A stretch of DNA of 64,000 bases from Streptomyces spiramyceticus. Lineage in GTDB: Bacteria > Actinomycetota > Actinomycetes > Streptomycetales > Streptomycetaceae. The notes below the pieces were generated by a model. That model saw nothing but the letters and a program-made list of their open reading frames with translations. It did no database searches and was not told the origin of the DNA. Numbering within the stretch: the first letter of the stretch is position 1; each line of letters begins with the position of its first letter. The stretch is taken from positions 3,707,501-3,771,500 of the forward strand of contig NZ_JARBAX010000001.1 of the NCBI RefSeq assembly GCF_028807635.1, read 5' to 3'. The position numbers and the translations under genes are program-made. Below, piece after piece: positions 1-64,000 of the stretch.

Positions 1-1374
<1,374 letters not shown>

Positions 1375-1449
1375 CTCAGTTGCTCGCGTCCACTGTGTTA
1401 GTTCTGAAGTAACGAACTGTGACGGCACCGGTTTGTTTAACTTCATAGT

Positions 1450-1568
1450 GTTTCGGTGGTCATAGCGTTAGGGAAACGCCCGGTTACATTCCGAACCCGG
1501 AAGCTAAGCCTTTCAGCGCCGATGGTACTGCAGGGGGGACCCTGTGGGAGAGTAGGACGCCGCCGAAC
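1450..1568 (+). rRNA. 5S ribosomal RNA
   Basis: A 119-nt segment starts gtttcggtggtcatagcg and ends with the complementary gccgccgaac, the usual actinobacterial 5S form with paired termini. It contains the conserved ccgaacccggaagctaagcc core. It lies about 75 nt after the 23S 3' end, so it is the last gene of the rrn operon, and a strong terminator follows directly. No tRNA lies between 23S and 5S. Confidence 0.97.
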
Positions 1569-1578
1569 AAATATTTAT

Positions 1579-1620
1579 GCCCCGGCCCCTGGACTTATGT
1601 CCAGGGGCCGGGGCTTTTTT
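1579..1620 (+). terminator. rrn operon terminator
   Basis: A perfect 15-bp stem (1579-1593 with 1600-1614, gccccggcccctgga and its complement) with a 6-nt loop is followed by a run of six T. This is a textbook Rho-independent terminator closing the rRNA operon. Confidence 0.95.
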
Positions 1621-1638
1621 GCGTTTAAGGTACGGGTC

Positions 1639-2283
1639 ATGCGCTACGACCTCATCATCTTCGACAACGACGGCGTCCTCGTGGACAGCGAGGCGATCTC
1701 CAACTCCATCCTCGCCGGCTACCTGAGCGAGCTCGGGCACCCCACCACGTACGAGGACTCTCTCCGCGACTACATGGGTGGTGCCGTGCACCGGATCCAC
1801 GACCTCGTACTGGAGCGGACCGGGCAGCGGCTCGCCGAGGACTTCGACGACACGCTGCATGCCCGCATCTTCGCCGCGTTCGAGCGGGACCTGAAGCCTG
1901 TGCCCGGGGTCGAGGAATTCCTGGGGACGCTGGTTGCGGAAGGGGTTGCGTACTGTGTCGCGTCGTCCGGGAGTCATGAGCGGATCCGGGTCGGGCACCG
2001 GGCGACTGGGCTCGACGAGTGGTTCGAGGACAGCTGGATCTTCAGCTCGCAGGACGTCGGGCGGGGGAAGCCGGCGCCGGACCTCTATCTCTACGCCGCG
2101 GATCAAATGGGCGTACCGGCGGAGAGGTGTGTCGTCCTGGAGGACAGTCCGCTGGGGATCGAGGCGGCCAGGGCGGTCGGGATGGATGTGTACGCCTTCA
2201 CGTCGATGATGCCTGTCGACCGGCTCCCCGGGGCGACCGGGTACTTCTCCGACATGGGGCAGCTGCCAGGATTGCTTGCGTGA
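1639..2283 (+). CDS. HAD-superfamily hydrolase (phosphoglycolate phosphatase / beta-phosphoglucomutase type)
   Basis: A 214-aa cytosolic HAD hydrolase with a helical cap. Motif I is FDNDGVLVDS, with nucleophile D9 and acid/base D11. Motif II is Ser110 in ASSGS, motif III is Lys144 in GKPAPDLY, and motif IV is E168-D169. The length suits the DhaM/beta-PGM/Gph type with a C1 cap between motifs I and II. The ATG at 1639 was chosen because motif I begins nine residues later; the open frame extends upstream into the 5S gene and terminator, which cannot be coding. The substrate is probably a small sugar phosphate or phosphoglycolate, but the sequence does not decide it. It stands alone between the rrn terminator and an MFS gene. 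Confidence 0.85.
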   Translation: MRYDLIIFDNDGVLVDSEAISNSILAGYLSELGHPTTYEDSLRDYMGGAVHRIHDLVLERTGQRLAEDFDDTLHARIFAAFERDLKPVPGVEEFLGTLVAEGVAYCVASSGSHERIRVGHRATGLDEWFEDSWIFSSQDVGRGKPAPDLYLYAADQMGVPAERCVVLEDSPLGIEAARAVGMDVYAFTSMMPVDRLPGATGYFSDMGQLPGLLA

Positions 2284-2286
2284 TCT

Positions 2287-2304
2287 ACCTACCCATGGGT
2301 AGGT
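2287..2304. promoter_or_regulatory. 18-bp perfect palindrome, possible operator
   Basis: The sequence acctacccatgggtaggt is its own reverse complement. It sits 3 bp after the HAD hydrolase stop and 22 bp before the MFS start. Its position is that of an operator or an mRNA hairpin controlling the transporter. No matching regulator gene is adjacent, so the binding protein is unknown. Confidence 0.4.
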
Positions 2305-2326
2305 GACGCGCCTACGCTGTGCGGCC

Positions 2327-3532
2327 ATGACAGACGCGCGCCTGCGGCACGGCAGGGCTTCCTTGGGGTTGAGCTTCTTCGCGCAGGGCGTGGCTTTTGC
2401 GCTTCTGGTGACTCGGCTGCCTGCCATTCAGGACCGGTACGGGATATCCGACGCATTGCTTCCGGTCTTCCTGGCCGCGGTGCCGATTCTGGCGGGCGTG
2501 GGCAGTTTTGGGACCGAGCAGCTGGTGAAGCGGGTCAGGCCCAGCGCGGTCCTGAGGTGGTCCCAGCCGGTGGTGCTGCTGGCGCTGCTCGGGGTCGGGG
2601 CCGGCAGCGAGATGTGGCAAGTAGCCGTGGCGCTGGGGGCGTTCGGGCTTTCGGTGGGTGCGCTGGATGCGTCCATGAACATGCTGGGCGTCAGTCTTCA
2701 GCGGGCGTACGGGCGCAGCATCATGATCGCGTTTCATGCGGCGTACAGCCTCGGCGGGATCGCGGGGGCCTCGTTCGCTTGGGTCGGGGCGCACTGGGAT
2801 CTGGCGCTGGTGGTCTCGTATCTGCCGGTGGTGGGGGTGTTGTTGCCGGGCGTGTTCGTCGGTAGTCGGTGGTATGTCGATGGTGGGACTGGGGTCGCTG
2901 GGGATGTTGGGGTAGAGGAGCGGGCGGCCCGGGGTGGGTTCAGGCTGCTGTTGCCGTTGTGTCTGGTGATGACGTTTGCGTATATCGGGGACTCGACTGT
3001 TTCGAACTGGAGCGCCAAGTATCTGGAGGACGTGCTCGGGTCGTCGGAGCAGACGGCGACCCTTCCGTACAACATTTACATGGTCACAACGCTGGTGGGG
3101 CGGGCCGTCGGGGACCTTGGCGTGCGGCGCTTCGGGGCGGTGGGTGTTGTGCGGTGCGGGACGCTTCTTGCTGCTGGTGGGTTTGGTGTGGTGGCAGTGG
3201 CGCCGGGGGTCGGGGTGGGGATGCTCGGGTTCACGATGCTCGGTTTCGGGCTTTGTGTGATCGTGCCTCAGACCTTTGCGGCGGCGGGGCGATTGTTCCC
3301 GGGGACGCGTGGCAATGCGGCTATTGCTCGGCTCAATGTCTTCAATTACGTGGGGTTCCTGGTCGGAGCGCCCTTGGTGGGGGCGCTCGGGGAGGCCTGG
3401 AGCTATCGGGGGGCGATGCTCGTACCGATGGGTCTGGTCTTGGTGACGCTTGTGTACGCCCGGTCGTTCTCGGCGGATGCCGACCGATACGGTGGCGGGC
3501 ATGAGCGGGCGCGCACTGTTGATGTGGGATGA
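2327..3532 (+). CDS. MFS transporter
   Basis: A 401-aa integral membrane protein with about 12 hydrophobic segments and almost no charged residues outside the loops. Its start (SLGLSFFAQGVAFALLVTRL) and the SVGALDASMNMLGV segment around residue 110 recall the actinobacterial YbjJ-like MFS exporters. The ATG at 2327 was preferred to an upstream start at 2303 because the first helix begins 12 residues after it. The last 32 bp overlap the next gene, so the two are probably co-transcribed. The substrate is unknown. Codon use here is plainer (many GTG/GGG) than in the heme genes but normal for the genus. Confidence 0.85.
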   Translation: MTDARLRHGRASLGLSFFAQGVAFALLVTRLPAIQDRYGISDALLPVFLAAVPILAGVGSFGTEQLVKRVRPSAVLRWSQPVVLLALLGVGAGSEMWQVAVALGAFGLSVGALDASMNMLGVSLQRAYGRSIMIAFHAAYSLGGIAGASFAWVGAHWDLALVVSYLPVVGVLLPGVFVGSRWYVDGGTGVAGDVGVEERAARGGFRLLLPLCLVMTFAYIGDSTVSNWSAKYLEDVLGSSEQTATLPYNIYMVTTLVGRAVGDLGVRRFGAVGVVRCGTLLAAGGFGVVAVAPGVGVGMLGFTMLGFGLCVIVPQTFAAAGRLFPGTRGNAAIARLNVFNYVGFLVGAPLVGALGEAWSYRGAMLVPMGLVLVTLVYARSFSADADRYGGGHERARTVDVG

Positions 3533-4676
3533 CGCGGTAACCGGATACGACTTCGGGGCGAGTCATCCGATGGATCCCGTCAGACTCGACCTGACCATGG
3601 GGCTGATCCGGGCGTACGGGCTCGACCGGGCGGTTGATGTGGTCGCCGCGCCGGCCGCGGGGGACTCGACGCTGCGGCTTGTGCACCGTGAGGAGTACGT
3701 GGCGGCGGTGCGGGCGGCTTCGGCGGATCCGCGGGCTGCGGATCAGGCGTATGGGCTGGGGACGGTTGATGACCCTGCGTTTGCCGGGATGCATGAGGCT
3801 TCTGCGCTGATCGCCGGGCAGTCGGTGGGGGCGGCGGAGGCGGTCTGGCGGGGCGAGGCGGCCCATGCGGTGAACTTCGCGGGCGGGCTGCACCATGCGA
3901 TGCCGGGGAGTGCGGCCGGGTTCTGTATTTACAACGACCCGGCGTTGGCGATCGCGCGGCTGCTGGAGCTGGGGGCGGAGCGGGTCGCGTATGTGGACGT
4001 GGATGTGCATCACGGGGACGGGGTGCAGGCGGCGTTCTGGGAGGACCCGCGGGTTCTGACGGTGTCGCTCCATGAGCATCCGCAGACGCTGTTTCCGGGA
4101 ACCGGGTGGCCGGAGGAGACGGGCGCGGCGGGTGCGGGGGAGGGCGGGGCGGTGAATGTGGCGCTGCCTGCGGGGACGGGGGATGCGGGGTGGTTGCGGG
4201 CGTTTCATGCGGTTGTGCCGGAGCTGTTGGCGGACTTTCGGCCGCAGGTGCTGGTTACGCAACACGGGGCAGATACGCATTTCGAGGATCCGCTGGCGCA
4301 TCTGGCTGTTTCGCTGGATGCGCAGCGGGCTGTGCAGGCGGCGTGTCATGAGCTCGCCCATGAGTATGTGGAGGGTGGGCTGTGGGTTGCGCTGGGGGGC
4401 GGGGGATATGCCGTCGTGGACGTCGTACCTCGGTCTTGGACGCACCTGGTGGGGATTGCCGCGCATCGGCCAATTGAGCCGGAGTCGGTGATTCCGGCGT
4501 CTTGGCGGGACGAGGTGTATGCGCGGACGCGGCAGTTGGGGCCGGCGCGGATGACGGATGGGCGGACGCCGGCGTGGAAGGGCTGGGAGTCGGGGTACGA
4601 CCCGGCGGACCGTCTCGACCAGGCGGTACGGGCTGCTCGGCGGGCGGCGTTCCCGCTGCGGGGGTTGTTGGCGTAG
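3501..4676 (+). CDS. acuC: AcuC-like acetoin utilization / histone deacetylase family protein
   Basis: A 391-aa zinc-dependent deacylase of the arginase/deacetylase fold. Visible active-site parts are His131-His132 (GGLHHA), D166-D168-H170-H171 in YVDVDVHHGDG (D168 and H170 as metal ligands), and a later Asp in QHGADTHFEDPL. In Bacillus, AcuC reverses acetylation of acetyl-CoA synthetase; a similar deacetylation role is inferred here. It overlaps the MFS gene by 32 bp and is followed by a repeat-rich gap. The ATG at 3501 gives the family's usual N-terminus; the upstream extension lies inside the MFS gene. Confidence 0.87.
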   Translation: MSGRALLMWDDAVTGYDFGASHPMDPVRLDLTMGLIRAYGLDRAVDVVAAPAAGDSTLRLVHREEYVAAVRAASADPRAADQAYGLGTVDDPAFAGMHEASALIAGQSVGAAEAVWRGEAAHAVNFAGGLHHAMPGSAAGFCIYNDPALAIARLLELGAERVAYVDVDVHHGDGVQAAFWEDPRVLTVSLHEHPQTLFPGTGWPEETGAAGAGEGGAVNVALPAGTGDAGWLRAFHAVVPELLADFRPQVLVTQHGADTHFEDPLAHLAVSLDAQRAVQAACHELAHEYVEGGLWVALGGGGYAVVDVVPRSWTHLVGIAAHRPIEPESVIPASWRDEVYARTRQLGPARMTDGRTPAWKGWESGYDPADRLDQAVRAARRAAFPLRGLLA

Positions 4677-5254
4677 GGGTGGGGTGCGGGTCGTTGGCTC
4701 GGGGGAGCGGGCGGGGCGTGGGTCTGAGCGGTGCAGATGCGCGGTGCGGCGAGCGGCCTGGGCGGTGCGGGAGCGCGGGGCGGTGCGGTTGGGGCCGCTG
4801 CGCGGGGCTTCCCCTACCCTTCCCCAAGCTCTCAACTTCGTTCGAGCAGGGGAGACCCCATTCTTCCCGCTGTGACATTTTGCGGCTGCCGCCGCGTGGG
4901 GGAGCAAGCCCCCAGGCCCCACGGAGGGGGCCAACGTGGGCTGACGCCCCCACCCCCCGGGTGCGGCGGCTTCGCGCCGTAGGGCCAGGTGGCCCCCTGG
5001 ATGGGGCAGCTTCGCGCTCGCCGAACCCAGGCCCTGGAGGTGGGGGCGCATTCACGCTGTACGCCGCGCCCAGGCCTCCGGGGAGGGGTGCTTCGCGTCG
5101 TACTTCGAGCCTCAGGCCCCGACGTACGGGCGCTTCGCGTGTGCTGCTGCTACGCGTCGCAGGGTGGGGTGCTGATCGGGTGGGGTTACGCCAACTGTGG
5201 GGCGTCCTTGGGGTTTTGGTGCGGGGTGGGTGGGGGTGCGGGAGCATCTGGAGG
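4677..5254. repeat. 578-bp gene-free block of Streptomyces-type intergenic repeats
   Basis: There is no credible gene between acuC and the phosphatase. The block contains a module typical of dispersed Streptomyces intergenic repeats at about 4805-4950 (ttccccaagctctcaac, gttcgagcaggggagacccc, then a gggggcc/ggccccc-rich part). At least four cttcgcg motifs follow, around 4972, 5011, 5090 and 5130, each embedded in GC-rich inverted repeats that can form UUCG-loop hairpins. The phosphatase frame stays open through the block, but its translation there is low-complexity and proline/arginine-rich, which argues against coding. Confidence 0.6.
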
Positions 5255-6070
5255 GTGTTGAGTACCGGCGCGCTTCGGGCGCATCTGTTGGCGGCGCGGT
5301 TGGCCGGGCCCGTGGCCACCTCCCGGGAGCAGAGCCTGCGGAGCTACCGGCTCTTCGCGGCGCGGGATCCGCGCGTTCTGCTCGGGCTCGATCCCGAACA
5401 GGCCTGGGGGGCGCGCGATGTGATGGCGCTTATGGCTGACAAGTGTGGGGTCTCTGGTGATCCGCAATGTGTGTCCGGGGCTGATGTGATCGATCCCGAG
5501 CGGACGCTGGCCGGGCTCGATGCGTTCGCGGGGCGGCTGGCCGATGCCGCCGCGCGGCGGGTGCCGGTGTTGTTCGGGACCGGGCATCCGCACCGTTTGC
5601 TCGGGTTCTACGCCGGTCTCGCAGACGCCTTGTCGGCGGCGGGGTGCCTTGTCCTCACACCCGCGCAGGGGCGATGTGTCGACATAACGACCCGGTTCGG
5701 CGTACGCACGTACAACCTCGACTACGTACGAGGCGTCGCGCTGGTGCGCGAACCCGGCGCGCGAGGTGCCGCGAGTGTGACCGGCGCACATAGCCATTCT
5801 CCCCTCCCTGTTCGGGTCGCACTGGCGGCCCTGCGGGAGGGGGAAGGGGCGCTGCCCGGGCTGGTCGTCGGGGACCACGGGTGGGTCTGCGGTGCAGGTC
5901 AGTTGGGGTTTGAGGCCATTGGACTGGCCGATACCGATGATCCCGCGCTGTTCGTCGGTGAGGCTGAGGGGCGGGTGTCCGTCGCCGTTCCGCTTGATGA
6001 CGCCGTGCGGTCTGATTACTACCGCCCGCTTACTCGCTATGTACTCAATCGAGCGTGTCTGTCACGGTAG
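5255..6070 (+). CDS. phosphatase-family protein
   Basis: A 271-aa protein matching an actinobacterial family usually labelled phosphatase. It has a GTGHPHRLLGFYAGLADAL segment near residues 108-126, and a GDHGWVCGAGQLGFEAIG segment near 207-224 that resembles a metal/phosphate-binding loop. No classical DxDx(T/V) or RHG motif is visible, so the chemistry is not established. The GTG at 5255 follows ggag at 5241 and marks where the coding character begins. An uninterrupted frame extends about 750 nt further upstream through repeats and was rejected. It ends about 130 bp before bdtA on the same strand. Confidence 0.6.
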   Translation: MLSTGALRAHLLAARLAGPVATSREQSLRSYRLFAARDPRVLLGLDPEQAWGARDVMALMADKCGVSGDPQCVSGADVIDPERTLAGLDAFAGRLADAAARRVPVLFGTGHPHRLLGFYAGLADALSAAGCLVLTPAQGRCVDITTRFGVRTYNLDYVRGVALVREPGARGAASVTGAHSHSPLPVRVALAALREGEGALPGLVVGDHGWVCGAGQLGFEAIGLADTDDPALFVGEAEGRVSVAVPLDDAVRSDYYRPLTRYVLNRACLSR

Positions 6071-6198
6071 GCGGCGGATGGTAGCTCCTCTTCCCCACTC
6101 GTATCACCCGCCCCTAGTCTGGTGAGTGAGCGCACCGCGACGAAGAGTCACCGGAGGGGAAGCCGGTGGGCGTTGTGGGCGGAAGGTGCAGGTGGGTC

Positions 6199-6408
6199 AT
6201 GGCTGCAGAGCAGAGGCCTCTCAATGAGGTCGTGTTCCTGACCGTGGCGGAAGTCGCCACGGTCATGCGAGTGTCGAAGATGACCGTGTACCGCTTGGTG
6301 CACAGCGGTCATCTGCCGGCGATCCGGGTGGGCAGGTCATTCCGGGTTCCGGAGCAAGCGGTTCACGACTACCTCCGTGAGTCCTATGTGGGGGTGGAAT
6401 CGGCCTGA
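6199..6408 (+). CDS. bdtA: BdtA, small helix-turn-helix DNA-binding protein
   Basis: A 69-aa winged-helix/excisionase-type protein (HTH_17, MerR/BldC-like). It contains FLTVAEVATVMRVSKMTVYR, with the wing in PAIRVGRSFRVPEQAVHDYL. It corresponds to the S. coelicolor protein named BdtA (BldD target A) and to Mycobacterium Rv0500A by sequence type and neighbourhood. The ATG at 6199 fits homologues starting M-A-A. A GTG at 6166 with a better spaced ggagggg (6151-6157) would add 11 residues and cannot be excluded. bS22 follows about 110 bp downstream. Confidence 0.8.
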   Translation: MAAEQRPLNEVVFLTVAEVATVMRVSKMTVYRLVHSGHLPAIRVGRSFRVPEQAVHDYLRESYVGVESA

Positions 6409-6518
6409 CGGCGGCCTCGGATTACGTCCCTCTCTCGGTGGCGGGTAGGCTAGGCCCTCGTAGGTCGTGTGGGCCCAGACGCCCCGCACCGAGTGAAGAG
6501 AAGTGAGCGAGGGTAGTC

Positions 6519-6617
6519 GTGGGCTCTGTTATCAAGAAGCGGCGCAAGCGGATGGCCAAGAAGAAGCACCGCAAGCTGCTCAAGCGCACCCGCGTTCAGC
6601 GTCGTAACAAGAAGTAA
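6519..6617 (+). CDS. bS22-type ribosomal small subunit protein (AURKAIP1/COX24 domain), 32 aa
   Basis: A 32-aa, extremely basic peptide starting at GTG 6519: [19 protein letters not shown] and continuing to ...RRNKK. More than half the residues are Lys or Arg. This is the actinobacterial protein annotated as AURKAIP1/COX24-domain protein, found as bS22 in mycobacterial 30S subunits. The same order (BdtA-like HTH, 32-33 aa basic protein, GalE2-like epimerase, acyltransferase) occurs in Mycobacterium as Rv0500A-Rv0500B-Rv0501-Rv0502. A gcgaggg stretch at 6507 is the likely ribosome binding site. Confidence 0.93.
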
Positions 6618-6637
6618 GCGGCAGCTGTACGTGAAAT

Positions 6638-6672
6638 CGCAGCCCTTCCACCGTCATGGTGGGAGGGCTGCG
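6638..6672 (+). terminator. Hairpin terminator after the bS22 gene
   Basis: A 15-bp stem with one G-T wobble (6638-6652 with 6658-6672, cgcagcccttccacc and partner) encloses the 5-nt loop gtcat. There is no T run, as is usual for Streptomyces terminators. It separates the very short ribosomal protein gene from the epimerase. Confidence 0.75.
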
Positions 6673-6789
6673 GTGCGTTCGGGTGGCTCCGTTTGTGTCT
6701 GCTGTCACTTCGGGTGCCGTGCGGTCATCACAGCGCAACATCCAACCGCTACGGTGGCGCTAAGGGGTGTCCGAGGGAAGGCGCTGATC

Positions 6790-7830
6790 TTGGGCAAGGT
6801 CGTGCTCGTCACAGGTGTGGCCCGGCAACTGGGAGGCCGGTTCGTACGGCGCGTCCAGCGTGATCCCGACGTGGACCGGGTGGTCGCCGTCGATGCGGTT
6901 CCGCCCGAGCATCACCTCGGTGGCGCAGACTTCGTCCAGGCGGACATCCGCCAGCCGGCCATCGCGCGTGTCCTGGCCGAGCACCGTGTCGACACCGTCG
7001 TGCACATGGATGTCACGGGTACGCCGCTGGGGACCGGTGGCAGCCGTGCGTCGGTCAAGGAGACCAACGTCATCGGCACCATGCAGCTGCTCGGTGCGTG
7101 CCAGAAGTCGCCGACCGTGAAGCGGCTCGTGGGCAAGTCCAGTACGAGTGTGTACGGGTCGGCGCCTCGCGATCCCGCGGTCTTCACCGAGACCACGACG
7201 CCCAAGTCACTGCCCAGCGGCGGCTTCGCGAAGGACGCGGTGGAGGTCGAGGGGTATGTACGGGGCTTCGCGCGCCGGCGGCCCGATGTGGCGGTGTGCG
7301 TGCTGCGTTTCGCGAACATCCTCGGGCCCAGCGCTGATTCTCCGCTCGCCGAGTACTTCTCGCTGCCGGTGCTGCCGACGGTCTTCGGGTACGACCCGCG
7401 GCTGCAGTTCGTGCACGAGGACGACGTCATCGACGTCCTGCGCATCGCCGCGCACGATCCCCGGCGCTCCACGATGAACAGCGGGACCTTCAACATCGCG
7501 GGTGACGGCGTCCTACTGCTTTCGCAGTGCTCGCGGCGGCTCGGACGGCCGACCGTGCCGGTGCTGCTGCCCGCTGTGACCTGGGTCGGGACCGCGTTGC
7601 GGACCGTCGGGGTGACGGATTTCTCGCCGGAGCAGATTCGGCTGCTCACGCACGGACGGGTCGTCAGGACCTCCCAGATGCGCGAGACCCTGGGTTTTGA
7701 GCCGAAGTGCACGACTGCGGAGACGTTCGAGGACTTCGCGCGCAGCCGGGGCGCGGGCCTGCTGCCGCCCGAGGGTATTGCCCGTACCGTCGACCGGCTC
7801 TCCACTTTCGTCAGCAAGGAGCGCACCTGA
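6790..7830 (+). CDS. NAD-dependent epimerase/dehydratase family protein (GalE2-like)
   Basis: A 346-aa Rossmann-fold protein of the extended SDR group. The TTG at 6790 puts the nucleotide-binding strand at the N-terminus (GKVVLVTGVARQLGGRFVRR) with gaggga 10-15 nt upstream; the longer open frame runs back into the terminator. The loop has G-x5-G spacing rather than the usual GxxGxxG. Where a catalytic YxxxK would be expected after SSTSVYGSAP, the sequence reads GGFAKDAVE, so classical epimerase activity is doubtful. It is 1 bp from the acyltransferase gene, the same pair as Mycobacterium galE2-Rv0502. Substrate unknown. Confidence 0.82.
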   Translation: MGKVVLVTGVARQLGGRFVRRVQRDPDVDRVVAVDAVPPEHHLGGADFVQADIRQPAIARVLAEHRVDTVVHMDVTGTPLGTGGSRASVKETNVIGTMQLLGACQKSPTVKRLVGKSSTSVYGSAPRDPAVFTETTTPKSLPSGGFAKDAVEVEGYVRGFARRRPDVAVCVLRFANILGPSADSPLAEYFSLPVLPTVFGYDPRLQFVHEDDVIDVLRIAAHDPRRSTMNSGTFNIAGDGVLLLSQCSRRLGRPTVPVLLPAVTWVGTALRTVGVTDFSPEQIRLLTHGRVVRTSQMRETLGFEPKCTTAETFEDFARSRGAGLLPPEGIARTVDRLSTFVSKERT

Positions 7831-7831
7831 C

Positions 7832-8920
7832 ATGGCCGATGCGAAGGTCATTCCCTTCGGTGATGATCCGAGGACGAGGCGGGCCAGGCCCAAGTCCAAG
7901 GACGCGGCCGGCCCCGCCAAGGAGCCCAAGGGGAAACGGCCTCCGGGACGCAAGGGGAGCCCGCTGGCGCCCGTACCGGAGCAGCAGTCGGAGGAGCCGG
8001 ACGTTGCCGTGCCGGCGGAGGCGGGGTCGGCGCCGGAGGGGGCGAAGGTCCGGGAGGGTGTGAGTGCGGCGCGTACGGGCGGCGGGTGGGACCGGCGGAT
8101 CGCGGGCGGGCTCGCGTTCTTGCGGCGGCGGCTCACCGGGGACTACGAGGTCGACGAGTTCGGGTACGACGAGGAGCTCACCGACAAGGTCCTGATGTCG
8201 CTGATCAGGCCCCTGTACGAGAAGTACTTCCGGGTGGAGGTCAAAGGCATCGAGAACATCCCGTCGGAGGGCGGGGCGCTCATCGTCGCCAACCACTCGG
8301 GGACGCTGCCGCTGGACGGGCTCATGCTCCAGGCCGCGGTCCACGACAGCCATCCGGCGGGCCGGCATCTTCGGCTGCTCGCCGCTGACCTGGTGTTCAT
8401 GCTGCCGGTGGTGAACGAGCTGGCCAGGAAGGCGGGGCACACGCTGGCGTGTGCGGAGGACGCGGAGGAGCTACTGGGGCGGGGTGAGCTCGTCGGTGTG
8501 ATGCCGGAGGGCTTCAAGGGGATCGGGAAGCCGTTCGGCGAGCGGTACAAGCTGCAGCGGTTCGGGCGTGGCGGGTTCGTTTCCACCGCGCTGCGGGCGG
8601 GGGCACCGATTGTGCCGTGCTCGATCGTGGGGGCGGAGGAGATCTACCCGATGATCGGCAACGCGAAGACGCTGGCGCGGGTGCTGGGGATTCCGTACTT
8701 CCCGATCACGCCTACGTTCCCTTGGCTGGGGCCGTTGGGGGCGGTGCCGCTGCCGACGAAGTGGACGATTCAGTTCGGGGAGCCGATTCCTACGGATGGG
8801 TATCCGGCGGAGGCGGCGGAGGACCCGATGCTGATGTTCAACCTGACGGATCAGGTGCGGGAGCAGATCCAGCACACGCTCTACAAGCTGCTGGTGCAGC
8901 GGCGGTCCGTGTTCTTCTGA
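7832..8920 (+). CDS. Lysophospholipid acyltransferase family protein (PlsC/MGAT-like)
   Basis: A 362-aa acyltransferase. The first ~110 residues are charged and Pro/Ala-rich, then comes the catalytic domain. The catalytic box is VANHSGTLPLDGLM, an H-x6-D form typical of the LPLAT/MGAT-like group. The substrate-binding motif is MPEGFKGIGKPFGERYKLQRFG, and a PIVPCSIVG strand follows. It probably acylates a glycerol-phosphate or related lipid at the inner membrane face. It is 1 bp downstream of the epimerase gene, so the two are likely translated together. The last 37 nt of the gene are duplicated 155 bp further on (see repeat). Confidence 0.87.
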   Translation: MADAKVIPFGDDPRTRRARPKSKDAAGPAKEPKGKRPPGRKGSPLAPVPEQQSEEPDVAVPAEAGSAPEGAKVREGVSAARTGGGWDRRIAGGLAFLRRRLTGDYEVDEFGYDEELTDKVLMSLIRPLYEKYFRVEVKGIENIPSEGGALIVANHSGTLPLDGLMLQAAVHDSHPAGRHLRLLAADLVFMLPVVNELARKAGHTLACAEDAEELLGRGELVGVMPEGFKGIGKPFGERYKLQRFGRGGFVSTALRAGAPIVPCSIVGAEEIYPMIGNAKTLARVLGIPYFPITPTFPWLGPLGAVPLPTKWTIQFGEPIPTDGYPAEAAEDPMLMFNLTDQVREQIQHTLYKLLVQRRSVFF

Positions 8921-9075
8921 CGAAGCCGGGCCGGGGAAGCGGGGGCGGTGGGGCCCGACGGACGGAGTCCGTCGCAGTCGGCCGAAGCCCGCGAGGCCCC
9001 TGGGGCCGAGCGGTGCGAGGGTGGCCGGAGGAAGGGGCCAAGCTGCTGGTGCAGCGGCGGTCCGTGTTCTTCTGA
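8884..9075 (+). repeat. 37-bp direct repeat duplicating the 3' end of the acyltransferase gene
   Basis: The last 37 nt of the gene, stop codon included (8884-8920, encoding KLLVQRRSVFF), recur exactly at 9039-9075. The offset is 155 bp. Shorter slipped copies follow: ttcttctga again at 9081-9089, and tctgacacgt at 9093-9102 and 9109-9118. The segment between the two copies is non-coding and G-rich. Confidence 0.9.
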
Positions 9076-9129
9076 GGGCGTTCTTCTGACGGTCTGACAC
9101 GTCGGCGATCTGACACGTCCGGCAAGGGT

Positions 9130-9161
9130 GTGGGCCCGGTCTCCGGGGAGAGCGGGCCCAC
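9130..9161. terminator. Bidirectional hairpin between the acyltransferase and rsbN genes
   Basis: The outer stem gtgggcccg (9130-9138) pairs with cgggcccac (9153-9161) around a further ctcc/ggag inner pairing. It lies between the 3' ends of two convergent genes, where a shared terminator is expected. Confidence 0.65.
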
Positions 9162-9184
9162 TGTGGTGCGTACTGCGTGCGGTG

Positions 9185-10393
9185 TTACTGCGCTTCCGTT
9201 CCGTCCACGTTCAGGCCCGGGATGATTCCGGGCAGCAGCGGCGGGAGTGTGACGTCGGGAGTCTGGGGATTCAGGGGGTTGTGGTCGGAGGAAGGGGCCG
9301 ACGGGTGCGCCTCGTGCGACGGCGGGTTCAGCAGGTCGCCTGCGCCGCCGTTCAGGAGGCCGTCGTCCTTGGAGCTGTGGGGTGCGGACGGGCGGGGCTT
9401 GCTGTCGCCGCCCGTACGGCCGCCGGAGGACGTTGTCGTGGAGGGGGCGGGGCGGTTCGTGCCCGATGTGCCGCCCGTACGGTCCTGGGTGGAGCCGGGG
9501 CGGTCCGTGGTGCTGCGGCCGGACTCCGGTGGGCGGGGGAGCAGCGACTGCAGCGGGGCCACCTCTTGGTCTATGGCGTCGAAGACCGAGCTCACCTGGT
9601 TGCCGACGTCGGTCAGTTGGACGGGCAGCCGGCCGCGGAGGCTGCTCCAGGCCTCGCGGTGCGCCTTGGCGAACGACGACAGGGCCTGGATCGGGCCCAT
9701 CGAGCCGTCTCGTTCGTAGGCCTGGTGGAGAAGGCGGTGGCCCTCGCCGGCGTCGTGCGTCATTCCCCTCAGGGTGCGCCTGACCTCGCCCAGCTGTTCG
9801 TGGTCGAGCTCGGACTCGCGGCCGCGTTCCATGAGGCGGCGTGCCTCGTGGAGGCGGGTGGACGCCTGGTCGAGGTAGAGCTCGCCACGGTCGGCGTCGT
9901 CGTCGGCCATGCCGCGTTTGACGTCTTCCATGCCGCGCTTCAGCCCGTACAGCGAATCACCCGGCAGCGCGTCGGAACTTGCAGCGGCCACGCCGCTGAA
10001 GGCTCCTGCTGCCACACCGACGGTGAGTCCGCCCGCGGCGATGCCCTTCGACCAGCGGGAGCGCGGGCGCAGCTTCCGGAGCGGAGATGCCCGATGGGCG
10101 CCACGGCCGTCCGTCCGTTGCTCGGGCACCGTAGGGCCCGCGGACGCACCGCCCTCGGCGACCATTGCTTCCATGGCGGCGATGAGCTGCGCCCGCTGGA
10201 CGATTTTGACCTCGGGGTCCAACTCCGGTGACGGCAGCTCGCCGAGACCGTTCGCCAGGGCCAGGAGTCTTGTGGACTCTGGCCCTTCGGCCGTTTCTTC
10301 GGGCTGATCTGCCGCCGTGCCCTGGGGCGTCTGAGCCTCCAGGGCCTGGGCGAAGGCGTTCGCCCGCCGGTGTGCCGATACGTTCGCGATCAC
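9185..10393 (-). CDS. rsbN: RsbN, membrane-bound anti-sigma factor for BldN
   Basis: A 402-aa protein immediately downstream of bldN on the same strand, the position of rsbN in Streptomyces. The N-terminal ~90 residues (MIANVSAHRRANAFAQALE onwards) are the part known in S. venezuelae to bind sigma BldN. A single transmembrane segment lies near residues 116-138 (GIAAGGLTVGVAAGAFSGVA). A DUF5667 domain (SLYGLKRGMEDVKRGMADDD) and a low-complexity Gly/Ser/Thr/Pro tail follow, outside the membrane. The GTG at 10393 was chosen because aggaggt then has 7-nt spacing; a GTG three codons earlier would touch the same ribosome binding site. Confidence 0.88.
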   Translation of the reverse strand: MIANVSAHRRANAFAQALEAQTPQGTAADQPEETAEGPESTRLLALANGLGELPSPELDPEVKIVQRAQLIAAMEAMVAEGGASAGPTVPEQRTDGRGAHRASPLRKLRPRSRWSKGIAAGGLTVGVAAGAFSGVAAASSDALPGDSLYGLKRGMEDVKRGMADDDADRGELYLDQASTRLHEARRLMERGRESELDHEQLGEVRRTLRGMTHDAGEGHRLLHQAYERDGSMGPIQALSSFAKAHREAWSSLRGRLPVQLTDVGNQVSSVFDAIDQEVAPLQSLLPRPPESGRSTTDRPGSTQDRTGGTSGTNRPAPSTTTSSGGRTGGDSKPRPSAPHSSKDDGLLNGGAGDLLNPPSHEAHPSAPSSDHNPLNPQTPDVTLPPLLPGIIPGLNVDGTEAQ

Positions 10394-10616
10394 TGGCGGC
10401 ACCTCCTCTCGTCATGACGATCGACTCCCCTGGGGGTCCGGAAGGTTGCACGCCTTGAGCACATCCACACGATTGAGTGAGTGGCTGCGGACATGGCGTG
10501 ACCGCAGGGAGCCTGCATCCCGCACAACGAGCGCGTCGGCACTTGGGTTACGCGCGAAAGATGATCCGACCACAGTGTCATGAAGGCGTCACGGACTGTG
10601 AGTTGTGGTCGGCCGG

Positions 10617-11402
10617 TCAGCGGGCATCGTCGGGAAGGAGCCGGGCCAGTGTCCTGACGGCCCGGTACTGGAGGGTCTTGATCGCGCCCTCGTTCTTGCC
10701 CATTACGCGGGCGGTCTCGGCGACCGAGAGGCCCTGGAGGAAGCGCAGGGTCACACACTCCTGCTGCTGCGGGTTGAGCTTGCGGACCGCTTCCAGGAGT
10801 GCCGCGTTGGAGAGGGATTCGAGGACGGAGTCCTCAGGGCTGCGCTCGACCTCGTTGGCGTCGAGCATTTCGCCGGTGGTCACTTCGAGACGGAACCGGC
10901 TCGATTTGAAGTGGTCGGCGACCAGGTTGCGGGCGATAGTGACCAGCCAGGCGCCGAAGTCCCGGCCCTGCCAGGTGAAGGTGGAGATGCGGCGCAGGGC
11001 GCGCAGGAACGTCTCGCTTGTGAGGTCTTCCGCGGTCGCCTTTCCGCCGACGCGGTAGTAGATGTAGCGGTAGACCGTGTCGCTGTACTGGTCGTAGAGG
11101 CGGCCGAATGCATCGGCCTCGCCGGCCTGAGCGCGTTCGACGAGGTCCATCATGCGGGCGCTGTCGCTGTCGGCGCTGGGCCGGCGGGCGGTGGACGTAC
11201 CGGTGGCCGAGCCGGCGCCGCGGCTGCGTCTGCCGACTGCCGCACCGCCGTCGGCCAGGGCATAGCAGGGGCCGACAAGTGCAGCAGGGGTGGCAAGGGC
11301 GGGGACGGCGTACGCGGTGGGGACGAAGCCGCGCAAGCGGTCGACGACCGTTGCGCGCAGCGTAGCCAGGCCCGAGGCGTCAACCCCGACATGTGGGTAC
11401 AC
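10617..11402 (-). CDS. bldN: BldN, ECF RNA polymerase sigma factor controlling aerial development
   Basis: A 261-aa ECF sigma factor. Sigma-2 runs from about residue 83 (MMDLVERAQAGEADAFGRLY through AEDLTSETFLRALRRIS). Sigma-4 follows from about 200 (LNPQQQECVTLRFLQGLSVA, with the helix-turn-helix in ETARVMGKNEGAIKTLQ). The first ~82 residues are an extension unrelated to sigma domains; in S. coelicolor BldN is made with a similar N-terminal pro-sequence that is removed. BldN directs transcription of chaplin, rodlin and bldM genes during aerial growth. The GTG at 11402 has gggag upstream. The adjacent anti-sigma gene rsbN supports the identification. Confidence 0.95.
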   Translation of the reverse strand: MYPHVGVDASGLATLRATVVDRLRGFVPTAYAVPALATPAALVGPCYALADGGAAVGRRSRGAGSATGTSTARRPSADSDSARMMDLVERAQAGEADAFGRLYDQYSDTVYRYIYYRVGGKATAEDLTSETFLRALRRISTFTWQGRDFGAWLVTIARNLVADHFKSSRFRLEVTTGEMLDANEVERSPEDSVLESLSNAALLEAVRKLNPQQQECVTLRFLQGLSVAETARVMGKNEGAIKTLQYRAVRTLARLLPDDAR

Positions 11403-11765
11403 GGGACTCCCAGAGGCAGAGCTTCCAACACGTTCAGTGCGGGACCGGTCACTCGTCGTGCTGGTGAGTGGGGTCCGGTATGCGTCTGAGGAGAATAACG
11501 CTTCGTACAGGCAGTGCTACACCCAGTTGCTCAAATCATCGATTCCGTCGCTTCTGTTACATCTATGCGGCGGATCCGGACACGGATTGTGACCGGTTAT
11601 TGATCGGATTACTTCGTCTTCTGCTTGAATCCGGGATCTGTTGTGCCCGAGTGGGAGCAACGGGACTGGCGGGAGCCCGGCACGGGTAGGAGCCCAGGAT
11701 TGCCTGAAGGGGCCCCGCGTGCCTTACGCGTGCCCCTGTGTGTGGCTGATGTTCGAGTTGTGGCC
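11403..11765 (-). promoter_or_regulatory. bldN upstream region (363 bp, no gene)
   Basis: This gap between the HAD-IB gene stop and the bldN start is clearly more AT-rich than its surroundings and has no supportable ORF, so it is most likely the bldN promoter and control region. It contains an interrupted inverted repeat, cactc at 11450-11454 and gagtg at 11466-11470. In S. coelicolor bldN is repressed by BldD; I could not find a convincing BldD box by eye. Confidence 0.5.
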
Positions 11766-12728
11766 TCAGTGGCGGCGGCGGTGCAGCGCCATCGCGGCCG
11801 CCGTGCCGCCGGCGATGGCGCCGAGCCCGGCGGCCGCCGGGATGCCGACCTTGGCGGCCTTGCGGCCGGTCCGGTAGTCGCGCAGGCGCCACTCGCGGGC
11901 GCGGGCGTGTTTGCGGAGCTTGGTGTCGGGGTTGATCGCGTACGGGTGTCCGACGAGCGAGAGCATAGGGATGTCGTTGTGCGAATCGCTGTACGCCGCG
12001 CAGCGGGCCAGGTCGAGGCCCTCGGCCGCGGCCAGGGCGCGGACCGCCTCGGCCTTGGCGGGCCCGTGCAGCGGCTCGCCCACCAGCTTGCCGGTGTACA
12101 CGCCGTCGACGGACTCGGCGACCGTGCCCAGCGCGCCGGTCAGGCCCAGGCGTCGGGCGATGATCGTCGCGGTCTCCACCGGGGCGGCCGTGACCAGCCA
12201 GACCTTCTGGCCCGCGTCGAGGTGCGCCTCGGCGAGGGCGCGGGTGCCGGGCCAGATGCGCTCGGCCATGTACTCGTCGTAGATCTCCTCGCCGATGGAC
12301 ATCAGCTCGGAGACGCGGTGGCCCTTCACGATGGACAGCGCGCTGTCGCGGGCGTCCTGCATGTGCTCCGGGTCCTCGACGCCGGCCAGCCGGAACCACG
12401 CCTGCTGCCAGGCGAAGCGGGCCAGCTCCTGGCGCTGGAAGAACTTCCGCTTGTAGAGGCCGCGGCCGAAGTGGAATATCGCGGCGCCCTGCATCACGGT
12501 GTTGTCGAGGTCGAAGAAGGCGGCGGCCCGCTCGTCTCCGACGACCGGGAACTCCGGCTCCCGCTGCCCGCCGTCCTCGTCCTCCCGGCGGTCCTGCCGT
12601 TCCAGCTGGTCCAGCTGGTTCTGCTCCTGCGAGGTTTTGCGTGCTGCCTCGGCTGCTGCCTCTCCCGCCAGCACGCTCCGGGCAGTCGCGGAGCGCCTAC
12701 GGGGGCTGAGCCATCCCAGTGCGGCCAT
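11766..12728 (-). CDS. HAD-IB family hydrolase (SerB-like phosphatase)
   Basis: A 320-aa protein. About 65 polar N-terminal residues precede the HAD core: motif I FFDLDNTV with D73 and D75, motif II in VWLVTAAPVE, and motif IV YSDSHNDIPML. This is the HAD-IB (phosphoserine phosphatase-like) subfamily, as in Mycobacterium Rv0505c, which has the same neighbours. The C-terminus carries one hydrophobic segment (VGIPAAAGLGAIAGGTAAAM), suggesting membrane attachment. The ATG at 12728 follows homologous N-termini; a GTG at 12767 would add 13 residues, and neither has a clear ribosome binding site. The substrate may be phosphoserine or a lipid phosphate. Confidence 0.85.
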   Translation of the reverse strand: MAALGWLSPRRRSATARSVLAGEAAAEAARKTSQEQNQLDQLERQDRREDEDGGQREPEFPVVGDERAAAFFDLDNTVMQGAAIFHFGRGLYKRKFFQRQELARFAWQQAWFRLAGVEDPEHMQDARDSALSIVKGHRVSELMSIGEEIYDEYMAERIWPGTRALAEAHLDAGQKVWLVTAAPVETATIIARRLGLTGALGTVAESVDGVYTGKLVGEPLHGPAKAEAVRALAAAEGLDLARCAAYSDSHNDIPMLSLVGHPYAINPDTKLRKHARAREWRLRDYRTGRKAAKVGIPAAAGLGAIAGGTAAAMALHRRRH

Positions 12729-12852
12729 GTCGTGAGCATAGCCAGTTTGTTCGGTACTTCCCGACACGCCGGGATGCGGTGGCGTGAACTCTCGGGGACG
12801 CCGGTGTTACACGGGCGAAGGGGGCATGGCCGTACGGGGCCACAATGGCGGG

Positions 12853-13128
12853 ATGAGTCCCTTGCTGCGACGTACTAAGAGGAAGCCCGGCGAGCGGTTG
12901 GTCACGCTGGTCGGCAAGCCCGGCTGTCACCTCTGTGACGACGCGCGGGAAGTGATCAGCGAGGTGTGCGGGGAGCTCGGGGTGCCCTGGGAGGAGAAGG
13001 ACATCACGCAGGACGAGGCGCTGAACCGGGCGTACTGGGAGCAGATCCCGGTCGTCCTGGTCGACGGTGAGCAGCACACCTTCTGGCGCGTGGACGCGGG
13101 GAGGCTGCGCAAGGAGCTGGGTGGCTGA
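12853..13128 (+). CDS. Glutaredoxin-like (DUF836) thiol protein
   Basis: A 91-aa thioredoxin-fold protein. It has a C25-x-x-C28 redox site (GKPGCHLCDDA), the cis-proline region QIPVVLVDG, and a C-terminal helix. It probably reduces disulphides in the cytosol with mycothiol or a thioredoxin reductase partner. It lies divergent from the HAD-IB gene and upstream of rex and the hem operon, as Rv0508 does before hemA in Mycobacterium. The ATG at 12853 was preferred because the upstream residues are not conserved-looking. Confidence 0.82.
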   Translation: MSPLLRRTKRKPGERLVTLVGKPGCHLCDDAREVISEVCGELGVPWEEKDITQDEALNRAYWEQIPVVLVDGEQHTFWRVDAGRLRKELGG

Positions 13129-13304
13129 CCGAAAGACAGCTACCATCATGGGCGATTTGGGCGGTCTCGGGGGCGTGGTCGTGAGGAGTGTGTACGGTTT
13201 TGCCCCCTTCGGGTTTTCAACGAGCCCGCGCGGTCCGAGGTTCCGGGATCGAGTGCCCGGTGTGCGTGACCCCGGTCACTTTGCACGGACAAAACGGACA
13301 CCAT

Positions 13305-13326
13305 CTTTGTGCACGCGTTCACAAAG
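13305..13326. promoter_or_regulatory. Rex operator (ROP site) upstream of rex
   Basis: A 22-bp element with 7-bp inverted arms ctttgtg (13305-13311) and cacaaag (13320-13326). Its core TTGTGCACGCGTTCACAA is the known Rex operator form, TTGTGAA-N4-TTCACAA with allowed inner changes. It lies about 75 bp before the rex start, so it predicts NADH-relieved autorepression of rex and of the hem genes read from the same promoter. Confidence 0.92.
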
Positions 13327-13400
13327 GCATAGCCTGCTTGCGACGGGGCGGTCCTGGGACATACGGCCGCCTGCAGCCCCGCTCATCCCGCAGGAGCACC

Positions 13401-14168
13401 GTGGCAACTGGCCGAACACACCGACCGGCGACCCGTAGCCGAGGCATTCCCGAGGCCACCGTCGCCCGCCTTCCGCTGTATCTGCGCGCCCTGACCGCGC
13501 TCTCCGAGCGCTCGGTGCCCACGGTCTCCTCCGAGGAGCTCGCGGCCGCCGCCGGGGTCAACTCCGCGAAGCTGCGGAAGGACTTCTCGTACCTCGGGTC
13601 CTACGGGACGCGTGGGGTCGGATACGACGTCGAGTACCTCGTGTACCAGATCTCCCGTGAGCTGGGCCTCACTCAGGACTGGCCGGTCGTCATCGTCGGT
13701 ATCGGTAACCTCGGCGCCGCGCTCGCCAACTACGGCGGCTTCGCCTCCCGTGGTTTCCGTGTCGCCGCGCTGCTCGACGCCGACCCCGCGCTGGCCGGAA
13801 AGCCGGTCGCCGGGATGCCGGTGCAGCACACCGACGATCTCGAAAAGATCATCGAGGAGAACGGCGTCTCCATCGGCGTCATCGCGACCCCGGCCGGCGC
13901 CGCCCAGCAGGTCAGCGAGCGGCTCATCGCCGCCGGTGTGACCTCGATCCTGAACTTCGCGCCCACCGTGCTGTCCGTGCCGGACGGTGTCGACGTGCGC
14001 AAGGTGGACCTGTCCATCGAGCTCCAGATCCTTGCCTTCCACGAGCAGCGCAAGGCCGGCGAGGAAGCCGCGGCCGAGGCGGCGGGCACGCCGCCGGCCA
14101 TACGTGGTGGTTCGGCCGCGAGCCGGAAGGGACCCGACGGGGACGTCCCCGCCGTGATGCCGGCATGA
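13401..14168 (+). CDS. rex: Rex, redox-sensing transcriptional repressor
   Basis: A 255-aa repressor that binds DNA when NAD+ is high and releases it when NADH rises. The N-terminal winged helix spans residues ~15-85 (ARLPLYLRALTALSER, NSAKLRKDFSYLGSYGTRGVGY). It is followed by a Rossmann domain with VVIVGIGNLGAALANYG (GxGxxG) and a C-terminal swapped helix (LSIELQILAFHEQRK). The GTG at 13401 has ggag 4-8 nt upstream; the frame further upstream covers the operator. Its stop overlaps hemA by 4 bp, so rex and hemA-hemC-hemD form one operon, as in other Streptomyces. Confidence 0.96.
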   Translation: MATGRTHRPATRSRGIPEATVARLPLYLRALTALSERSVPTVSSEELAAAAGVNSAKLRKDFSYLGSYGTRGVGYDVEYLVYQISRELGLTQDWPVVIVGIGNLGAALANYGGFASRGFRVAALLDADPALAGKPVAGMPVQHTDDLEKIIEENGVSIGVIATPAGAAQQVSERLIAAGVTSILNFAPTVLSVPDGVDVRKVDLSIELQILAFHEQRKAGEEAAAEAAGTPPAIRGGSAASRKGPDGDVPAVMPA

Positions 14169-15778
14169 GTCTTCTGGTTGTCGGGCTGAGTCACCGCAGC
14201 GCTCCGGTCAGTGTGCTGGAGCGGGCGTCGCTGGCTGCCGATACGCAGGCCAAGCTCCTGCAGGACACGCTCGCCTCGGAGCCGGCGGTCGAGGCCGCCG
14301 TACTCGCGACGTGCAACCGCATCGAGCTGTACGCCGACGTGGACAAGTTCCACGCCGGTGTCGCCGAGCTGTCCACGCTGCTCGCGCAGCACAGCGGCGT
14401 CGGGCTCGAAGAGCTCACTCCGTATCTCTATGTGCACTACGAGGACCGGGCCGTCCACCACCTCTTCTCGGTGGCGTGCGGGCTGGACTCGATGGTCGTG
14501 GGCGAGGGCCAGATCCTCGGCCAGATCAAGGACGCGCTCGCGCTGGGGCAGGAGCTCCACACCGCGGGCCGGCTCCTCAACGACCTCTTCCAGCAGGCGC
14601 TGCGCGTCGGCAAGCGGGCGCACTCCGAGACCGGCATCGACCGGGCCGGGCAGTCGCTCGTCACCTTCGGTCTTGAGCAGCTCGCGGCCGGTGAGCCGGT
14701 CGACGAGTGGACGGCGGGCAAGCGCGCGCTGGTGATCGGCGCGGGCTCGATGTCCTCGCTGGCCGCGGCGACGCTCCTACGTACCGGAGTGGCCGAGGTC
14801 GTCATCGCCAACCGCACTCAGGCGCGGGCCGAGCGGCTGGCGGAGATCCTCACGGAGTCCGGTGGCGTGGCGCGTGCGGTGCCGATGGCCGATGTGGCAC
14901 GGGAGCTGACACGAGTCGACATCGCCGTGTCGTGCACCGGTGCGACCGGTCTCGTCCTGACGGCCGAGAGCGTCGCGACGGCGCTCGGCGTGTCGCTCGA
15001 CGTGGCGACGCGGGATCGTGGCCGGGACCGTGCGGAGACGCCGGTGGCTCATGGTGCTGGTGCGTCGGATGGTGCCGATGTGGCGCCTGGCTGCCCGCTC
15101 GACGCCGAGGCCCGGGCCGAGGCCGGTTCCGGTGCCGCCGTGCCGCAGGCCCGGCAGAGCACCGACGCCGGTTCGCTCGAACTGCACGGCGCCTGGGCCG
15201 ACAACGGCACCGCCGTCATGCAGGGCCGCGTACGCGAGCAGGGCGGCGTACCCCGTCGTGGGCCCACCCGGCTCGCGCTGCTCGACCTCGCCATGCCGCG
15301 GGACATCGACGGCGGCGTGCACCGGCTCGACGGTGTACGGCTCGTGGACATCGAGTCGCTGGCCGACGCTTCCGCCGACGCGCCGATGGCCGCCGATGTG
15401 GACCAGGTGCGGACCATCGTGTCCGACGAGGTCGCGGCCTTCGGCGCCGCCCAGCGCGCCGCGCAGATCACGCCCACGGTCGTGGCCCTGCGCAGCATGG
15501 CCGCCGACGTGGTGACGAACGAGGTCACCCGGCTCGAAGGCCGGCTTCCCGGACTGGACGACAAGCAGCGCGCCGAGATCACGCAGACCGTGCGCCGCGT
15601 CGTCGACAAGCTCCTGCACGCGCCCACCGTGCGGGTCAAGCAGCTCGCGAGCGAGCCCGGCGGCGCCGGGTACGCGGACGCGCTGCGCGAACTCTTCGAC
15701 CTCGACCCGCAGACGGTTGCCGCCGTCAGCCGGGCCGACCTGAACGACACCGACGGTGGGAATCGAGGGCGGGCATGA
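14165..15778 (+). CDS. hemA: Glutamyl-tRNA reductase with a large low-complexity insertion
   Basis: A 537-aa protein catalysing the first committed step of the C5 heme pathway, Glu-tRNA to glutamate-1-semialdehyde. Catalytic Cys50 lies in VLATCNRIELY. The tRNA-binding region has GEGQILGQIKDAL (~113-125), and the NADPH site is VIGAGSMSSLAA (~190-201). The C-terminal dimerisation helix is intact. About 90 residues (~276-367, Ala/Gly/Arg-rich) are inserted between the NADPH-domain strands VDIAVSCTG and LALLDLAMPRDID. That makes the protein about 100 residues longer than the usual ~430. It overlaps rex and hemC by 4 bp each. Confidence 0.95.
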   Translation: MSLLVVGLSHRSAPVSVLERASLAADTQAKLLQDTLASEPAVEAAVLATCNRIELYADVDKFHAGVAELSTLLAQHSGVGLEELTPYLYVHYEDRAVHHLFSVACGLDSMVVGEGQILGQIKDALALGQELHTAGRLLNDLFQQALRVGKRAHSETGIDRAGQSLVTFGLEQLAAGEPVDEWTAGKRALVIGAGSMSSLAAATLLRTGVAEVVIANRTQARAERLAEILTESGGVARAVPMADVARELTRVDIAVSCTGATGLVLTAESVATALGVSLDVATRDRGRDRAETPVAHGAGASDGADVAPGCPLDAEARAEAGSGAAVPQARQSTDAGSLELHGAWADNGTAVMQGRVREQGGVPRRGPTRLALLDLAMPRDIDGGVHRLDGVRLVDIESLADASADAPMAADVDQVRTIVSDEVAAFGAAQRAAQITPTVVALRSMAADVVTNEVTRLEGRLPGLDDKQRAEITQTVRRVVDKLLHAPTVRVKQLASEPGGAGYADALRELFDLDPQTVAAVSRADLNDTDGGNRGRA

Positions 15779-16731
15779 CCAATGCCTTGAAGCTTGGGAC
15801 CAGGCGCAGCAAGCTCGCCATGGCCCAGTCCGGACACGTCGCCGAGGCGGTGCGCCAGATCACGGGGCGCCCCGTCGAGCTGGTGGAGATCACCACGTTC
15901 GGAGACGTCTCGCGCGAGCATCTCGCGCAGATCGGCGGCACCGGTGTGTTCGTCACCGCTCTGCGCGACGCGCTGCTGAGGGGTGAGGTGGACTTCGCCG
16001 TGCACTCCCTCAAGGATCTGCCGACCGCGCAGCCGGACGACCTCACGCTGGCCGCCGTGCCGAAGCGGGAGGATCCGCGTGACGTCCTCGTCGCGCGCGA
16101 CGGGCTCACCTTCACCCAGCTCCCGGCCGGGTCCCGCGTGGGCACCGGATCGCCGCGCCGCATGGCGCAGCTCAATGCGTACGCGCGCAGCCACGGCCTC
16201 GACATCGAGACCGTGCCGATCCGCGGCAACATCGACACTCGTGTCGGATTCGTACGGAGCGGGGAACTGGATGCGGTGGTCCTGGCCGCCGCCGGCCTCA
16301 ACCGCATCGGCAGGGCCGACGAGGTGACCGAGTTCCTCTCGGTCGACATGGTCCTGCCCGCCCCCGGCCAGGGGGCCCTGGCAATCGAGTGCGCCGCCAC
16401 GAGCGTCGACCTCGCTGCCGCGCTCGCCGAGCTCGACGACCCGCACACGCGGGCCGCCGTGACCGCCGAGCGATCCCTGCTCGCCGCCCTGGAGGCCGGT
16501 TGCAGTGCACCTGTGGGTGCACTGGCCGACCTGCTGGCCGACGGACAGGTTGTCAACGAAATGCGCCTGCGGGGTGTCGTCGGCACGACCGACGGTTCCA
16601 CGCTGGTGCAGCTGTCCACCACCGGTCCCGTACCCACGTCGCACAACGACGCGATCACTCTCGGACGCGAACTCGCGGACGAGATGCTCGCGAAGGGTGC
16701 GGCCGGTCTTATGGGGGAGCGAGCACAATGA
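15775..16731 (+). CDS. hemC: Porphobilinogen deaminase (hydroxymethylbilane synthase)
   Basis: A 318-aa enzyme polymerising four porphobilinogens to hydroxymethylbilane. The N-terminal domain has LGTRRSKLAMAQSG and HSLKDLPT with catalytic D81. The substrate/cofactor arginines lie in GTGSPRRMAQL and IRGNIDTRV. The dipyrromethane cofactor is attached to C243 (LEAGCSAPVG). The length is typical. The ATG overlaps the hemA stop (ATGA), and the hemC stop overlaps the next start in the same way, indicating translational coupling. Confidence 0.97.
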   Translation: MTNALKLGTRRSKLAMAQSGHVAEAVRQITGRPVELVEITTFGDVSREHLAQIGGTGVFVTALRDALLRGEVDFAVHSLKDLPTAQPDDLTLAAVPKREDPRDVLVARDGLTFTQLPAGSRVGTGSPRRMAQLNAYARSHGLDIETVPIRGNIDTRVGFVRSGELDAVVLAAAGLNRIGRADEVTEFLSVDMVLPAPGQGALAIECAATSVDLAAALAELDDPHTRAAVTAERSLLAALEAGCSAPVGALADLLADGQVVNEMRLRGVVGTTDGSTLVQLSTTGPVPTSHNDAITLGRELADEMLAKGAAGLMGERAQ

Positions 16732-18383
16732 GCCCCACCTCTGCACCTTCGGCGTTCTCCGTATCAGGACACGTCACATTCCTCGGCGCCGGGCCCGGTG
16801 ATCCGGGTCTGCTGACCTTGCGTGCCGTCGAGGCGCTGGCGAGCGCGGACGTCCTGATCGCCGAGCCCCATGTGCTCGATGTCGTACGCACTCATGTTAG
16901 GGCGGGCGTAAGCACGCCGCAGCTGACGGTGATTGACGATGCGTCAACTGCCGCCGGAATCCCCGCCATCAGGGATGCGGTCAATCTTGTCATGGAGGCC
17001 GCGAGGAGCGGCAGGCGGGTCGTCCGTGCGGTCTCCGGCGACCCCGGCCTCGACGGCAACGCCGGCGAGGAGATGCTCGCCTGCGCCGCCGAAGGCATCC
17101 CCTTCGAGGTCGTGCCCGGCATCGCGTCGGGCGTCGGCGTGCCCGCGTACGCCGGTGTGCCGCTGCGCGACGGGCGGGGCGCCGATGTGCGCTTCGTGGA
17201 TGCCCGTACCGCGGACGACAGATGCTGGGCCGAGATCGGGTCCAGCGACGCCACGGCTGTTGTTTCCACGACGCTGGATTCCGTGGCGGCGGCTGCGGGA
17301 GAGCTCGTTTCGGCCGGTCGCAAGCCCGATACGCCGATGAGCGTGACGGTGGCCGGTACGACGACCAGGCAGCGCACCTGGAACGCGACCCTCGGCACGG
17401 TCGCCCAGGTTCTGAAGCAGGCCAAGGTGCTGCCGTCGCCTGACGGTCACCAGCCCGTCATAGCCGTGGTCGGTGAGCGCAGCGCCGCTGCTCAGCGTGA
17501 GCAGTTGTCGTGGTTCGAGTCGAAGCCGCTGTTCGGGTGGCGGGTGCTCGTTCCGCGTACGAAGGAGCAGGCGGCGTCGCTCTCCGACCAGCTCAGGTCT
17601 TACGGGGCCGTGCCGCACGAGGTGCCGACGATCGCTGTCGAGCCGCCGCGCACGCCCCAGCAGATGGAGCGGGCAGTCAAGGGGCTCGTCACCGGGCGGT
17701 ACGAGTGGATCGCTTTCACGAGCGTGAATGCGGTCAAGGCCGTCCGGGAGAAGTTCGAGGAGTACGGGCTCGATGCCCGTGCTTTCGCGGGGATCAAGGT
17801 CGCTGCCGTGGGCGAGCAGACGGCCGCCTCGCTGGTCGAGTTCGGTGTGAAGCCGGATCTCGTGCCGAGTGGTGAGCAGTCGGCTGCGGGGCTGCTGGAG
17901 GACTGGCCGCCCTACGACCCCGTTTTCGATCCGATCGACCGTGTTTTCCTGCCGCGGGCCGACATCGCGACCGAGACGCTGGTGGCCGGCTTGATCGAGC
18001 TCGGGTGGGAGGTCGACGACGTCACCGCCTACCGGACCGTGCGTGCGTCGCCGCCGCCGGCCGATACGCGGGAGGCGATCAAGGGGGGCGGCTTCGATGC
18101 GGTGCTGTTCACGTCGTCGAGTACGGTCCGCAACCTCGTGGGCATTGCGGGTAAGCCGCACAACGTGACGGTGATTGCGTGCATTGGTCCTGCGACGGCG
18201 AAGACCGCGGAGGAGCACGGGCTCCGGGTCGATGTGCTTTCGCCGGAGCCGTCCGTGCACAAGCTGGCGGAGGCGCTCGCCGAGTTCGGGGCGCAGCGGC
18301 GGATGGCGGCGGTTGAGGCGGGGGAGCATGTGACCCGGCCCAGTGAGCGGCGGCCGGGGTCTCGGCGGCGTCGTACTACGTAG
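16728..18383 (+). CDS. hemD: Fused uroporphyrinogen-III C-methyltransferase / uroporphyrinogen-III synthase
   Basis: A 551-aa bifunctional protein, the usual actinobacterial fusion. Residues ~15-250 are a CobA/SUMT-like methylase (VTFLGAGPGDPGLLTLRA, VRAVSGDPGLDGN, VVPGIASGVGVPAYAG). Residues ~280-535 are a HemD synthase (GWRVLVPRTKEQAASLSDQL, WIAFTSVNAVKAV, DAVLFTSSSTVRNLVG). HemD closes hydroxymethylbilane to uroporphyrinogen III; the methylase would divert it towards siroheme/B12. The ATG at 16728 overlaps the hemC stop. The tail beyond ~535 is Arg/Ser-rich. A long antisense frame over this gene is a GC shadow. Confidence 0.93.
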   Translation: MSPTSAPSAFSVSGHVTFLGAGPGDPGLLTLRAVEALASADVLIAEPHVLDVVRTHVRAGVSTPQLTVIDDASTAAGIPAIRDAVNLVMEAARSGRRVVRAVSGDPGLDGNAGEEMLACAAEGIPFEVVPGIASGVGVPAYAGVPLRDGRGADVRFVDARTADDRCWAEIGSSDATAVVSTTLDSVAAAAGELVSAGRKPDTPMSVTVAGTTTRQRTWNATLGTVAQVLKQAKVLPSPDGHQPVIAVVGERSAAAQREQLSWFESKPLFGWRVLVPRTKEQAASLSDQLRSYGAVPHEVPTIAVEPPRTPQQMERAVKGLVTGRYEWIAFTSVNAVKAVREKFEEYGLDARAFAGIKVAAVGEQTAASLVEFGVKPDLVPSGEQSAAGLLEDWPPYDPVFDPIDRVFLPRADIATETLVAGLIELGWEVDDVTAYRTVRASPPPADTREAIKGGGFDAVLFTSSSTVRNLVGIAGKPHNVTVIACIGPATAKTAEEHGLRVDVLSPEPSVHKLAEALAEFGAQRRMAAVEAGEHVTRPSERRPGSRRRRTT

Positions 18384-18394
18384 GCGTGGTGCGG

Positions 18395-18422
18395 GTGGGG
18401 CGGGGCTGAGGCTCCGCCCCAC
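18395..18422 (+). terminator. Hairpin after hemD
   Basis: gtggggcggggc (18395-18406) pairs with gctccgccccac (18411-18422) with one G-T wobble around a tgag loop. It lies 12 bp after the hemD stop and 75 bp before hemB. There is no T tail. It suggests hemB has its own promoter or is reached only by partial read-through. Confidence 0.6.
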
Positions 18423-18497
18423 TGTGCCGACATGTGCCGACGCGTGCCGACGGCGTGACGGTAAAAGGGGTCGCTCCGGCGGCGTAGCGTGTTTGGC

Positions 18498-19496
18498 ATG
18501 ACTGTGTACGGATCCTTTCCCGGGGCACGGCCCCGTCGGTTGCGCACCACCCCCGCCATGCGGCGCATGGTCGCCGAGACCCGCCTGCATCCGGCCGATC
18601 TGATCCTGCCGGCGTTCGTACGTGAGGGGATCAGCGCGCCCGTGGGCATCTCGGCCATGCCGGGCGTCTACCAGCACACCCTCGACACCCTGCGCAAGGC
18701 GGCCGTCGAAGCCGTCGAGGCCGGTGTCGCCGGGATCATGCTCTTCGGCGTGCCCGAGGACGCGAAGAAGGACGCCGCGGGGACTGCGGGGACCGATCCC
18801 GAGGGGATCCTTCAGGTCGCGCTGCGCGAGGTGCGGGCCGAGGTGGGCGACGACCTGGTCATCATGTCCGACCTCTGCCTCGACGAGTACACCGATCACG
18901 GGCACTGCGGTGTCCTGGATGCCGACGGGCGTGTCGACAACGACGCCACCCTGGAGCGGTACGCCGAGATGGCGCAGGTCCAGGCCGACGCGGGCGCGCA
19001 TGTCGTGGGACCGAGCGGCATGATGGACGGCCAAGTCGGTGTCGTCCGCGATGCGTTGGACACCATCGGCAAGGAGGATGTGGCGATCCTGGCCTATACG
19101 GCCAAGTACTCGTCCGCCTTCTACGGGCCCTTCCGCGAGGCGGTCGGTTCCTCGCTGCAGGGTGACCGCAAGACCTACCAGCAGGACCCGGCGAATCTCC
19201 GCGAGTCCATGCGCGAGCTCGCGCTGGACCTCGACGAGGGCGCCGACATGGTGATGGTCAAGCCTGCCGGGCCTTACCTGGATGTGCTCGCGAAGGTCGC
19301 GGAGGCCGTGGACGTGCCGGTTGCGGCGTACCAGATCAGTGGCGAGTACGCGATGATCGAGGCGGCCGCCGAGCGTGGCTGGATCGACCGCGAGAAGGCG
19401 ATCATGGAGAGCCTCACCGGGATCAAGCGCGCCGGCGCGAACATGATCCTGACCTACTGGGCGACCGAAGTCGCGCGGGGCCTCGGGCGCGCGTAG
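18498..19496 (+). CDS. hemB: Delta-aminolevulinic acid dehydratase (porphobilinogen synthase)
   Basis: A 332-aa cytosolic enzyme condensing two aminolevulinates. Schiff-base lysines are K203 ([12 protein letters not shown]) and K255 ([10 protein letters not shown]). The metal-site segment reads [17 protein letters not shown], with two cysteines and acidic positions rather than the three-cysteine zinc site, suggesting Mg/K-dependent behaviour. The ATG at 18498 gives [16 protein letters not shown], the usual Streptomyces N-terminus; an ATG three codons upstream is possible but less likely. It follows the hem operon after a hairpin. Confidence 0.96.
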
Positions 19497-19583
19497 ACAA
19501 CGCAAGTACAACGGGCCCACAACAGGCGGCTGCGAGCGTTTCCCGCGTCCTGCACTTCGTAGAGACGTGGGAGGGAAGCTTCT

Positions 19584-20165
19584 GTGTCACAGCAACGAAC
19601 TTCCGAGCACCGGGGGACCGCTCGCATCCTCACCGCACTGGTCGGCATCTTCGTCGTCCTCGTCGCGGGTCTGATCAGTGCCAACCCGGCGGCAGCAGTG
19701 GCCGGGCCGGACTTCGCGGCCCAGGCGAGGACCGCCGGGCTGAGCGCCGGGCAGACGGAGGGGCTGCAGGCCAGGGTCGATGCGTTCAAGGAGCGTACGG
19801 GCGGGGTCCAGACCGCACCCAACAAGATCCTGCTGGGGTCGGGCGCCGAGCTCACGGTCGTCGTGCCGGGTGAGACGTACGCCCGCGATCTGGGCGCGCC
19901 CGTGGGTACGCGCGCGCCCTGCGCGTACCTCCGCTTCTGTGCCTACAGCGGCGAGAACTTCACCGGCAGCCAGATCAACATGTACACCTGCCGCAGCTAC
20001 AACATCCCCTGGACCGGCAATGGTTCGTGGGACAACAACCAGTCGTCCGGTACGCGGGCCAAGATGTACAACGGCTCCGGCAGCCTGATCTACACCACGC
20101 CGGGCGCGCGCAGTTACGACAGGTCTGGGAACTGGACCCCCGTCCACTCCGTGCGCAACTGCTAG
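19584..20165 (+). CDS. Secreted peptidase inhibitor family I36 protein
   Basis: A 193-aa secreted protein. The signal peptide spans residues 1-~38 (RILTALVGIFVVLVAGLISA, then ANPAAAVA cleavage). The C-terminal ~85 residues have the beta/gamma-crystallin-like I36 pattern (CAYLRFCAYSGENFTGSQIN, four to five cysteines, Trp/Gly/Asn-rich). This family includes the Streptomyces metalloproteinase inhibitor SMPI. A ~60-residue linker precedes the domain and may be a pro-region. The GTG at 19584 has gggagggaag upstream. The role is inferred as extracellular protease inhibition; target unknown. Confidence 0.78.
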   Translation: MSQQRTSEHRGTARILTALVGIFVVLVAGLISANPAAAVAGPDFAAQARTAGLSAGQTEGLQARVDAFKERTGGVQTAPNKILLGSGAELTVVVPGETYARDLGAPVGTRAPCAYLRFCAYSGENFTGSQINMYTCRSYNIPWTGNGSWDNNQSSGTRAKMYNGSGSLIYTTPGARSYDRSGNWTPVHSVRNC

Positions 20166-20182
20166 AAGGGTTCTTTCCCCCG

Positions 20183-20212
20183 CAGGCCGCCACCTGTTCA
20201 GGTGGCGGCCTG
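20183..20212. terminator. Convergent terminator between the I36 and SARP genes
   Basis: caggccgccacct (20183-20195) pairs perfectly with aggtggcggcctg (20200-20212) around gttc. It lies between convergent genes and overlaps the last codons of the minus-strand gene; gttcggttt follows on the plus strand. Confidence 0.85.
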
Positions 20213-20953
20213 TTCGGTTTCGCCTATCAGGATGGAGTGCTGGAGGCGCAGGAGTTCGGGGCACGGCCGCAGCCCCAGTTCCTCGTCCAGGAGCCGGCGG
20301 CCGTCGTGGAACACATCGAGTGCCTCGGCCCGGCGGCCCGACCGGCACAGTGCCAGCATGAGCTGGGCGCGGAACCGTTCCTGGAACGGGTTCTCCGCGA
20401 CCAGCGGACGCAGCCTCGCCACGGCGCTGGTGTCCTGACCGGTCGCGAGGTCGGCGTGCGCCAGCTGCTCACAGGCCGCCAGACGCAGCTCGTGGAGGCG
20501 GGTCGCCTCCGTATGGACCATGGGATTGTCGACGTCGCCGTAGGCGGCCGGGCCGTACCAGAGGGAGAGGGCGTCCTGAAGGGCCGCGCCCGCGCGTACG
20601 GGGTCGCCTTGCGCGAGCAGGTGCCGTGCGTGTGCGTACGTCGTCTCGAAGCGCTGGGCATCGATCTCGTCCGGGGCTGCGGTCAGGGCGTAGCCGGACG
20701 GTGCGGTGGTCAGCCGCTCCTCGCCGAGCGCCTTGCGCAGCTTGTGGACGTGCCAGCGGAGCATGTCGGCGGCGGACGGCGGCGGCTCGGGCGCCCACAG
20801 CGCGTCGATGAGCGTGTTCCTCGGCAGCACAGTGTTTGCGCGGCTCAGGAGTACCGCGAGCAGTGCGGCTTGCTTGCCGCCGCACAGCGATATGGGGTGC
20901 GGCCCTTCGTGGACGGCGACAGGGCCGAGCACACGGAAGCGCATGGGTCGCAT
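20198..20953 (-). CDS. AfsR/SARP-family transcriptional regulator
   Basis: A 251-aa stand-alone SARP. Residues ~1-95 form the OmpR-type winged-helix DNA-binding domain (FRVLGPVAVHEGPHPISLCG, NTLIDALWAPEPPPSAADML). Residues ~100-245 form the bacterial transcriptional activation domain with helical repeats (FERFRAQLMLALCRSGRRAEAL-type). SARPs usually activate secondary-metabolite genes, but none adjoin it here, so its target may lie elsewhere. The ATG at 20953 has aggggg four nt upstream. Confidence 0.88.
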   Translation of the reverse strand: MRPMRFRVLGPVAVHEGPHPISLCGGKQAALLAVLLSRANTVLPRNTLIDALWAPEPPPSAADMLRWHVHKLRKALGEERLTTAPSGYALTAAPDEIDAQRFETTYAHARHLLAQGDPVRAGAALQDALSLWYGPAAYGDVDNPMVHTEATRLHELRLAACEQLAHADLATGQDTSAVARLRPLVAENPFQERFRAQLMLALCRSGRRAEALDVFHDGRRLLDEELGLRPCPELLRLQHSILIGETEQAAT

Positions 20954-21035
20954 GGGTCCCCCTGTGATGCGGCGGTTTTAGCGTGCCGTGGCGATTCTGC
21001 TGCGGCGGGGGGAGCGCTGTCGCGTGCCTTTTGCG

Positions 21036-21272
21036 TCAGATCAGGGCTTTCGTGAAGGTGGCCCAGGTGGTGGGGGCGAGGGTGAGGGTGGGGCCGTCGG
21101 GGATCTTGGAGTCGCGTACGTGGACGGCCGTGGGGTGGGTGGCGACTTCGACGCATGCGCCGCCTTCGTCGCCGCTGTAACTGGACTTGCGCCATGCATA
21201 GGCGACTTCAAGGCAGGCGCCGCCTTCGCTGCCGCTGTAGCTGGACTTGAACCACTCAAGTGCGGTGCTCAT
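21036..21272 (-). CDS. DUF397 protein with a duplicated core motif
   Basis: A 78-aa small protein of the Streptomyces DUF397 family. The conserved core occurs twice in tandem: WFKSSYSGSEGGACLEVA, then WRKSSYSGDEGGACVEVA. It ends with the usual VRDSKIPDGPTLTLAPTTW block. Most family members carry one copy. Its start overlaps the stop of the upstream XRE gene (ATGA), the standard XRE-DUF397 pair. The partner's regulatory function is thought to involve binding between the two proteins; details for this pair are not known. Confidence 0.88.
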   Translation of the reverse strand: MSTALEWFKSSYSGSEGGACLEVAYAWRKSSYSGDEGGACVEVATHPTAVHVRDSKIPDGPTLTLAPTTWATFTKALI

Positions 21273-22093
21273 TGCTCTCCTAGCAGCCGGTCCAACAGGC
21301 CCTTCGTTTCCTCGGGGTTGAGGGCCTGCGTTCGCAGCATCGCATATTTCTGCGCCAGGATGCTGACCTCATTTGGGTCAGTGATGAGCTGGCTGCCACG
21401 CTGGGTCTCGGTGTAGGCAAGATGCTGATGGTCCGGTGTTTCCAGGAGGATGAACGGGCCGTCGAGTGCGGCATGTGTCTGGCGGCCGAGCGGCATGATC
21501 TGGAGCGTGATACCCGGGAGGTCGGCGCACGTGCGGAGGTGGCGGAGGGTTTCCGCGTACACCTCGTCGCCCCCAAGGCGGTCCCGCACGATTGCCTCGG
21601 AGATGATGAAGCTGGCAGTCGGGGGGACCGTGCGGTGCAGGATCTCCTGGCGTGCCAGGCGGGCTGTCACCTGGGCATTGATTTCGTCTTCGCACATGAT
21701 GGGGACCTTGCTGCGGAAGACCGCGCGGGCGTAACTCTGCGTCTGGAGCAGGCCCGGCAGCACCTGGTTCTCGAACCACGAGAGTGCGATCGCCTCGCGC
21801 TCCAAGTCCATGTACTGCTCCGCCCACGCCGGAATCAGATCGATCTCCGGCATGTTGTCCACCGCAGTCTCCAGCGCCTGCTTCGTGTCCAGGACCTCGT
21901 CCAGCAGCCTGGCCAGATCCGGTTTGAGTGGTCGCCTGCCCTGCTCGACCGAGGCGATCGTCTCCTCGTGGAGGCGGACCCGTTCGGCCAGTCCGCGCTG
22001 GGTGAGCCCGGACGCTTCCCGGAAACGGGCCACCAGCGCGCCCACAAGCTTCATCGCCGACGCGTTCTTCCGCTGCCGCTTCCTGGGGTGCAT
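21269..22093 (-). CDS. XRE-family regulator with DUF5753 domain
   Basis: A 274-aa regulator. The helix-turn-helix lies at residues ~15-70 (LVARFREASGLTQRGLAERV, LHEETIASVEQGRRPL), followed by the DUF5753 domain (LSWFENQVLPGLLQTQSYAR through LITDPNEVSILAQKYAMLRT). This family sits beside DUF397 genes throughout Streptomyces. The ATG at 22093 has ggagag just upstream; an ATG six codons earlier lacks good spacing. It is divergent from the RsbW-like gene across about 110 bp. Confidence 0.85.
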   Translation of the reverse strand: MHPRKRQRKNASAMKLVGALVARFREASGLTQRGLAERVRLHEETIASVEQGRRPLKPDLARLLDEVLDTKQALETAVDNMPEIDLIPAWAEQYMDLEREAIALSWFENQVLPGLLQTQSYARAVFRSKVPIMCEDEINAQVTARLARQEILHRTVPPTASFIISEAIVRDRLGGDEVYAETLRHLRTCADLPGITLQIMPLGRQTHAALDGPFILLETPDHQHLAYTETQRGSQLITDPNEVSILAQKYAMLRTQALNPEETKGLLDRLLGEQ

Positions 22094-22206
22094 GACTCTC
22101 CAACTCCCCATCCCTGTCCGTACGTCACGCCTAAGGAACCCGTACGGAATTGTTGTACGGGTGCGCGAACTACATCACGGTAGTCACAAGGAGTGACGCT
22201 CGTACC

Positions 22207-22608
22207 GTGAACGAGACGAAACAACTTCCCTTGCTGCGCGAGAAGTTCTTCCGGCGAGACCGGCGATCCGTCCCTGCTGCCAGGGCATTCGCACTATGGG
22301 CTCTCGAAGACTGGGGCCTCGGTGCCCGCTCGGACGACGTATTGCTGTGCGTGAGCGAGCTCGCCACCAATGCGCTGCTGCATGGGGTTCCGGTGGGGCG
22401 AGGCTTCCGGGTGCATCTGCGGTACGGCGACGCTGTGTTGCGTATCGAGGTGCATGACAGCGGGGACGGGTGGCCCCGACTGCGGGAGCCGGACGGGGAG
22501 TCGGGGCGGGGGCTGTTGCTCGTCGAGGTGCTGGCCGACAAGTGGGGGGTCGGGGTGCGCGACCCGGGGAAGATCGCCTGGTGCGAGTTCGGGATCAGCT
22601 CTGCCTGA
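22207..22608 (+). CDS. RsbW-like ATP-binding protein (GHKL anti-sigma kinase family)
   Basis: A 133-aa single-domain GHKL ATPase. The N box is SELATNALLHG, the G1 box is VHDSGDGWP, and the G2 box is ESGRGLLLVEVLADKWGV. Such short proteins in Streptomyces resemble the RsbW/SpoIIAB anti-sigma kinases and commonly sit divergently next to XRE-DUF397 pairs, as here. The GTG at 22207 gives the expected domain start; aaggag at 22188-22193 is 13 nt away, rather far. Its partner sigma or anti-anti-sigma is unknown. The 3' end overlaps the convergent next gene by 14 bp. Confidence 0.82.
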   Translation: MNETKQLPLLREKFFRRDRRSVPAARAFALWALEDWGLGARSDDVLLCVSELATNALLHGVPVGRGFRVHLRYGDAVLRIEVHDSGDGWPRLREPDGESGRGLLLVEVLADKWGVGVRDPGKIAWCEFGISSA

Positions 22609-22834
22609 GAAGCTCCATGAGGCGCGATAGGCCGTCGGCGGCGTGGCCCTCGGCGACGGAACGGTCGAGCAGGCCCTGGAGGGGCTCGTACAGGGCGGCC
22701 AGGCCGGGGTCGGTGCCGACGTACTTGGTGTCGGCCAGGGCGGCGAGGGTTGCCTCGTGGGTTTCGAAGGTGTGCTGCGGGCCGCTGTAGAGGATGTACG
22801 CGCCCGGGCCCGCGATCATCTGCGGTACGGCCAT
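22595..22834 (-). CDS. Hypothetical protein, 79 aa
   Basis: I do not recognise this family. From the ATG at 22834 it encodes a 79-aa soluble protein starting MAVPQMIAGPGAYILYSGPQ and ending in a predicted helix rich in Leu/Ala. Codon positions have strong third-base GC, unlike the junk upstream in the same open frame, so the coding part probably begins here. It converges on the RsbW-like gene with a 14-bp overlap. The ~280 bp before it, shared with the divergent DUF1876 gene, is AT-richer around 23000-23050 and is probably the shared promoter region. Confidence 0.55.
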   Translation of the reverse strand: MAVPQMIAGPGAYILYSGPQHTFETHEATLAALADTKYVGTDPGLAALYEPLQGLLDRSVAEGHAADGLSRLMELLRQS

Positions 22835-23113
22835 GATCCCGCCGTCGAGGTACTCCGCGCCCTGCCCATGAGGCCGAGGCCCAGGACAGAGACCGGGGCG
22901 GGGGAGGAAGTGGGCGCGGGCATGGGTGTGCTCCCTGTGGCTGGGTACCAGGATTGGTGTGCCGAGTGGCTCGCTTCCGACTCTTGCCCGGTGCGGAGAA
23001 AGCGACAAGTACCTACAATTTTGTGGAGTACACACCTTTTGGTAAGTGACCGGCTGGGAGTGGTGATCAGAGCTCCGGCGGCGCACGCTGGAAGACGTAC
23101 TGGAGGTGGCGTC

Positions 23114-23383
23114 ATGCACACACTCGTCGGATGGCACGTTGACATGGAGTTCCAGGAGGAGGGTGACAAGACCAGGGCAGCCGCCATGGTGAGGCTCACC
23201 GACGGCACGGAATTCCGCGCCCACGGCAACGCCCAGCGTCACCCCTCCGACCCACCGCAGCTGCGGGTCGGTGAAGAGATCGCGGGCGCACGCGCGCTCA
23301 TGGACCTCGCCTCGCAGATGCTCCGCAAGGCCCACACGGAGATAGACGAAGTCAGGGGCAAACCGTCGAAGCCACTGATCTGA
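23114..23383 (+). CDS. DUF1876 domain protein (dsRBD-like)
   Basis: An 89-aa protein of the DUF1876 family, whose members have a double-stranded-RNA-binding-like fold. The start WHVDMEFQEEGDKTRAAAMV and the later RVGEEIAGARALMDLASQML helix are typical. Length and the ATG with ggaggtgg 6-12 nt upstream agree with the family. No function is known. It ends 36 bp before a strong terminator shared with argS. Confidence 0.85.
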   Translation: MHTLVGWHVDMEFQEEGDKTRAAAMVRLTDGTEFRAHGNAQRHPSDPPQLRVGEEIAGARALMDLASQMLRKAHTEIDEVRGKPSKPLI

Positions 23384-23419
23384 GCTGTTGATCTGAGCCG
23401 CTGATCTGAGGCCCGACGC

Positions 23420-23457
23420 GGAAGGCCCCCGCCGGTACGCACCGGCGGGGGCCTTCC
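23420..23457. terminator. Convergent terminator between the DUF1876 gene and argS
   Basis: A perfect 17-bp stem, ggaaggcccccgccggt (23420-23436), pairs with its complement at 23441-23457 around acgc. It serves both convergent genes. Confidence 0.92.
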
Positions 23458-23481
23458 ACGTTGTGAATCAGAGGCGCGTGA

Positions 23482-25242
23482 TCAGAGGCGCTCGGGGGTC
23501 CGGATGCCGAGGAGTGCCATGCCCTTGTTGAGCGTGCGGGCCGTCAGGTCGCACAGGAAGAGGCGGTTCTCGACCTGCTCCGGAGTCTCGGCCTTGAGGA
23601 CCGGGCACTCCGAGTAGAACGTCGTGTAGTGCGACGCCAGCTGGTAGAGGTACGCCGCCAGCTTGTGCGGCTCGTACGACGACGCGACCTCGGCCAGCGT
23701 CTCCCCGAACTGGTCGAGGTGCAGGCCGAGTGCGCGCTCCGCCGGGGCCAGTTCGAGAGCCGGGTGGGCTGCGGGCTTCCGGTCGCCCGCCTTGCGGAGG
23801 ATCGACTGGATACGGGCGTACGCGTACTGGAGGTAGACGCTCGTGTCACCGTTCAGGGACACCATCTGGTCCAGATCGAACTTGTAGTCGCGGGACGCCG
23901 ACGTGGACAGGTCCGCGTACTTGATCGCGCCGATGCCCACCTGCGTGGCGCGCTCGGCGATCTCCTCCTCCGTGAGATCCTGCGCCTTCTCGCGTACAAC
24001 GGCCGTCGCCCGCTCGATCGCCTCGTCGAGGAGGTCCACCAGGCGCACCGTCTCGCCCTCACGGGTCTTGAACGGCTTGCCGTCCTTGCCGAGGACCGTG
24101 CCGAAGGCGAGCTGCACCGCCCGGGTGGTCTCGCCGTTCAGCCAGCCCGCCCGGCGGGCCGTCTCGAAGACCATCCGGAAGTGCAGGGACTGGCGGGCGT
24201 CCACGACGTACAGCAGCGTGGTCGCACCGAGGTTCTTGACGCGGTCGCGGACGGCGGAGAGGTCGGTGGCGGCGTAGCCGTAGCCGCCGTTCGACTTCTT
24301 CACGATCAGCGGGGTCGGGTTGCCGTCCGGGCCCTTGATGTCGTCGAAGAAGACACACAGCGCGCCCTCGGAGCGGACGGCGACGCCCGACTCCTCCAGG
24401 AGGTCGCAGGTCTCGTCGAGCATGTGGTTGTAGCCGGACTCGCCGACGACGTCCTCGTCGTGGATCTCCATGTCGAGCTTGTCGAAGACCGAGTAGAAGT
24501 AGATCTTCGACTCGTCGACGAAGCGGTGCCAGAGCTCCAGCGTCTTCTCGTCGCCCGACTGGAGGGCCACGACGCGGTCGCGCGAGCGGGCCTTGAACTC
24601 CTCGTCGGAGTCGAAGAGGACACGCGCGGCCTTGTAGAGCCGGTTGAGGTTCGACATGGCCTCCTCGCCGGAGACCTCGCCGCCCTTGTGGTCCAGCTCG
24701 TGCGGGTGCTCCATCAGGTACTGGATGAGCATGCCGAACTGGGTGCCCCAGTCGCCGATGTGGTGGCGGCGTACGACCTTCTCGCCCATGAACTCCAGGA
24801 TCTCGACCACAGCAGCGCCGATCACGGCGGAGCGGAGGTGGCCGACGTGCATCTCCTTGGCGACGTTCGGCTGGGCGTAGTCGATGACGGTCGTGCCGGG
24901 CTTCTCGGCCGGGGACACGCCGAGACGGTCGTCGGCGGCGCGGGCCGCGAGGGTCTCGATGATGGCCCGGTCGGTGATCGTGATGTTGAGGAAGCCGGGG
25001 CCGGAGACCTCGATGTCCTTGATCACGTCACCGGCGGGGAGCGCGGCGACGACCTGGCCGGCCAGCTCGCGCGGGTTCGCCTTGGCCTTCTTGGCGAGGG
25101 CGAGGATCCCGTTGGCCTGGAAGTCGGCCCGGTCGCTTCGGCGCAGCAGCGGGTCGGCGACGCCGGCCTCCGGCAGGGCTGCCGAGAGGGCGTCCGCGAC
25201 GCGCTGGTTGACGGTCGAAGCGAGGGAATGGACCGAGGCCAT
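23482..25242 (-). CDS. argS: Arginyl-tRNA synthetase
   Basis: A 586-aa class I aminoacyl-tRNA synthetase. The N-terminal additional domain (residues ~1-115) precedes the HIGH-type motif [11 protein letters not shown] (~130). A Rossmann catalytic domain follows, then the DALR anticodon-binding helical domain at the C-terminus ([18 protein letters not shown] to [10 protein letters not shown]). Length is normal. The ATG at 25242 has agga 11 nt upstream. It is divergent from lysS across about 170 bp, the arrangement also found in S. coelicolor. Confidence 0.96.
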
Positions 25243-25410
25243 GAGCTGCCGTTCCTGTTGAGAGGAAAGTTGATTGGTGGAGTGAGTATTTCATGGGGGG
25301 TGGGGGCCAGTCGTCTCGTATAAAGGCAACCCCGGACGTGCTCGTTTCGTCTGGGAGAATGGCTGTTGCCAGCTTTCGGGAATGAAGCAAGAAAGAAGGA
25401 CGTGCCGACC

Positions 25411-27141
25411 GTGGCTCAGAGCAGCACCGAGACCGACTGGGTCTCCCGTTTCGCGGACGAGGTCATCGCCGAGTCGGAGCGACGTGCGCCTGGGAAACCG
25501 GTCGTCGTCGCGTCCGGTCTTTCCCCGTCGGGCCCCATTCACCTGGGCAATCTCCGCGAGGTCATGACCCCGCACCTCGTCGCGGACGAGGTCAGGCGAC
25601 GTGGGTACGAGGTCAGGCACCTGATTTCGTGGGACGACTACGACCGGTACCGGAAGGTGCCGGCGGGTGTGCCGGGGATCGACGAGTCGTGGGCCGAGCA
25701 CATCGGCAAGCCGCTGACGTCGGTGCCCGCACCGGCCGGGTCGGCGTACCCGAACTGGGCCGAGCACTTCAAGGCGGCCATGACGGCGGCGCTCGACGAG
25801 CTGGGTGTCGAGTACGACGGGATCAGCCAGACCGAGCAGTACACGAGCGGGGTCTACCGCGAGCAGATCCTGCACGCGATGAAGCACCGTGGCGACATCG
25901 ACGCCGTGCTCGACCGGTACCGGACGAAGGTCAAGCCCGGCGCCGGCAAGAAGCAGGGGCAGAAGCCGGTCGACGAGGCCGAGCTGGAAGCCGCTGAGGG
26001 GTCCGGTGCGGCGGACGAGGACGACGGCAGTGGTGGCGGGGCGGGGTACTTCCCGTACAAGCCGTACTGCAGTGTGTGTGGCAAGGACCTCACTACGGTG
26101 ACGGCGTACGACGACGAGAGCACTGCTCTGTCGTATGTGTGTGTCTGTGGGCATTCCGAGACCGTGCTGCTGAGCGAGTTCAACGGCGGCAAGCTGGTCT
26201 GGAAGGTCGACTGGCCGATGCGCTGGGCGTACGAGGGCGTGATCTTCGAGCCGAGCGGTGTCGACCACTCGTCGCCGGGGTCGTCGTTCGTGGTGGGCGG
26301 ACAGATCGTGCGCGAGGTCTTCGGCGGTGTGCAGCCGATCGGGCCGATGTATGCGTTCGTGGGGATCAGTGGGATGGCGAAGATGTCTTCGTCGAAGGGC
26401 GGTGTGCCTACGCCTGCCGATGCGCTGAAGATCATGGAGGCGCCGCTGCTGCGCTGGCTGTACGCGCGGCGCCGGCCCAACCAGTCCTTCAAGATCGCCT
26501 TCGACCAGGAGATCCAGCGGCTGTACGACGAGTGGGACTCACTGGAGAAGAAGGTCGCCGAGGGCACGGTGCTGCCGGCGGACGCTGCGGCGTACTCGCG
26601 TGCGGTCAGGACCGCCGCCGGTGAGCTGCCGCGCACGCCGCGGCCGCTGCCGTACCGGACGCTGGCCTCGGTGGCGGACATCACCGCCGGGCACGCGGAC
26701 CAGGCGCTGCGCATCCTGAGCGAGCTGGACCCGGCGAACCCGGTCTCGTCGCTGGACGAGGTGCGGCCGCGGCTCGACCGTGCGGAGAACTGGATCACCA
26801 CGCAGGTTCCGGCGGAGCAGCGCACGGTTGTGCGCAGCGAGCCGGACGTCGGGACGCTTGGCTCGCTGGACGAGGCGGGGCGGGAGTCGCTGCGGCTGCT
26901 CGTCGAAGGGCTCGACTCGCACTGGTCGCTGGACGGGCTTACGACGCTGGTCTACGGCGTGCCGAAGGTGATGGCGGGACTGGCGCCGGACGCGAAGCCG
27001 ACGCCGGAGCTGAAGGTTGCGCAGCGGTCGTTCTTTGCGCTGCTGTATCAGCTGCTGGTCGGGCGCGACACCGGGCCACGGCTGCCTACGCTGCTGCTTG
27101 CGGTGGGGGCGGAGCGGGTGCGGAAGCTTTTGGGGGCGTAG
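25411..27141 (+). CDS. lysS: Lysyl-tRNA synthetase, class I
   Basis: A 576-aa archaeal-type class I LysRS. The HIGH-like motif is PSGPIHLGNLRE near residue 36, and the signature loop KMSSSKG lies near residue 330. Cysteine pairs CSVCGKD and CVCGHSE (~215-250) form a zinc site. The C-terminal alpha-helical cage is present. The GTG at 25411 was chosen because gaagga lies 10 nt upstream; a GTG at 25402 would be only 1 nt from it. A ~20-residue Gly/Glu/Asp-rich stretch before the zinc site is a lineage-specific linker. Confidence 0.93.
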   Translation: MAQSSTETDWVSRFADEVIAESERRAPGKPVVVASGLSPSGPIHLGNLREVMTPHLVADEVRRRGYEVRHLISWDDYDRYRKVPAGVPGIDESWAEHIGKPLTSVPAPAGSAYPNWAEHFKAAMTAALDELGVEYDGISQTEQYTSGVYREQILHAMKHRGDIDAVLDRYRTKVKPGAGKKQGQKPVDEAELEAAEGSGAADEDDGSGGGAGYFPYKPYCSVCGKDLTTVTAYDDESTALSYVCVCGHSETVLLSEFNGGKLVWKVDWPMRWAYEGVIFEPSGVDHSSPGSSFVVGGQIVREVFGGVQPIGPMYAFVGISGMAKMSSSKGGVPTPADALKIMEAPLLRWLYARRRPNQSFKIAFDQEIQRLYDEWDSLEKKVAEGTVLPADAAAYSRAVRTAAGELPRTPRPLPYRTLASVADITAGHADQALRILSELDPANPVSSLDEVRPRLDRAENWITTQVPAEQRTVVRSEPDVGTLGSLDEAGRESLRLLVEGLDSHWSLDGLTTLVYGVPKVMAGLAPDAKPTPELKVAQRSFFALLYQLLVGRDTGPRLPTLLLAVGAERVRKLLGA

Positions 27142-27152
27142 CTCTTGCGGTG

Positions 27153-27189
27153 AGGGCCGTCATTCCCGGGTTGCCGGGGTGACGGCCCT
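27153..27189. terminator. Convergent terminator after lysS
   Basis: agggccgtca (27153-27162) pairs with tgacggccct (27180-27189), with an inner tcccgg/ccgggg pairing; tttcg follows on the plus strand. It lies between lysS and the convergent DUF2637 gene. Confidence 0.85.
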
Positions 27190-27211
27190 TTCGCGTGGTG
27201 GGATGCGGGGC

Positions 27212-28456
27212 TCAGGCAATGTGTTCAGCGTCGAGTTGCTGCTGGTAGCGGACCTGGAAACGCTTGGCGTAGTCGGACAGTTCGTTGAGGGGCGGGGGCT
27301 CGGTGCCCAGGTCCTGGATGTACGAGCCGAACGCGCCGGGGGAGGGAACCGTGCCGTAGTCGCCGACGTACCTGCGGAACGCGTCGTAGTACCGCTCCTC
27401 GGGCTCGTACTCCTCCTCGTACTGCTCCTCGTACTGTTCCTCCACGGACGCGGCAGGGTTCCGCTCGTGGCGCGGGCCCGGGATGCCGCCCAGCGGACGC
27501 GTCCGGCCGGGGCCCGCAGGGACCATCACCGGTGCGGGGTCGGCCTCCGCGTACGGCGGGTCGTACTGCTCCTGCTGCACCTGCGGCGCCGCGAACCAGG
27601 GGCTCTCGTGCGCGCCGGGGCCCTCCTGCGGCGGCTCTTCCTGGAGCTCCTGCTCGTGTTGTTCGACGGCCTCCAGCGGTGCTTCCAGCTCCGGCTGCGG
27701 GTGCGGCTGGGGCGTCAGTGCCGGTGGGTCCTGTGCCGGCGGTTGCGGAGCGGGCGGCAGTAGTGCCGGTTCTATGCCCGCCGCCGCCAGCCCCGCCGGG
27801 GCCGTTTCCGCGAGCGGCACGCCGAAGCGCGCGAGGCGTAGTGGCATCAGCGACTCGACAGGGGCCTTGCGGCGCCAGCCCCGGCCGTACCGGGCCTGTA
27901 GCCGCGCCTGATAGATCAGGCGGTCCTGCTCAAGCTTGATGACCTGCTCGTACGAGCGGAGTTCCCACAGCTTCATGCGCCGCCACAGCTTGAACGTCGG
28001 CACCGGCGACAGGAGCCAGCGCGTCAGGCGTACGCCCTCCATGTGCCTGTCCGCCGTGATGTCGGCAATCCGGCCGACCGCGTGCCGCGCCGCCTCGACC
28101 GAGACCACGAAGAGGATCGGGATGACGGCGTGCATGCCCACGCCCAGCGGGTCCGGCCACGACGCCGCGCCGTTGAAGGCGATCGTCGCGGCCGTCAGCA
28201 GCCACGCCGTCTGGCGCAGCAGCGGGAACGGGATCCGCATCCAGGTCAGCAGCAGGTCCAGCGCCAGCAGGACGCAGATGCCCGCGTCGATGCCGATGGG
28301 GAAGACGAGCGAGAAGTCGCCGAAGCCCTTCTCCTCCGCGAGTTCGCGGACCGCGGCGTACGAGCCCGCGAAACCGATGGCGGCGATGATCACCGCTCCG
28401 GTGACGACAACACCGATCAATATGCGGTGCGTGCGTGTCAACTGCATCGCGGCCAC
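27212..28456 (-). CDS. DUF2637 membrane protein
   Basis: A 414-aa protein with four transmembrane segments in the first ~130 residues (ILIGVVVTGAVIIAAIGFAG; IGIDAGICVLLALDLLL; TAWLLTAATIAFNGAAS; AVIPILFVVSVEAARHAVG). This is the DUF2637 domain. A basic region and a long Pro/Gln/Glu-rich cytosolic tail with QYEEQYEEEYEPEERY acidic-tyrosine repeats (~340-360) follow. DUF2637 proteins occur near Streptomyces plasmid/ICE and replication-transfer genes and as lone chromosomal genes; none of the former are seen here. GTG start with gggagggg upstream. Function unknown. Confidence 0.8.
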   Translation of the reverse strand: MAAMQLTRTHRILIGVVVTGAVIIAAIGFAGSYAAVRELAEEKGFGDFSLVFPIGIDAGICVLLALDLLLTWMRIPFPLLRQTAWLLTAATIAFNGAASWPDPLGVGMHAVIPILFVVSVEAARHAVGRIADITADRHMEGVRLTRWLLSPVPTFKLWRRMKLWELRSYEQVIKLEQDRLIYQARLQARYGRGWRRKAPVESLMPLRLARFGVPLAETAPAGLAAAGIEPALLPPAPQPPAQDPPALTPQPHPQPELEAPLEAVEQHEQELQEEPPQEGPGAHESPWFAAPQVQQEQYDPPYAEADPAPVMVPAGPGRTRPLGGIPGPRHERNPAASVEEQYEEQYEEEYEPEERYYDAFRRYVGDYGTVPSPGAFGSYIQDLGTEPPPLNELSDYAKRFQVRYQQQLDAEHIA

Positions 28457-28536
28457 CCGCGATCCCCTCCCGTACGTGGAACCTGGCGGGGGTCAGCCTG
28501 GCACATGTGTGCGGGCCGCGTTGCGCGGGTACGGGC

Positions 28537-28569
28537 GGAGCCCGGCCTTCAAGGGGAAGACCGGGCTCC
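28537..28569 (-). terminator. Hairpin downstream of the DUF3558 lipoprotein genes
   Basis: ggagcccgg (28537-28545) pairs with ccgggctcc (28561-28569), with a further cttc/gaag pairing inside. It sits 47 bp beyond the stop of the second lipoprotein gene on the minus strand. Confidence 0.7.
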
Positions 28570-28615
28570 GGTACGGGCCGGAAATCAGCCGCTACGTACT
28601 ACTTCCTTCCACGCC

Positions 28616-29320
28616 CTACTTATTGGCGGCGGCGACCGAGGCCACGACCTCCTTGGCCGCCTTCTGAGCGTCCTTCAGCAGGTCGGCGCCGTCGGGGGAC
28701 TTGGCGCTCTGGTAGCCGGCGCCGTTGTAGACGAGAGTGGCGACCACGTTCTCGGTACGAGTCACAATCGTGGCGTACTTGAAGTCTGCGTTCGTCTTCC
28801 GCAGGTCGTACGTGACGGTCGTCGCCTCGTCGCCGATGCCTGCGGCGGGCGCGTTCTTGACCTTCTTCGCGCCGTCGGTCCCGGTCGTGGCCTCGACCTG
28901 CCTCGCGTAGTACTCACCGGCGAGCTTGTCGCCGGAGCCGCGGGTCTGGTCGGAGTCGTACCGCATGAAGGACACGGACAGCCAGCGGTACTGGGACCCC
29001 TTCACACCCTTGTTGTCCAGGCCGTTCCAGGAACAGCCGCCGCGCGTGGAGATGTCGTTCGACTTGTCGGCCGTGCCGGACTTGTCCTTCGCCTCCGGCA
29101 CGAGCGAGTCGACCGTCTTCTGCTTGATCGACTTGCACGGCTGGGGCAGCTTGGAGTAAGCGGCGGGCTTGACGGTCGGCGATGCCGAGGCCGAGGCACT
29201 GGCGGACGGGGACGCGTCCTTCTTGCCGTCGGAGTCCGAGGAGCAGCCGGCGGCGACGAGCATCACCGGGACGGCTGCGCAGGCCAGAACGCGAGAGAGT
29301 CGCGGGGCTGATCGGTGCAT
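28616..29320 (-). CDS. DUF3558 lipoprotein
   Basis: A 234-aa secreted lipoprotein. The signal peptide ends in a lipobox (VPVMLVAAGCSSDSDG), a Ser/Ala linker follows, then a DUF3558 domain with conserved cysteines (LPQPCKSIKQ and RGGCSWNG). The ATG at 29320 was chosen because gaagga lies 4-9 nt upstream; an ATG five codons earlier lacks one. It lies 34 bp after a second DUF3558 gene and both probably form one operon. Envelope role unknown. Confidence 0.82.
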   Translation of the reverse strand: MHRSAPRLSRVLACAAVPVMLVAAGCSSDSDGKKDASPSASASASASPTVKPAAYSKLPQPCKSIKQKTVDSLVPEAKDKSGTADKSNDISTRGGCSWNGLDNKGVKGSQYRWLSVSFMRYDSDQTRGSGDKLAGEYYARQVEATTGTDGAKKVKNAPAAGIGDEATTVTYDLRKTNADFKYATIVTRTENVVATLVYNGAGYQSAKSPDGADLLKDAQKAAKEVVASVAAANK

Positions 29321-29354
29321 GGTTCCTTCGCTCATGGGGACTGTTCGCTATTCG

Positions 29355-30209
29355 CTAATCGCTGAACTGCTCGGCGAGGTTGCGGGCCACGGCCTGCGTC
29401 TTCTCCTGCAGTTCCTTGCTGTCGGGGACATCGGTGGTGAGCGCGGGGTGTGCGCTGTACTGGACGGTCACGATCACGTTCGAGGTACGGAAGACCACGC
29501 TGACGGTACGGCTCTGCGCGGTCGAACCGGAACGGACCAGGACATCATTCAGGAAGGCGGAGTCGCCCAGGCCGGCGAGGGTGCGGGGTTCGAGGCCCTC
29601 GGGGGTGGCGGGAGAGCTGCTCGGGGACCCTGATTCGCCCTCTTCGGTCTTCGCGTCGCCGTTTTCGTTGCCCTTCGCGTCGTCCTTTTTGGCCGGCTTG
29701 GACGCGGAGGTCGAGGGGGAGGTGCTGGTGCTGGGTGACGAGCCTTCCTCGCCCTCCTCGCTCACTGTGGGGGAGGGAAGGTCGGCCGCCGCCTCCTGCC
29801 TCGCGTACACCTCCTTGGCGCGGTCGTCGTCGCTGACGGCGGTGTCGTACGACACGACGCGCTCGAAGTCGACCAGGAGGTGGTGCGTTGCGTCCGGTGA
29901 GTCCGCCTTCCAGCGGCATGCGACCCGCCGGTCCGTGTCGTACGTCACGGCGGCCGTACCGGCGTACACCTTCTCGCGCTGCTCCTCGGGCAGCGTCGCG
30001 GCGCCGGGGAGCAGGTCGCGCAGCGTGCCCCGGTCGACGGCGCCGCAGGGCTCGCGGAGCGTGCGGTACTTGCCGGGGGCTGCGGCGGCCGTGCTGGTTT
30101 CGCCCGCCTTGGAGTCGGCGGTGGAGCCGTCGGTACCGGAGCCGCCGGTGCAGCCGGCGGCGAGCGCCGCGAGGAGCGCGACGCCGGGTACGTACACCTT
30201 TCGCTGCAC
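29355..30209 (-). CDS. DUF3558 lipoprotein, paralogue with an acidic/Ser insert
   Basis: A 284-aa lipoprotein, first gene of the pair. The lipobox is LAALAAGCTGGSG. The DUF3558 cysteines are REPCGAVDRGT and RVACRWKADSP. Between the two halves lies a ~70-residue disordered insert (Ser/Glu/Lys/Pro-rich, around residues 150-215). The GTG at 30209 fits a gggag about 9 nt upstream and directly gives the signal peptide; the longer open frame is not signal-like. It shares the domain but little else with its neighbour, so the duplication is old. Confidence 0.8.
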   Translation of the reverse strand: MQRKVYVPGVALLAALAAGCTGGSGTDGSTADSKAGETSTAAAAPGKYRTLREPCGAVDRGTLRDLLPGAATLPEEQREKVYAGTAAVTYDTDRRVACRWKADSPDATHHLLVDFERVVSYDTAVSDDDRAKEVYARQEAAADLPSPTVSEEGEEGSSPSTSTSPSTSASKPAKKDDAKGNENGDAKTEEGESGSPSSSPATPEGLEPRTLAGLGDSAFLNDVLVRSGSTAQSRTVSVVFRTSNVIVTVQYSAHPALTTDVPDSKELQEKTQAVARNLAEQFSD

Positions 30210-30370
30210 GGTTCCAGGCTCCCTTCGATAGGAAATCGGTTGCCGCTCGATGGCGGCCGGTGGACACAATGTGTATCGCACGCACTGGCAAGAACGCCGG
30301 TCCGCTGTCTCTTTCGCGGTCCTTGGTGCCAGATTTGCGGTTCATCGGATTTCGGGGGAATTGAGCAGTT

Positions 30371-31564
30371 ATGTCGTATGTAGAGGTGCCTGGCGCGAAG
30401 GTTCCGATCCGGATGTGGGCGGACCCGGCGACGGTCGAGAGCGGCGCGATGGACCAGCTCCGGAACGTGGCCACCCTGCCCTGGATCAAGGGCCTCGCGG
30501 TCATGCCGGACGTCCACTACGGCAAGGGCGCGACGGTCGGCTCCGTGATCGCCATGCACGGGGCGGTCTGCCCGGCGGCTGTCGGTGTCGACATCGGCTG
30601 CGGCATGTCGGCGGTGAAGACGTCGCTGACGGCGAACGACCTCCCCGGTGATCTTTCGAGGCTGCGGTCGAAGATCGAGCAGGCGATTCCGGTGGGGCGG
30701 GGGATGCACGACGACCCGGTCGATCCGGGACGGCTGCACGGCTTCCCGACGGCGGGGTGGGACGACTTCTGGGCACGGTTCGACGGAATCGCGGACGCGG
30801 TCAAGTTCCGTCAGGAGCGGGCCGTGAAGCAGATGGGGACGCTCGGATCAGGAAACCACTTCGTCGAGTTCTGTCTCGACGAGTCGGGTTCCGTCTGGCT
30901 GATGCTGCACTCCGGCTCCAGGAACATCGGCAAGGAGCTCGCCGACTTCCACATCGGCGAGGCCCAGAAGCTGCCGCACAACCAGGGTCTGATCGACCGT
31001 GACCTGGCGGTCTTCATAGCCGACACCCCGCAGATGGCGGCGTACCGGAGCGACCTCTTCTGGGCGCAGGAGTACGCGAAGTACAACCGCTCGATCATGA
31101 TGGGGCTCTTCCAGGACGTCGTCCGGCGGGAGTTCAGGAAGGCCAAGGTGACCTTCGACTCCGTCATCTCCTGCCACCACAACTACGTGGCGGAGGAGCG
31201 GTACGACGGCATGGACCTGCTGGTGACGCGCAAGGGCGCGATCCGGGCGGGCTCCGGCGACTTCGGGATCATTCCGGGGTCCATGGGGACGGGTTCGTAC
31301 ATCGTGAAGGGCCTGGGGAACGAGAAGTCGTTCAACTCGGCCTCGCACGGGGCGGGTCGCAAGATGAGCCGCGGTGCGGCGAAGCGGCGCTTCTCGACGC
31401 GGGACCTGGAGGAGCAGACGCGGGGTGTGGAGTGCCGTAAGGACTCGGGCGTCGTGGACGAGATCCCGGGGGCGTACAAGTCGATCGAGAGGGTCATCGA
31501 CCAGCAGCGGGACCTGGTGGAGGTCGTCGCCAAGCTGAAGCAGGTCATCTGTGTGAAGGGCTGA
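30371..31564 (+). CDS. rtcB: RtcB family RNA 3'-phosphate ligase
   Basis: A 397-aa RNA ligase joining 2',3'-cyclic phosphate or 3'-phosphate to 5'-OH ends with GTP and Mn. Metal/GMP-site residues are visible in MPDVHYGKGATVGSVIA, VGVDIGCGM (Cys ligand), GSGNHFVEF, HSGSRNIG, SCHHNYV and SHGAGRKMSR (guanylated His region). This is the shorter RtcB type. No archease gene or RtcR regulator is adjacent. The ATG at 30371 starts just after a pyrimidine-poor gggggaattgag leader. Confidence 0.93.
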   Translation: MSYVEVPGAKVPIRMWADPATVESGAMDQLRNVATLPWIKGLAVMPDVHYGKGATVGSVIAMHGAVCPAAVGVDIGCGMSAVKTSLTANDLPGDLSRLRSKIEQAIPVGRGMHDDPVDPGRLHGFPTAGWDDFWARFDGIADAVKFRQERAVKQMGTLGSGNHFVEFCLDESGSVWLMLHSGSRNIGKELADFHIGEAQKLPHNQGLIDRDLAVFIADTPQMAAYRSDLFWAQEYAKYNRSIMMGLFQDVVRREFRKAKVTFDSVISCHHNYVAEERYDGMDLLVTRKGAIRAGSGDFGIIPGSMGTGSYIVKGLGNEKSFNSASHGAGRKMSRGAAKRRFSTRDLEEQTRGVECRKDSGVVDEIPGAYKSIERVIDQQRDLVEVVAKLKQVICVKG

Positions 31565-31625
31565 GAGTCAAGGGCTGAGGCTCTGCTCTTCGTGTGCTGC
31601 TCTCCGTGTGATCGTGGCACGCAAA

Positions 31626-31668
31626 CGGCCACCCCTCCACGCGCCCGAGACGGGTGGAGGGGTGGCCG
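31626..31668. terminator. Convergent terminator after rtcB
   Basis: The 15-bp stem cggccacccctccac (31626-31640) pairs with gtggaggggtggccg (31654-31668). It lies between rtcB and the convergent small secreted protein gene. Confidence 0.9.
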
Positions 31669-31709
31669 ATACCTCTGCGGGCAGGAACTGCCGCGGGTCG
31701 GACGAGGTC

Positions 31710-32048
31710 TCAGCTGACCAGTCCGCCGGTCTTGGCCTGCGTGACCTTGCCGGTGTTGCAGGCCGCGTACTGGTTGCCGATGGTGGCGTGGATGACGCCG
31801 CCCATCCAGGGAGCCGCGCAGTTCAGGTCGGCGTATACGAGGGGCGCGCCGTTCTGGTTGATCAGGGCGATCTGCTTGTCGACCTCGACGTCCCCGAACT
31901 CACGGCCGAAGTCCTTCGTCTTGCCGTTGCTCTTGCCGTTGCTGTTGCCGTTGCCGTTGCTGCCCCCGTATCCGTCGGCTGCGACGGCAGGGCTGACGGC
32001 GCCGAGGATGGCGCCTGCGGCGGCGATGCCAATGAGGAGCTTGCGCAT
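31710..32048 (-). CDS. Small secreted protein, paralogue A
   Basis: A 112-aa protein. The signal peptide is MRKLLIGIAAAGAILGAVSP with AVAA cleavage, then an Asn/Gly/Ser/Lys-rich linker of about 20 residues. The conserved domain is DFGREFGDVE, ALINQNGAPLVYADLNC and GGVIHATIGNQYAACNT, with two cysteines that could pair. The same domain, about 80 percent identical, is encoded divergently at 32295. I do not recognise a named family; it is not a chaplin or rodlin by sequence. The ATG at 32048 is fixed by the signal peptide. A BldN-type promoter candidate precedes it. Confidence 0.8.
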   Translation of the reverse strand: MRKLLIGIAAAGAILGAVSPAVAADGYGGSNGNGNSNGKSNGKTKDFGREFGDVEVDKQIALINQNGAPLVYADLNCAAPWMGGVIHATIGNQYAACNTGKVTQAKTGGLVS

Positions 32049-32118
32049 GTGGTGTTCTCTTTCGGTCAGGAGTCGGCCTTGTCGGAAAGAAACCAGGCGT
32101 GCCGACGGGTCGCCAGCC

Positions 32119-32146
32119 TCAACGCGGTGCGCCACCAAACCGTTAC
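32119..32146 (-). promoter_or_regulatory. Candidate ECF (sigma BldN-like) promoter for secreted protein A
   Basis: On the minus strand gtaacg (32146-32141) and cgttga (32124-32119) are separated by 16 nt. This resembles the -35/-10 pattern I associate with sigma BldN promoters (CGTAAC / CGTTGA type). The start point would lie roughly 60-70 nt before the ATG. The match to BldN is from memory and needs testing. Confidence 0.45.
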
Positions 32147-32294
32147 TGTCTGTCACTCGGACGGCCCTGTCCTGCGCTTTTCGTCTAGAGCCATCCGAGG
32201 GAGATCGCGCCACCGGGCCTGGACAGGCTCGTTGTTGGGGGCAGAGCCGGCTCGAAACCCCGAGGCCTGGCGCTCAATCCAAGGAGAACTCTTC

Positions 32295-32576
32295 ATGCGC
32301 AAGCTCCTTATCACCCTCGCCGCCGCCGGCGCCGTGGTCGGCGCCGGTGCCGCCCCGGCCATGGCGGCCAGCGACTTCGGCCGTGAGTTCGGCAACGTCG
32401 AAGCGGGGACGCAGTACGCCCTGATCAACCAGAACGGCGCTCCCCTCGTGTACGCCGACCTGAACTGCGCTGCCCCGTGGATGGGCGGCGTCATCCACGG
32501 GACCATCGGCAACAACTACGCGGCCTGCAACACCGATGACGTGAAGCAGCTCAAGACCGGCGGTCTGATCAGCTGA
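32295..32576 (+). CDS. Small secreted protein, paralogue B
   Basis: A 93-aa secreted protein, the divergent partner of paralogue A. The signal peptide is MRKLLITLAAAGAVVGAGAA with AMAA cleavage. The domain DFGREFGNVE, ALINQNGAPLVYADLNC, GGVIHGTIGNNYAACNT and the ending KTGGLIS match A, but the Asn/Gly linker is missing. aaggag lies 8-13 nt before the ATG. The two genes share a 246-bp intergenic region, suggesting an inverted duplication and shared control. Function unknown. Confidence 0.82.
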   Translation: MRKLLITLAAAGAVVGAGAAPAMAASDFGREFGNVEAGTQYALINQNGAPLVYADLNCAAPWMGGVIHGTIGNNYAACNTDDVKQLKTGGLIS

Positions 32577-32656
32577 AACGCGTCTCATTGATGTGCTCAG
32601 CCGTTAGCGGACACGTCCATGCGGCTGACGGTCACTGATCAGATCCAGGACCACAT

Positions 32657-32693
32657 GAAAGTGCGGCGGTGATCATCCACCGCCGCACTTTCG
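32657..32693. terminator. Convergent terminator after secreted protein B
   Basis: gaaagtgcggcggtg (32657-32671) pairs with caccgccgcactttc (32679-32693) around a 7-nt loop, between the secreted protein gene and the convergent SDR gene. Confidence 0.9.
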
Positions 32694-32711
32694 GCTGTTC
32701 GGGCTGTTGGG

Positions 32712-33470
32712 TCAGGTCAGTTCTCGGTGGACCTTTGTGTTGGAGGCCTGGGCGCGTGGGCGGACCACCAGAAGGTCGACGTTGACGTGCGGCGGGCGGG
32801 TGACGGCCCAAGCGATGGTCTCCGCCACGTCGTCGGCGGTGAGCGGCTCGGCCACGCCCGCGTAGACCTTCGCGGCCTTCTCGGTGTCGCCGCGGAAGCG
32901 CGTCGTCGCGAATTCCTCGGTCTTGACCATGCCGGGGGCGATCTCGATCACGCGGACCGGGGTGCCGACGATCTCCAGGCGGAGCGTCTCGGCGAGGACG
33001 TGGGCGCCGTGCTTGGCGGCCACGTAGCCGCCGCCGTTCTCGTACGTGGAGAGGCCCGCCGTGGAGGAGAGGACGACGACCGTGCCGTCGCCGCTCGCGG
33101 TGAGGGCTGGGAGCAGGGCCTGGGTGAGGTTGAGGGTGCCGATGACGTTCGTCTCGTACATCTGGCGCCAGTCGGCGGGGTCGCTGGTGGCGACGGGGTC
33201 CGCGCCGAGCGCTCCGCCCGCGTTGTTGACGAGTACCGCGAGGGTGCGGAATGCGGTGGCGAATTCGTCGACCGCCGCGCGGTCGGTGACGTCCAGGGCG
33301 TACGCCGTCGCCTGATGGCCTGCCGCGGTGAGCTCCGCCTCCAGAGCCTCGATGCGGTCCTTGCGGCGGGCGGTGAGGACGACGCGGTAGCCGGCGGCGG
33401 CCAGTTGGCGGGCCGTGGCCGCGCCGATGCCGCTGCTCGCTCCGGTGATGACGGCGATAGGCGTAGACAT
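32712..33470 (-). CDS. Short-chain dehydrogenase/reductase
   Basis: A 252-aa classical SDR. The cofactor motif is TGASSGIGAATARQL, VLVNNAGGAL follows, catalytic Ser is in VVLSSTAGLSTYENGGG, and Tyr/Lys is in GYVAAKHGAHVLAE. APGMVKTEEF is the usual C-terminal landmark. ARRKDR after the second strand suggests NADP(H) preference. The substrate is unknown; it resembles the YdfG/serine-dehydrogenase-like group. It stands alone on the minus strand. Confidence 0.9.
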   Translation of the reverse strand: MSTPIAVITGASSGIGAATARQLAAAGYRVVLTARRKDRIEALEAELTAAGHQATAYALDVTDRAAVDEFATAFRTLAVLVNNAGGALGADPVATSDPADWRQMYETNVIGTLNLTQALLPALTASGDGTVVVLSSTAGLSTYENGGGYVAAKHGAHVLAETLRLEIVGTPVRVIEIAPGMVKTEEFATTRFRGDTEKAAKVYAGVAEPLTADDVAETIAWAVTRPPHVNVDLLVVRPRAQASNTKVHRELT

Positions 33471-33488
33471 GGGGCCAGGCTAGCTGGC

Positions 33489-33842
33489 TCAGCGGGCGCG
33501 TGGTGCGTACATGATCAGGGCCATCCCGGCCAGGCAGACCAGGGCTCCGGCGACGTCCCAGCGGTCGGGCCGGTACCCGTCGGCGACCATGCCCCAGGCG
33601 ATGGAGCCCGCTACGAAGACTCCGCCGTACGCGGCGAGGATGCGGCCGAATTCGCCCTCGGGCTGGAGCGTGGCCACGAATCCGTACGCGCCGAGGGCGG
33701 CGACTCCGGCGCCGATCCAGACCCAGCCGCGGCCGTCGTTTCGTGCGTCACCGCCGCGTACGCCTTGCCAGACGAGCCAGGCGCCGCCGATTTCGAGGAG
33801 GGCGGCGAGGAGGAAGAGGGCGGCGGAGCGTGCGATGAGCAT
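33489..33842 (-). CDS. ynfA: YnfA family membrane protein
   Basis: A 117-aa protein with four transmembrane helices covering nearly its whole length. The signatures [34 protein letters not shown] and [20 protein letters not shown] are those of YnfA/UPF0060, a small-multidrug-resistance-like family. A transport role is suspected in the family but not settled. It ends 18 bp upstream of the SDR start on the same strand, so the two may be co-transcribed. Confidence 0.9.
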
Positions 33843-33949
33843 CCGTTCAGCGTGTCATGGGGTGGTGGGGCGACTGCTGAGCGTTTCTTCCGGCGTTTAC
33901 TTCTTTCGGGGGGTGGCGCGTCAACGAGTGTTGGCCTACATTTGTTGGC

Positions 33950-34531
33950 ATGACCGATGCTCCCAGCCCGCCCCGCCGCTCCGACGCCACCAAGGCGGCG
34001 ATCCTCGACGCCGCCCGAGAGCGGTTCGCCGCCGACGGGTACGAGCGTGCCACCATTCGCGCCATCGCGCGCGACGCGGAGATCGACCCCTCGATGGTGA
34101 TGCGTTACTACGGCAACAAGGAGGGGCTGTTCGCCGCGGCGTCCGAATTCGACCTGCGGATGCCGGACTTGGCGGAGCTGGGCGCGCTGCCGGGCAAGCA
34201 CGTAGGTGCCGCTCTCGTCAGCCACTTCCTCGACCGCTGGGAAGCGGACGAGGTGCTGACCGCACTGCTGCGTGTCGGGGTCACCAATGCGGCGGGGGCC
34301 GAGCGCATGCAGGCGATATTCCGGGAGCAGCTCGGGCCCGTCGCGGCCGGTGTGTGTCCCGATCCCGCCGAGGCGCCGACGCGCGCCGCCCTGGTCGCCT
34401 CGCAGATTCTGGGCATGGCGATGGCGCGGTATGTGCTGCGGCTGCCGCCCGCCGTGGAGATGTCGCGGGAAGAGGTGATCTCCTGGCTGGCGCCGACGGT
34501 GCAGCGCTATCTGACGGCGGAGCGGCCTTAG
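33950..34531 (+). CDS. TetR-family transcriptional regulator
   Basis: A 193-aa regulator. The N-terminal helix-turn-helix is AAILDAARERFAADGYERAT through AEIDPSMVMRYYGNKEGLFA. The ligand-binding half resembles TetR_C_17-type regulators (VLTALLRVGVTNAAGAERMQ). It is divergent from ynfA across about 107 bp. That gap contains two copies of gttggc near 33931 and 33944, so it may control ynfA-SDR and itself. Confidence 0.88.
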   Translation: MTDAPSPPRRSDATKAAILDAARERFAADGYERATIRAIARDAEIDPSMVMRYYGNKEGLFAAASEFDLRMPDLAELGALPGKHVGAALVSHFLDRWEADEVLTALLRVGVTNAAGAERMQAIFREQLGPVAAGVCPDPAEAPTRAALVASQILGMAMARYVLRLPPAVEMSREEVISWLAPTVQRYLTAERP

Positions 34532-34552
34532 GTCGTGTTGCCCTGGCGGGAC

Positions 34553-35296
34553 TCAGCGTGCCTGTGAGGCCGCGTTGCCGAAGGCGCTCACCGCGTCTTC
34601 GACGATCTTCTCCAGGTGCGCGTGATGTGCGCCCCGCCAGTACACCCGGTCGCAGGCCGTGCACTGCGCGAAGACGTCGTACGAGCGCTGGGTACCGCCT
34701 TCGAGGAAGGCGCTGACGGCTTCCTTGGTCGCGTCCTTGAGGTCGCCGTTGCAGGCGGTGCAGCGCGTCCAGGGGGCCAGTGGGGGTGTGAACCGGCCCA
34801 GCACGTCGGCGAGTTGGTCGTCGGGCCGGTCGCTGTAGATGTACGCGCCGGCCCAGAGCTCGCGGCGCCGCAGCAGCCCCCGGTCCCGTGACAGGAGTAC
34901 GCGCCGGTCGCGTGCGGAGTACGCGGCCAGGGCAGCGTCGCCGACGTCCTCGCTGAAGTACGCCGCGTCGACGCCCAGCAGCCGCAACCGCCGGGCGAGC
35001 GTGCCGAGGTGTACGTCGAGGAGGAAGCGCAGCGGGGCGCCCGGCACCTTTTGCGGTCGCTCCTTCGGGCGTACGTCCACGCTCTCGCCGGCCGCCGGGA
35101 TGTGCGAGAACGGGACCTCGCGGCCGTCGACCACCAGCCGGCCCACCTCGGTGAGCGGGATGCCGAGGGACTCGACGGCGTGGCCGAGCGTCGAGGCCCC
35201 GTCGGTGGTCAGCGGCGTACGCCCACCGCGCCGCTCCGCTGCGACGAAGAGGTGCAGTTCGGGGGCGACGCTGAGGTGGATCTCCGGTCCGTTCAC
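34553..35296 (-). CDS. Mut7-C RNAse domain protein with N-terminal ubiquitin-like domain
   Basis: A 247-aa protein. Residues ~1-85 are the Mut7-C ubiquitin-like (beta-grasp) domain (TEVGRLVVDGREVPFSHIPA). From ~90 follows the PIN-fold Mut7-C domain (FLLDVHLGTLARRLRLLGVD, RDRRVLLSRDRGLLRR). It ends with two zinc-type pairs CTACNGDL and CTACDRVY. The acidic residues fit a nuclease. The GTG at 35296 gives MNGPEIHL as start; an ATG eight codons earlier is possible. It converges with the TetR gene with a 21-bp gap. Confidence 0.85.
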   Translation of the reverse strand: MNGPEIHLSVAPELHLFVAAERRGGRTPLTTDGASTLGHAVESLGIPLTEVGRLVVDGREVPFSHIPAAGESVDVRPKERPQKVPGAPLRFLLDVHLGTLARRLRLLGVDAAYFSEDVGDAALAAYSARDRRVLLSRDRGLLRRRELWAGAYIYSDRPDDQLADVLGRFTPPLAPWTRCTACNGDLKDATKEAVSAFLEGGTQRSYDVFAQCTACDRVYWRGAHHAHLEKIVEDAVSAFGNAASQAR

Positions 35297-35427
35297 GCCG
35301 CCAGCATGCCACTGCGGCACCTGCCCCAGCCAGGTCTTTCCGGCGGAGCGGCGGACGAAGGCGGTTGTGTGCCGCTGGTCCGGAAAGGCGCTTGTGCCGA
35401 CGAGTGGATCTCCGCTCTGATGGCGCC

Positions 35428-35655
35428 ATGGCTACTGGAATCGTGAAGTTCTACAAGGAGGAGAAGGGCTGGGGAGCGATCTCCTCCCCGTCCCTTCCCG
35501 ACGGCCTCGACGCCTGGGTCCACTTCAGCGCGATAGAGGCCGACGGCTTCCGGGAGCTGAGCGAGGGCGACCGGGTCGAATTCGACTACGAGGAGGCGGA
35601 GCAGGACAACTTCCGCTATGTCGCCACGAGGGTGCGCAGGCTCGGGGCCCGCTGA
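35428..35655 (+). CDS. Cold-shock domain protein, divergent
   Basis: A 75-aa OB-fold protein. GIVKFYKEEKGWGAISS corresponds to the RNP1 strand (canonical KGFGFI, here KGWGAI) and AWVHFSAIE to RNP2 (canonical DVFVHFSAI). It is acidic and lacks two of the RNP aromatics, so nucleic-acid binding may differ from CspA. The ATG at 35428 matches the family start. It lies divergent from the Mut7-C gene across 131 bp. Confidence 0.85.
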   Translation: MATGIVKFYKEEKGWGAISSPSLPDGLDAWVHFSAIEADGFRELSEGDRVEFDYEEAEQDNFRYVATRVRRLGAR

Positions 35656-35710
35656 CCGGGTTGGCGGCTGACTCGCTGACTCGCTGACCGGCCGGCCGGG
35701 AGTTGCGCGG

Positions 35711-36082
35711 TTACGCGGTCAGGTCGAGTCGCCAGTCGTTGCACCGCATGATGTTGCCTGGCGGAAACTCGAAGTCGCACGGTCCGGCCAGTTCGAAGCC
35801 CGCCTTCCCGCACAGCGAGTTCGACGCGGCATTGCCGACCGACGGGAACGCGTGCAGGAACCGGTGCCTGCCCTCCGCCCTCGCCAGCTCGATCGCCGCG
35901 GCGGTCGCGCCCGCGGCGATGCCCCGGCCCTGGAACTCGGGCAGCACGCTCCAGCCCGTCTCGTACACCGCCTCGCCGTGCCAGGTCTGATCCCAGAAGC
36001 CGATCGTCCCGTTCGGATTCATGGGCGCAATGTAGGCCCCGGGCCGGGCCGCCGGTACGATGCCCCGTCGCCCGAGCGACAT
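35711..36082 (-). pseudogene. GNAT acetyltransferase, apparently lacking its N-terminal part
   Basis: The frame encodes the second half of a GNAT domain: GTIGFWDQTWHGEAVYETGW, LPEFQGRGIAAGATAAAIEL with the acetyl-CoA loop QGRGIA, then HAFPSVGNAASNSLCGKAGF. The first ~60 residues of the usual ~170-aa protein are missing. Upstream sequence in this frame is the start region of the divergent BlaI gene and is not GNAT-like. Possible starts are ATG 36082 or GTG 36058. I call it a probable remnant; a functional short form cannot be excluded. Confidence 0.6.
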
Positions 36083-36119
36083 GGGCGGCAGTACGGGCAG
36101 TACGGGAAGGGGCCGGCGT

Positions 36120-36572
36120 ATGAGCGCGGACAAGGAGACCCCGGGCCGTGAGCCCTGCGAGCCCAGGGAGCCCCGTGCGCGCCGCCGGGCTCAGGGCGCG
36201 CTGGAGGCGCAGGTGCTGTCGGTCCTGGGCACGGCGCGGGAACCGGCCACCGCCGCCTGGGTGCAGGCACGCCTCGACGGGGACCTGGCGTACACCACGG
36301 TCATCACGATCCTGACCCGCCTCTACGAGAAGGGCGCCGTCACCCGCAGCAGCGCCGGGCGCCCCATCGTGTGGCAGCCGGTGGCGGACAGTGCCGGGCT
36401 CACCGCGCTGCGGATGCGACGGCTACTGGACCAGCGGGACGACCGCGACGCGGTGCTGTCCAGCTTCGTGTCCGCGCTGTCGTCGCAGGACGAGGCGCTG
36501 CTCAGGTCGCTGCTGCTCAGGGCCACACCAGGCAGTACGGCTGATGCCCCGCCTCGTGCAGTCGGTGGCTGA
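36120..36572 (+). CDS. BlaI/MecI/CopY-family transcriptional regulator
   Basis: A 150-aa protein. The winged-helix domain at residues ~20-95 (GALEAQVLSVLGTAREPATA, YTTVITILTRLYEKGAVTRS) is typical of BlaI/MecI repressors, followed by a helical dimerisation tail. No BlaR1/M56 peptidase gene is adjacent, which such repressors often have. The ATG at 36120 has gggaagggg upstream; the longer frame is not conserved-looking. The last 56 bp overlap the convergent next gene. Confidence 0.86.
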   Translation: MSADKETPGREPCEPREPRARRRAQGALEAQVLSVLGTAREPATAAWVQARLDGDLAYTTVITILTRLYEKGAVTRSSAGRPIVWQPVADSAGLTALRMRRLLDQRDDRDAVLSSFVSALSSQDEALLRSLLLRATPGSTADAPPRAVGG

Positions 36573-37218
36573 AGTCCTGCCACTCGTGGAGCAGCTGGTA
36601 GACGTTGTACGCGTCCCGCGGCCCTCCGCGGTCCGGGACCGTCGACCAGATGAAGGCCGCGGCGCCCACCGACTCCTCGCCGATGCCGCGCAGCGGATCG
36701 ACGACCGTCATGGGGAGTTTCACGACGGCGTAGTCGGGGTGGAGTACGACCAGCTCCAGCGGCGGGACCTTGTGGAGAGGTATGCCTTCGATGCCGGTGA
36801 GGACCATCGCGGCCACCGTCTCCGGCTTGATTTTGGTGAACATGCCGCCCATGCCGAGCTCGTCACCGCCCAGCTCCTCCGGGCGCATCGAGATGGGCAC
36901 CTGGGCAGCGGTGGCTCCGTTCGGGGCGCCGAAGTATTTGTAGGTCACCCCCACTCGGCCACTCCTGTTTCCCGTGTCCGACTTCGCCACGTTCGCCACG
37001 CGTTCACTCTCGCGCTCGCGTTCGCTCTCGCGTTCCCGCTCACGCCGGTGCCGGCCGCGCTGGGTCCGCTCGGGACCCAGGTCGCGCTGGGTCCGCTCGG
37101 AACCCAGGTCGTGCTGGGCCCGCTCGGGACCCAGGTCGTCGGTCCCCTCGCCCAGTCCGCCACCGCGATGCATATCCCCACCCGACCACTCGCGGCACAG
37201 GCCGCGCAACCCGATCAT
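36517..37218 (-). CDS. Conserved hypothetical protein with charged repeats
   Basis: A 233-aa protein. The last ~145 residues (VGVTYKYFGAPNGATAAQVP to HQPYCLVWP) are well-formed and conserved-looking, a family I know only as hypothetical in Streptomyces, next to hemL. The first ~90 residues are a variable region. It contains three tandem DLGPERTQR-like nonapeptides from a 27-nt DNA repeat, then an RERERES-type Arg/Glu/Ser run. The ATG at 37218 has ggggaggt about 10 nt upstream. It is divergent from hemL across 71 bp. Function unknown. Confidence 0.75.
   Translation of the reverse strand: MIGLRGLCREWSGGDMHRGGGLGEGTDDLGPERAQHDLGSERTQRDLGPERTQRGRHRRERERESERERESERVANVAKSDTGNRSGRVGVTYKYFGAPNGATAAQVPISMRPEELGGDELGMGGMFTKIKPETVAAMVLTGIEGIPLHKVPPLELVVLHPDYAVVKLPMTVVDPLRGIGEESVGAAAFIWSTVPDRGGPRDAYNVYQLLHEWQDFSHRLHEAGHQPYCLVWP
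37057..37137. repeat. Three tandem 27-bp repeats
   Basis: Units at 37057-37083, 37084-37110 and 37111-37137 differ at one to two positions. Each contains ctgggtcc...ggacccag, so each can form a hairpin. They lie in frame in the minus-strand gene and encode a nonapeptide repeat. Repeat length is a multiple of three, so copy number can change without frameshift. Confidence 0.92.
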
Positions 37219-37289
37219 CGTGTCAGTGACCTCCCCCACGTCGGCGCCGTGAAACACCAGTCCGCAAGACCGCCCGAGGCTCTGACACC

Positions 37290-38612
37290 ATGGCTTGTGT
37301 GAGCTATCCGTACGAATACGACGCCCCAGTTTCGCAGACGCTTTTCGACCGCGCGTCCCTCGTGACCCCTGGGGGTGTGAACTCTCCAGTACGCGCCTTC
37401 CGAGCCGTGGGCGGTACGCCCCGGTTCATGGTGTCCGGTGCCGGTCCGTACCTCACCGATGCCGACGGCCGTGAGTACGTCGACCTCGTGTGTTCCTGGG
37501 GGCCGATGATTCTCGGCCATTCCCACCCCGAGGTCATCGCCGCCGTCCAGGAGGCCGTCGCGCGCGGCACGTCCTTCGGCACGCCCGGCGAGGGCGAGGT
37601 CGCGCTCGCCGAGGAGATCGTCGCCAGGATCGAGCCCGTCGAGCAGGTGCGGCTCGTGTCGAGCGGTACCGAAGCGACGATGTCGGCCATCCGGCTCGCC
37701 CGCGGCTTCACCGGCCGGGCGAAGATCGTGAAGTTCGCCGGCTGCTACCACGGGCACGTGGACGCGCTGCTCGCCGCCGCCGGCTCCGGCCTCGCGACCT
37801 TCGCGCTGCCCGACACACCCGGCGTGACCGGCGCCCAGGCCGGCGACACGATCGTGCTGCCGTACAACGACATCGAGGCCGTACGCACCGCCTTCGCCGC
37901 ACACCCCGGCGAGATCGCCTGCGTCATCACCGAGGCGTCGCCGGGCAACATGGGCGTCGTCCCGCCGGCGGACGGCTTCAACGCCGGGCTCAAGGAGGTG
38001 TGCGCGGCCAATGGCGCGCTGTACATCTCCGACGAGGTCATGACCGGCTTCCGTACCAGCCGGGCCGGCTGGTACGGCATCGACGGCGTCGCACCCGACC
38101 TGATGACTTTCGGCAAGGTCATGGGCGGCGGATTCCCGGCCGCCGCGTTCGGCGGGCGGGCCGACGTCATGGCGTACCTCGCGCCCGTGGGCCCCGTGTA
38201 CCAGGCCGGAACGCTCTCCGGCAACCCCGTTGCCACAGCCGCCGGTCTCGCTCAGCTGCGTCTCCTCGACGACGCGGCGTACGCGAAGGTCGATGCCGTA
38301 TCGGCGGAGATCCAGGGGCTCGTCACCGGGGCGCTCACCAAGGAAGGCGTCGCGCACCGGCTCCAGACGGCCGGCAACATGTTCTCCGTCTTCTTCACGG
38401 ACGACGCCGTGCGGAACTACGACGACGCCAAGAAGCAGGAAGCTTTCCGCTTCACCGCCTTCTTCCACTCGATGCTGGCGAGCGGTGTCTACCTGCCGCC
38501 CTCCGCCTTCGAGTCCTGGTTCGTCTCGACCGCCCACGACGAGCAGGCGCTCGCGCGCATCGCCGACGCGCTGCCCGCCGCCGCCCGTGCCGCAGCGGAG
38601 GCCACCGCATGA
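37290..38612 (+). CDS. hemL: Glutamate-1-semialdehyde 2,1-aminomutase
   Basis: A 440-aa PLP enzyme converting glutamate-1-semialdehyde, the HemA product, to aminolevulinate for HemB. Landmarks are [29 protein letters not shown] (phosphate loop), [17 protein letters not shown] (PLP Asp) and [18 protein letters not shown] with the Schiff-base Lys. Length is normal. The ATG at 37290 has gagg 10 nt upstream; a GTG three codons later is an alternative. It overlaps the next gene by 4 bp. Confidence 0.96.
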
Positions 38613-39283
38613 GCGAGATCACCGTCGTCCACCTGATGCGCCACGGCGAGGTGGAGAATCCGGACGGCGTTCTGTACGGGCGCAGGGCCGGGTATCACCT
38701 CTCCGAGCTCGGCCGGCAGATGGCCGACCGGGTCGCCGCGCACCTCGAAGGGCGCGACATCACGCACGTCGTCTCGTCCCCGCTGGAGCGCGCCCAGGAG
38801 ACCGCGGCGCCGATCGCCAAGGCGCACGGGCTCGACATCGTCACCGACGACCGGCTCATCGAGGCGGCCAATGTCTTCGAGGGGAAGACCTTCGGGGTCG
38901 GCGACGGCGCGCTGCGCAGGCCCGCCAACTGGAAGCACCTGATGAACCCGTTCCAGCCGTCGTGGGGCGAGCCGTACATCGAGCAGGTCGTACGGATGAT
39001 GGGCGCCCTCACCGCGGCGCGCGACGCGGCGCGCGGGCACGAGGCCGTGGCCGTCAGCCATCAGCTGCCGATCTGGATCGTGCGGAGCTTCGCCGAGCGC
39101 CGGCGGCTGTGGCACGACCCGCGCAGGCGGCAGTGCACGCTCGCCTCGCTCACCAGCTTCACCTTCAAGGACGACAAGATCGTTTCGGTCGGCTATTCGG
39201 AGCCCGCCCGTGATCTTGTCCCTGCACATTTGCTCGCCGGTGCGAAGCCCGTGAAGGGTAAAGTCAAGGCATTCGGCGCGTAA
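38609..39283 (+). CDS. Histidine phosphatase (phosphoglycerate mutase-like) family protein
   Basis: A 224-aa protein. The phosphohistidine motif is [13 protein letters not shown] near residue 12; [11 protein letters not shown] and [12 protein letters not shown] supply the second arginine and histidine. The substrate is unknown. The same gene sits between hemL and the cytochrome c maturation genes in Mycobacterium (Rv0525), so a role linked to that process is possible but unproven. The ATG overlaps the hemL stop. Confidence 0.9.
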
Positions 39284-39347
39284 TTTTCGGCGTACTCCGG
39301 GAAAATATGCCGGCTCACCGGAACCTGCGTCTTCGTCACCCCATCTA

Positions 39348-39378
39348 ACCCGTTGCCCATTTGATGTGGGCAACGGGT
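39348..39378 (+). terminator. Hairpin after hemL and the phosphatase gene
   Basis: A perfect 12-bp stem, acccgttgccca (39348-39359) with tgggcaacgggt (39367-39378), has a 7-nt loop. It is 64 bp after the phosphatase stop and 25 bp before the deacetylase start, so it may also act as a 5' leader structure of the latter. Confidence 0.7.
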
Positions 39379-39403
39379 GTGACGAAATGCGGATGGGGAC
39401 GGT

Positions 39404-40654
39404 ATGCGCGACATCGGCCGAAGGGGCCTGCTGGGACTGGGACTTGGAGCGGCTGCCGCCGTCGGAATTGCGGGCTGCGGGTCTCCGGGGGCGTCGGACC
39501 CCGGGCGTCCGGGTTCCGGCAAGGGCGGCGGTGACGACAACGGCACCCCGCGCCCCAGCAAGACCGGTGACGACATACGACTCATAGGCGACGGCTCCAC
39601 GGCCGACACCGGCAAGCAGCCGAACCAGCCGGACAAGCCCGTACCGCTGGAGCCCGGTGAGACCCCGCCGCAGTTCGTGATCTTCTCCTGGGACGGGGCG
39701 GGCGAGGTCGGCAACGGGCTCTTCCCGCGTTTCCTCAAGCTCGCCAAGGACCACGACGCGGCGATGACCTTCTTCCTCTCCGGGATATATCTGCTCCCCG
39801 AGTCGAAGAAGAAGCTCTACAAGCCGCCGAACAACCAGGTCGGCGCCTCCGACATCGGCTATCTCACCGACGGCCACATCAAGGACACGCTCAAGTACGT
39901 CCGCCAGGCCTGGCTCGAAGGTCACGAAATAGGCACCCACTTCAACGGGCACTTCTGTGCCGGTTCCGGCACCGTCGGCAACTGGACGCCCGCCCAGTGG
40001 GAGAGCGAAGTCGCCCAGGCCAAGTCCTTCGTCACAGAGTGGAAGACGAACAGCGGCTGGACCGACCTCGACCCGCTGCCCTTCGACTACGAGAAGGAAC
40101 TCGTCGGCGGCCGTACGCCCTGCCTCCTCGGCCAGGACAAGCTGCTCCCGACGGCCAAGAAGCTCGGCTGGCGCTACGACGCGAGCTCGCCCGGCGGCCG
40201 TCAGATGTGGCCGGTGAAGCGCAATGGGCTGTGGGATCTGCCACTTCAGGCGGTGCCGTTCCCGGGGCATTCCTTCGAAGTGCTCTCCATGGACTACAAC
40301 ATCCTTGCCAACCAGTCGAAGAATTCGACCAACGGCATGCCGTCGCGATACCCGGGCTGGAAGAAGCAGGCCACCGATGCCTATCTCTCCGGTTTCAAGC
40401 GGGCGTACGAAAGCAATCGCGCGCCCTTCTTCATAGGCAATCACTTCGAGCAGTGGAACGGCGGCATCTACATGGACGCCGTCGAGGACGCGTTCAAGGG
40501 CATGGCGGGCAAGAAGGACGTACGCCTGGTCTCCTTCCGGCAGTTCTGCGACTGGCTCGACGTGCAGGACCCGAAGGTGCTCGACAAGCTCCGTTCCCTG
40601 GAAGTCGGGCAGTCTCCGGCCGGTGGCTGGAAGACGTTCCTTAAGAGCTCTTGA
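39404..40654 (+). CDS. Tat-type lipoprotein with polysaccharide deacetylase-like domain
   Basis: A 416-aa protein. The signal RDIGRRGLLGLGLGAAAAVG with lipobox GIAGCG indicates Tat export and lipid anchoring. After a Gly/Ser/Asp linker, FVIFSWDGAGE and HEIGTHFNGHFC resemble the NodB deacetylase Asp and His motifs. No complete canonical H-x3-H pair is visible; the second is HFNGH. It could act on cell-wall or other polysaccharide, but activity is uncertain. It precedes the cytochrome c maturation genes by 67 bp. Confidence 0.72.
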   Translation: MRDIGRRGLLGLGLGAAAAVGIAGCGSPGASDPGRPGSGKGGGDDNGTPRPSKTGDDIRLIGDGSTADTGKQPNQPDKPVPLEPGETPPQFVIFSWDGAGEVGNGLFPRFLKLAKDHDAAMTFFLSGIYLLPESKKKLYKPPNNQVGASDIGYLTDGHIKDTLKYVRQAWLEGHEIGTHFNGHFCAGSGTVGNWTPAQWESEVAQAKSFVTEWKTNSGWTDLDPLPFDYEKELVGGRTPCLLGQDKLLPTAKKLGWRYDASSPGGRQMWPVKRNGLWDLPLQAVPFPGHSFEVLSMDYNILANQSKNSTNGMPSRYPGWKKQATDAYLSGFKRAYESNRAPFFIGNHFEQWNGGIYMDAVEDAFKGMAGKKDVRLVSFRQFCDWLDVQDPKVLDKLRSLEVGQSPAGGWKTFLKSS

Positions 40655-40721
40655 CAAGGGGCTTTACGGGCACCAAGGGGGGTGCGGAAGATCCCTGGAA
40701 CGCTCATGCGAAACTTTTCAC

Positions 40722-41357
40722 ATGAGCCTTAGCCGCGCCCCCCGCCGCCGCTCGAACCGCACCCGTCACGCCGCATCGGCAGTCGCCGTCGCGGTCATCG
40801 GCGCACTCACGCTTTCGGCGTGCGGAGGCGACGGCAGTCCGTCGTCGGGCTCGGGGTCGGGCTCGGGCGGCGCCAAGTTCGTGACCGGCAGCGGCGGCAT
40901 CTCCACTGTCGCCAAGGGCGACCGGCGGGACGCCCCGAAGCTCGACGGGAAGACCCTCGAAGGCAAGAAGCTCGACATCGACGACTTCAAGGGCAAGGTC
41001 GTCGTCATGAACGTCTGGGGTTCGTGGTGCACGCCCTGCCGGGCCGAGGCGCCGCATTTCGCGAAGGTCGCAAAGGAGACCAAGGACAAGGGAGTCGAGT
41101 TCGTCGGGATCAACACCCGCGACGACTCCACGGGTCCCGCGATCAAGTTCGAAGAGGAGTGGGGCGTCGACTATCCCAGCCTCCACGACCCGATCGGCAA
41201 GCTGCTTCTCCGCTTTCCCAAGGGCAGTCTGAATCCGCAGCTCGTTCCGTCGACGATTGTGATCGACCGCGATGGCAAGCTCGCGGCGCGCTACGTGGGC
41301 GCCGTCAACGCGAAGAGGCTGCACCAGATGATCGACCCGCTGATCGCGGAGAAGTGA
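40722..41357 (+). CDS. TlpA/ResA-like thioredoxin lipoprotein (cytochrome c maturation)
   Basis: A 211-aa extracytoplasmic thiol-disulphide protein. The N-terminal signal ends at lipobox LTLSAC with Cys34, followed by a Ser/Gly linker. The thioredoxin domain has VWGSWCTPCRAEAP (C103, C106) and cis-Pro in LVPSTIVIDRDG. It would reduce apocytochrome c heme-binding cysteines, taking electrons from CcdA. It is first in the TlpA-CcdA-ResB-CcsB set, with a 4-bp gap to ccdA. The ATG at 40722 gives the signal peptide; the upstream frame is not coding-like. Confidence 0.92.
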   Translation: MSLSRAPRRRSNRTRHAASAVAVAVIGALTLSACGGDGSPSSGSGSGSGGAKFVTGSGGISTVAKGDRRDAPKLDGKTLEGKKLDIDDFKGKVVVMNVWGSWCTPCRAEAPHFAKVAKETKDKGVEFVGINTRDDSTGPAIKFEEEWGVDYPSLHDPIGKLLLRFPKGSLNPQLVPSTIVIDRDGKLAARYVGAVNAKRLHQMIDPLIAEK

Positions 41358-41361
41358 CCAA

Positions 41362-42129
41362 GTGAGCGTTCTCGCCGCCGCGATCACCGACCCGAACCCG
41401 ACGGTTCTGAGCGGTGCCCTGATACTCGCCCTGCCGATCGCCGTCGCCGCCGGCCTCGTCTCGTTCTTCTCGCCGTGCGTGCTGCCGCTCGTGCCCGGCT
41501 ACCTGTCGTACGTCACCGGAATCAGCGGCACCGACCTGGCGGAGGCCAAGCGCGGCCGTATGGTCGCGGGCGCCTCGCTCTTCGTGCTCGGCTTCACCGC
41601 CGTTTTCGTCTCGACCGGGGCGCTGTTCGGCTTCTTCGGCTCGACGCTCCAGGAGCACCAGGAAACGCTCTCCATGGTGCTCGGCGGGCTGATGATTCTC
41701 ATGGGCGTCTTCTTCATGGGGCTGATGCCCTGGATCACCCAGCGCGAGTTCCGCTTCCACAAGCGGCCGGCGGCCGGTCTGGCGGGAGCGCCCGTACTGG
41801 GCGCTCTCTTCGGCATCGGCTGGGCGCCGTGCACCGGCCCGACGCTCGGCGCGGTCCAGACGCTCGCCCTCAACGACGGGAGCGCGGGTCGCGGGGCCAT
41901 ACTGACCGTCGCGTACTGCCTCGGCCTGGGCGTGCCCTTCGTGCTCGCGGCGATGGCGTTCCGGCGGGCGCTCGGTGCGTTCGCCTGGGTCAAGAAGCAC
42001 TACGTCTGGGTGATGCGCATCGGCGGACTGATGATGATCGCGACCGGCCTCCTGCTCGTCACAGGGGTCTGGAACGGCATCGTCCAGGACATGCAGGGCT
42101 GGACCCAAGGCTTCACGGTGGGGATCTGA
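41362..42129 (+). CDS. ccdA: CcdA, cytochrome c biogenesis thiol-disulphide transmembrane protein
   Basis: A 255-aa membrane protein with six helices. The redox cysteines lie in FFSPCVLPLVPGYLSYVTG and IGWAPCTGPTLGAV, the DsbD-beta/CcdA signature. It passes electrons from cytosolic thioredoxin to the TlpA-like protein outside. GTG start; gagaag lies upstream. ResB follows after 5 bp. Confidence 0.95.
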   Translation: MSVLAAAITDPNPTVLSGALILALPIAVAAGLVSFFSPCVLPLVPGYLSYVTGISGTDLAEAKRGRMVAGASLFVLGFTAVFVSTGALFGFFGSTLQEHQETLSMVLGGLMILMGVFFMGLMPWITQREFRFHKRPAAGLAGAPVLGALFGIGWAPCTGPTLGAVQTLALNDGSAGRGAILTVAYCLGLGVPFVLAAMAFRRALGAFAWVKKHYVWVMRIGGLMMIATGLLLVTGVWNGIVQDMQGWTQGFTVGI

Positions 42130-42134
42130 GTTCC

Positions 42135-43874
42135 ATGAGCAAGACCGAGACGGACCACACGGCCGCCGAGAACGACGAGCGTGAGCTCGGCGAGGCCGGC
42201 GCCCAGCTTTCCACCGCCCCCGAGGAGCGGGCGGTCCCCGGCTCCTTCGGCGGCGTGATGCAGCCCGGCGCGGCCGGCCGCATCGCCTGGGCCTGGCGCG
42301 AGACGACAGGCTGGGTGCGCTGGTTCTGGCGGCAGCTGACGTCGATGCGGGTCGCGCTGATCCTGCTCTTCCTGCTGTCGCTGGGCGCGATCCCCGGCTC
42401 CCTGATCCCGCAGACCGGCGTCGACGAGACGAAGGTCGAGGAGTTCAAGGCGGCGCACGAGACCCTGGCGCCGGTCTACGAAGACCTCGGGCTCTTCGAC
42501 GTCTACAGCTCGGTGTGGTTCTCCGCGATCTACATCCTGCTGTTCGTCTCGCTCATCGGCTGCATCGTGCCCCGCACCTGGCAGTTCGTCGGCCAGCTCC
42601 GCGGCCGCCCGCCGGGCGCCCCGGGCCGCCTGACGCGACTTCCGGCGTACACGACCTGGCGTACGGATGTCGAGCCCGAGCAGGTCCGTGAGGTCGCGCT
42701 GGCGATGCTGAAGAAGCGCCGCTTCCGGTCCCACCTGGTCGGTGACGCGGTCGCCGCCGAGAAGGGCTATCTGCGCGAGGCCGGGAACCTGATGTTCCAC
42801 ATCGCGCTCATCGTGATGCTCGTGTCCTTCGCCACCGGGCAGCTCTTCAAGTCCGAGGGCGGCAAGCTGATCGTCCAGGGCAGCGGTTTCGCGAACACCC
42901 TCACGCAGTACGACGACTTCAAGTCCGGGTCGCTCTTCGACAGGGACCTCGACCTGGAGCCGTTCAGCTTCACGCTCGACAAGTTCGTCGGGACGTACGA
43001 GCGCACCGGCCCCCAGCGGGGCACACCCCGTACCTTCGAGGCCCGGGTGACGTACGCCGAGGGCGCGGACGGCCCGGAGGAGAAGACCACGATCGAGGTG
43101 AACCGGCCGCTGGAGGTCGGCGGCTCGAAGGTCTATCTCATCGGGCACGGATACGCGCCGGTCGTCACCGTCAAGGACGGCAGGGGCGAAACGGTCTTCT
43201 CGGGCGCGGTGCCTCTGTTGCCCATGGACGCCAACATCACCTCGTCCGGCGCCGTCAAGGTCATGGACGGCTACCGCGACAAGGACGGCAAGAAGGACCA
43301 GCTGGGCTTCCAGGCCTTCTTCGTCCCGACGTTCGCGGGTGCGGGCAAGGGCACGATGCTCTCCCAGTACCCGGGTCTGGACTTCCCCGTCCTCGCGCTC
43401 AACGCGTACCACGGCAGCCTCGGCGTGAACGCGGGCCTGCCGCAGAACGTGTACCAGCTCGACAAGCGCAAGATGAAGGCGTTCAAGGACGACCAGGGCG
43501 TCGACCTCAAGCAGCGGCTGCTGCCCGGCGAGACCATGAAGCTGCCGGACGGCGCGGGCTCCATCACGTTCGAGAAGGACGTGAAGGAGTGGGCGACCTT
43601 CCAGATCTCGCAGCAGCCCGGCAACGTACCCGCACTCGTGGGAGCCGTCGCCGCGATCGCGGGCCTGGCCGCATCGCTGTTCATCCAGCGCCGCCGGATC
43701 TGGGTCCGGGCCGTACGGGGCAAGGACGGCGTCACCGTCGTCGAGATGGCCGGACTCGGCCGCAGCGAGTCCTCGAAGCTTCCCGAGGAACTGGCCGACC
43801 TGGCCGCCACGCTCAATTCACAGGCGCCGACGGCACCTGATCCCGCTGAACCTGTCGAAGGAGTCCGCGCGTGA
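42135..43874 (+). CDS. resB: ResB/Ccs1, cytochrome c biogenesis protein
   Basis: A 579-aa membrane protein of the system II heme handling complex. Helices lie around residues 70-90 (SMRVALILLFLLSLGAIPGS), 125-145, 215-235 (MFHIALIVMLVSFATGQLF) and 515-535. A large extracytoplasmic domain lies between the third and fourth. ResB and CcsB together deliver heme across the membrane and ligate it to apocytochrome. The ATG at 42135 is fixed by the acidic N-terminus; the last 4 bp overlap ccsB. Confidence 0.94.
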   Translation: MSKTETDHTAAENDERELGEAGAQLSTAPEERAVPGSFGGVMQPGAAGRIAWAWRETTGWVRWFWRQLTSMRVALILLFLLSLGAIPGSLIPQTGVDETKVEEFKAAHETLAPVYEDLGLFDVYSSVWFSAIYILLFVSLIGCIVPRTWQFVGQLRGRPPGAPGRLTRLPAYTTWRTDVEPEQVREVALAMLKKRRFRSHLVGDAVAAEKGYLREAGNLMFHIALIVMLVSFATGQLFKSEGGKLIVQGSGFANTLTQYDDFKSGSLFDRDLDLEPFSFTLDKFVGTYERTGPQRGTPRTFEARVTYAEGADGPEEKTTIEVNRPLEVGGSKVYLIGHGYAPVVTVKDGRGETVFSGAVPLLPMDANITSSGAVKVMDGYRDKDGKKDQLGFQAFFVPTFAGAGKGTMLSQYPGLDFPVLALNAYHGSLGVNAGLPQNVYQLDKRKMKAFKDDQGVDLKQRLLPGETMKLPDGAGSITFEKDVKEWATFQISQQPGNVPALVGAVAAIAGLAASLFIQRRRIWVRAVRGKDGVTVVEMAGLGRSESSKLPEELADLAATLNSQAPTAPDPAEPVEGVRA

Positions 43875-44953
43875 ATCTCGCGGCCGCAACCAACGAGAAC
43901 CTCGCCCACATCAGCAATGTGCTGATCTATTCGTCGATGGCCGTCTACACGCTGGCCTTCCTCGCCCACATCGCCGAATGGGTCCTCGGCAGCCGCAGCA
44001 AGGTCGGCCGTACGGCCGCCGCGCTGACCGCCGACGGTGCGACGGCGAAGGCCGCCCCCGCGGTGACGGTGCGCTCCGGCGGTTCCACGACGGCCCTCGA
44101 CAAGCCGAAGATCGTCACCCGCTCGGCGGCGGGCACGCGCGATGTGCCCGACGGCCCCGGCGCGGCGGGCGGCACTGAGAAGGGCGACCTCTACGGGCGC
44201 ATCGCCGTCTCGCTGACCGTCCTCGCCTTCCTGGTCGAGGCGGGCGGTGTGGTGGCCCGCGCCCTGTCGGTGCAGCGCGCGCCGTGGGGCAACATGTACG
44301 AGTTCTCGATCACCTTCTCCACGGTGGTCGTCGGCGTGTACCTGGCGATCCTGGCGGCCAAGAAGAACGTCCGCTGGGCGGGCCTGCCGCTGGTCACCAC
44401 GGTCCTCCTCGACCTCGGTATCGCCACGAAGTGGCTCTACACCGAAAGCGACCAGCTGGTCCCGGCGCTCGACTCGTACTGGCTGTGGATCCACGTCTCC
44501 ACCGCGATCTTCTGCGGCGCGGTCTTCTACCTCGGCGCCGTCGGCACGCTGCTCTACCTCTTCCGCGACGCGTACGAGGCGAAGCTCGCGGAGGGCCGCG
44601 AGCCCGGCAGCTTTGCGACGTCCGTGCTGGAGCGCCTTCCGGCCGCCGCCACGCTCGACAAGTTCTCGTACCGCGTGAACGCCGCCGTCTTCCCGCTGTG
44701 GACGTTCACGATCATCGCGGGCGCGATCTGGGCCGGTGACGCGTGGGGCCGCTACTGGGGCTGGGACCCCAAGGAGGTCTGGTCCTTCATCACGTGGGTC
44801 GCGTACGCCTGCTACCTGCACGCGCGCGCGACGGCCGGATGGAAGGGCCGCAAGGCGGCCTACCTGGCGCTGTTCGCGTTCGGCTGCTGGCTGTGGAACT
44901 ACTACGGCGTGAACATCTTCCTGAGCGGCAAGCACTCGTACGCGGGCGTCTGA
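43871..44953 (+). CDS. ccsB: CcsB/ResC, cytochrome c heme lyase subunit
   Basis: A 360-aa polytopic protein. The tryptophan-rich WWD-type motif WGRYWGWDPKEVWSFITW near residues 296-313 binds heme, flanked by helices with conserved histidines (WIHVSTAIFCGAVFYL; ACYLHARAT). About 60 residues after the first helix are a variable loop. It is the final partner of ResB in system II maturation. The GTG overlaps the resB stop, giving translational coupling. Confidence 0.95.
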   Translation: MNLAAATNENLAHISNVLIYSSMAVYTLAFLAHIAEWVLGSRSKVGRTAAALTADGATAKAAPAVTVRSGGSTTALDKPKIVTRSAAGTRDVPDGPGAAGGTEKGDLYGRIAVSLTVLAFLVEAGGVVARALSVQRAPWGNMYEFSITFSTVVVGVYLAILAAKKNVRWAGLPLVTTVLLDLGIATKWLYTESDQLVPALDSYWLWIHVSTAIFCGAVFYLGAVGTLLYLFRDAYEAKLAEGREPGSFATSVLERLPAAATLDKFSYRVNAAVFPLWTFTIIAGAIWAGDAWGRYWGWDPKEVWSFITWVAYACYLHARATAGWKGRKAAYLALFAFGCWLWNYYGVNIFLSGKHSYAGV

Positions 44954-44999
44954 CGCACTGCCCCGGACGATCGCGGACCTCCCTGGCAGGGTGAGACGC

Positions 45000-45440
45000 A
45001 TGGATCAGAAGCAGTGGCTGGAGACGGCTCTCGCAGAGGCGCGCGCGGGACTGGCGGAGGGCGGCATCCCGATCGGAGCCGCTCTGTACGGGGCCGACGG
45101 CGTGCTTCTGGGCCGTGGGCACAACCGGCGGGTGCAGGACGGGGACCCCTCCATGCACGCGGAGACCGCGGCGTTCCGTGATGCCGGGCGGCAGCGCTCG
45201 TACCGGGGTACGACGATGGTGACGACGCTGTCCCCCTGCTGGTACTGCAGCGGCCTGGTGCGGCAGTTCGGGATCTCGCGGGTCGTGATCGGCGAGGCGA
45301 CGACCTTCCGGGGCGGGCAGGACTGGCTCGCTGAGCACGGGGTGGAGGTCGTGGTGCTCGACGATCCGGAGTGCATCGGCCTGATGCGTGACTTCATCGC
45401 GGAGCGGCCCGGTCTGTGGAGCGAGGACATCGGCGACTGA
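45000..45440 (+). CDS. Nucleoside/cytosine deaminase family protein
   Basis: A 146-aa zinc deaminase. Catalytic motifs are MHAETAAF (His53 ligand, Glu55 proton shuttle) and LSPCWYCSG (Cys80, Cys83). IPIGAALYG and the C-terminal VLDDPECIGLMRDFIAERP resemble yeast-type cytosine deaminase rather than TadA. It probably acts on cytosine or a related base; the substrate is inferred. The ATG at 45000 starts 46 bp after ccsB; a GTG three codons upstream is possible. A hairpin follows it. Confidence 0.88.
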   Translation: MDQKQWLETALAEARAGLAEGGIPIGAALYGADGVLLGRGHNRRVQDGDPSMHAETAAFRDAGRQRSYRGTTMVTTLSPCWYCSGLVRQFGISRVVIGEATTFRGGQDWLAEHGVEVVVLDDPECIGLMRDFIAERPGLWSEDIGD

Positions 45441-45465
45441 GTCGGGGTTCGCCGACGGCCCCGAC
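45441..45465 (+). terminator. Hairpin after the deaminase gene
   Basis: gtcgggg (45441-45447) pairs with ccccgac (45459-45465) directly after the stop codon. It is a short stem without T run, a probable terminator of the ccs-deaminase stretch. Confidence 0.55.
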
Positions 45466-45578
45466 CCAAACGTGGTCTCGCCCAAAGAACATTCGAAAGC
45501 CCGTGCACGCTTCAACTCACTGTTAGTAAAGTGGTGTTGACGCAGCGACAGCTGTTGATTCGTGGCACGGGAGGTGCT

Positions 45579-47600
45579 GTGGACAGAGAGCTGTTCGGCC
45601 GCGAGGCAGTACTCGACGGTCTCGCGCCACGGCTCATCGGTCTGCCGCCCCGCGGCTTCCAGAAGATCCCCTTCGAGCATCGCGACGACCTCCCGGCCGT
45701 CGTTCTCACCGGCGGCCGCGGCATGGGCAAGACCGCTGTCCTGAAACGGCTGCACACCGGATACCGGCAACGTACGCCCGTCGCTCTCATCGACTGCGAA
45801 AGGGCCGAGTTCATCGAGCGGCCGCCCGAGCACTCGCTCTCCTGGTCGCCCGTGACCGAGGCCCTGGCCGAGCTGGGCGAGCAGCTCGCGCCCGCCGTGC
45901 ACGGCGCGGGGGCCGTCGAGTTCCCCCGGCTCGCGGCCGGACTGCTCTCGGTGGCCAGCCTCGGCTGGCGGCCGCACGACGACGAGAACATCCTCGCCGA
46001 GGGGCTGCGGCTCGGCCTGCTCGTCGAGCCGGGCTCGCGCTGGCGCAACCAGACCCGCAGCTGGCTGACCAAGGTCGTGTCGAAGTTCGCCGCGATGGCC
46101 TCCGGGGTGGGGCCCGGGCTCGACGTGGTCGTGGAGACCACCGTCGAGTCGCTCCTGGACGACCTGTTCAACCGGGGGCAGCGCGCCTCCGCCGACTGGT
46201 ACAGCAACTACCCCGGCGCCGGCGGCAAGGCCAAGCGCGGCCTCACCCTCCTCGCCCTGCACTTCCGGCGCGGCAGCGAACACCGCATCCGCGCCGAACG
46301 CCATCTCCTGGGCGCGCTGCGCGCCGATCTGGACGCCGCGTATCACGGTATGGGACGGCTGCGGAGGGTCGGCCGGCCGCTCGTGCTGCTGGACAACGCA
46401 CAGGCTCCGCTGGGCCGCCGCCTCGTCGAGCCCGTGCTGCGCGACCGCGCCGACGGCAAGCGCGACCATGTCGTCTTCGTCGCCGCACTGCGCGGGCACG
46501 ACCACCCCGCCCTGCGCCATGCCGTACGCCGCTCCCTCCCCGAGGTCCGGCACGAGTCGGGGTGGGAGCGCGGCCCGGAGGTCGCGTCGGGCGCACTCGC
46601 CGTCGAGCTGACCCCGCTGGAACCCGAGCACGTACGGCAGTTCTTCGACCGCACCGACCCCCGCCAGCTCACACCGCCCCAACTCGCCCGCGCCGTACAC
46701 CGGCTGACGGGCGGGCGGCCCGTCGGCGTCGATCTGCTGGGGCGCGCGGCCGGGCAGGACGCCCATCCGGAGCGGTTCACCCCGGCGTCCCTGCTCACCG
46801 CGCCCGTGACCCTCCGCGAGGACCAGGAAGGGCGCGAAGTGGCCGGTGAGCTCCTCGGGCGGCTCGTGCCCGCCTCCCGCCTGGACTGGCTCACGGTGCT
46901 CGCCCCCGCCCACGACGTCCCGTCGGCGGAAGCCCTGGCCGAGTCCCGGCTGCCGGGCGACGAGGGACGTACGGGACTGGCCGCCGTACGCGACATCCGC
47001 ACCCTCCTCGCCGACGAGCACTGGTCCGCCGCCCCCGGCCGCTTCATAGGCGACCCCTTCCTGCGCACCCTGCTGCTGCACCGGCTCAGATACGGCGACC
47101 CCGACTTCGCCCGCTGGCGGGCCGTCCACGAGACGCTGCGCCGCCACTACCGCGACGAGGCCCCCCGCCGCCTCCACCACGAACTGGCCCTCGGGATCAC
47201 CGAGAACGCGGTGACGTATCTGCGCGAGACCTTCCCGAGCTCCGACGCCCGCGACTGGCTGGACGAGCTGCGCTTCATCGCCTCCGCGCCGCATTTCGAC
47301 GCCCCGGACGTACGCCGCCCCGTGGCCCTCGGCCGCAGCGAGACAGCGGCCCCGCCGCCGCCCGGCGCGGATGCCGCTCTCCATCTCCGTATCCGCCGGC
47401 TGCTGTACGCCGTCTGGCAGCTGACGGATCCACTGGCCCTCCCGGACGACGAGGTGACCGAAAAGATGGGGTACGAGCTGGGCCTCCTGTCGGAGCTGCA
47501 CAGCTCGGGCAACGAAATCCTCTGGCAGGCCTCCCGCTCCTGGCCGCAGGCCGTGCGCGAGTGGCGTCCCCTGACGACGAGCCCGGGAGGCAGGTCATGA
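45579..47600 (+). CDS. STAND-like P-loop ATPase
   Basis: A 673-aa protein. Walker A is GGRGMGKT at residues 45-52 and Walker B is PLVLLDNAQ near 270. The AAA+/STAND architecture is suggested by FGREAVLDGL before the P-loop and an Arg-rich helical C-terminal half with winged-helix-like and HTH-like stretches. No enzymatic effector domain or WD/TPR repeats are obvious. The GTG at 45579 has gggagg four nt upstream. Its stop overlaps the next gene by 4 bp, tying it to a membrane-anchored binding protein. Function unknown; signalling or regulation is likelier than transport since no permease is present. Confidence 0.75.
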   Translation: MDRELFGREAVLDGLAPRLIGLPPRGFQKIPFEHRDDLPAVVLTGGRGMGKTAVLKRLHTGYRQRTPVALIDCERAEFIERPPEHSLSWSPVTEALAELGEQLAPAVHGAGAVEFPRLAAGLLSVASLGWRPHDDENILAEGLRLGLLVEPGSRWRNQTRSWLTKVVSKFAAMASGVGPGLDVVVETTVESLLDDLFNRGQRASADWYSNYPGAGGKAKRGLTLLALHFRRGSEHRIRAERHLLGALRADLDAAYHGMGRLRRVGRPLVLLDNAQAPLGRRLVEPVLRDRADGKRDHVVFVAALRGHDHPALRHAVRRSLPEVRHESGWERGPEVASGALAVELTPLEPEHVRQFFDRTDPRQLTPPQLARAVHRLTGGRPVGVDLLGRAAGQDAHPERFTPASLLTAPVTLREDQEGREVAGELLGRLVPASRLDWLTVLAPAHDVPSAEALAESRLPGDEGRTGLAAVRDIRTLLADEHWSAAPGRFIGDPFLRTLLLHRLRYGDPDFARWRAVHETLRRHYRDEAPRRLHHELALGITENAVTYLRETFPSSDARDWLDELRFIASAPHFDAPDVRRPVALGRSETAAPPPPGADAALHLRIRRLLYAVWQLTDPLALPDDEVTEKMGYELGLLSELHSSGNEILWQASRSWPQAVREWRPLTTSPGGRS

Positions 47601-49144
47601 AGGACTGGCTGCGCAGAGTCTTCTGGTTCACACCCCTGCGCAAGGGGCTCACGGTGCTGCTGGTGCTCGCGCTGGCGGCCGTTGCGGCGTACGGCGGCTA
47701 CCGCATCGCCAACCCCGACCTGACCTGCGCCAAGGGCGTCGAGCGCCCCGAGGAGGGCGCCGAGTGCGTGGGTGTGTCGGGTGACGGGTACGACTTCGGC
47801 GTTCCGGCGCTGACGAAGGTCGCGGACGCCATCGACCGCGAGAACAGGACGCTGAAGGCGGGCGAGTACGCGACCGTGGCGGTGCTGCTGCCGCTCACCT
47901 CCACCGACGACGGGATGCGCACCAAGATCGTGCACGAGGTGCAGGGCGCCTTCCTGGAGCAGTACCGCGCCAACCACGACTCCAACGACCAGGTCCCCAA
48001 GATCCGGCTCGTCCTCGCCAACACCGGCAAGGGCAACGCCCACTGGCGCACGACCGTCGGGCGGCTGAAGACGATGACCGGCGCCCCCGACAACCTCCGC
48101 GCCGTCACCGGCGTGGCCACCAGCAGCACCGAGACCAAATCCGCGGTGAAAGAGCTGACCGGCGCCAAGATCCCCGTCGTCGGTACGACCATCACCGCCG
48201 ACGACATAGCCAACGGGCCCGACGGCGACCCCTATCCCGGCCTCGCCCGCGTCTCCCCGACCAACAGCGACGAGGCGCGCGCCATCGCCCAGTTCGGCAA
48301 GGTCGAAGCCGACAAGGCGGTGCTGGTCCAGGACACCCGCTCCGGCGACCACTACACCGTCACCCTCAAGCGCGCCTTCGCGGGCCTCCTCAAGGACGCG
48401 CCGTACGAGCCCCAGCTCTTCACCTCACCGCCCGACCCCACCGAGGAAGGCACCACCGCCAACACCTTCCGGCAGATCACCCTGCTGCTCTGCGACACCC
48501 GCGCCGAGACCGTCTTCTTCGCCGGACGCCACACCCAGCTCCGCCAGTTCGTGAACGCCCTGGGGCAACGCGGCTGTCAGCACCGGAAGTTCACCGTCCT
48601 CACCGGCGACGAGGGCTCCTATCTCGGCGGCGACGACAAGCTCGACAAGAAGGCCCTGGCCCGCAAGGTCACCGTCCGCTACGCCTCACTCGCCCACCCC
48701 GACACCTGGCGCCGGTCCGGCGCCCCCACGACGGGCGGCTCCGCCGCGGACTACAGGACCTTCACCGAACTGCTCGACCTTGCAGCCGATCTGGCGGCGG
48801 ACCCCGCCGTAGGCCCCATCGGCCCGACCTCGCTGACCGACGGGCAGGCGATCATCGCGTACGACGCGATGGCGACGGCCGTGCACGGCATCCGGCAGGC
48901 CACGGTGCAGGACGCGAAGCTGCCGGCGATCACCGACGTCGTCACCCAGTGGCCGCAGGTGAAGGGCTCGCTGAAGGTGGCGGGCGCGAGCGGCTGGATC
49001 TGCCTGGACAACCACGGGAACCCGTACAACAAGGCGGTCCCGATCGTGGAACTCGCACGCGACGGCAGCCAGCGCTTCGTGGAAATCGCCTGGCCGGAGG
49101 GCAAGCCGCCGGCTCAGACCTGCCTGCCGCCCCGGCGCTCGTAG
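47597..49144 (+). CDS. Membrane-anchored periplasmic-binding-protein-like (type 1) protein
   Basis: A 515-aa protein. A basic N-terminus and one transmembrane segment at ~17-36 (GLTVLLVLALAAVAAYGGYR) are not followed by a lipobox. The rest is an extracytoplasmic Leu/Ile/Val-binding-type fold: VAVLLPLTSTDD near the N-lobe start, ATSSTETKSAVKELTGAKIP and VSPTNSDEARAIAQFGK as type I PBP landmarks. It overlaps the ATPase gene by 4 bp. No ABC permease or ABC ATPase is adjacent, so it more likely acts as a sensor for the P-loop protein. It converges with the next gene with a 31-bp overlap. Confidence 0.77.
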   Translation: MKDWLRRVFWFTPLRKGLTVLLVLALAAVAAYGGYRIANPDLTCAKGVERPEEGAECVGVSGDGYDFGVPALTKVADAIDRENRTLKAGEYATVAVLLPLTSTDDGMRTKIVHEVQGAFLEQYRANHDSNDQVPKIRLVLANTGKGNAHWRTTVGRLKTMTGAPDNLRAVTGVATSSTETKSAVKELTGAKIPVVGTTITADDIANGPDGDPYPGLARVSPTNSDEARAIAQFGKVEADKAVLVQDTRSGDHYTVTLKRAFAGLLKDAPYEPQLFTSPPDPTEEGTTANTFRQITLLLCDTRAETVFFAGRHTQLRQFVNALGQRGCQHRKFTVLTGDEGSYLGGDDKLDKKALARKVTVRYASLAHPDTWRRSGAPTTGGSAADYRTFTELLDLAADLAADPAVGPIGPTSLTDGQAIIAYDAMATAVHGIRQATVQDAKLPAITDVVTQWPQVKGSLKVAGASGWICLDNHGNPYNKAVPIVELARDGSQRFVEIAWPEGKPPAQTCLPPRRS

Positions 49145-49638
49145 TCGGCGCGCAGTTCCCGCCAGCGGTCCAGGGTCCACGTCGACCAGTTCTTGGGCCG
49201 CCCGTCGAGCGCGTCCGCCAGGAACTCGAAGTGGTTGTGCCACCCGGCGAGCGAGTCCAGACGCCGGGCGGCCGGCCCCACGATCTCATTGGTGAACCGG
49301 AGGATGGTCGCGTCGGGCGACGGCGCCTCCAGGTGGAAACGGATCCGCCCGTGCAGGATCACCTCGTACTCGGCGACCCGCTCCACGTCCCAGGCGGTGA
49401 CCTCACCGGCTGCGACGGTGGCGTTGCCTCCTTCGTCGGTGTTCAGCCACCGCAACCGGACCTGGCCCCCGATGTGCGGTTCGAAAACATCAGCGGCGCA
49501 GAGCCATTCCTGCAGGCCGGCGGGGCTGGCGACACGGGGCCAGACCTCGGTGACGGGATGCGGCAGCTCAAGCACGAAGCGCAAAACGTGCGTCTCGCCG
49601 TGGGTCAGGCTGGTGCCGTGAGCGATCCGGTCGTCCAT
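49114..49638 (-). CDS. SRPBCC / AHSA1-like domain protein
   Basis: A 174-aa soluble protein. The START-like beta sheet pattern VLRFVLELPHPVTEVWPRVA, WLNTDEGGN, TILRFTNEIV and the C-terminal helix GWHNHFEFLADALDG are typical of the AHSA1/SRPBCC group that binds small hydrophobic ligands. The ATG at 49638 gives MDDRIAHGT; an upstream ATG exists but lacks a ribosome binding site. Its 3' end overlaps that of the convergent binding protein gene. Ligand unknown. Confidence 0.82.
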   Translation of the reverse strand: MDDRIAHGTSLTHGETHVLRFVLELPHPVTEVWPRVASPAGLQEWLCAADVFEPHIGGQVRLRWLNTDEGGNATVAAGEVTAWDVERVAEYEVILHGRIRFHLEAPSPDATILRFTNEIVGPAARRLDSLAGWHNHFEFLADALDGRPKNWSTWTLDRWRELRADYERRGGRQV

Positions 49639-49711
49639 ACCATCCAGCCTCTCGCGCGGCCCGCCCGACCGCACCCGCTACGGGGTCGTCCGGTACGGCC
49701 ACGCCACCACC

Positions 49712-50125
49712 TCAGGGCTTCGGAGGCGTCGAGTCCCCGGGACCGCCGGTGCCGTCCTCGCGCCGCTTGAGCTCCTCCTCGCGGCGCCGCAGATCGGCCT
49801 CCCAGTCCTTCATCATCGACTCGTCTTTTTCGTTCTCGTCCTTGAGGGACTTGAGGAAGTCGGGGTTGTCGTCGGGCGCGACCCACTCTTGCTTGTGGTT
49901 GCGGTGCCATTCGGACGGCGTACTGCCGCCGCGCGCGCCCTTGCGGACCTTGCCGACCGCGAGCCACGCGACTGGGCCGATCAGCACCTCGCCGAAGAGC
50001 AGCACGATGATCACCCAGACCACCTTGGGAAGGTGACGCACCTCTTCCTCGGGGGTGTTCAGGCAGTCGATGAAGGCATAGATCCACAACGCCAGAACGA
50101 GCAGGAAGGGCAGATACCTGAGCAT
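49712..50125 (-). CDS. PLD nuclease N-terminal domain membrane protein
   Basis: A 137-aa protein with two transmembrane helices (YLPFLLVLALWIYAFIDCL and VVWVIIVLLFGEVLIGPVAWL) forming the PLDc_N domain, followed by a charged coiled-coil tail (DWEADLRRREEELKRREDG). No phospholipase domain is attached. The ATG at 50125 is fixed by the first helix. It is divergent from mqnL across 88 bp. Function unknown. Confidence 0.85.
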   Translation of the reverse strand: MLRYLPFLLVLALWIYAFIDCLNTPEEEVRHLPKVVWVIIVLLFGEVLIGPVAWLAVGKVRKGARGGSTPSEWHRNHKQEWVAPDDNPDFLKSLKDENEKDESMMKDWEADLRRREEELKRREDGTGGPGDSTPPKP

Positions 50126-50213
50126 GAGACGAGCCCCCAGAACGCGTACAGCGGGGGGCCGTACGCGGCCCCGGTGACGGGCCAAGCGTAGTGCGTACCG
50201 GATACTGGACCGC

Positions 50214-51671
50214 ATGGCTTACGACGATCTTCGCTCGCTGCTCCGGGCGCTGGAGCGCGAGGGCGACCTCAAGCGCATCAAGGCCGAAGTCGACCCGTAC
50301 TTGGAGGTCGGGGAGATCGTCGACCGCGTGAACAAGGCGGGCGGCCCGGCGCTTCTCTTCGAGAACGTCAAGGGCTCTTCGATGCCCCTGGCCATGAATG
50401 TCTTCGGGACCGACCGCCGCCTCCTCAAGGCGCTGGGGCTGAAGTCGTACGACGACATCAGGGACAAGATCGGCGGCCTGCTGAAGCCGGAACTGCCCCA
50501 CGGCTTCACCGGCGTACGGGAAGCGTTCGGCAAGCTCGGCTCGATGGCGCACGTACCGCCGAAGAAGGTCAAGTCCGATGCCGCGCCCGTCCAGGAGGTC
50601 GTCCTCACCGGCGACGACGTGGACCTCGACAAGCTCCCCGCGCTCTTCACCTGGCCGGAGGACGGCGGTTCCTTCTTCAACCTGGGTCTGACGCACACGA
50701 AGGACCCGGAGACCGGCATCAGGAACCTGGGCCTCTACCGGCTCCAGCGCCACGACAGGCGCACGATCGGCATGCACTGGCAGATCCACAAGGACAGCCG
50801 CAACCACTACCAGGTGGCCGCCCGCCGGGGCGAGAAGCTGCCGGTCGCGATCGCCTTCGGTGCCCCGCCGGCCGTGACCTACGCGTCGACGGCGCCGCTG
50901 CCCGGTGACATCGACGAGTACCTCTTCGCGGGCTTCCTCCAGGGCAAGCGCATCGAGATGGTCGACTGCAAGACGGTGCCGCTCCAGGTCCCGGCGCACG
51001 CCGAGGTCGTACTGGAGGGGTGGCTGGAGCCGGGGAAGATGCTCCCGGAGGGCCCCTTCGGCGACCACACCGGTTTCTACACGCCGCAGGAGGACTTCCC
51101 GGCGCTGACGATCGACACGGTCACGATGCGGCGGCGGCCGCTGCTCCAGTCGATCGTGGTCGGCCGACCGCCGACCGAGGACGGGCCGCTGGGCCGGGCG
51201 ACGGAGAGCTTCTTCCTGCCCCTGCTCAAGATCATCGTTCCGGACATCGTGGACTACCACCTGCCCGAGGCGGGCGGCTTCCACAACTGCATCATCGTGG
51301 CGATCGACAAGAAGTACCCGAAGCACGCACAGAAGGTCATGCACGCCATCTGGGGCGCGCACATGCTCTCGCTGGAGAAGCTGATCATCGTGGTCGACGC
51401 CGACTGCGACGTGCACAACTACCACGAAGTGGCGTGGCGGGCCCTCGGGAACGTCGACTACGCCCGCGACCTGACCGTCGTCGAGGGTCCGGTGGACCAC
51501 CTCGACCACGCCTCCTACCAGCAGTTCTGGGGCGGCAAGGCGGGCATCGACGCGACGAAGAAGCTGCCCGAGGAGGGCTACACCCGGGACGGGGGCTGGC
51601 CGAACATGGTCGAGTCCGACCCGGAGACCTCCGAACGGGTGACCAGGCGCTGGAAGGAGTACGGCCTGTGA
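50214..51671 (+). CDS. mqnL: UbiD-family decarboxylase of futalosine menaquinone synthesis
   Basis: A 485-aa UbiD decarboxylase using prenylated FMN. Landmarks are EGPFGDHTGFYTP, with the metal/catalytic acid region, PGDIDEYLFAGFLQGKRIEM and the C-terminal KVMHAIWGAHMLSLEKLIIV. In Streptomyces the UbiD-UbiA-UbiX trio at this position (mqnL-mqnP-mqnM) acts late in the futalosine route on 1,4-dihydroxy-6-naphthoate derivatives. The next gene's start overlaps by 4 bp. Length is usual. Confidence 0.92.
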   Translation: MAYDDLRSLLRALEREGDLKRIKAEVDPYLEVGEIVDRVNKAGGPALLFENVKGSSMPLAMNVFGTDRRLLKALGLKSYDDIRDKIGGLLKPELPHGFTGVREAFGKLGSMAHVPPKKVKSDAAPVQEVVLTGDDVDLDKLPALFTWPEDGGSFFNLGLTHTKDPETGIRNLGLYRLQRHDRRTIGMHWQIHKDSRNHYQVAARRGEKLPVAIAFGAPPAVTYASTAPLPGDIDEYLFAGFLQGKRIEMVDCKTVPLQVPAHAEVVLEGWLEPGKMLPEGPFGDHTGFYTPQEDFPALTIDTVTMRRRPLLQSIVVGRPPTEDGPLGRATESFFLPLLKIIVPDIVDYHLPEAGGFHNCIIVAIDKKYPKHAQKVMHAIWGAHMLSLEKLIIVVDADCDVHNYHEVAWRALGNVDYARDLTVVEGPVDHLDHASYQQFWGGKAGIDATKKLPEEGYTRDGGWPNMVESDPETSERVTRRWKEYGL

Positions 51672-52570
51672 CCAGTGCCGCCGCCGCAGTCCCGCAGCCC
51701 GGCAGGACCAAGGCGTTCCTGCGCCTCGTCATGATCGAGCACTCGGTCTTCGCGCTGCCCTTCGCGTACATCGCCGCGCTCACCGCGATGTTCCAGATGG
51801 ACCGGAACATTCACTGGGGCAGGCTGCTGCTGGTCACGATCGCCATGGTCGGTCTGCGTACGTTCGCGATGGCGTGCAACCGGATCATCGACCGCGAACT
51901 GGACGCCCGTAACCCGCGCACCGCCGGCCGCGAGCTCGTGACCGGCGCCGTCTCGGTGAGGTCGGCCTGGACCGGCGCGCTGATCGCCGTCGTGATCTTC
52001 CTCGGCGCCGCAGCGGCGCTCAACCCGCTCTGCCTGGCGCTGGCGCCGATCGCCGTGATCCCGATGGTGGTCTATCCGTACGGGAAGCGCTTCACGAACT
52101 TCCCGCACGCGATCCTCGGCTTCGCCCAGGCCATGGGCCCGGTCGGCGCCTGGCTGGCGATCACCGGGGCGTGGTCGTGGGACGCGGTGATCCTCGGCCT
52201 CGCGGTCGGCATCTGGATCGGCGGCTTCGACCTGATCTTCGGTAGCCAGGACGTCCAGGCGGACCGCGCCGAGGGCGTGAAGTCGGTCCCGGCCCGGTTC
52301 GGAGTCCCTGCCGCGCTGTACGGCGCGCGGGCGTGTCACGCGATGACGACGGTGCTGCTGGTCTGGTACGCGCTGGCGACGGGCGCGGGGATCTTCTTCT
52401 GGGTAGGCCTGGTCGTCGTCATCGGCGCCTTCCTCTACGAGCACACGATTGTGACGCCGCACGACCTGTCCCGCCTCAACCGGGCCTTCTTCTCGGTCAA
52501 CGGCTTCATCGGCATTGCCCTGTTCGTGTGCGCTCTGCTGGATCTCCTGGTTCGCGGGCTGACCGTCTAG
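51668..52570 (+). CDS. mqnP: UbiA-family prenyltransferase of menaquinone synthesis
   Basis: A 300-aa membrane prenyltransferase with about eight helices. The first Asp-rich motif is NRIIDRELDARNPRT (NxxxDxxxD); the second is GSQDVQADRAEG (DxxxD-type). It attaches the polyprenyl chain to the naphthoate ring at the membrane. The GTG at 51668 overlaps the mqnL stop (GTGA). The UbiX gene follows after 42 bp or directly, depending on its start. Confidence 0.93.
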   Translation: MTSAAAAVPQPGRTKAFLRLVMIEHSVFALPFAYIAALTAMFQMDRNIHWGRLLLVTIAMVGLRTFAMACNRIIDRELDARNPRTAGRELVTGAVSVRSAWTGALIAVVIFLGAAAALNPLCLALAPIAVIPMVVYPYGKRFTNFPHAILGFAQAMGPVGAWLAITGAWSWDAVILGLAVGIWIGGFDLIFGSQDVQADRAEGVKSVPARFGVPAALYGARACHAMTTVLLVWYALATGAGIFFWVGLVVVIGAFLYEHTIVTPHDLSRLNRAFFSVNGFIGIALFVCALLDLLVRGLTV

Positions 52571-52612
52571 GTGACGCAGCCGCTCCCGCGGCGCCCGGAT
52601 AAGGTCGGGCAC

Positions 52613-53329
52613 GTGGAGTCAGGACATGTACGCGGGCAGCAGCACCAGGAGCAGCGGCAGGAGGCGCCGCGCAGGCCCTGGATTGTCGGTGTTTCCGGCG
52701 CGTCGGGTACGCCGTATGCCGCCGCCGTGCTGCGTGGGCTGCTCGATGCGGGGGAGAGCGTCGATCTGGTGGTCAGCCGGGCCTCGCGGCTGACGCTGCT
52801 CGACGAGACGGGCATCGCGTTCCGGGACGCGCACTGGCAGGAAGATCTGCGGAACTGGCTGGCGCGGGGCGCGGACGGCAAGCCGGACTCGTTCGACGTC
52901 GATGCGGCGTATGTCAGCGACGTGCGGTACTGGGCGGCCGGGGATCTCGCCGCCGGTCCTTCGTCGGGCTCGTACCCGGCCAAGGGCATGCTGATCGTTC
53001 CGGCGTCGACGGCGAGTGTGGCCGGGGTGGCGCTGGGGCTGTCGAAGGACCTGCTGCAACGGGTGGCGAGCGTGACGCTCAAGGAGCGGCGCAGGCTCGT
53101 GGTCGCGGTGCGGGAGACGCCGCTGAGCGGCCAGACCCTCAAGCACATGGTGGCGCTGGACGAGGCGGGCGCGGTGGTGCTTCCTGCCTCCCCGGCGTTC
53201 TACGCGGGCGCGACGCACATCCAGGATCTGGTGGACTTCGTCGCCGGGCGGGTGCTGGACGCGGCGGGGGTGCCGCACGGCCTGTACCGCCGCTGGAAGG
53301 GGGAGCTCGGTGGCTCCCGAAAGGACTAA
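52613..53329 (+). CDS. mqnM: UbiX-family flavin prenyltransferase
   Basis: A 238-aa enzyme making the prenylated FMN used by the UbiD partner. Landmarks are IVGVSGASGTPYAAAVLRGL (FMN phosphate site), KGMLIVPASTASVAGVALGL and RRLVVAVRETPLSGQTLKHM. About 25 extra N-terminal residues are polar. The GTG at 52613 has aagg 10 nt upstream; a GTG at 52571 directly after the mqnP stop would add 14 residues. A 90-bp insert-like segment around residues 60-100 is longer than in E. coli UbiX. Confidence 0.9.
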   Translation: MESGHVRGQQHQEQRQEAPRRPWIVGVSGASGTPYAAAVLRGLLDAGESVDLVVSRASRLTLLDETGIAFRDAHWQEDLRNWLARGADGKPDSFDVDAAYVSDVRYWAAGDLAAGPSSGSYPAKGMLIVPASTASVAGVALGLSKDLLQRVASVTLKERRRLVVAVRETPLSGQTLKHMVALDEAGAVVLPASPAFYAGATHIQDLVDFVAGRVLDAAGVPHGLYRRWKGELGGSRKD

Positions 53330-53419
53330 TTCTTCGTTTTGCTGGGCGTAAGGCCCTCTGTGCCTTAGATTCTGCATGTAAGCTTGCGCTACTGCTGAAC
53401 AATGGAATGCTTCAGGCAT

Positions 53420-53875
53420 ATGGACGCCGTGGACAGGCAGCTCATCCAGGCCCTCAGGGAGAACGGCAGGGCCTCCTACGCCGAGCTCGGCCGGCTCGTC
53501 GGGCTCTCGGGGCCCAGCGTCACCGACCGCATCAACCGTCTGGAGGCGGCCGGAGTCATCACCGGTTACCGCGCGACGGTCGACGCCAAGTCGCTCGGCC
53601 TCGGCGTCACCGCACTGATTGGCATCTCGCTCTCGGACGCGGCCGACCACGAGGACGTGGCACGCAGGCTGCGCGACCTCGCGGAGATCGAGGACTGCTG
53701 GTTCATCGCGGGCGACGACTCGTACATGCTCAAGGTCCGGGCGGGCGACGTGGACGGCCTGGAGAGGACGATCCGCCGGCTGTCGGGGACGCGGGGCGTG
53801 TCGCGCACCCGTACGACGATTGTGCTCTCCACGAAGTGGGAGAACCGGGTCGGGGAATTGCCGGAAGAGGCTTAG
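53420..53875 (+). CDS. Lrp/AsnC-family transcriptional regulator
   Basis: A 151-aa regulator. The N-terminal HTH is MDAVDRQLIQALRENGRASY, LGRLVGLSGPSVTDRINRLE; the C-terminal RAM ligand domain carries LRDLAEIEDCWFIAGDDSYM. The ATG at 53420 was preferred over one six codons upstream because homologues begin MDAVDRQL. It sits between mqnM and mqnE, so control of menaquinone genes or itself is plausible. Just upstream, aaggc and gcctt near 53349-53366 form an interrupted inverted repeat. Confidence 0.9.
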   Translation: MDAVDRQLIQALRENGRASYAELGRLVGLSGPSVTDRINRLEAAGVITGYRATVDAKSLGLGVTALIGISLSDAADHEDVARRLRDLAEIEDCWFIAGDDSYMLKVRAGDVDGLERTIRRLSGTRGVSRTRTTIVLSTKWENRVGELPEEA

Positions 53876-53968
53876 CGCGGAGCGCTATGGGGGCCCCACC
53901 CGCCCGAAGGGTGGGGGAGTACGGTTGGCGGAGCCTGTTTTACGTAGACATATGGGAGGCGGCCGTAC

Positions 53969-55132
53969 ATGGACGCGGGGCTGAAGCGCGAGCTGGAGCA
54001 GAAGGTCCGGGGCGGGGAGCGGCTGACCCGCGAGGACGGCATCGCGCTCTACGAGTCCGACGACCTCGCCTGGCTGGGCGGCCTCGCCCACGAGGTGCGT
54101 ACGCGCAAGAACGGTGACGTCGTCCACTTCAACGTCAACCGCCACCTCAACATGACGAACGTGTGCACCGCGTCGTGCGCGTACTGCTCGTTCCAGCGCA
54201 AGCCGGGCGAGAAGGACGCGTACACGATGCGCATCGAGGAGGCCGTCCGGCTGGCCAAGACGATGGAGGGCGAGAACCTCACCGAGCTGCACATCGTCAA
54301 CGGCCTGCACCCCAACCTGCCCTGGCGCTACTACCCGCGCTCCCTGAGCGAGCTCAAGAAGGCCCTGCCGAACGTCTCCCTCAAGGCGTTCACCGCCACC
54401 GAGATCCACCACTTCGAGACCATCTCGGGGCTGTCCGCGTCCGAGATCCTCGACGAGCTGATCGAGGCCGGTCTGGAGTCGCTGACCGGTGGCGGCGCGG
54501 AGATCTTCGACTGGGAGGTCCGCCAGCACATCGTCGACCACCGCACCCACTGGGAGGACTGGTCGCGCATCCACCGCCTCGCGCACGAGAAGGGTCTGAA
54601 GACCCCGTGCACGATGCTGTACGGACACATCGAGGAGCCGCGCCACCGCGTGGACCACGTGCTCCGGCTGCGTGAACTCCAGGACGAGACCGGCGGATTC
54701 CAGGTCTTCATCCCGCTGCGCTACCAGCACGACTTCGAGGACATGAAGGACGGCAAGGTCCGCAACCGCCTCCAGGCGCGTACGACGATGGCGAGCGGCG
54801 TCGACGTCCTCAAGACCTTCGCTGTCTCGCGGCTGCTCTTCGACAACGTCCCGCACGTGAAGGTCTTCTGGGTGATGCACGGCGTGCAGACGTCGCAGCT
54901 CGCGCTGCAGCACGGCGCCGACGACATGGACGGCTCGGTCGTCGAGTACAAGATCACGCACGACGCGGACAACTACGGCACGCCGAACAAGCTCGGCCGT
55001 GACGATCTGCTGGAGCTGATCCGGGACGCGGGCTTCCGCCCGGTCGAGCGGAACACCCGGTACGAGATCATCCGCGAGTACCCGGGGCCGGACGCGGACC
55101 GCCGCGAGTCGCCGCAGGCAATGAGGCTCTGA
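53969..55132 (+). CDS. mqnE: Aminofutalosine synthase (radical SAM)
   Basis: A 387-aa radical SAM enzyme joining SAM's adenosyl moiety to 3-(1-carboxyvinyloxy)benzoate in the futalosine pathway. The cluster motif is TNVCTASCAYCSFQRKPG with C66, C70 and C73. LHPNLPWRYYPRSLSELKKA and GGGAEIFDWEVRQHIVDHR are MqnE/MqnC-type landmarks; the N-terminus and length point to MqnE. gggagg lies 12-18 nt before the ATG. It is near mqnL-P-M but separated by the AsnC gene. Confidence 0.94.
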   Translation: MDAGLKRELEQKVRGGERLTREDGIALYESDDLAWLGGLAHEVRTRKNGDVVHFNVNRHLNMTNVCTASCAYCSFQRKPGEKDAYTMRIEEAVRLAKTMEGENLTELHIVNGLHPNLPWRYYPRSLSELKKALPNVSLKAFTATEIHHFETISGLSASEILDELIEAGLESLTGGGAEIFDWEVRQHIVDHRTHWEDWSRIHRLAHEKGLKTPCTMLYGHIEEPRHRVDHVLRLRELQDETGGFQVFIPLRYQHDFEDMKDGKVRNRLQARTTMASGVDVLKTFAVSRLLFDNVPHVKVFWVMHGVQTSQLALQHGADDMDGSVVEYKITHDADNYGTPNKLGRDDLLELIRDAGFRPVERNTRYEIIREYPGPDADRRESPQAMRL

Positions 55133-55180
55133 CTCCGTTACGGCGTGTTTGCCATGCGGCCCGGGGGGTACCCGCGCCGC

Positions 55181-55852
55181 ATGGCCAGCCGTACCGAGCC
55201 TGATGGCGGCCCCGGTACCGCACCCGAGGACGCCTACACCGCCGAGCCCTTCCTCCCCGGCCGCGGCGGTCTCCCCGCACTGCGCAAGGCGGCCGCCGGC
55301 TGCCGCGGGTGCCCACTCCACCGCGATGCCACCCAGACCGTCTTCGGCGCCGGAAACGACCACGCCCGGGTCCTGCTCGTCGGCGAGCAGCCGGGCGACC
55401 AGGAGGACCGGCAGGGGAAGCCGTTCGTCGGCCCCGCGGGCAAGGTGCTGACCCGGGCACTGGACGAGGCCGGGATCGACCCGGACGACACGTACATCAC
55501 CAACGCCGTCAAGCACTTCAAGTTCGAGCTCGTCCCTGCACGCGGCAAACGCCGTATCCACAAGGCGCCCAACCTGCGCGAACTGACCGCCTGCCGACCG
55601 TGGCTCAACGCCGAAATGCGGCTCGTCGACCCCGACGTCATCATCGCGCTCGGCGCCACCGCCGGGAAGGCGCTGCTCGGCCCCTCGTTCCGGGTGACCA
55701 AGCAGCGCGGCATGCTGCTCCCGTACGAGGACCGCGGCGAGAGCGTCGTGGCCACCATCCACCCCTCCGCCGTACTGCGCGCCGACGACCGCGACGCGGT
55801 CTACGAGGGCCTGGTGTCCGACCTGCGGATAGCCGCGCAGGCGCTGAGCTGA
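55181..55852 (+). CDS. udgX: UdgX-type uracil-DNA glycosylase
   Basis: A 223-aa family-4-like glycosylase. Motif A is LLVGEQPGDQEDRQGKPFVG, the substrate loop GKRRIHKAPN contains the UdgX signature KRRIH (residues 123-127), and motif B is ATIHPSAVLRA. Cysteines at 41, 44 and 138 plus a later one match the Fe-S cluster of this family. In mycobacterial UdgX the His of KRRIH forms a covalent bond with the uracil site; H127 is the equivalent. The ATG at 55181 is preceded by ggggggta; an upstream ATG is not needed. Confidence 0.93.
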   Translation: MASRTEPDGGPGTAPEDAYTAEPFLPGRGGLPALRKAAAGCRGCPLHRDATQTVFGAGNDHARVLLVGEQPGDQEDRQGKPFVGPAGKVLTRALDEAGIDPDDTYITNAVKHFKFELVPARGKRRIHKAPNLRELTACRPWLNAEMRLVDPDVIIALGATAGKALLGPSFRVTKQRGMLLPYEDRGESVVATIHPSAVLRADDRDAVYEGLVSDLRIAAQALS

Positions 55853-55871
55853 GCCGTTTATCGTCGAACGC

Positions 55872-56396
55872 ATGCCGCTGACCTTCGAACTCGATCCGCG
55901 GATCGAGCCGGCCCTGCGCGACGGCGTCCTCACCCTGTGGACGGACGTGTCCAACGCGGGCGGCGCCGTCGGATTCGTACCGCCCGTGACCGTCGACGAC
56001 ATCCGGCCCGAGTGGGTCGGCCACCTCGCCGCCATGAGCGAGGGCCGTACGCGGCTGCTCGTCGGGTACGACGAGGAGGGCGCCGTCGCCGCCACGACCT
56101 TCATCACGCACAACACGCACAGGCTGATGAAGCACTGGGTGTGGCTCTACACGGTGATGGTCCACCCCCGGCATCAGGGCAAGGGATACGGGCAGGACCT
56201 GATGGCCGCGACGGAGGCGGCCGTACGCGGCTTCGACGGCATCGAGGCGGTACGGCTGACTTGCCGGGGCGGCACCGGAGTCGACCGTTTCTACGCCTCC
56301 TGCGGATACAAGGAGGTCGGCCGCGTGCCCGGCGCGATACGGGTCGCGCCCGGCGACGACCGCGACGACATAGTGATGCTGCTTCCCCTGGGCTGA
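55872..56396 (+). CDS. GNAT family N-acetyltransferase
   Basis: A 174-aa GNAT enzyme. The acetyl-CoA loop is VMVHPRHQGKGYGQDLMAAT (R/QxxGxG/A), followed by VRLTCRGGTGVDRFYASCGY, the usual beta5-alpha4 segment. The ATG at 55872 starts 19 bp after udgX, so they may be co-transcribed. The acceptor is unknown. Confidence 0.9.
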   Translation: MPLTFELDPRIEPALRDGVLTLWTDVSNAGGAVGFVPPVTVDDIRPEWVGHLAAMSEGRTRLLVGYDEEGAVAATTFITHNTHRLMKHWVWLYTVMVHPRHQGKGYGQDLMAATEAAVRGFDGIEAVRLTCRGGTGVDRFYASCGYKEVGRVPGAIRVAPGDDRDDIVMLLPLG

Positions 56397-56470
56397 TTCC
56401 CTTGGCCTGAGGGCCCTGTGCTTGACTGGTGGTGACCCTTTCGGTTGCCGTTGAGAAGAAGGTCCCCCCT

Positions 56471-56779
56471 GTGAGCCCCGAGAGCCCCGTGAGCAGCAAG
56501 CACGCAACGATTCGCTACACCGCGATGCGCCTGGCCGTCTTCGTCGGCTGCTTCTTCGTCATCTGGGGCCTGGTCCGCTTCGGGATCCTGCCGGCCGGCC
56601 TCGGCGACTCCAACCTGCTGTGGGTCCTGATGCTCGCCATCGTCGTCTCCGCGCCGCTGAGTTTCGTGCTGCTGCGCAAGCAGCGTGACGCGATGTCCGA
56701 GCGGATCGTCGAGCGCGTGGACCACGCGAAGGCCCGCTTCGAATCGAACCGCAAGCAGGAGGACGGCCTTACGCAGTAG
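56471..56779 (+). CDS. DUF4229 membrane protein
   Basis: A 102-aa protein with two transmembrane helices (LAVFVGCFFVIWGLVRFGIL and LLWVLMLAIVVSAPLSFVLL) and a basic, helical C-terminal tail, the DUF4229 pattern common beside menaquinone genes in actinomycetes. The GTG at 56471 has gaagaagg 9 nt upstream. A link to menaquinone or respiration is only suggested by neighbourhood. Confidence 0.87.
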   Translation: MSPESPVSSKHATIRYTAMRLAVFVGCFFVIWGLVRFGILPAGLGDSNLLWVLMLAIVVSAPLSFVLLRKQRDAMSERIVERVDHAKARFESNRKQEDGLTQ

Positions 56780-56820
56780 GGCTCCGTAAGGTACGTCACA
56801 CACTCACGCACACTCAGCGG

Positions 56821-56856
56821 CACCCCGGTTCCGGACACCCGTCCGTGGCCGGGGTG
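56821..56856 (+). terminator. Terminator after the DUF4229 gene
   Basis: caccccgg (56821-56828) pairs with ccggggtg (56849-56856), with inner cggac/gtccg pairing; tgttggcgttt follows. It isolates the upstream genes from the leader peptide unit. Confidence 0.8.
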
Positions 56857-56891
56857 TTGGCGTTTCCGGGGTGTTTCGTACCCAAGGAAAG

Positions 56892-56922
56892 CTTTGATGT
56901 TCTCAAAGTTCAAGTGTTAACG
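56892..56922 (+). promoter_or_regulatory. Promoter and operator candidate for the leader peptide and symporter
   Basis: A -35-like ttgatg (56894-56899) and -10-like ttaacg (56917-56922) are 17 nt apart and place the start point at or within 2-3 nt of the ATG at 56931, so the mRNA would be leaderless. The inverted repeat ctttga-N5-tcaaag (56892-56908) overlaps the -35 element, as expected for a repressor site. Confidence 0.5.
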
Positions 56923-56930
56923 TGCTCGGC

Positions 56931-57038
56931 ATGAAGACAGCAGCCGCGCACCGCAATCCCATGAGCGTTCCGCTCGTGGCGCGTCTGCATGTCGATCTCT
57001 GCCGCTGTGTATCCGCGGCCTGTCGCCGCCACATCTGA
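56931..57038 (+). CDS. Cysteine-containing leader peptide (putative attenuator uORF)
   Basis: A 35-aa peptide beginning MKTAAAHRNPMSVPLVARLH and ending VDLCRCVSAACRRHI, with Cys at 24, 26 and 31. It matches the Streptomyces putative leader peptide type (RLHVDLCRC.SAACR). Comparable cysteine-rich, often leaderless uORFs in mycobacteria attenuate sulphur-assimilation genes in response to cysteine. It precedes the symporter by 125 nt. An internal ATG at 56961 could give a 25-aa form. No ribosome binding site is visible, consistent with leaderless translation. Confidence 0.72.
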   Translation: MKTAAAHRNPMSVPLVARLHVDLCRCVSAACRRHI

Positions 57039-57163
57039 CAACAGAAGCGACATCACGCAGCGGCGAGGCCACAGCTCGACGTGCAGCTCACGGCCGCCGC
57101 ACCCCCGTCCCGAATCCCCGTACGCCCTCGTACGCTCGCGTACGTCATCAACGGAGTGTGTCC

Positions 57164-58489
57164 GTGTCCGCGAACTCCGCGACCACGCCCGCGAAGCAGA
57201 ACTCTCGCTTCCGGATATCTGAGAAGTTCCCCTTCTGGGCCCAGATCATCACCGGTCTGGTGCTGGGTGTCCTGCTCGGCTGGCTCGCCCGCAGCCAGGA
57301 CATCAGCTGGCTCAAGACGACGCTGGAGCAGGTCGGCGGCATCTTCGTCCAGCTGCTGAAGCTGGCCGTCGCGCCGCTCGTCTTCTTCGCGATCCTGGTG
57401 TCGATCACCAACCTGCGGAAGGTCAACAACGCCGCCAGGCTGGCCTCCCGTACGCTCCTCTGGTTCATGATCACGTCACTCGTCGCGGTCGCCATCGGCC
57501 TCGCGATCGGCCTGCTCACCAACCCGGGCGCCGGTACGGGCCTGACGCCGAAGGACGGCAAGAAGCCCGAAGGATCCGGCTCCTGGATCGACTTCCTGAC
57601 CGGCATCGTGCCGACCGACGTCATCACGCCGTTCACCGAACTGAACGTGCTTCAGATTGTCTTCATGGCCGCCGTCGCCGGTATCGCCGCGCTCCAGCTC
57701 GGCGAGAAGGCCGAGCCGATCCTCAAGCTCAGCAACTCCGTTCTGGAGCTGCTCCAGAAGGCCCTGTGGTGGGTCATCCGGCTCGCGCCCATCGGCACGG
57801 TCGGCCTCATCGGCTTCGCCATCGCCGACTACGGCTGGAACCTGATCAGCAAGTACGCGACGTTCACCGCCGACGTCTACATCGGCTGCGCCCTGGTGAT
57901 GTTCGGCGTCTACCCCCTGTTGCTCGCGACCGTCGCCAAGGTCAACCCCGTCCAGTTCTTCAAGGGCGCCTGGCCGGCCATCCAGCTGGCCTTCGTCTCC
58001 CGCTCCTCGGTCGGCACCATGCCGGTCACCCAGCGGGTCACCGAGCGCCTCGGTGTGCCGAAGGAGTACGCGTCCTTCGCCGTGCCGTTCGGTGCGACGA
58101 CCAAGATGGACGGCTGCGCCGCGATCTACCCGGCGCTCGCCGCGATCTTCATCGCGCAGATCTTCGACGTACAGCTCGGCATCCAGGACTACCTGCTGAT
58201 CGCCTTCGTGTCGGTCATCGGCTCGGCGGCGACCGCCGGTCTGACGGGCGCGACGGTCATGCTGACCCTCACCCTGTCGACGCTCGGCCTTCCGCTGGAG
58301 GGCGTGGGTCTGCTGATGGCGATCGACCCGATCCTGGACATGATGCGTACGGCCACGAACGTCGCGGGACAGGCGCTCGTCCCCGTCATCGTCGCGGCCC
58401 GCGAGAAGATCCTCGACCACGACGCGTACAACTCGGCCTCGGCTTCCCCCGTCGACGAGAAGACGGCGCCCGTGCCGGTCGCGGCGTAA
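57164..58489 (+). CDS. Cation:dicarboxylate/cystine symporter (DAACS family)
   Basis: A 441-aa transporter of the glutamate/dicarboxylate:Na+ fold with eight helices and two re-entrant loops. RSSVGTMPVTQRV corresponds to the serine-rich HP1 loop, GATTKMDGCAAIY to the NMDG-type motif of helix 7, and GLTGATVMLTLTLSTLGLP to HP2. The family takes up C4-dicarboxylates, glutamate or, in the TcyP group, cystine. The upstream cysteine-codon leader argues for cystine or a sulphur compound, an inference. The GTG at 57164 has ggag at 7-nt spacing; a GTG two codons earlier is too close. Confidence 0.88.
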   Translation: MSANSATTPAKQNSRFRISEKFPFWAQIITGLVLGVLLGWLARSQDISWLKTTLEQVGGIFVQLLKLAVAPLVFFAILVSITNLRKVNNAARLASRTLLWFMITSLVAVAIGLAIGLLTNPGAGTGLTPKDGKKPEGSGSWIDFLTGIVPTDVITPFTELNVLQIVFMAAVAGIAALQLGEKAEPILKLSNSVLELLQKALWWVIRLAPIGTVGLIGFAIADYGWNLISKYATFTADVYIGCALVMFGVYPLLLATVAKVNPVQFFKGAWPAIQLAFVSRSSVGTMPVTQRVTERLGVPKEYASFAVPFGATTKMDGCAAIYPALAAIFIAQIFDVQLGIQDYLLIAFVSVIGSAATAGLTGATVMLTLTLSTLGLPLEGVGLLMAIDPILDMMRTATNVAGQALVPVIVAAREKILDHDAYNSASASPVDEKTAPVPVAA

Positions 58490-58530
58490 CTGCCTCGCGC
58501 TAGCGAGTGCCCCACCCAAGTGCCCCACCG

Positions 58531-58563
58531 AGTGCCCCCGGACGCCTTGCGTCCGGGGGCACT
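58531..58563 (+). terminator. Terminator after the symporter gene
   Basis: A perfect 14-bp stem, agtgcccccggacg (58531-58544) with cgtccgggggcact (58550-58563), has loop ccttg. Confidence 0.92.
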
Positions 58564-58648
58564 TCGGCTTCCCCGCGGTGCGCGCACGTAGGCTTAACCG
58601 GGTAGTAAGCCGCGTATGCCGCGCGGCGGGGCGGAAGGAACCGGGGAC

Positions 58649-59296
58649 GTGGGTGCGGTGAAGGGCAAGCGGATGCCGCGTGCCGTGCGCGAGCAGCAGA
58701 TGATGGACGCTGCCGTGCAGACCTTCGGGCAACGGGGTTACCGGGCCGCGTCGATGGACGAGATAGCCGAGCTGGCCGGGGTGTCCAAGCCGCTCGTCTA
58801 CCTCTACCTGAACTCCAAGGAAGAACTGTTCACGGCCTGCATCCGGCGCGAGGCACGCGCGCTCGTCGAGGCGGTACGGGCCGGGGTCGAGCCGGGCCTG
58901 CCCGCCGACCGCCAACTGTGGGACGGCCTAAGGGCGTTCTTCACGCACGCCGCCGAGAACCCGGACGCCTGGTCGGTGCTGCACAACCAGGCACGTACGC
59001 ACGGAGAGCCGTTCGCCGCCGAGGTCTCGGCGATGCGCGAGGAGATCGTCGCCTTCGTGACGTACCTGATCGGGTCCGCGGCCCGCGAGGCGGCCTGCGA
59101 TCCCGACCTCGCCGACCGGGAAGTGGCCGGCCTCGCCCATGCGTTGGTGGGCGCCGCGGAGTCGCTGGCCGGCTGGGGCAACGCTACGCCGGGCGTCTCC
59201 GCGAAGGAGACGGCCGCGACGCTGATGAACTTCGCCTGGGAGGGCCTTGAGAACCTCATGCGGGGGCAGCGCTGGGCGCCGTCGTCGCGCCCGTAA
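58649..59296 (+). CDS. TetR/AcrR-family transcriptional regulator
   Basis: A 215-aa regulator. The HTH is MMDAAVQTFGQRGYRAASMD, LAGVSKPLVYLYLNSKEELF; the C-terminal domain is helical and Trp/Ala-rich. The GTG at 58649 has aagga 9 nt upstream; an ATG at 58616 would add 11 residues without a ribosome binding site. It lies about 110 bp before the promoter of the peptide/P450 cluster on the same strand, so it is a candidate regulator of it, though homologues of this regulator also occur beside the symporter. Confidence 0.87.
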   Translation: MGAVKGKRMPRAVREQQMMDAAVQTFGQRGYRAASMDEIAELAGVSKPLVYLYLNSKEELFTACIRREARALVEAVRAGVEPGLPADRQLWDGLRAFFTHAAENPDAWSVLHNQARTHGEPFAAEVSAMREEIVAFVTYLIGSAAREAACDPDLADREVAGLAHALVGAAESLAGWGNATPGVSAKETAATLMNFAWEGLENLMRGQRWAPSSRP

Positions 59297-59409
59297 CGTC
59301 GTCGTGCCCGTAACGTCGTCGCGCTTGTAACCCGCCCGCGAATCGCACTGATCGAATATCACGGAATCGGTCATCGGCACAAGGGGGGATTCCTCTGCTC
59401 CTATCAGCG

Positions 59410-59439
59410 TTGACTTGATATCGGCAGGATTGCTTCTAT
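59410..59439 (+). promoter_or_regulatory. Promoter candidate for the pentapeptide/P450 cluster
   Basis: ttgact (59410-59415) and ttctat (59434-59439) are 18 nt apart, a plausible vegetative-type promoter. It would give a leader of about 35-40 nt before the ATG at 59483. The stretch from 59340 to 59480 is notably AT-richer than the flanking genes and has no other gene. Confidence 0.5.
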
Positions 59440-59482
59440 GGACGGGTCCTGAAAAGTTGCCTTCTGCCAAAAGGGGAACGTC

Positions 59483-59500
59483 ATGAAGTACTGCTGGTAG
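59483..59500 (+). CDS. Pentapeptide MKYCW, candidate RiPP precursor
   Basis: ATG AAG TAC TGC TGG TAG encodes five residues. aaggggaa at 59471-59478 is a good ribosome binding site, 4-8 nt before the ATG. The frame is closed upstream by a stop at 59450 with no other start codon, so the ORF cannot be longer. It is 87 nt upstream of a P450 gene. Biarylitide precursors (bytA, MRYYH) have the same length and position relative to a P450 that cross-links residues 3 and 5; here these are Tyr and Trp, with Cys between. Identity as a precursor is inferred. Confidence 0.72.
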   Translation: MKYCW

Positions 59501-59516
59501 CCGTTAGCGGCATCCT

Positions 59517-59541
59517 GGGGCCGGCTCGAAGAGCCGGCCCC
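59517..59541 (+). terminator. Hairpin between the pentapeptide and P450 genes
   Basis: An 11-bp perfect stem, ggggccggctc (59517-59527) with gagccggcccc (59531-59541), has loop gaa. It lies 16 nt after the pentapeptide stop and 46 nt before the P450 start. It could partially terminate transcription or stabilise the short mRNA, giving more precursor than enzyme. Confidence 0.7.
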
Positions 59542-59587
59542 CCTGCCGGTTCCTACGCGTTGAGAACGGCTTGAAAGAAGGCATGGC

Positions 59588-60760
59588 GTGCTGGAATATG
59601 ATCCGCTGTCGCCCGCGTTGATAGAAAATCCGTACCCCTTCTATGCAAGACTCCGCGAACGGCAGCCGGTTTTCTGGCACGAGAAGCTCGAATCGTGGGT
59701 GTTTACGCGGTACAAGGAATGCGCGGAGATCCTCCGCGACTCCGAGACATTCGCCAGCGACTGGCGACGGGCCGGCTACGAGATGCCGGAAATGGATCAC
59801 CCGAGCCTGCAGGTGCTTGATCCGCCCGACCATGCGCCGGTCCGCCATCTCTTCATGAGCGCGCTGCACCATCAGGACCTCGACGGCATCGGAGCGCTCG
59901 TCGCCGCGGAGTCTGCTGCCTTGTTCGAGAAACTCGCATCGGCCGCGTCTTTCGACTTCGTGGAAGAGGTCGCTCGTCCGGTGACCTTGCACGCTGTGTG
60001 CCGCGTCCTCGGGGTGAATGCTCCGGAGACGGATTCGTTCGTCAAGCTCGCCGATGCCGTTGAACGGGGTATGGACGCAGGCCTCGTCCCCGAGGCCCTC
60101 CAGCCGGCCATCGCGGCACGTCGGGAGATCGACAACCTGATGGAATCGTGGCTTGTCGATTCCTCGGGCTCCGGCGTACTTGGGCATGCATTACGTGAGA
60201 GAAAAGGCCTTGATGTGCCGGAAGGAGTTGTGTGGAGCACGGCCAGGGTGTTGTTCCTGGCCGGTTTCAGTACGACTGTTTCGGCCTCCGTCAATGCCGT
60301 GCTGGCTCTGCTGGGGCAGCCGGAATTGTTTGAGCGCATACGCAGTGACCGTCGGCTTCTCGACACCTGCATCGATGAGCTCATCAGGTACGACAGCCCG
60401 ATCCAGGGGACGAGCAGGGCGTGCGTCGAGGACGTCACCCTCGCAGGCGAACGGATAACGCGCGGCCAGTCGGTGATGGTCCTCATCGGGTCCGCCAACC
60501 GTGACCCCGACCAGTTCGCCGCACCGGACGAACTGGTGCCGGACCGTCGGCCCAACCAGCATCTCGCGTTCGGTCGCGGGCCCCATGCGTGTACCGGAAG
60601 CATGCTCGCAAAAGTGGTGCTACGAGCGCTGCTCACCAGCCTCCTGGAGCTTCCCGGAACGCCCCGTCCCGCCGGTCCGGTCCATCGCCGGCCCCGGGCA
60701 ACGCTGCGCTATCCGGAACGGCTTCCCCTCACGTTTCACTCACCAAGGACAGAGACATGA
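59588..60760 (+). CDS. Cytochrome P450, candidate pentapeptide cross-linking enzyme
   Basis: A 390-aa bacterial P450. The I-helix oxygen motif is LAGFSTT (A225-T230), ExxR is ELIR at E264-R267, and the heme loop is AFGRGPHACTGS with Cys335. The GTG at 59588 has aagaagg upstream. Codon 202 (60191-60193) is TTA, rare in Streptomyces and dependent on the bldA tRNA. The gene is less GC-rich than its neighbours. It directly follows the MKYCW ORF and overlaps the dioxygenase gene by 4 bp. As with BytO-type enzymes, an aryl cross-link in the peptide is the likely reaction; no electron-transfer partner is encoded nearby. Confidence 0.85.
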   Translation: MLEYDPLSPALIENPYPFYARLRERQPVFWHEKLESWVFTRYKECAEILRDSETFASDWRRAGYEMPEMDHPSLQVLDPPDHAPVRHLFMSALHHQDLDGIGALVAAESAALFEKLASAASFDFVEEVARPVTLHAVCRVLGVNAPETDSFVKLADAVERGMDAGLVPEALQPAIAARREIDNLMESWLVDSSGSGVLGHALRERKGLDVPEGVVWSTARVLFLAGFSTTVSASVNAVLALLGQPELFERIRSDRRLLDTCIDELIRYDSPIQGTSRACVEDVTLAGERITRGQSVMVLIGSANRDPDQFAAPDELVPDRRPNQHLAFGRGPHACTGSMLAKVVLRALLTSLLELPGTPRPAGPVHRRPRATLRYPERLPLTFHSPRTET

Positions 60761-61770
60761 GTGAACTCGAACCCTGGCCGCAGGCCCCCATCCTGGCCTC
60801 GCTCCCCGCAACGGCCCAGCTCACACCCCACTTTGATACGGCGGAGCTGCTGGCCGACCTCCAGACGCTGCGCACGACCGAATGGCTGCCGCCACAGATC
60901 ATCAGCGGCGAAGGACTCCGCCCCGGCGTCGATGTGGACTGGCGGAAGCTCCCGCTGCGCAGCGTGGGGGGAGACCCGGAGCGTACTGATCCGGGCGGTC
61001 CTTCACTGGCGGAGTTCGCCGACACCCCATGGCTCGGCAAGGCGCCGCACATGGCCCTGCTGCTGGCGGGCATACCCGCTCCGCTGCGCTGTGTCAGGCT
61101 TCAGTCGCTGGGGCCCGGAGCGGAGAGCCCCCTGCACAACGACACCAAGTACGGCCTGCCCTGGGGGATCGTACGGCTGCACGTTCCGCTGATCACGACG
61201 CCCGGCGCCACGCTCACCATCGAGCAGGAGACGTACCGATGGCAGCCCGGCGAGTTCTGGTACGCCGACTTCACCCGGCCTCACCTGGTGCGCAATGTCG
61301 ACGACATCACCCGCGTCCATCTCGTCATCGACTGCGAGCCCACGCCGGAACTGCTGGAGCTCTTCCCTCCCGAGTTCCGTACGCCCGAGGTGCTGGACCA
61401 CACGCTGCTGTCGCTGCCTGTCCGGCAGGTCACCCCGGCCGGTCTCGCGGCGTACCGCTGCACATTCCCCATGCCTGATTCGTTCACCGAGTTCGACGAG
61501 GCCGACGGAGCCTTTCTGACCTCCCCGCGCACCCGGACGGCCGCCGTCGAGGTGCGCGACGGGCAGCTGATTCTGTCTCTCTCCGGAAAGCCCGAGTTCA
61601 TGCTGGTGCACGTCGGTGCCGGGGAGTTCCGTTTCGCCGGATGGACGACGGAGCGGACGGTCCAGTTCACGAGGGATGCGTACAACAGGCCGAGTGTGAC
61701 GCTACGTTCGCGTGTGGGCGACCAGATCCGCGCCCTCACCCTGACGGCCGGCCTTCTGGAGTGCATCTGA
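60757..61770 (+). CDS. Aspartyl/asparaginyl beta-hydroxylase-type Fe(II)/2-oxoglutarate dioxygenase
   Basis: A 337-aa protein. The iron site is H127-x-D129 (LHNDTKYG) with H176 (FTRPHLVRNVDD) and R186-x-H188 (RVHLVID) in the cosubstrate position, the AspH pattern. IVRLHVPLITTPGATLTIEQ and QPGEFWYADF fill the double-stranded helix. About 75 C-terminal residues form an extra beta-rich part. The ATG overlaps the P450 stop (ATGA), so it belongs to the same pathway. It probably hydroxylates the peptide product or a side chain of it; the target is unknown. Confidence 0.82.
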   Translation: MSELEPWPQAPILASLPATAQLTPHFDTAELLADLQTLRTTEWLPPQIISGEGLRPGVDVDWRKLPLRSVGGDPERTDPGGPSLAEFADTPWLGKAPHMALLLAGIPAPLRCVRLQSLGPGAESPLHNDTKYGLPWGIVRLHVPLITTPGATLTIEQETYRWQPGEFWYADFTRPHLVRNVDDITRVHLVIDCEPTPELLELFPPEFRTPEVLDHTLLSLPVRQVTPAGLAAYRCTFPMPDSFTEFDEADGAFLTSPRTRTAAVEVRDGQLILSLSGKPEFMLVHVGAGEFRFAGWTTERTVQFTRDAYNRPSVTLRSRVGDQIRALTLTAGLLECI

Positions 61771-63020
61771 TGTCCACGCGACTCGCCGCACCACGAAGCC
61801 TCCTGCACCACCGGGACTTCATGCTGCTGTTCGGAGCCGAGTCGATCAGCGTGGCCGGTACGCAGGTCGGCATGGTGGCCCTGCCTCTCGTGGCGATTCT
61901 GACGATGCACGCGGGGGCGTTCGAAGTCGGTCTGCTGACGGCCGCGCAAACGTCCGCGTTCGTACTGATCGGCTTGCCTGCGGGCGTGTGGGTGGACCGG
62001 ATGCGCCGTCGTCCGGTCCTGATCACCGCCGATCTGGCGCGCGCGGCCCTGCTGTTCACCATTCCGGTCGCCTTCTGGCTCGACGCGCTCACGCTGACTC
62101 AGCTGTACGTCGTGGCGCTCGGAGCCAGTATCGGAACAGTGTTCTTCGAGGTGGCGAGCCAGAGCTATCTGCCCACTCTGGTCGACCGGGACCAACTCGT
62201 CGACGGCAACGGCAAGCTGGAAACGACACGGGCGGGTGCCCAGGTGGCGGGTCCCAGTGTCGGCGGCTGGCTGGTCGGTCTGGTCACCGCGCCGGTCGCG
62301 ATCGTCGCCGACGCGATCAGTTACGTGGGGTCCGCGATCTTCCTGAGCCGTATCGGTGCCCAGGAGACGAAGCGTTCGCGCGCGAACCGCCCCGGGCTGT
62401 TGCGGGAGATCCGTGACGGGCTCCAGTACGTGTTCGCCGACCGTATTCTCCGGCTGATCGCGCTCCGTTCGGCCGTTGCGAATCTGTCCTATTCGGCCCT
62501 CATCGCGGTGCAGGCCCTCTTCCTGGTCAGTGAGGTCGGCCTGTCGCCCAGCGGCTACGGGGCCTCGCTGGCCGCGGGCGCCGTCGGGGGGCTGTGCGGC
62601 GGTGCCCTCATCGGGCCGCTGGCCAAGCGGCTCGGTTCTGCCCGGATCATCTGGCTCGGACCTGTGCTGTTCCAGCCGTTCGCCCTGCTGATCCCGCTCA
62701 CCGACACGGGTGCGAAGGTCGGCTTCTTCATCGTCGGCTCGTTCTTCACCTCGATCGGTGTGGTCATCTACAACGTCAGCCAGATCAGCTTCCGTCAGGC
62801 CACCACCGCGGAAGACATGCAGGGCCGGATGAACGCCACCATGCGTTTCCTGGTCTGGGGGACGATGCCGGTCGGCGCCCTGCTCGGCGGCACACTCGGC
62901 GAAATGTACGGCGTGCGAGTCGCCCTGTGGTTCGGCGTTCTGGGGCTCGTGCTCTCGATCGTCCCACTGCTCTTCTCTCCTCTGGTCCGCATGCGTGACC
63001 TGCCCGCGAGCGCCTCATGA
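61770..63020 (+). CDS. MFS transporter, probable product exporter
   Basis: A 416-aa protein with 12 predicted helices. LLFGAESISVAGTQVGMVALP and GLPAGVWVDRMRRRPVLITADLARAA (loop 2-3 signature) place it in the enterobactin-exporter/EntS-like DHA3 group. The ATG at 61770 overlaps the dioxygenase stop (TGATG), so it is the fourth coupled gene of the cluster. Export or self-protection is inferred. The next gene starts 30 bp downstream. Confidence 0.88.
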   Translation: MSTRLAAPRSLLHHRDFMLLFGAESISVAGTQVGMVALPLVAILTMHAGAFEVGLLTAAQTSAFVLIGLPAGVWVDRMRRRPVLITADLARAALLFTIPVAFWLDALTLTQLYVVALGASIGTVFFEVASQSYLPTLVDRDQLVDGNGKLETTRAGAQVAGPSVGGWLVGLVTAPVAIVADAISYVGSAIFLSRIGAQETKRSRANRPGLLREIRDGLQYVFADRILRLIALRSAVANLSYSALIAVQALFLVSEVGLSPSGYGASLAAGAVGGLCGGALIGPLAKRLGSARIIWLGPVLFQPFALLIPLTDTGAKVGFFIVGSFFTSIGVVIYNVSQISFRQATTAEDMQGRMNATMRFLVWGTMPVGALLGGTLGEMYGVRVALWFGVLGLVLSIVPLLFSPLVRMRDLPASAS

Positions 63021-63050
63021 CGCATGTACGCAGACGCAGGGAGCCCTGAC

Positions 63051-64000
63051 GTGGCCGATGACCAGGAGCGCTGCCCCGACTTCCCCATGCCCCGGCGATG
63101 CCCCCACGCACCTCCTCCCGAGTACGAGGCCCTGCGGGCCGAAGCGCCCCTCGTCCGGGCCCGGTTCCGGCACGGCAGTACGGTCTGGCTGGTGACCCGG
63201 CATGCCGAGGCGCAGCAGGTGCTCACCCACCCGCGGATGAGTTCGGACCCCAACAGGCCGGGGCACCCGTTCGCGTCCGTCGCAGGCTCGCCGCGCGGTC
63301 AACTGCCCGGCGACTTCATCGACATGGACCCTCCGGAGCACAACCGGTACCGGCGCATGCTCGCCTCGGAGTTCGGTATGCGCCGGACGAGAGACATGCG
63401 CCCCGGCATCCGCTCTGTGGTCGACCAGGTTCTGGACACCATGGTGGACGGCGAAGAGGCCGACCTCGTCGAGTCGTTCGCCCTGCCCATCGCGACGCTG
63501 GTGATGTGCCAGCTGCTCGGCGTCCCGTACGACGACCGGGATTACTTCCAGGAACAGACCCGCAAGATGGCCAGGGGCTTCGTACACCCCGAAGAGGCCG
63601 AGACAGCGTTCAAGGAACTCCGGGGCTACGTAACGGAGTTGGCGTCCAGCGCGGAGCGAGCCCCGGGTGACAATCTCCTTGGCCGGCTTGTCAGGAACCA
63701 TCAGGAAGCCGGCGACCTGGCCCAGGAGGAACTGGCCGGCATCGCGTTCCTGCTGCTGGTCTCCGGCCATCAGACCACGGCCAACATGCTGCCGCTCGGC
63801 GCCTTCACCCTGCTGCGCAACTCCGGTCAGCTCGCCGCGCTGAGAGGCGATCCCACCCTGTGGCCGGGGGCGGTCGAGGAATTGCTGCGCTACCACTCGA
63901 TCGTCGACTGGGTGGCCCTCGCCCGGGTGGCGACCGACGACGTGGTCATCGGGGACCGGACCGTCCGGGCCGGCGAGGGTGTCTTCGTCCTCGGGGCCTC
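63051..64000 (+). CDS. Second cytochrome P450, 3' end outside the window
   Basis: The first 316 codons of a P450 from GTG 63051, with gggag 8-12 nt upstream. It has DMDPPEHNRYRRMLASEF (C-helix), the I-helix motif LLLVSGHQTTANM with Ser in place of the usual Ala, and ExxR in EELLRYHS. The heme loop lies beyond the window. It belongs to the CYP105/107-like group, less similar to the first P450 than to ordinary tailoring P450s. It is 30 bp after the exporter, so probably part of the cluster. Confidence 0.88.
   Translation, partial: MADDQERCPDFPMPRRCPHAPPPEYEALRAEAPLVRARFRHGSTVWLVTRHAEAQQVLTHPRMSSDPNRPGHPFASVAGSPRGQLPGDFIDMDPPEHNRYRRMLASEFGMRRTRDMRPGIRSVVDQVLDTMVDGEEADLVESFALPIATLVMCQLLGVPYDDRDYFQEQTRKMARGFVHPEEAETAFKELRGYVTELASSAERAPGDNLLGRLVRNHQEAGDLAQEELAGIAFLLLVSGHQTTANMLPLGAFTLLRNSGQLAALRGDPTLWPGAVEELLRYHSIVDWVALARVATDDVVIGDRTVRAGEGVFVLGA

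Follow-up and report, generated by a model that had tools for sequence, protein, structure and literature searches.

A biarylitide-type gene cluster in Streptomyces spiramyceticus headed by a predicted MKYCW pentapeptide precursor

Genes and features at the MKYCW locus

The window, a 64,000-nucleotide stretch of the Streptomyces spiramyceticus genome, contains an 18-bp open reading frame, ATGAAGTACTGCTGGTAG, that reads M-K-Y-C-W-stop, and a cytochrome P450 gene whose GTG start lies 87 nt behind the stop codon (Table 1). The preliminary description had placed such an ORF, with its own ribosome-binding site, at this distance ahead of a P450, and both the coordinates and the site AAAAGGGG were confirmed. 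An in-frame TGA stands at 59450 with no start codon in between, so the frame can encode five residues only. In its length and its two aromatic residues, Tyr3 and Trp5, it agrees with biarylitide precursors, whose genes of about 18 bp encode pentapeptides. The ORF is seen in the DNA, and the peptide is its predicted translation product. On the two strands of the window, no other five-codon ORF with an ATG start has an aromatic residue at both position 3 and position 5. With a looser rule (ATG, GTG or TTG start, up to 9 codons) applied to 20 kb around the locus, two ORFs were obtained, MKYCW and a TTG ORF without a clear ribosome-binding site.

Table 1. Features of the MKYCW locus, all on the forward strand; genes beyond the window are given in window-equivalent positions.
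Feature	Position	Strand	Evidence or remark
Shine-Dalgarno-like site AAAAGGGG of the pentapeptide gene	59469..59476	+	end 6 nt from ATG
bytA-like precursor gene, MKYCW (predicted)	59483..59500	+	sequence; comparable mini-ORFs in relatives
GC-rich hairpin GGGGCCGGCTC-GAA-GAGCCGGCCCC, 11 pairs, between precursor and P450	59517..59541	+	shuffle test
Biarylitide-type cytochrome P450 (bytO-like), 390 aa	59588 (GTG)..60760	+	haem Cys335, E264xxR267, Leu224
Asp/Asn beta-hydroxylase-like enzyme (PF05118), 337 aa	60757..61770	+	HxD at 127-129
MFS exporter	61770..63020	+	
Second cytochrome P450, about 26% identical to the first	63024..64000 in window, to 64256 in genome	+	
DUF6002	64315-65667 (beyond window)	+	
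GNAT (Acetyltransf_6)	65664-66815 (beyond window)	+	
Second MFS	66816-68072 (beyond window)	+	
LLM flavin enzyme	68069-68980 (beyond window)	+	
AsnB-like	68980-70806 (beyond window)	+	

The locus had been described as a minimal cluster of pentapeptide and P450. We rejected two genes as the whole story, since MKYCW heads ten same-strand genes with gaps of at most 58 nt from the P450 on (−4, −1, 3, 58, −4, 0, −4 and −1 nt). The shared strand and the overlaps or small gaps suggest one transcript. The P450 gene (59588-60760) has a third-position GC of 0.74, while the called genes upstream range from 0.86 to 0.96; this lower value would be consistent with horizontal acquisition of the operon.

The hairpin between precursor and P450 exceeds dinucleotide shuffles (p 0.02). 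The comparison covered 26 pentapeptide loci, namely the 28 loci with an upstream mini-ORF (described below) without L048 and L049, which duplicate L005 and L006; five further loci with upstream pentapeptides (L042, L119, L120, L122 and L123) are left out of this set. The stem was longer than in the shuffles at 22 of the 26 loci (p ≤0.05) and missed p 0.05 at the other four (L004, L007, L009 and L034). The close relatives among these loci are not independent, so the frequency describes a pattern and is not a count of events. As controls we took the DNA ahead of related P450s that have no pentapeptide close upstream. Not one of these 22 regions exceeded the shuffles; one of them, L042, was misplaced, as it has an upstream pentapeptide, and about half of the 21 that stand form one close group with a downstream pentapeptide and are not independent. 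The stems differ in sequence between groups. No T-run follows the hairpin at the MKYCW locus, and no sigma-70-type promoter, T-tailed terminator or Rfam match was found in 59280-59620. On hairpins of this kind the literature searched yielded a single case, a figure legend of the myxarylin paper that describes a structure predicted for that cluster's bytAO region, next to a terminator hairpin. A hairpin after the precursor gene probably allows more precursor than enzyme to be made. It could also serve as a marker in the search for further clusters.

Kinship of the P450 and mini-ORFs beside its relatives

The P450 next to MKYCW is homologous to characterised biarylitide P450s. Its fold matches pentapeptide-bound enzymes, with RufO among the closest solved structures, and its best identity to relatives is 55%. 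In a tree of 51 rows, with L042 absent, it is sister to all seven MRYAY rows with support of 98/97. At 0.59 its branch is long, and for long rows the tree program gives a warning that their placement is unsure. The active site points the same way. The His that lies close to substrate His5 (His226 in BytO, His234 in P450Blt) is replaced, according to PMC12951456, by Leu224 in SlyP and by Val in the YYH and YFH enzymes, which form C-C bonds. The MKYCW enzyme has Leu224 and thereby resembles the SlyP-like C-C subgroup, defined by Leu or Val. Among the aligned rows, Leu in this column is found in the MKYCW enzyme and the seven MRYAY rows only. The RufO stretch SVRAFFHAGFEVPS is common to rows L011, L012, L038 and L039, which fall elsewhere in the tree.

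We inspected 48 P450 loci, our own included, that are matches with flanking DNA of about 1.5 kb on each side; L124, the second P450 of G206, is excluded. The loci come from sampled whole genomes, in which genus, order, phylum and class samples overlap. They were turned to the P450 strand and re-registered by tblastn before the count. The rule for a mini-ORF was an ATG start, a length of 5-8 codons, an aromatic third and fifth residue, and a Shine-Dalgarno-like word. Such mini-ORFs, of 5 or 7 codons, accompany 43 of the 48 P450s, many of which are close kin, so the 43 are not independent events. They lie upstream in 28 loci (within 200 nt in 26 of them) and downstream in 15, and none was found within the flanks of L012, L033, L035, L036 and L039. 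The pentapeptides of the relatives also have purine-rich sites ahead of them. The same rule gave no mini-ORF besides MKYCW itself in 797,922 strand-bases of control DNA, which consisted of L002, 17 loci with distant P450s and three DUF6002 loci. Those 17 loci, used as control sequence only, came from a scan of genome contigs with two peptide patterns, which gave at least 22 loci, 17 at 24-29% and five close ones at 51-55%. All five close loci (S. sioyaensis, Lentzea sp. NBRC 105346, Streptomyces sp. 1-11, Streptomyces sp. LaPpAH-108 and S. bungoensis) carry MRYAY 92-129 nt upstream of the P450.

The peptides at the 43 loci include MRYAY, MSYDH, MFYDH, MRYDHCL, MRYIY, MRYIH, MRYVH, MRYFY, MRYYH, MSYRH, MRYLH, MKYWH and MRHAH. 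MKYCW occurs at its own locus only, and it alone among the 43 has Trp at position 5 or Cys at position 4. The biarylitide-type layout of pentapeptide and cross-linking P450 put forward in the preliminary description is supported by the kinship of the P450 and by the mini-ORFs. The idea that an M-x-Y-x-W ORF would be conserved upstream of related P450s held in part: mini-ORFs with an aromatic third and fifth residue recur, but the Trp pattern is not kept and the nearest relatives have MRYAY.

Several arrangements among the relatives deserve mention in their own right. MKYWH lies downstream of the P450 in 12 loci, 30-72 nt from the matched stretch (L019, L021, L023, L024, L025, L027, L028, L029, L041, L043, L045 and L121). 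In L030 and L032, MRHAH is downstream and offers His in both cross-linking positions. L020 and L026 have the seven-residue MRYDHCL, with Cys in its tail, upstream of the P450. On a Bacillus arachidis plasmid (L116), a biarylitide-like P450, 39.5% identical, follows downstream of an IS6 transposase and has ATP-grasp genes in its vicinity; the roughly 1 kb scanned upstream holds no pentapeptide ORF.

Companion genes in the operon

Homologues of the Asp/Asn hydroxylase-like protein were found in three of the five named MRYAY loci (L047, L048 and L050; 45-47%), in L047 directly 3' of the second P450, and in both MxYDH plasmid clusters examined (L117 and L118; 41%). A match is absent genome-wide in four of seven other MRYAY-P450 genomes, including that of S. 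sioyaensis. The enzyme is therefore often, but not always, found with such P450s. A second biarylitide-like P450 is present in all five named MRYAY loci and an S9 peptidase in L046, L048 and L050; the window operon has neither. No peptidase family appeared among the operon proteins scanned against Pfam, nor did Pfam reveal a nitric-oxide synthase among the nine larger genes of the operon and the TetR, DUF6817 and LuxR genes in its neighbourhood. No NRPS was found among the operon and neighbouring genes scanned.

DUF6002 matches occur in 20 genomes, our own included, and three of the others were opened. L114 has DUF6002, GNAT, LLM and AsnB homologues together, L115 the order DUF6002-LLM-GNAT, and L113 DUF6002-GNAT; in none of the three was there a Shine-Dalgarno-led pentapeptide or a biarylitide P450. 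As such groups occur elsewhere without a pentapeptide, their tie to MKYCW is not proven. NRPS genes adjoin the DUF6002/GNAT groups in L113 and L114, both from Streptomyces. The DUF6002 neighbourhood of L114 also holds an aspartate decarboxylase, aminotransferases and a methylaspartate mutase gene. DUF6002 is named in no paper of the literature searched. An impression from the sequence that it might be a PLP-type enzyme is not claimed here, and a PDB sequence search returned no match.

The best PDB match of the AsnB-like protein is 7ylz, a 'hydroxyamidotransferase' (536.6 bits, against 155.4 for asparagine synthetase B); the donor is not readable from the match. We take 7ylz to be TsnB9. A trichostatin-like hydroxamate route (TsnB6/7/9-type) survives here only within the hybrid reading given below; the operon holds no AurF-like amido-oxygenase of the TsnB7 kind, and the two proteins of the genome that match the AurF family (PF11583) are encoded about 0.82 Mb from it. 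At G000 C1:4597390-4599345 (L125, L126), an AurF-family protein and a weaker AurF-like one are divergently encoded. AsnB-like enzymes have also been proposed as makers of plain amides (PMC5719088).

Proposed pathway, alternatives and comparison with known systems

MKYCW is very probably the substrate of the adjoining cross-linking P450. A biarylitide-type RiPP pathway built on this peptide is, taken as a whole, the best explanation of the locus, and we hold it with considerable confidence. The ribosome would make the five-residue precursor, and the P450 would bind it, remove two hydrogens and join the side chains of Tyr3 and Trp5. The bond is most likely C-C, as the enzyme carries the Leu found in SlyP, with attachment through the indole nitrogen as the main alternative; models of MxYxW complexes in section 13 of PMC13417212 allow both. 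A peptidase would then remove Met-Lys to leave a cross-linked Tyr-Cys-Trp tripeptide, with a predicted [M+H]+ of 469.1540 if otherwise unmodified. The Asp/Asn-hydroxylase-like enzyme probably hydroxylates the cyclised core, and the MFS protein would export the product. The second P450, DUF6002, GNAT, LLM and AsnB-like proteins might conceivably modify the tripeptide further, for example to an amide or an N-acyl derivative.

Section 11 of PMC13417212 reports that AciB turns over a Trp5 peptide completely (100%, two products) and SlyP by 7%, so a Tyr3-Trp5 bond is within reach of such enzymes. The low turnover by SlyP counts against the pathway, as do the long P450 branch, the identity of at most 55% to relatives and the inconstant hydroxylase; in section 12 of the same paper, SavH left no visible trace on the YVH product. 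A further point against it is that the operon lacks the second biarylitide-like P450 and the S9 peptidase of MRYAY loci, and its scanned proteins include no candidate leader peptidase. With MKYCW as the sole Trp5 case among the 43 mini-ORFs, the match of substrate and enzyme rests on one locus.

The shortness of the ORF (18 bp), the absence of a known product and the five related loci without a mini-ORF in the stretch scanned would suit a chance or regulatory upstream ORF beside a P450 that acts on a small molecule. We rejected chance, since the ORF is unique in the window, nothing else of its kind occurs in the control DNA and the pattern is kept in 43 of 48 loci. These observations, together with the fold match to pentapeptide-bound enzymes, make the whole reading highly improbable. 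A thioether from Cys4 to Tyr or Trp, instead of or besides the Tyr3-Trp5 bond, is suggested by a Cys placed between two reactive side chains, in a position where no other of the 43 peptides has one. Nothing in the analysis favours it, however; the characterised cross-linking relatives described in the literature join residues 3 and 5, and in both AciB and SlyP position 4 can be occupied by varied residues (section 11 of PMC13417212, which does not mention Cys there). We therefore consider sulfur bonding quite unlikely. We give an equally small chance to a rufomycin-like building-block pathway, in which the pentapeptide is a scaffold, one of its residues is modified, and the amino acid is set free for use by the enzymes of the operon's second half. 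The closeness to RufO, the many extra genes and the NRPS genes beside DUF6002 and GNAT in two other genomes speak for such a scheme, but the genes scanned include neither a nitric-oxide synthase nor an NRPS, and Leu224 and the tree put the P450 with the MRYAY enzymes, away from the SVRAFFHAGFEVPS rows. The same missing synthase, tree and Leu224 weaken RufO-type nitration as a candidate.

The division of the operon into two neighbouring pathways is a tangible possibility, though we lean against it, and it is compatible with the MKYCW pathway. The first MFS gene would then be the last of the biarylitide set, and the genes for the second P450 and the DUF6002, GNAT, LLM and AsnB-like proteins would make an unrelated product. 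The groups without pentapeptide or biarylitide P450 in L113-L115 argue for this, as does the spacing ahead of DUF6002, which at 58 nt is wider than any other downstream of the P450; the unbroken strand and the close spacing from the P450 to the AsnB-like gene argue against it. At the other extreme, all genes may serve one hybrid biarylitide, a metal-binding peptide that is Tyr-Trp or sulfur-bridged, carries a thiol in the ring, is hydroxylated, and has its carboxylate turned into an amide or hydroxamate through the DUF6002, GNAT, LLM and AsnB-like proteins. This is speculative and, in our judgement, unlikely. We know of no biarylitide with such a metal-binding amide or hydroxamate. The locus is a real and well-supported biarylitide-type cluster. 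The ORF, the recurring mini-ORF pattern, the kinship of the enzyme and the operon layout are observed, while the link between residues 3 and 5, its bond type, the loss of the leader, the hydroxylation and the roles of the later genes are predicted.

Biarylitide precursors are described in PMC13417212 as the smallest known genes, and they escape gene callers. The enzyme at the present locus has a presumed native Tyr-Trp substrate, and the characterised member of its sister clade makes Tyr-Tyr bonds and handles Trp5 poorly. Exchanging a few residues between the MKYCW P450 and SlyP could thus reveal what governs the choice of partner and the type of bond. A biarylitide with Cys in position 4 would have a handle for more chemistry, and the length of the operon suggests that cores of this family can be joined to other pathways.

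The closest described system is SlyP of Streptomyces lydicamycinicus with the MRYAY clusters (PMC13417212, section 11). The MRYAY P450s form the sister clade in our tree, which does not include the SlyP sequence itself. Shared features are a five-codon precursor about 100 nt upstream with Tyr3 and an aromatic residue 5, Leu224 and, in three of the five named loci, the Asp/Asn hydroxylase homologue. In contrast, the window core is YCW rather than YAY, with Lys2 in place of Arg2, and the operon lacks the tandem biarylitide-like P450 and has an extra unrelated P450 and the DUF6002, GNAT, LLM and AsnB-like genes. On its native substrate MRYAY, SlyP is reported in section 11 to form a Tyr3-Tyr5 C-C bond and no Tyr-His bond, and it takes Trp5 poorly. 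P450Blt of Micromonospora sp. MW-13 (8u2m) is 39% identical and resembles the window enzyme in fold and pentapeptide substrate, but it has His where the latter has Leu224 and makes a C-N bond in Tyr-x-His; PMC10929621 reports that it links Tyr-x-Trp too. RufO (9duj, 9eby; 42% identical) shares the fold and binds the pentapeptide MRYLH, whereas it nitrates Tyr for nonribosomal peptide synthesis (PMC13417212, sections 5 and 8). The Saccharothrix variisporea MRYVH cluster (savA, B, T and H; section 12) likewise combines a pentapeptide, a P450 and an Asp/Asn beta-hydroxylase (savH), but with an amidinotransferase and a Tyr-His core.

The preliminary description knew of no described family with such a core, but M-x-Y-x-W cores have been reported. 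In July 2026, PMC13417212 presented 277 biarylitide clusters found by machine learning; section 8 lists nine motifs with Trp at a cross-linking position, and section 13 names Trp-motif systems as future targets. The M-x-Y-x-W type is among them, as MKYLW and MKYIW from Actinomadura (BiarylitideFinder, section 8), each an M-K-Y-x-W precursor beside a biarylitide-type P450. Those loci, which come from genome mining and are compared here by description, have Leu or Ile at position 4 where ours has Cys. The string MKYCW was not found in the literature searched or in the main text of PMC13417212, though the locus may be among the 277 clusters of that paper. The biarylitide family and, on paper, the MxYxW type are known already. 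The apparent novelties are the Tyr-Cys-Trp core, the occurrence of Trp5 next to the MRYAY (SlyP-like) clade and the operon of ten genes.
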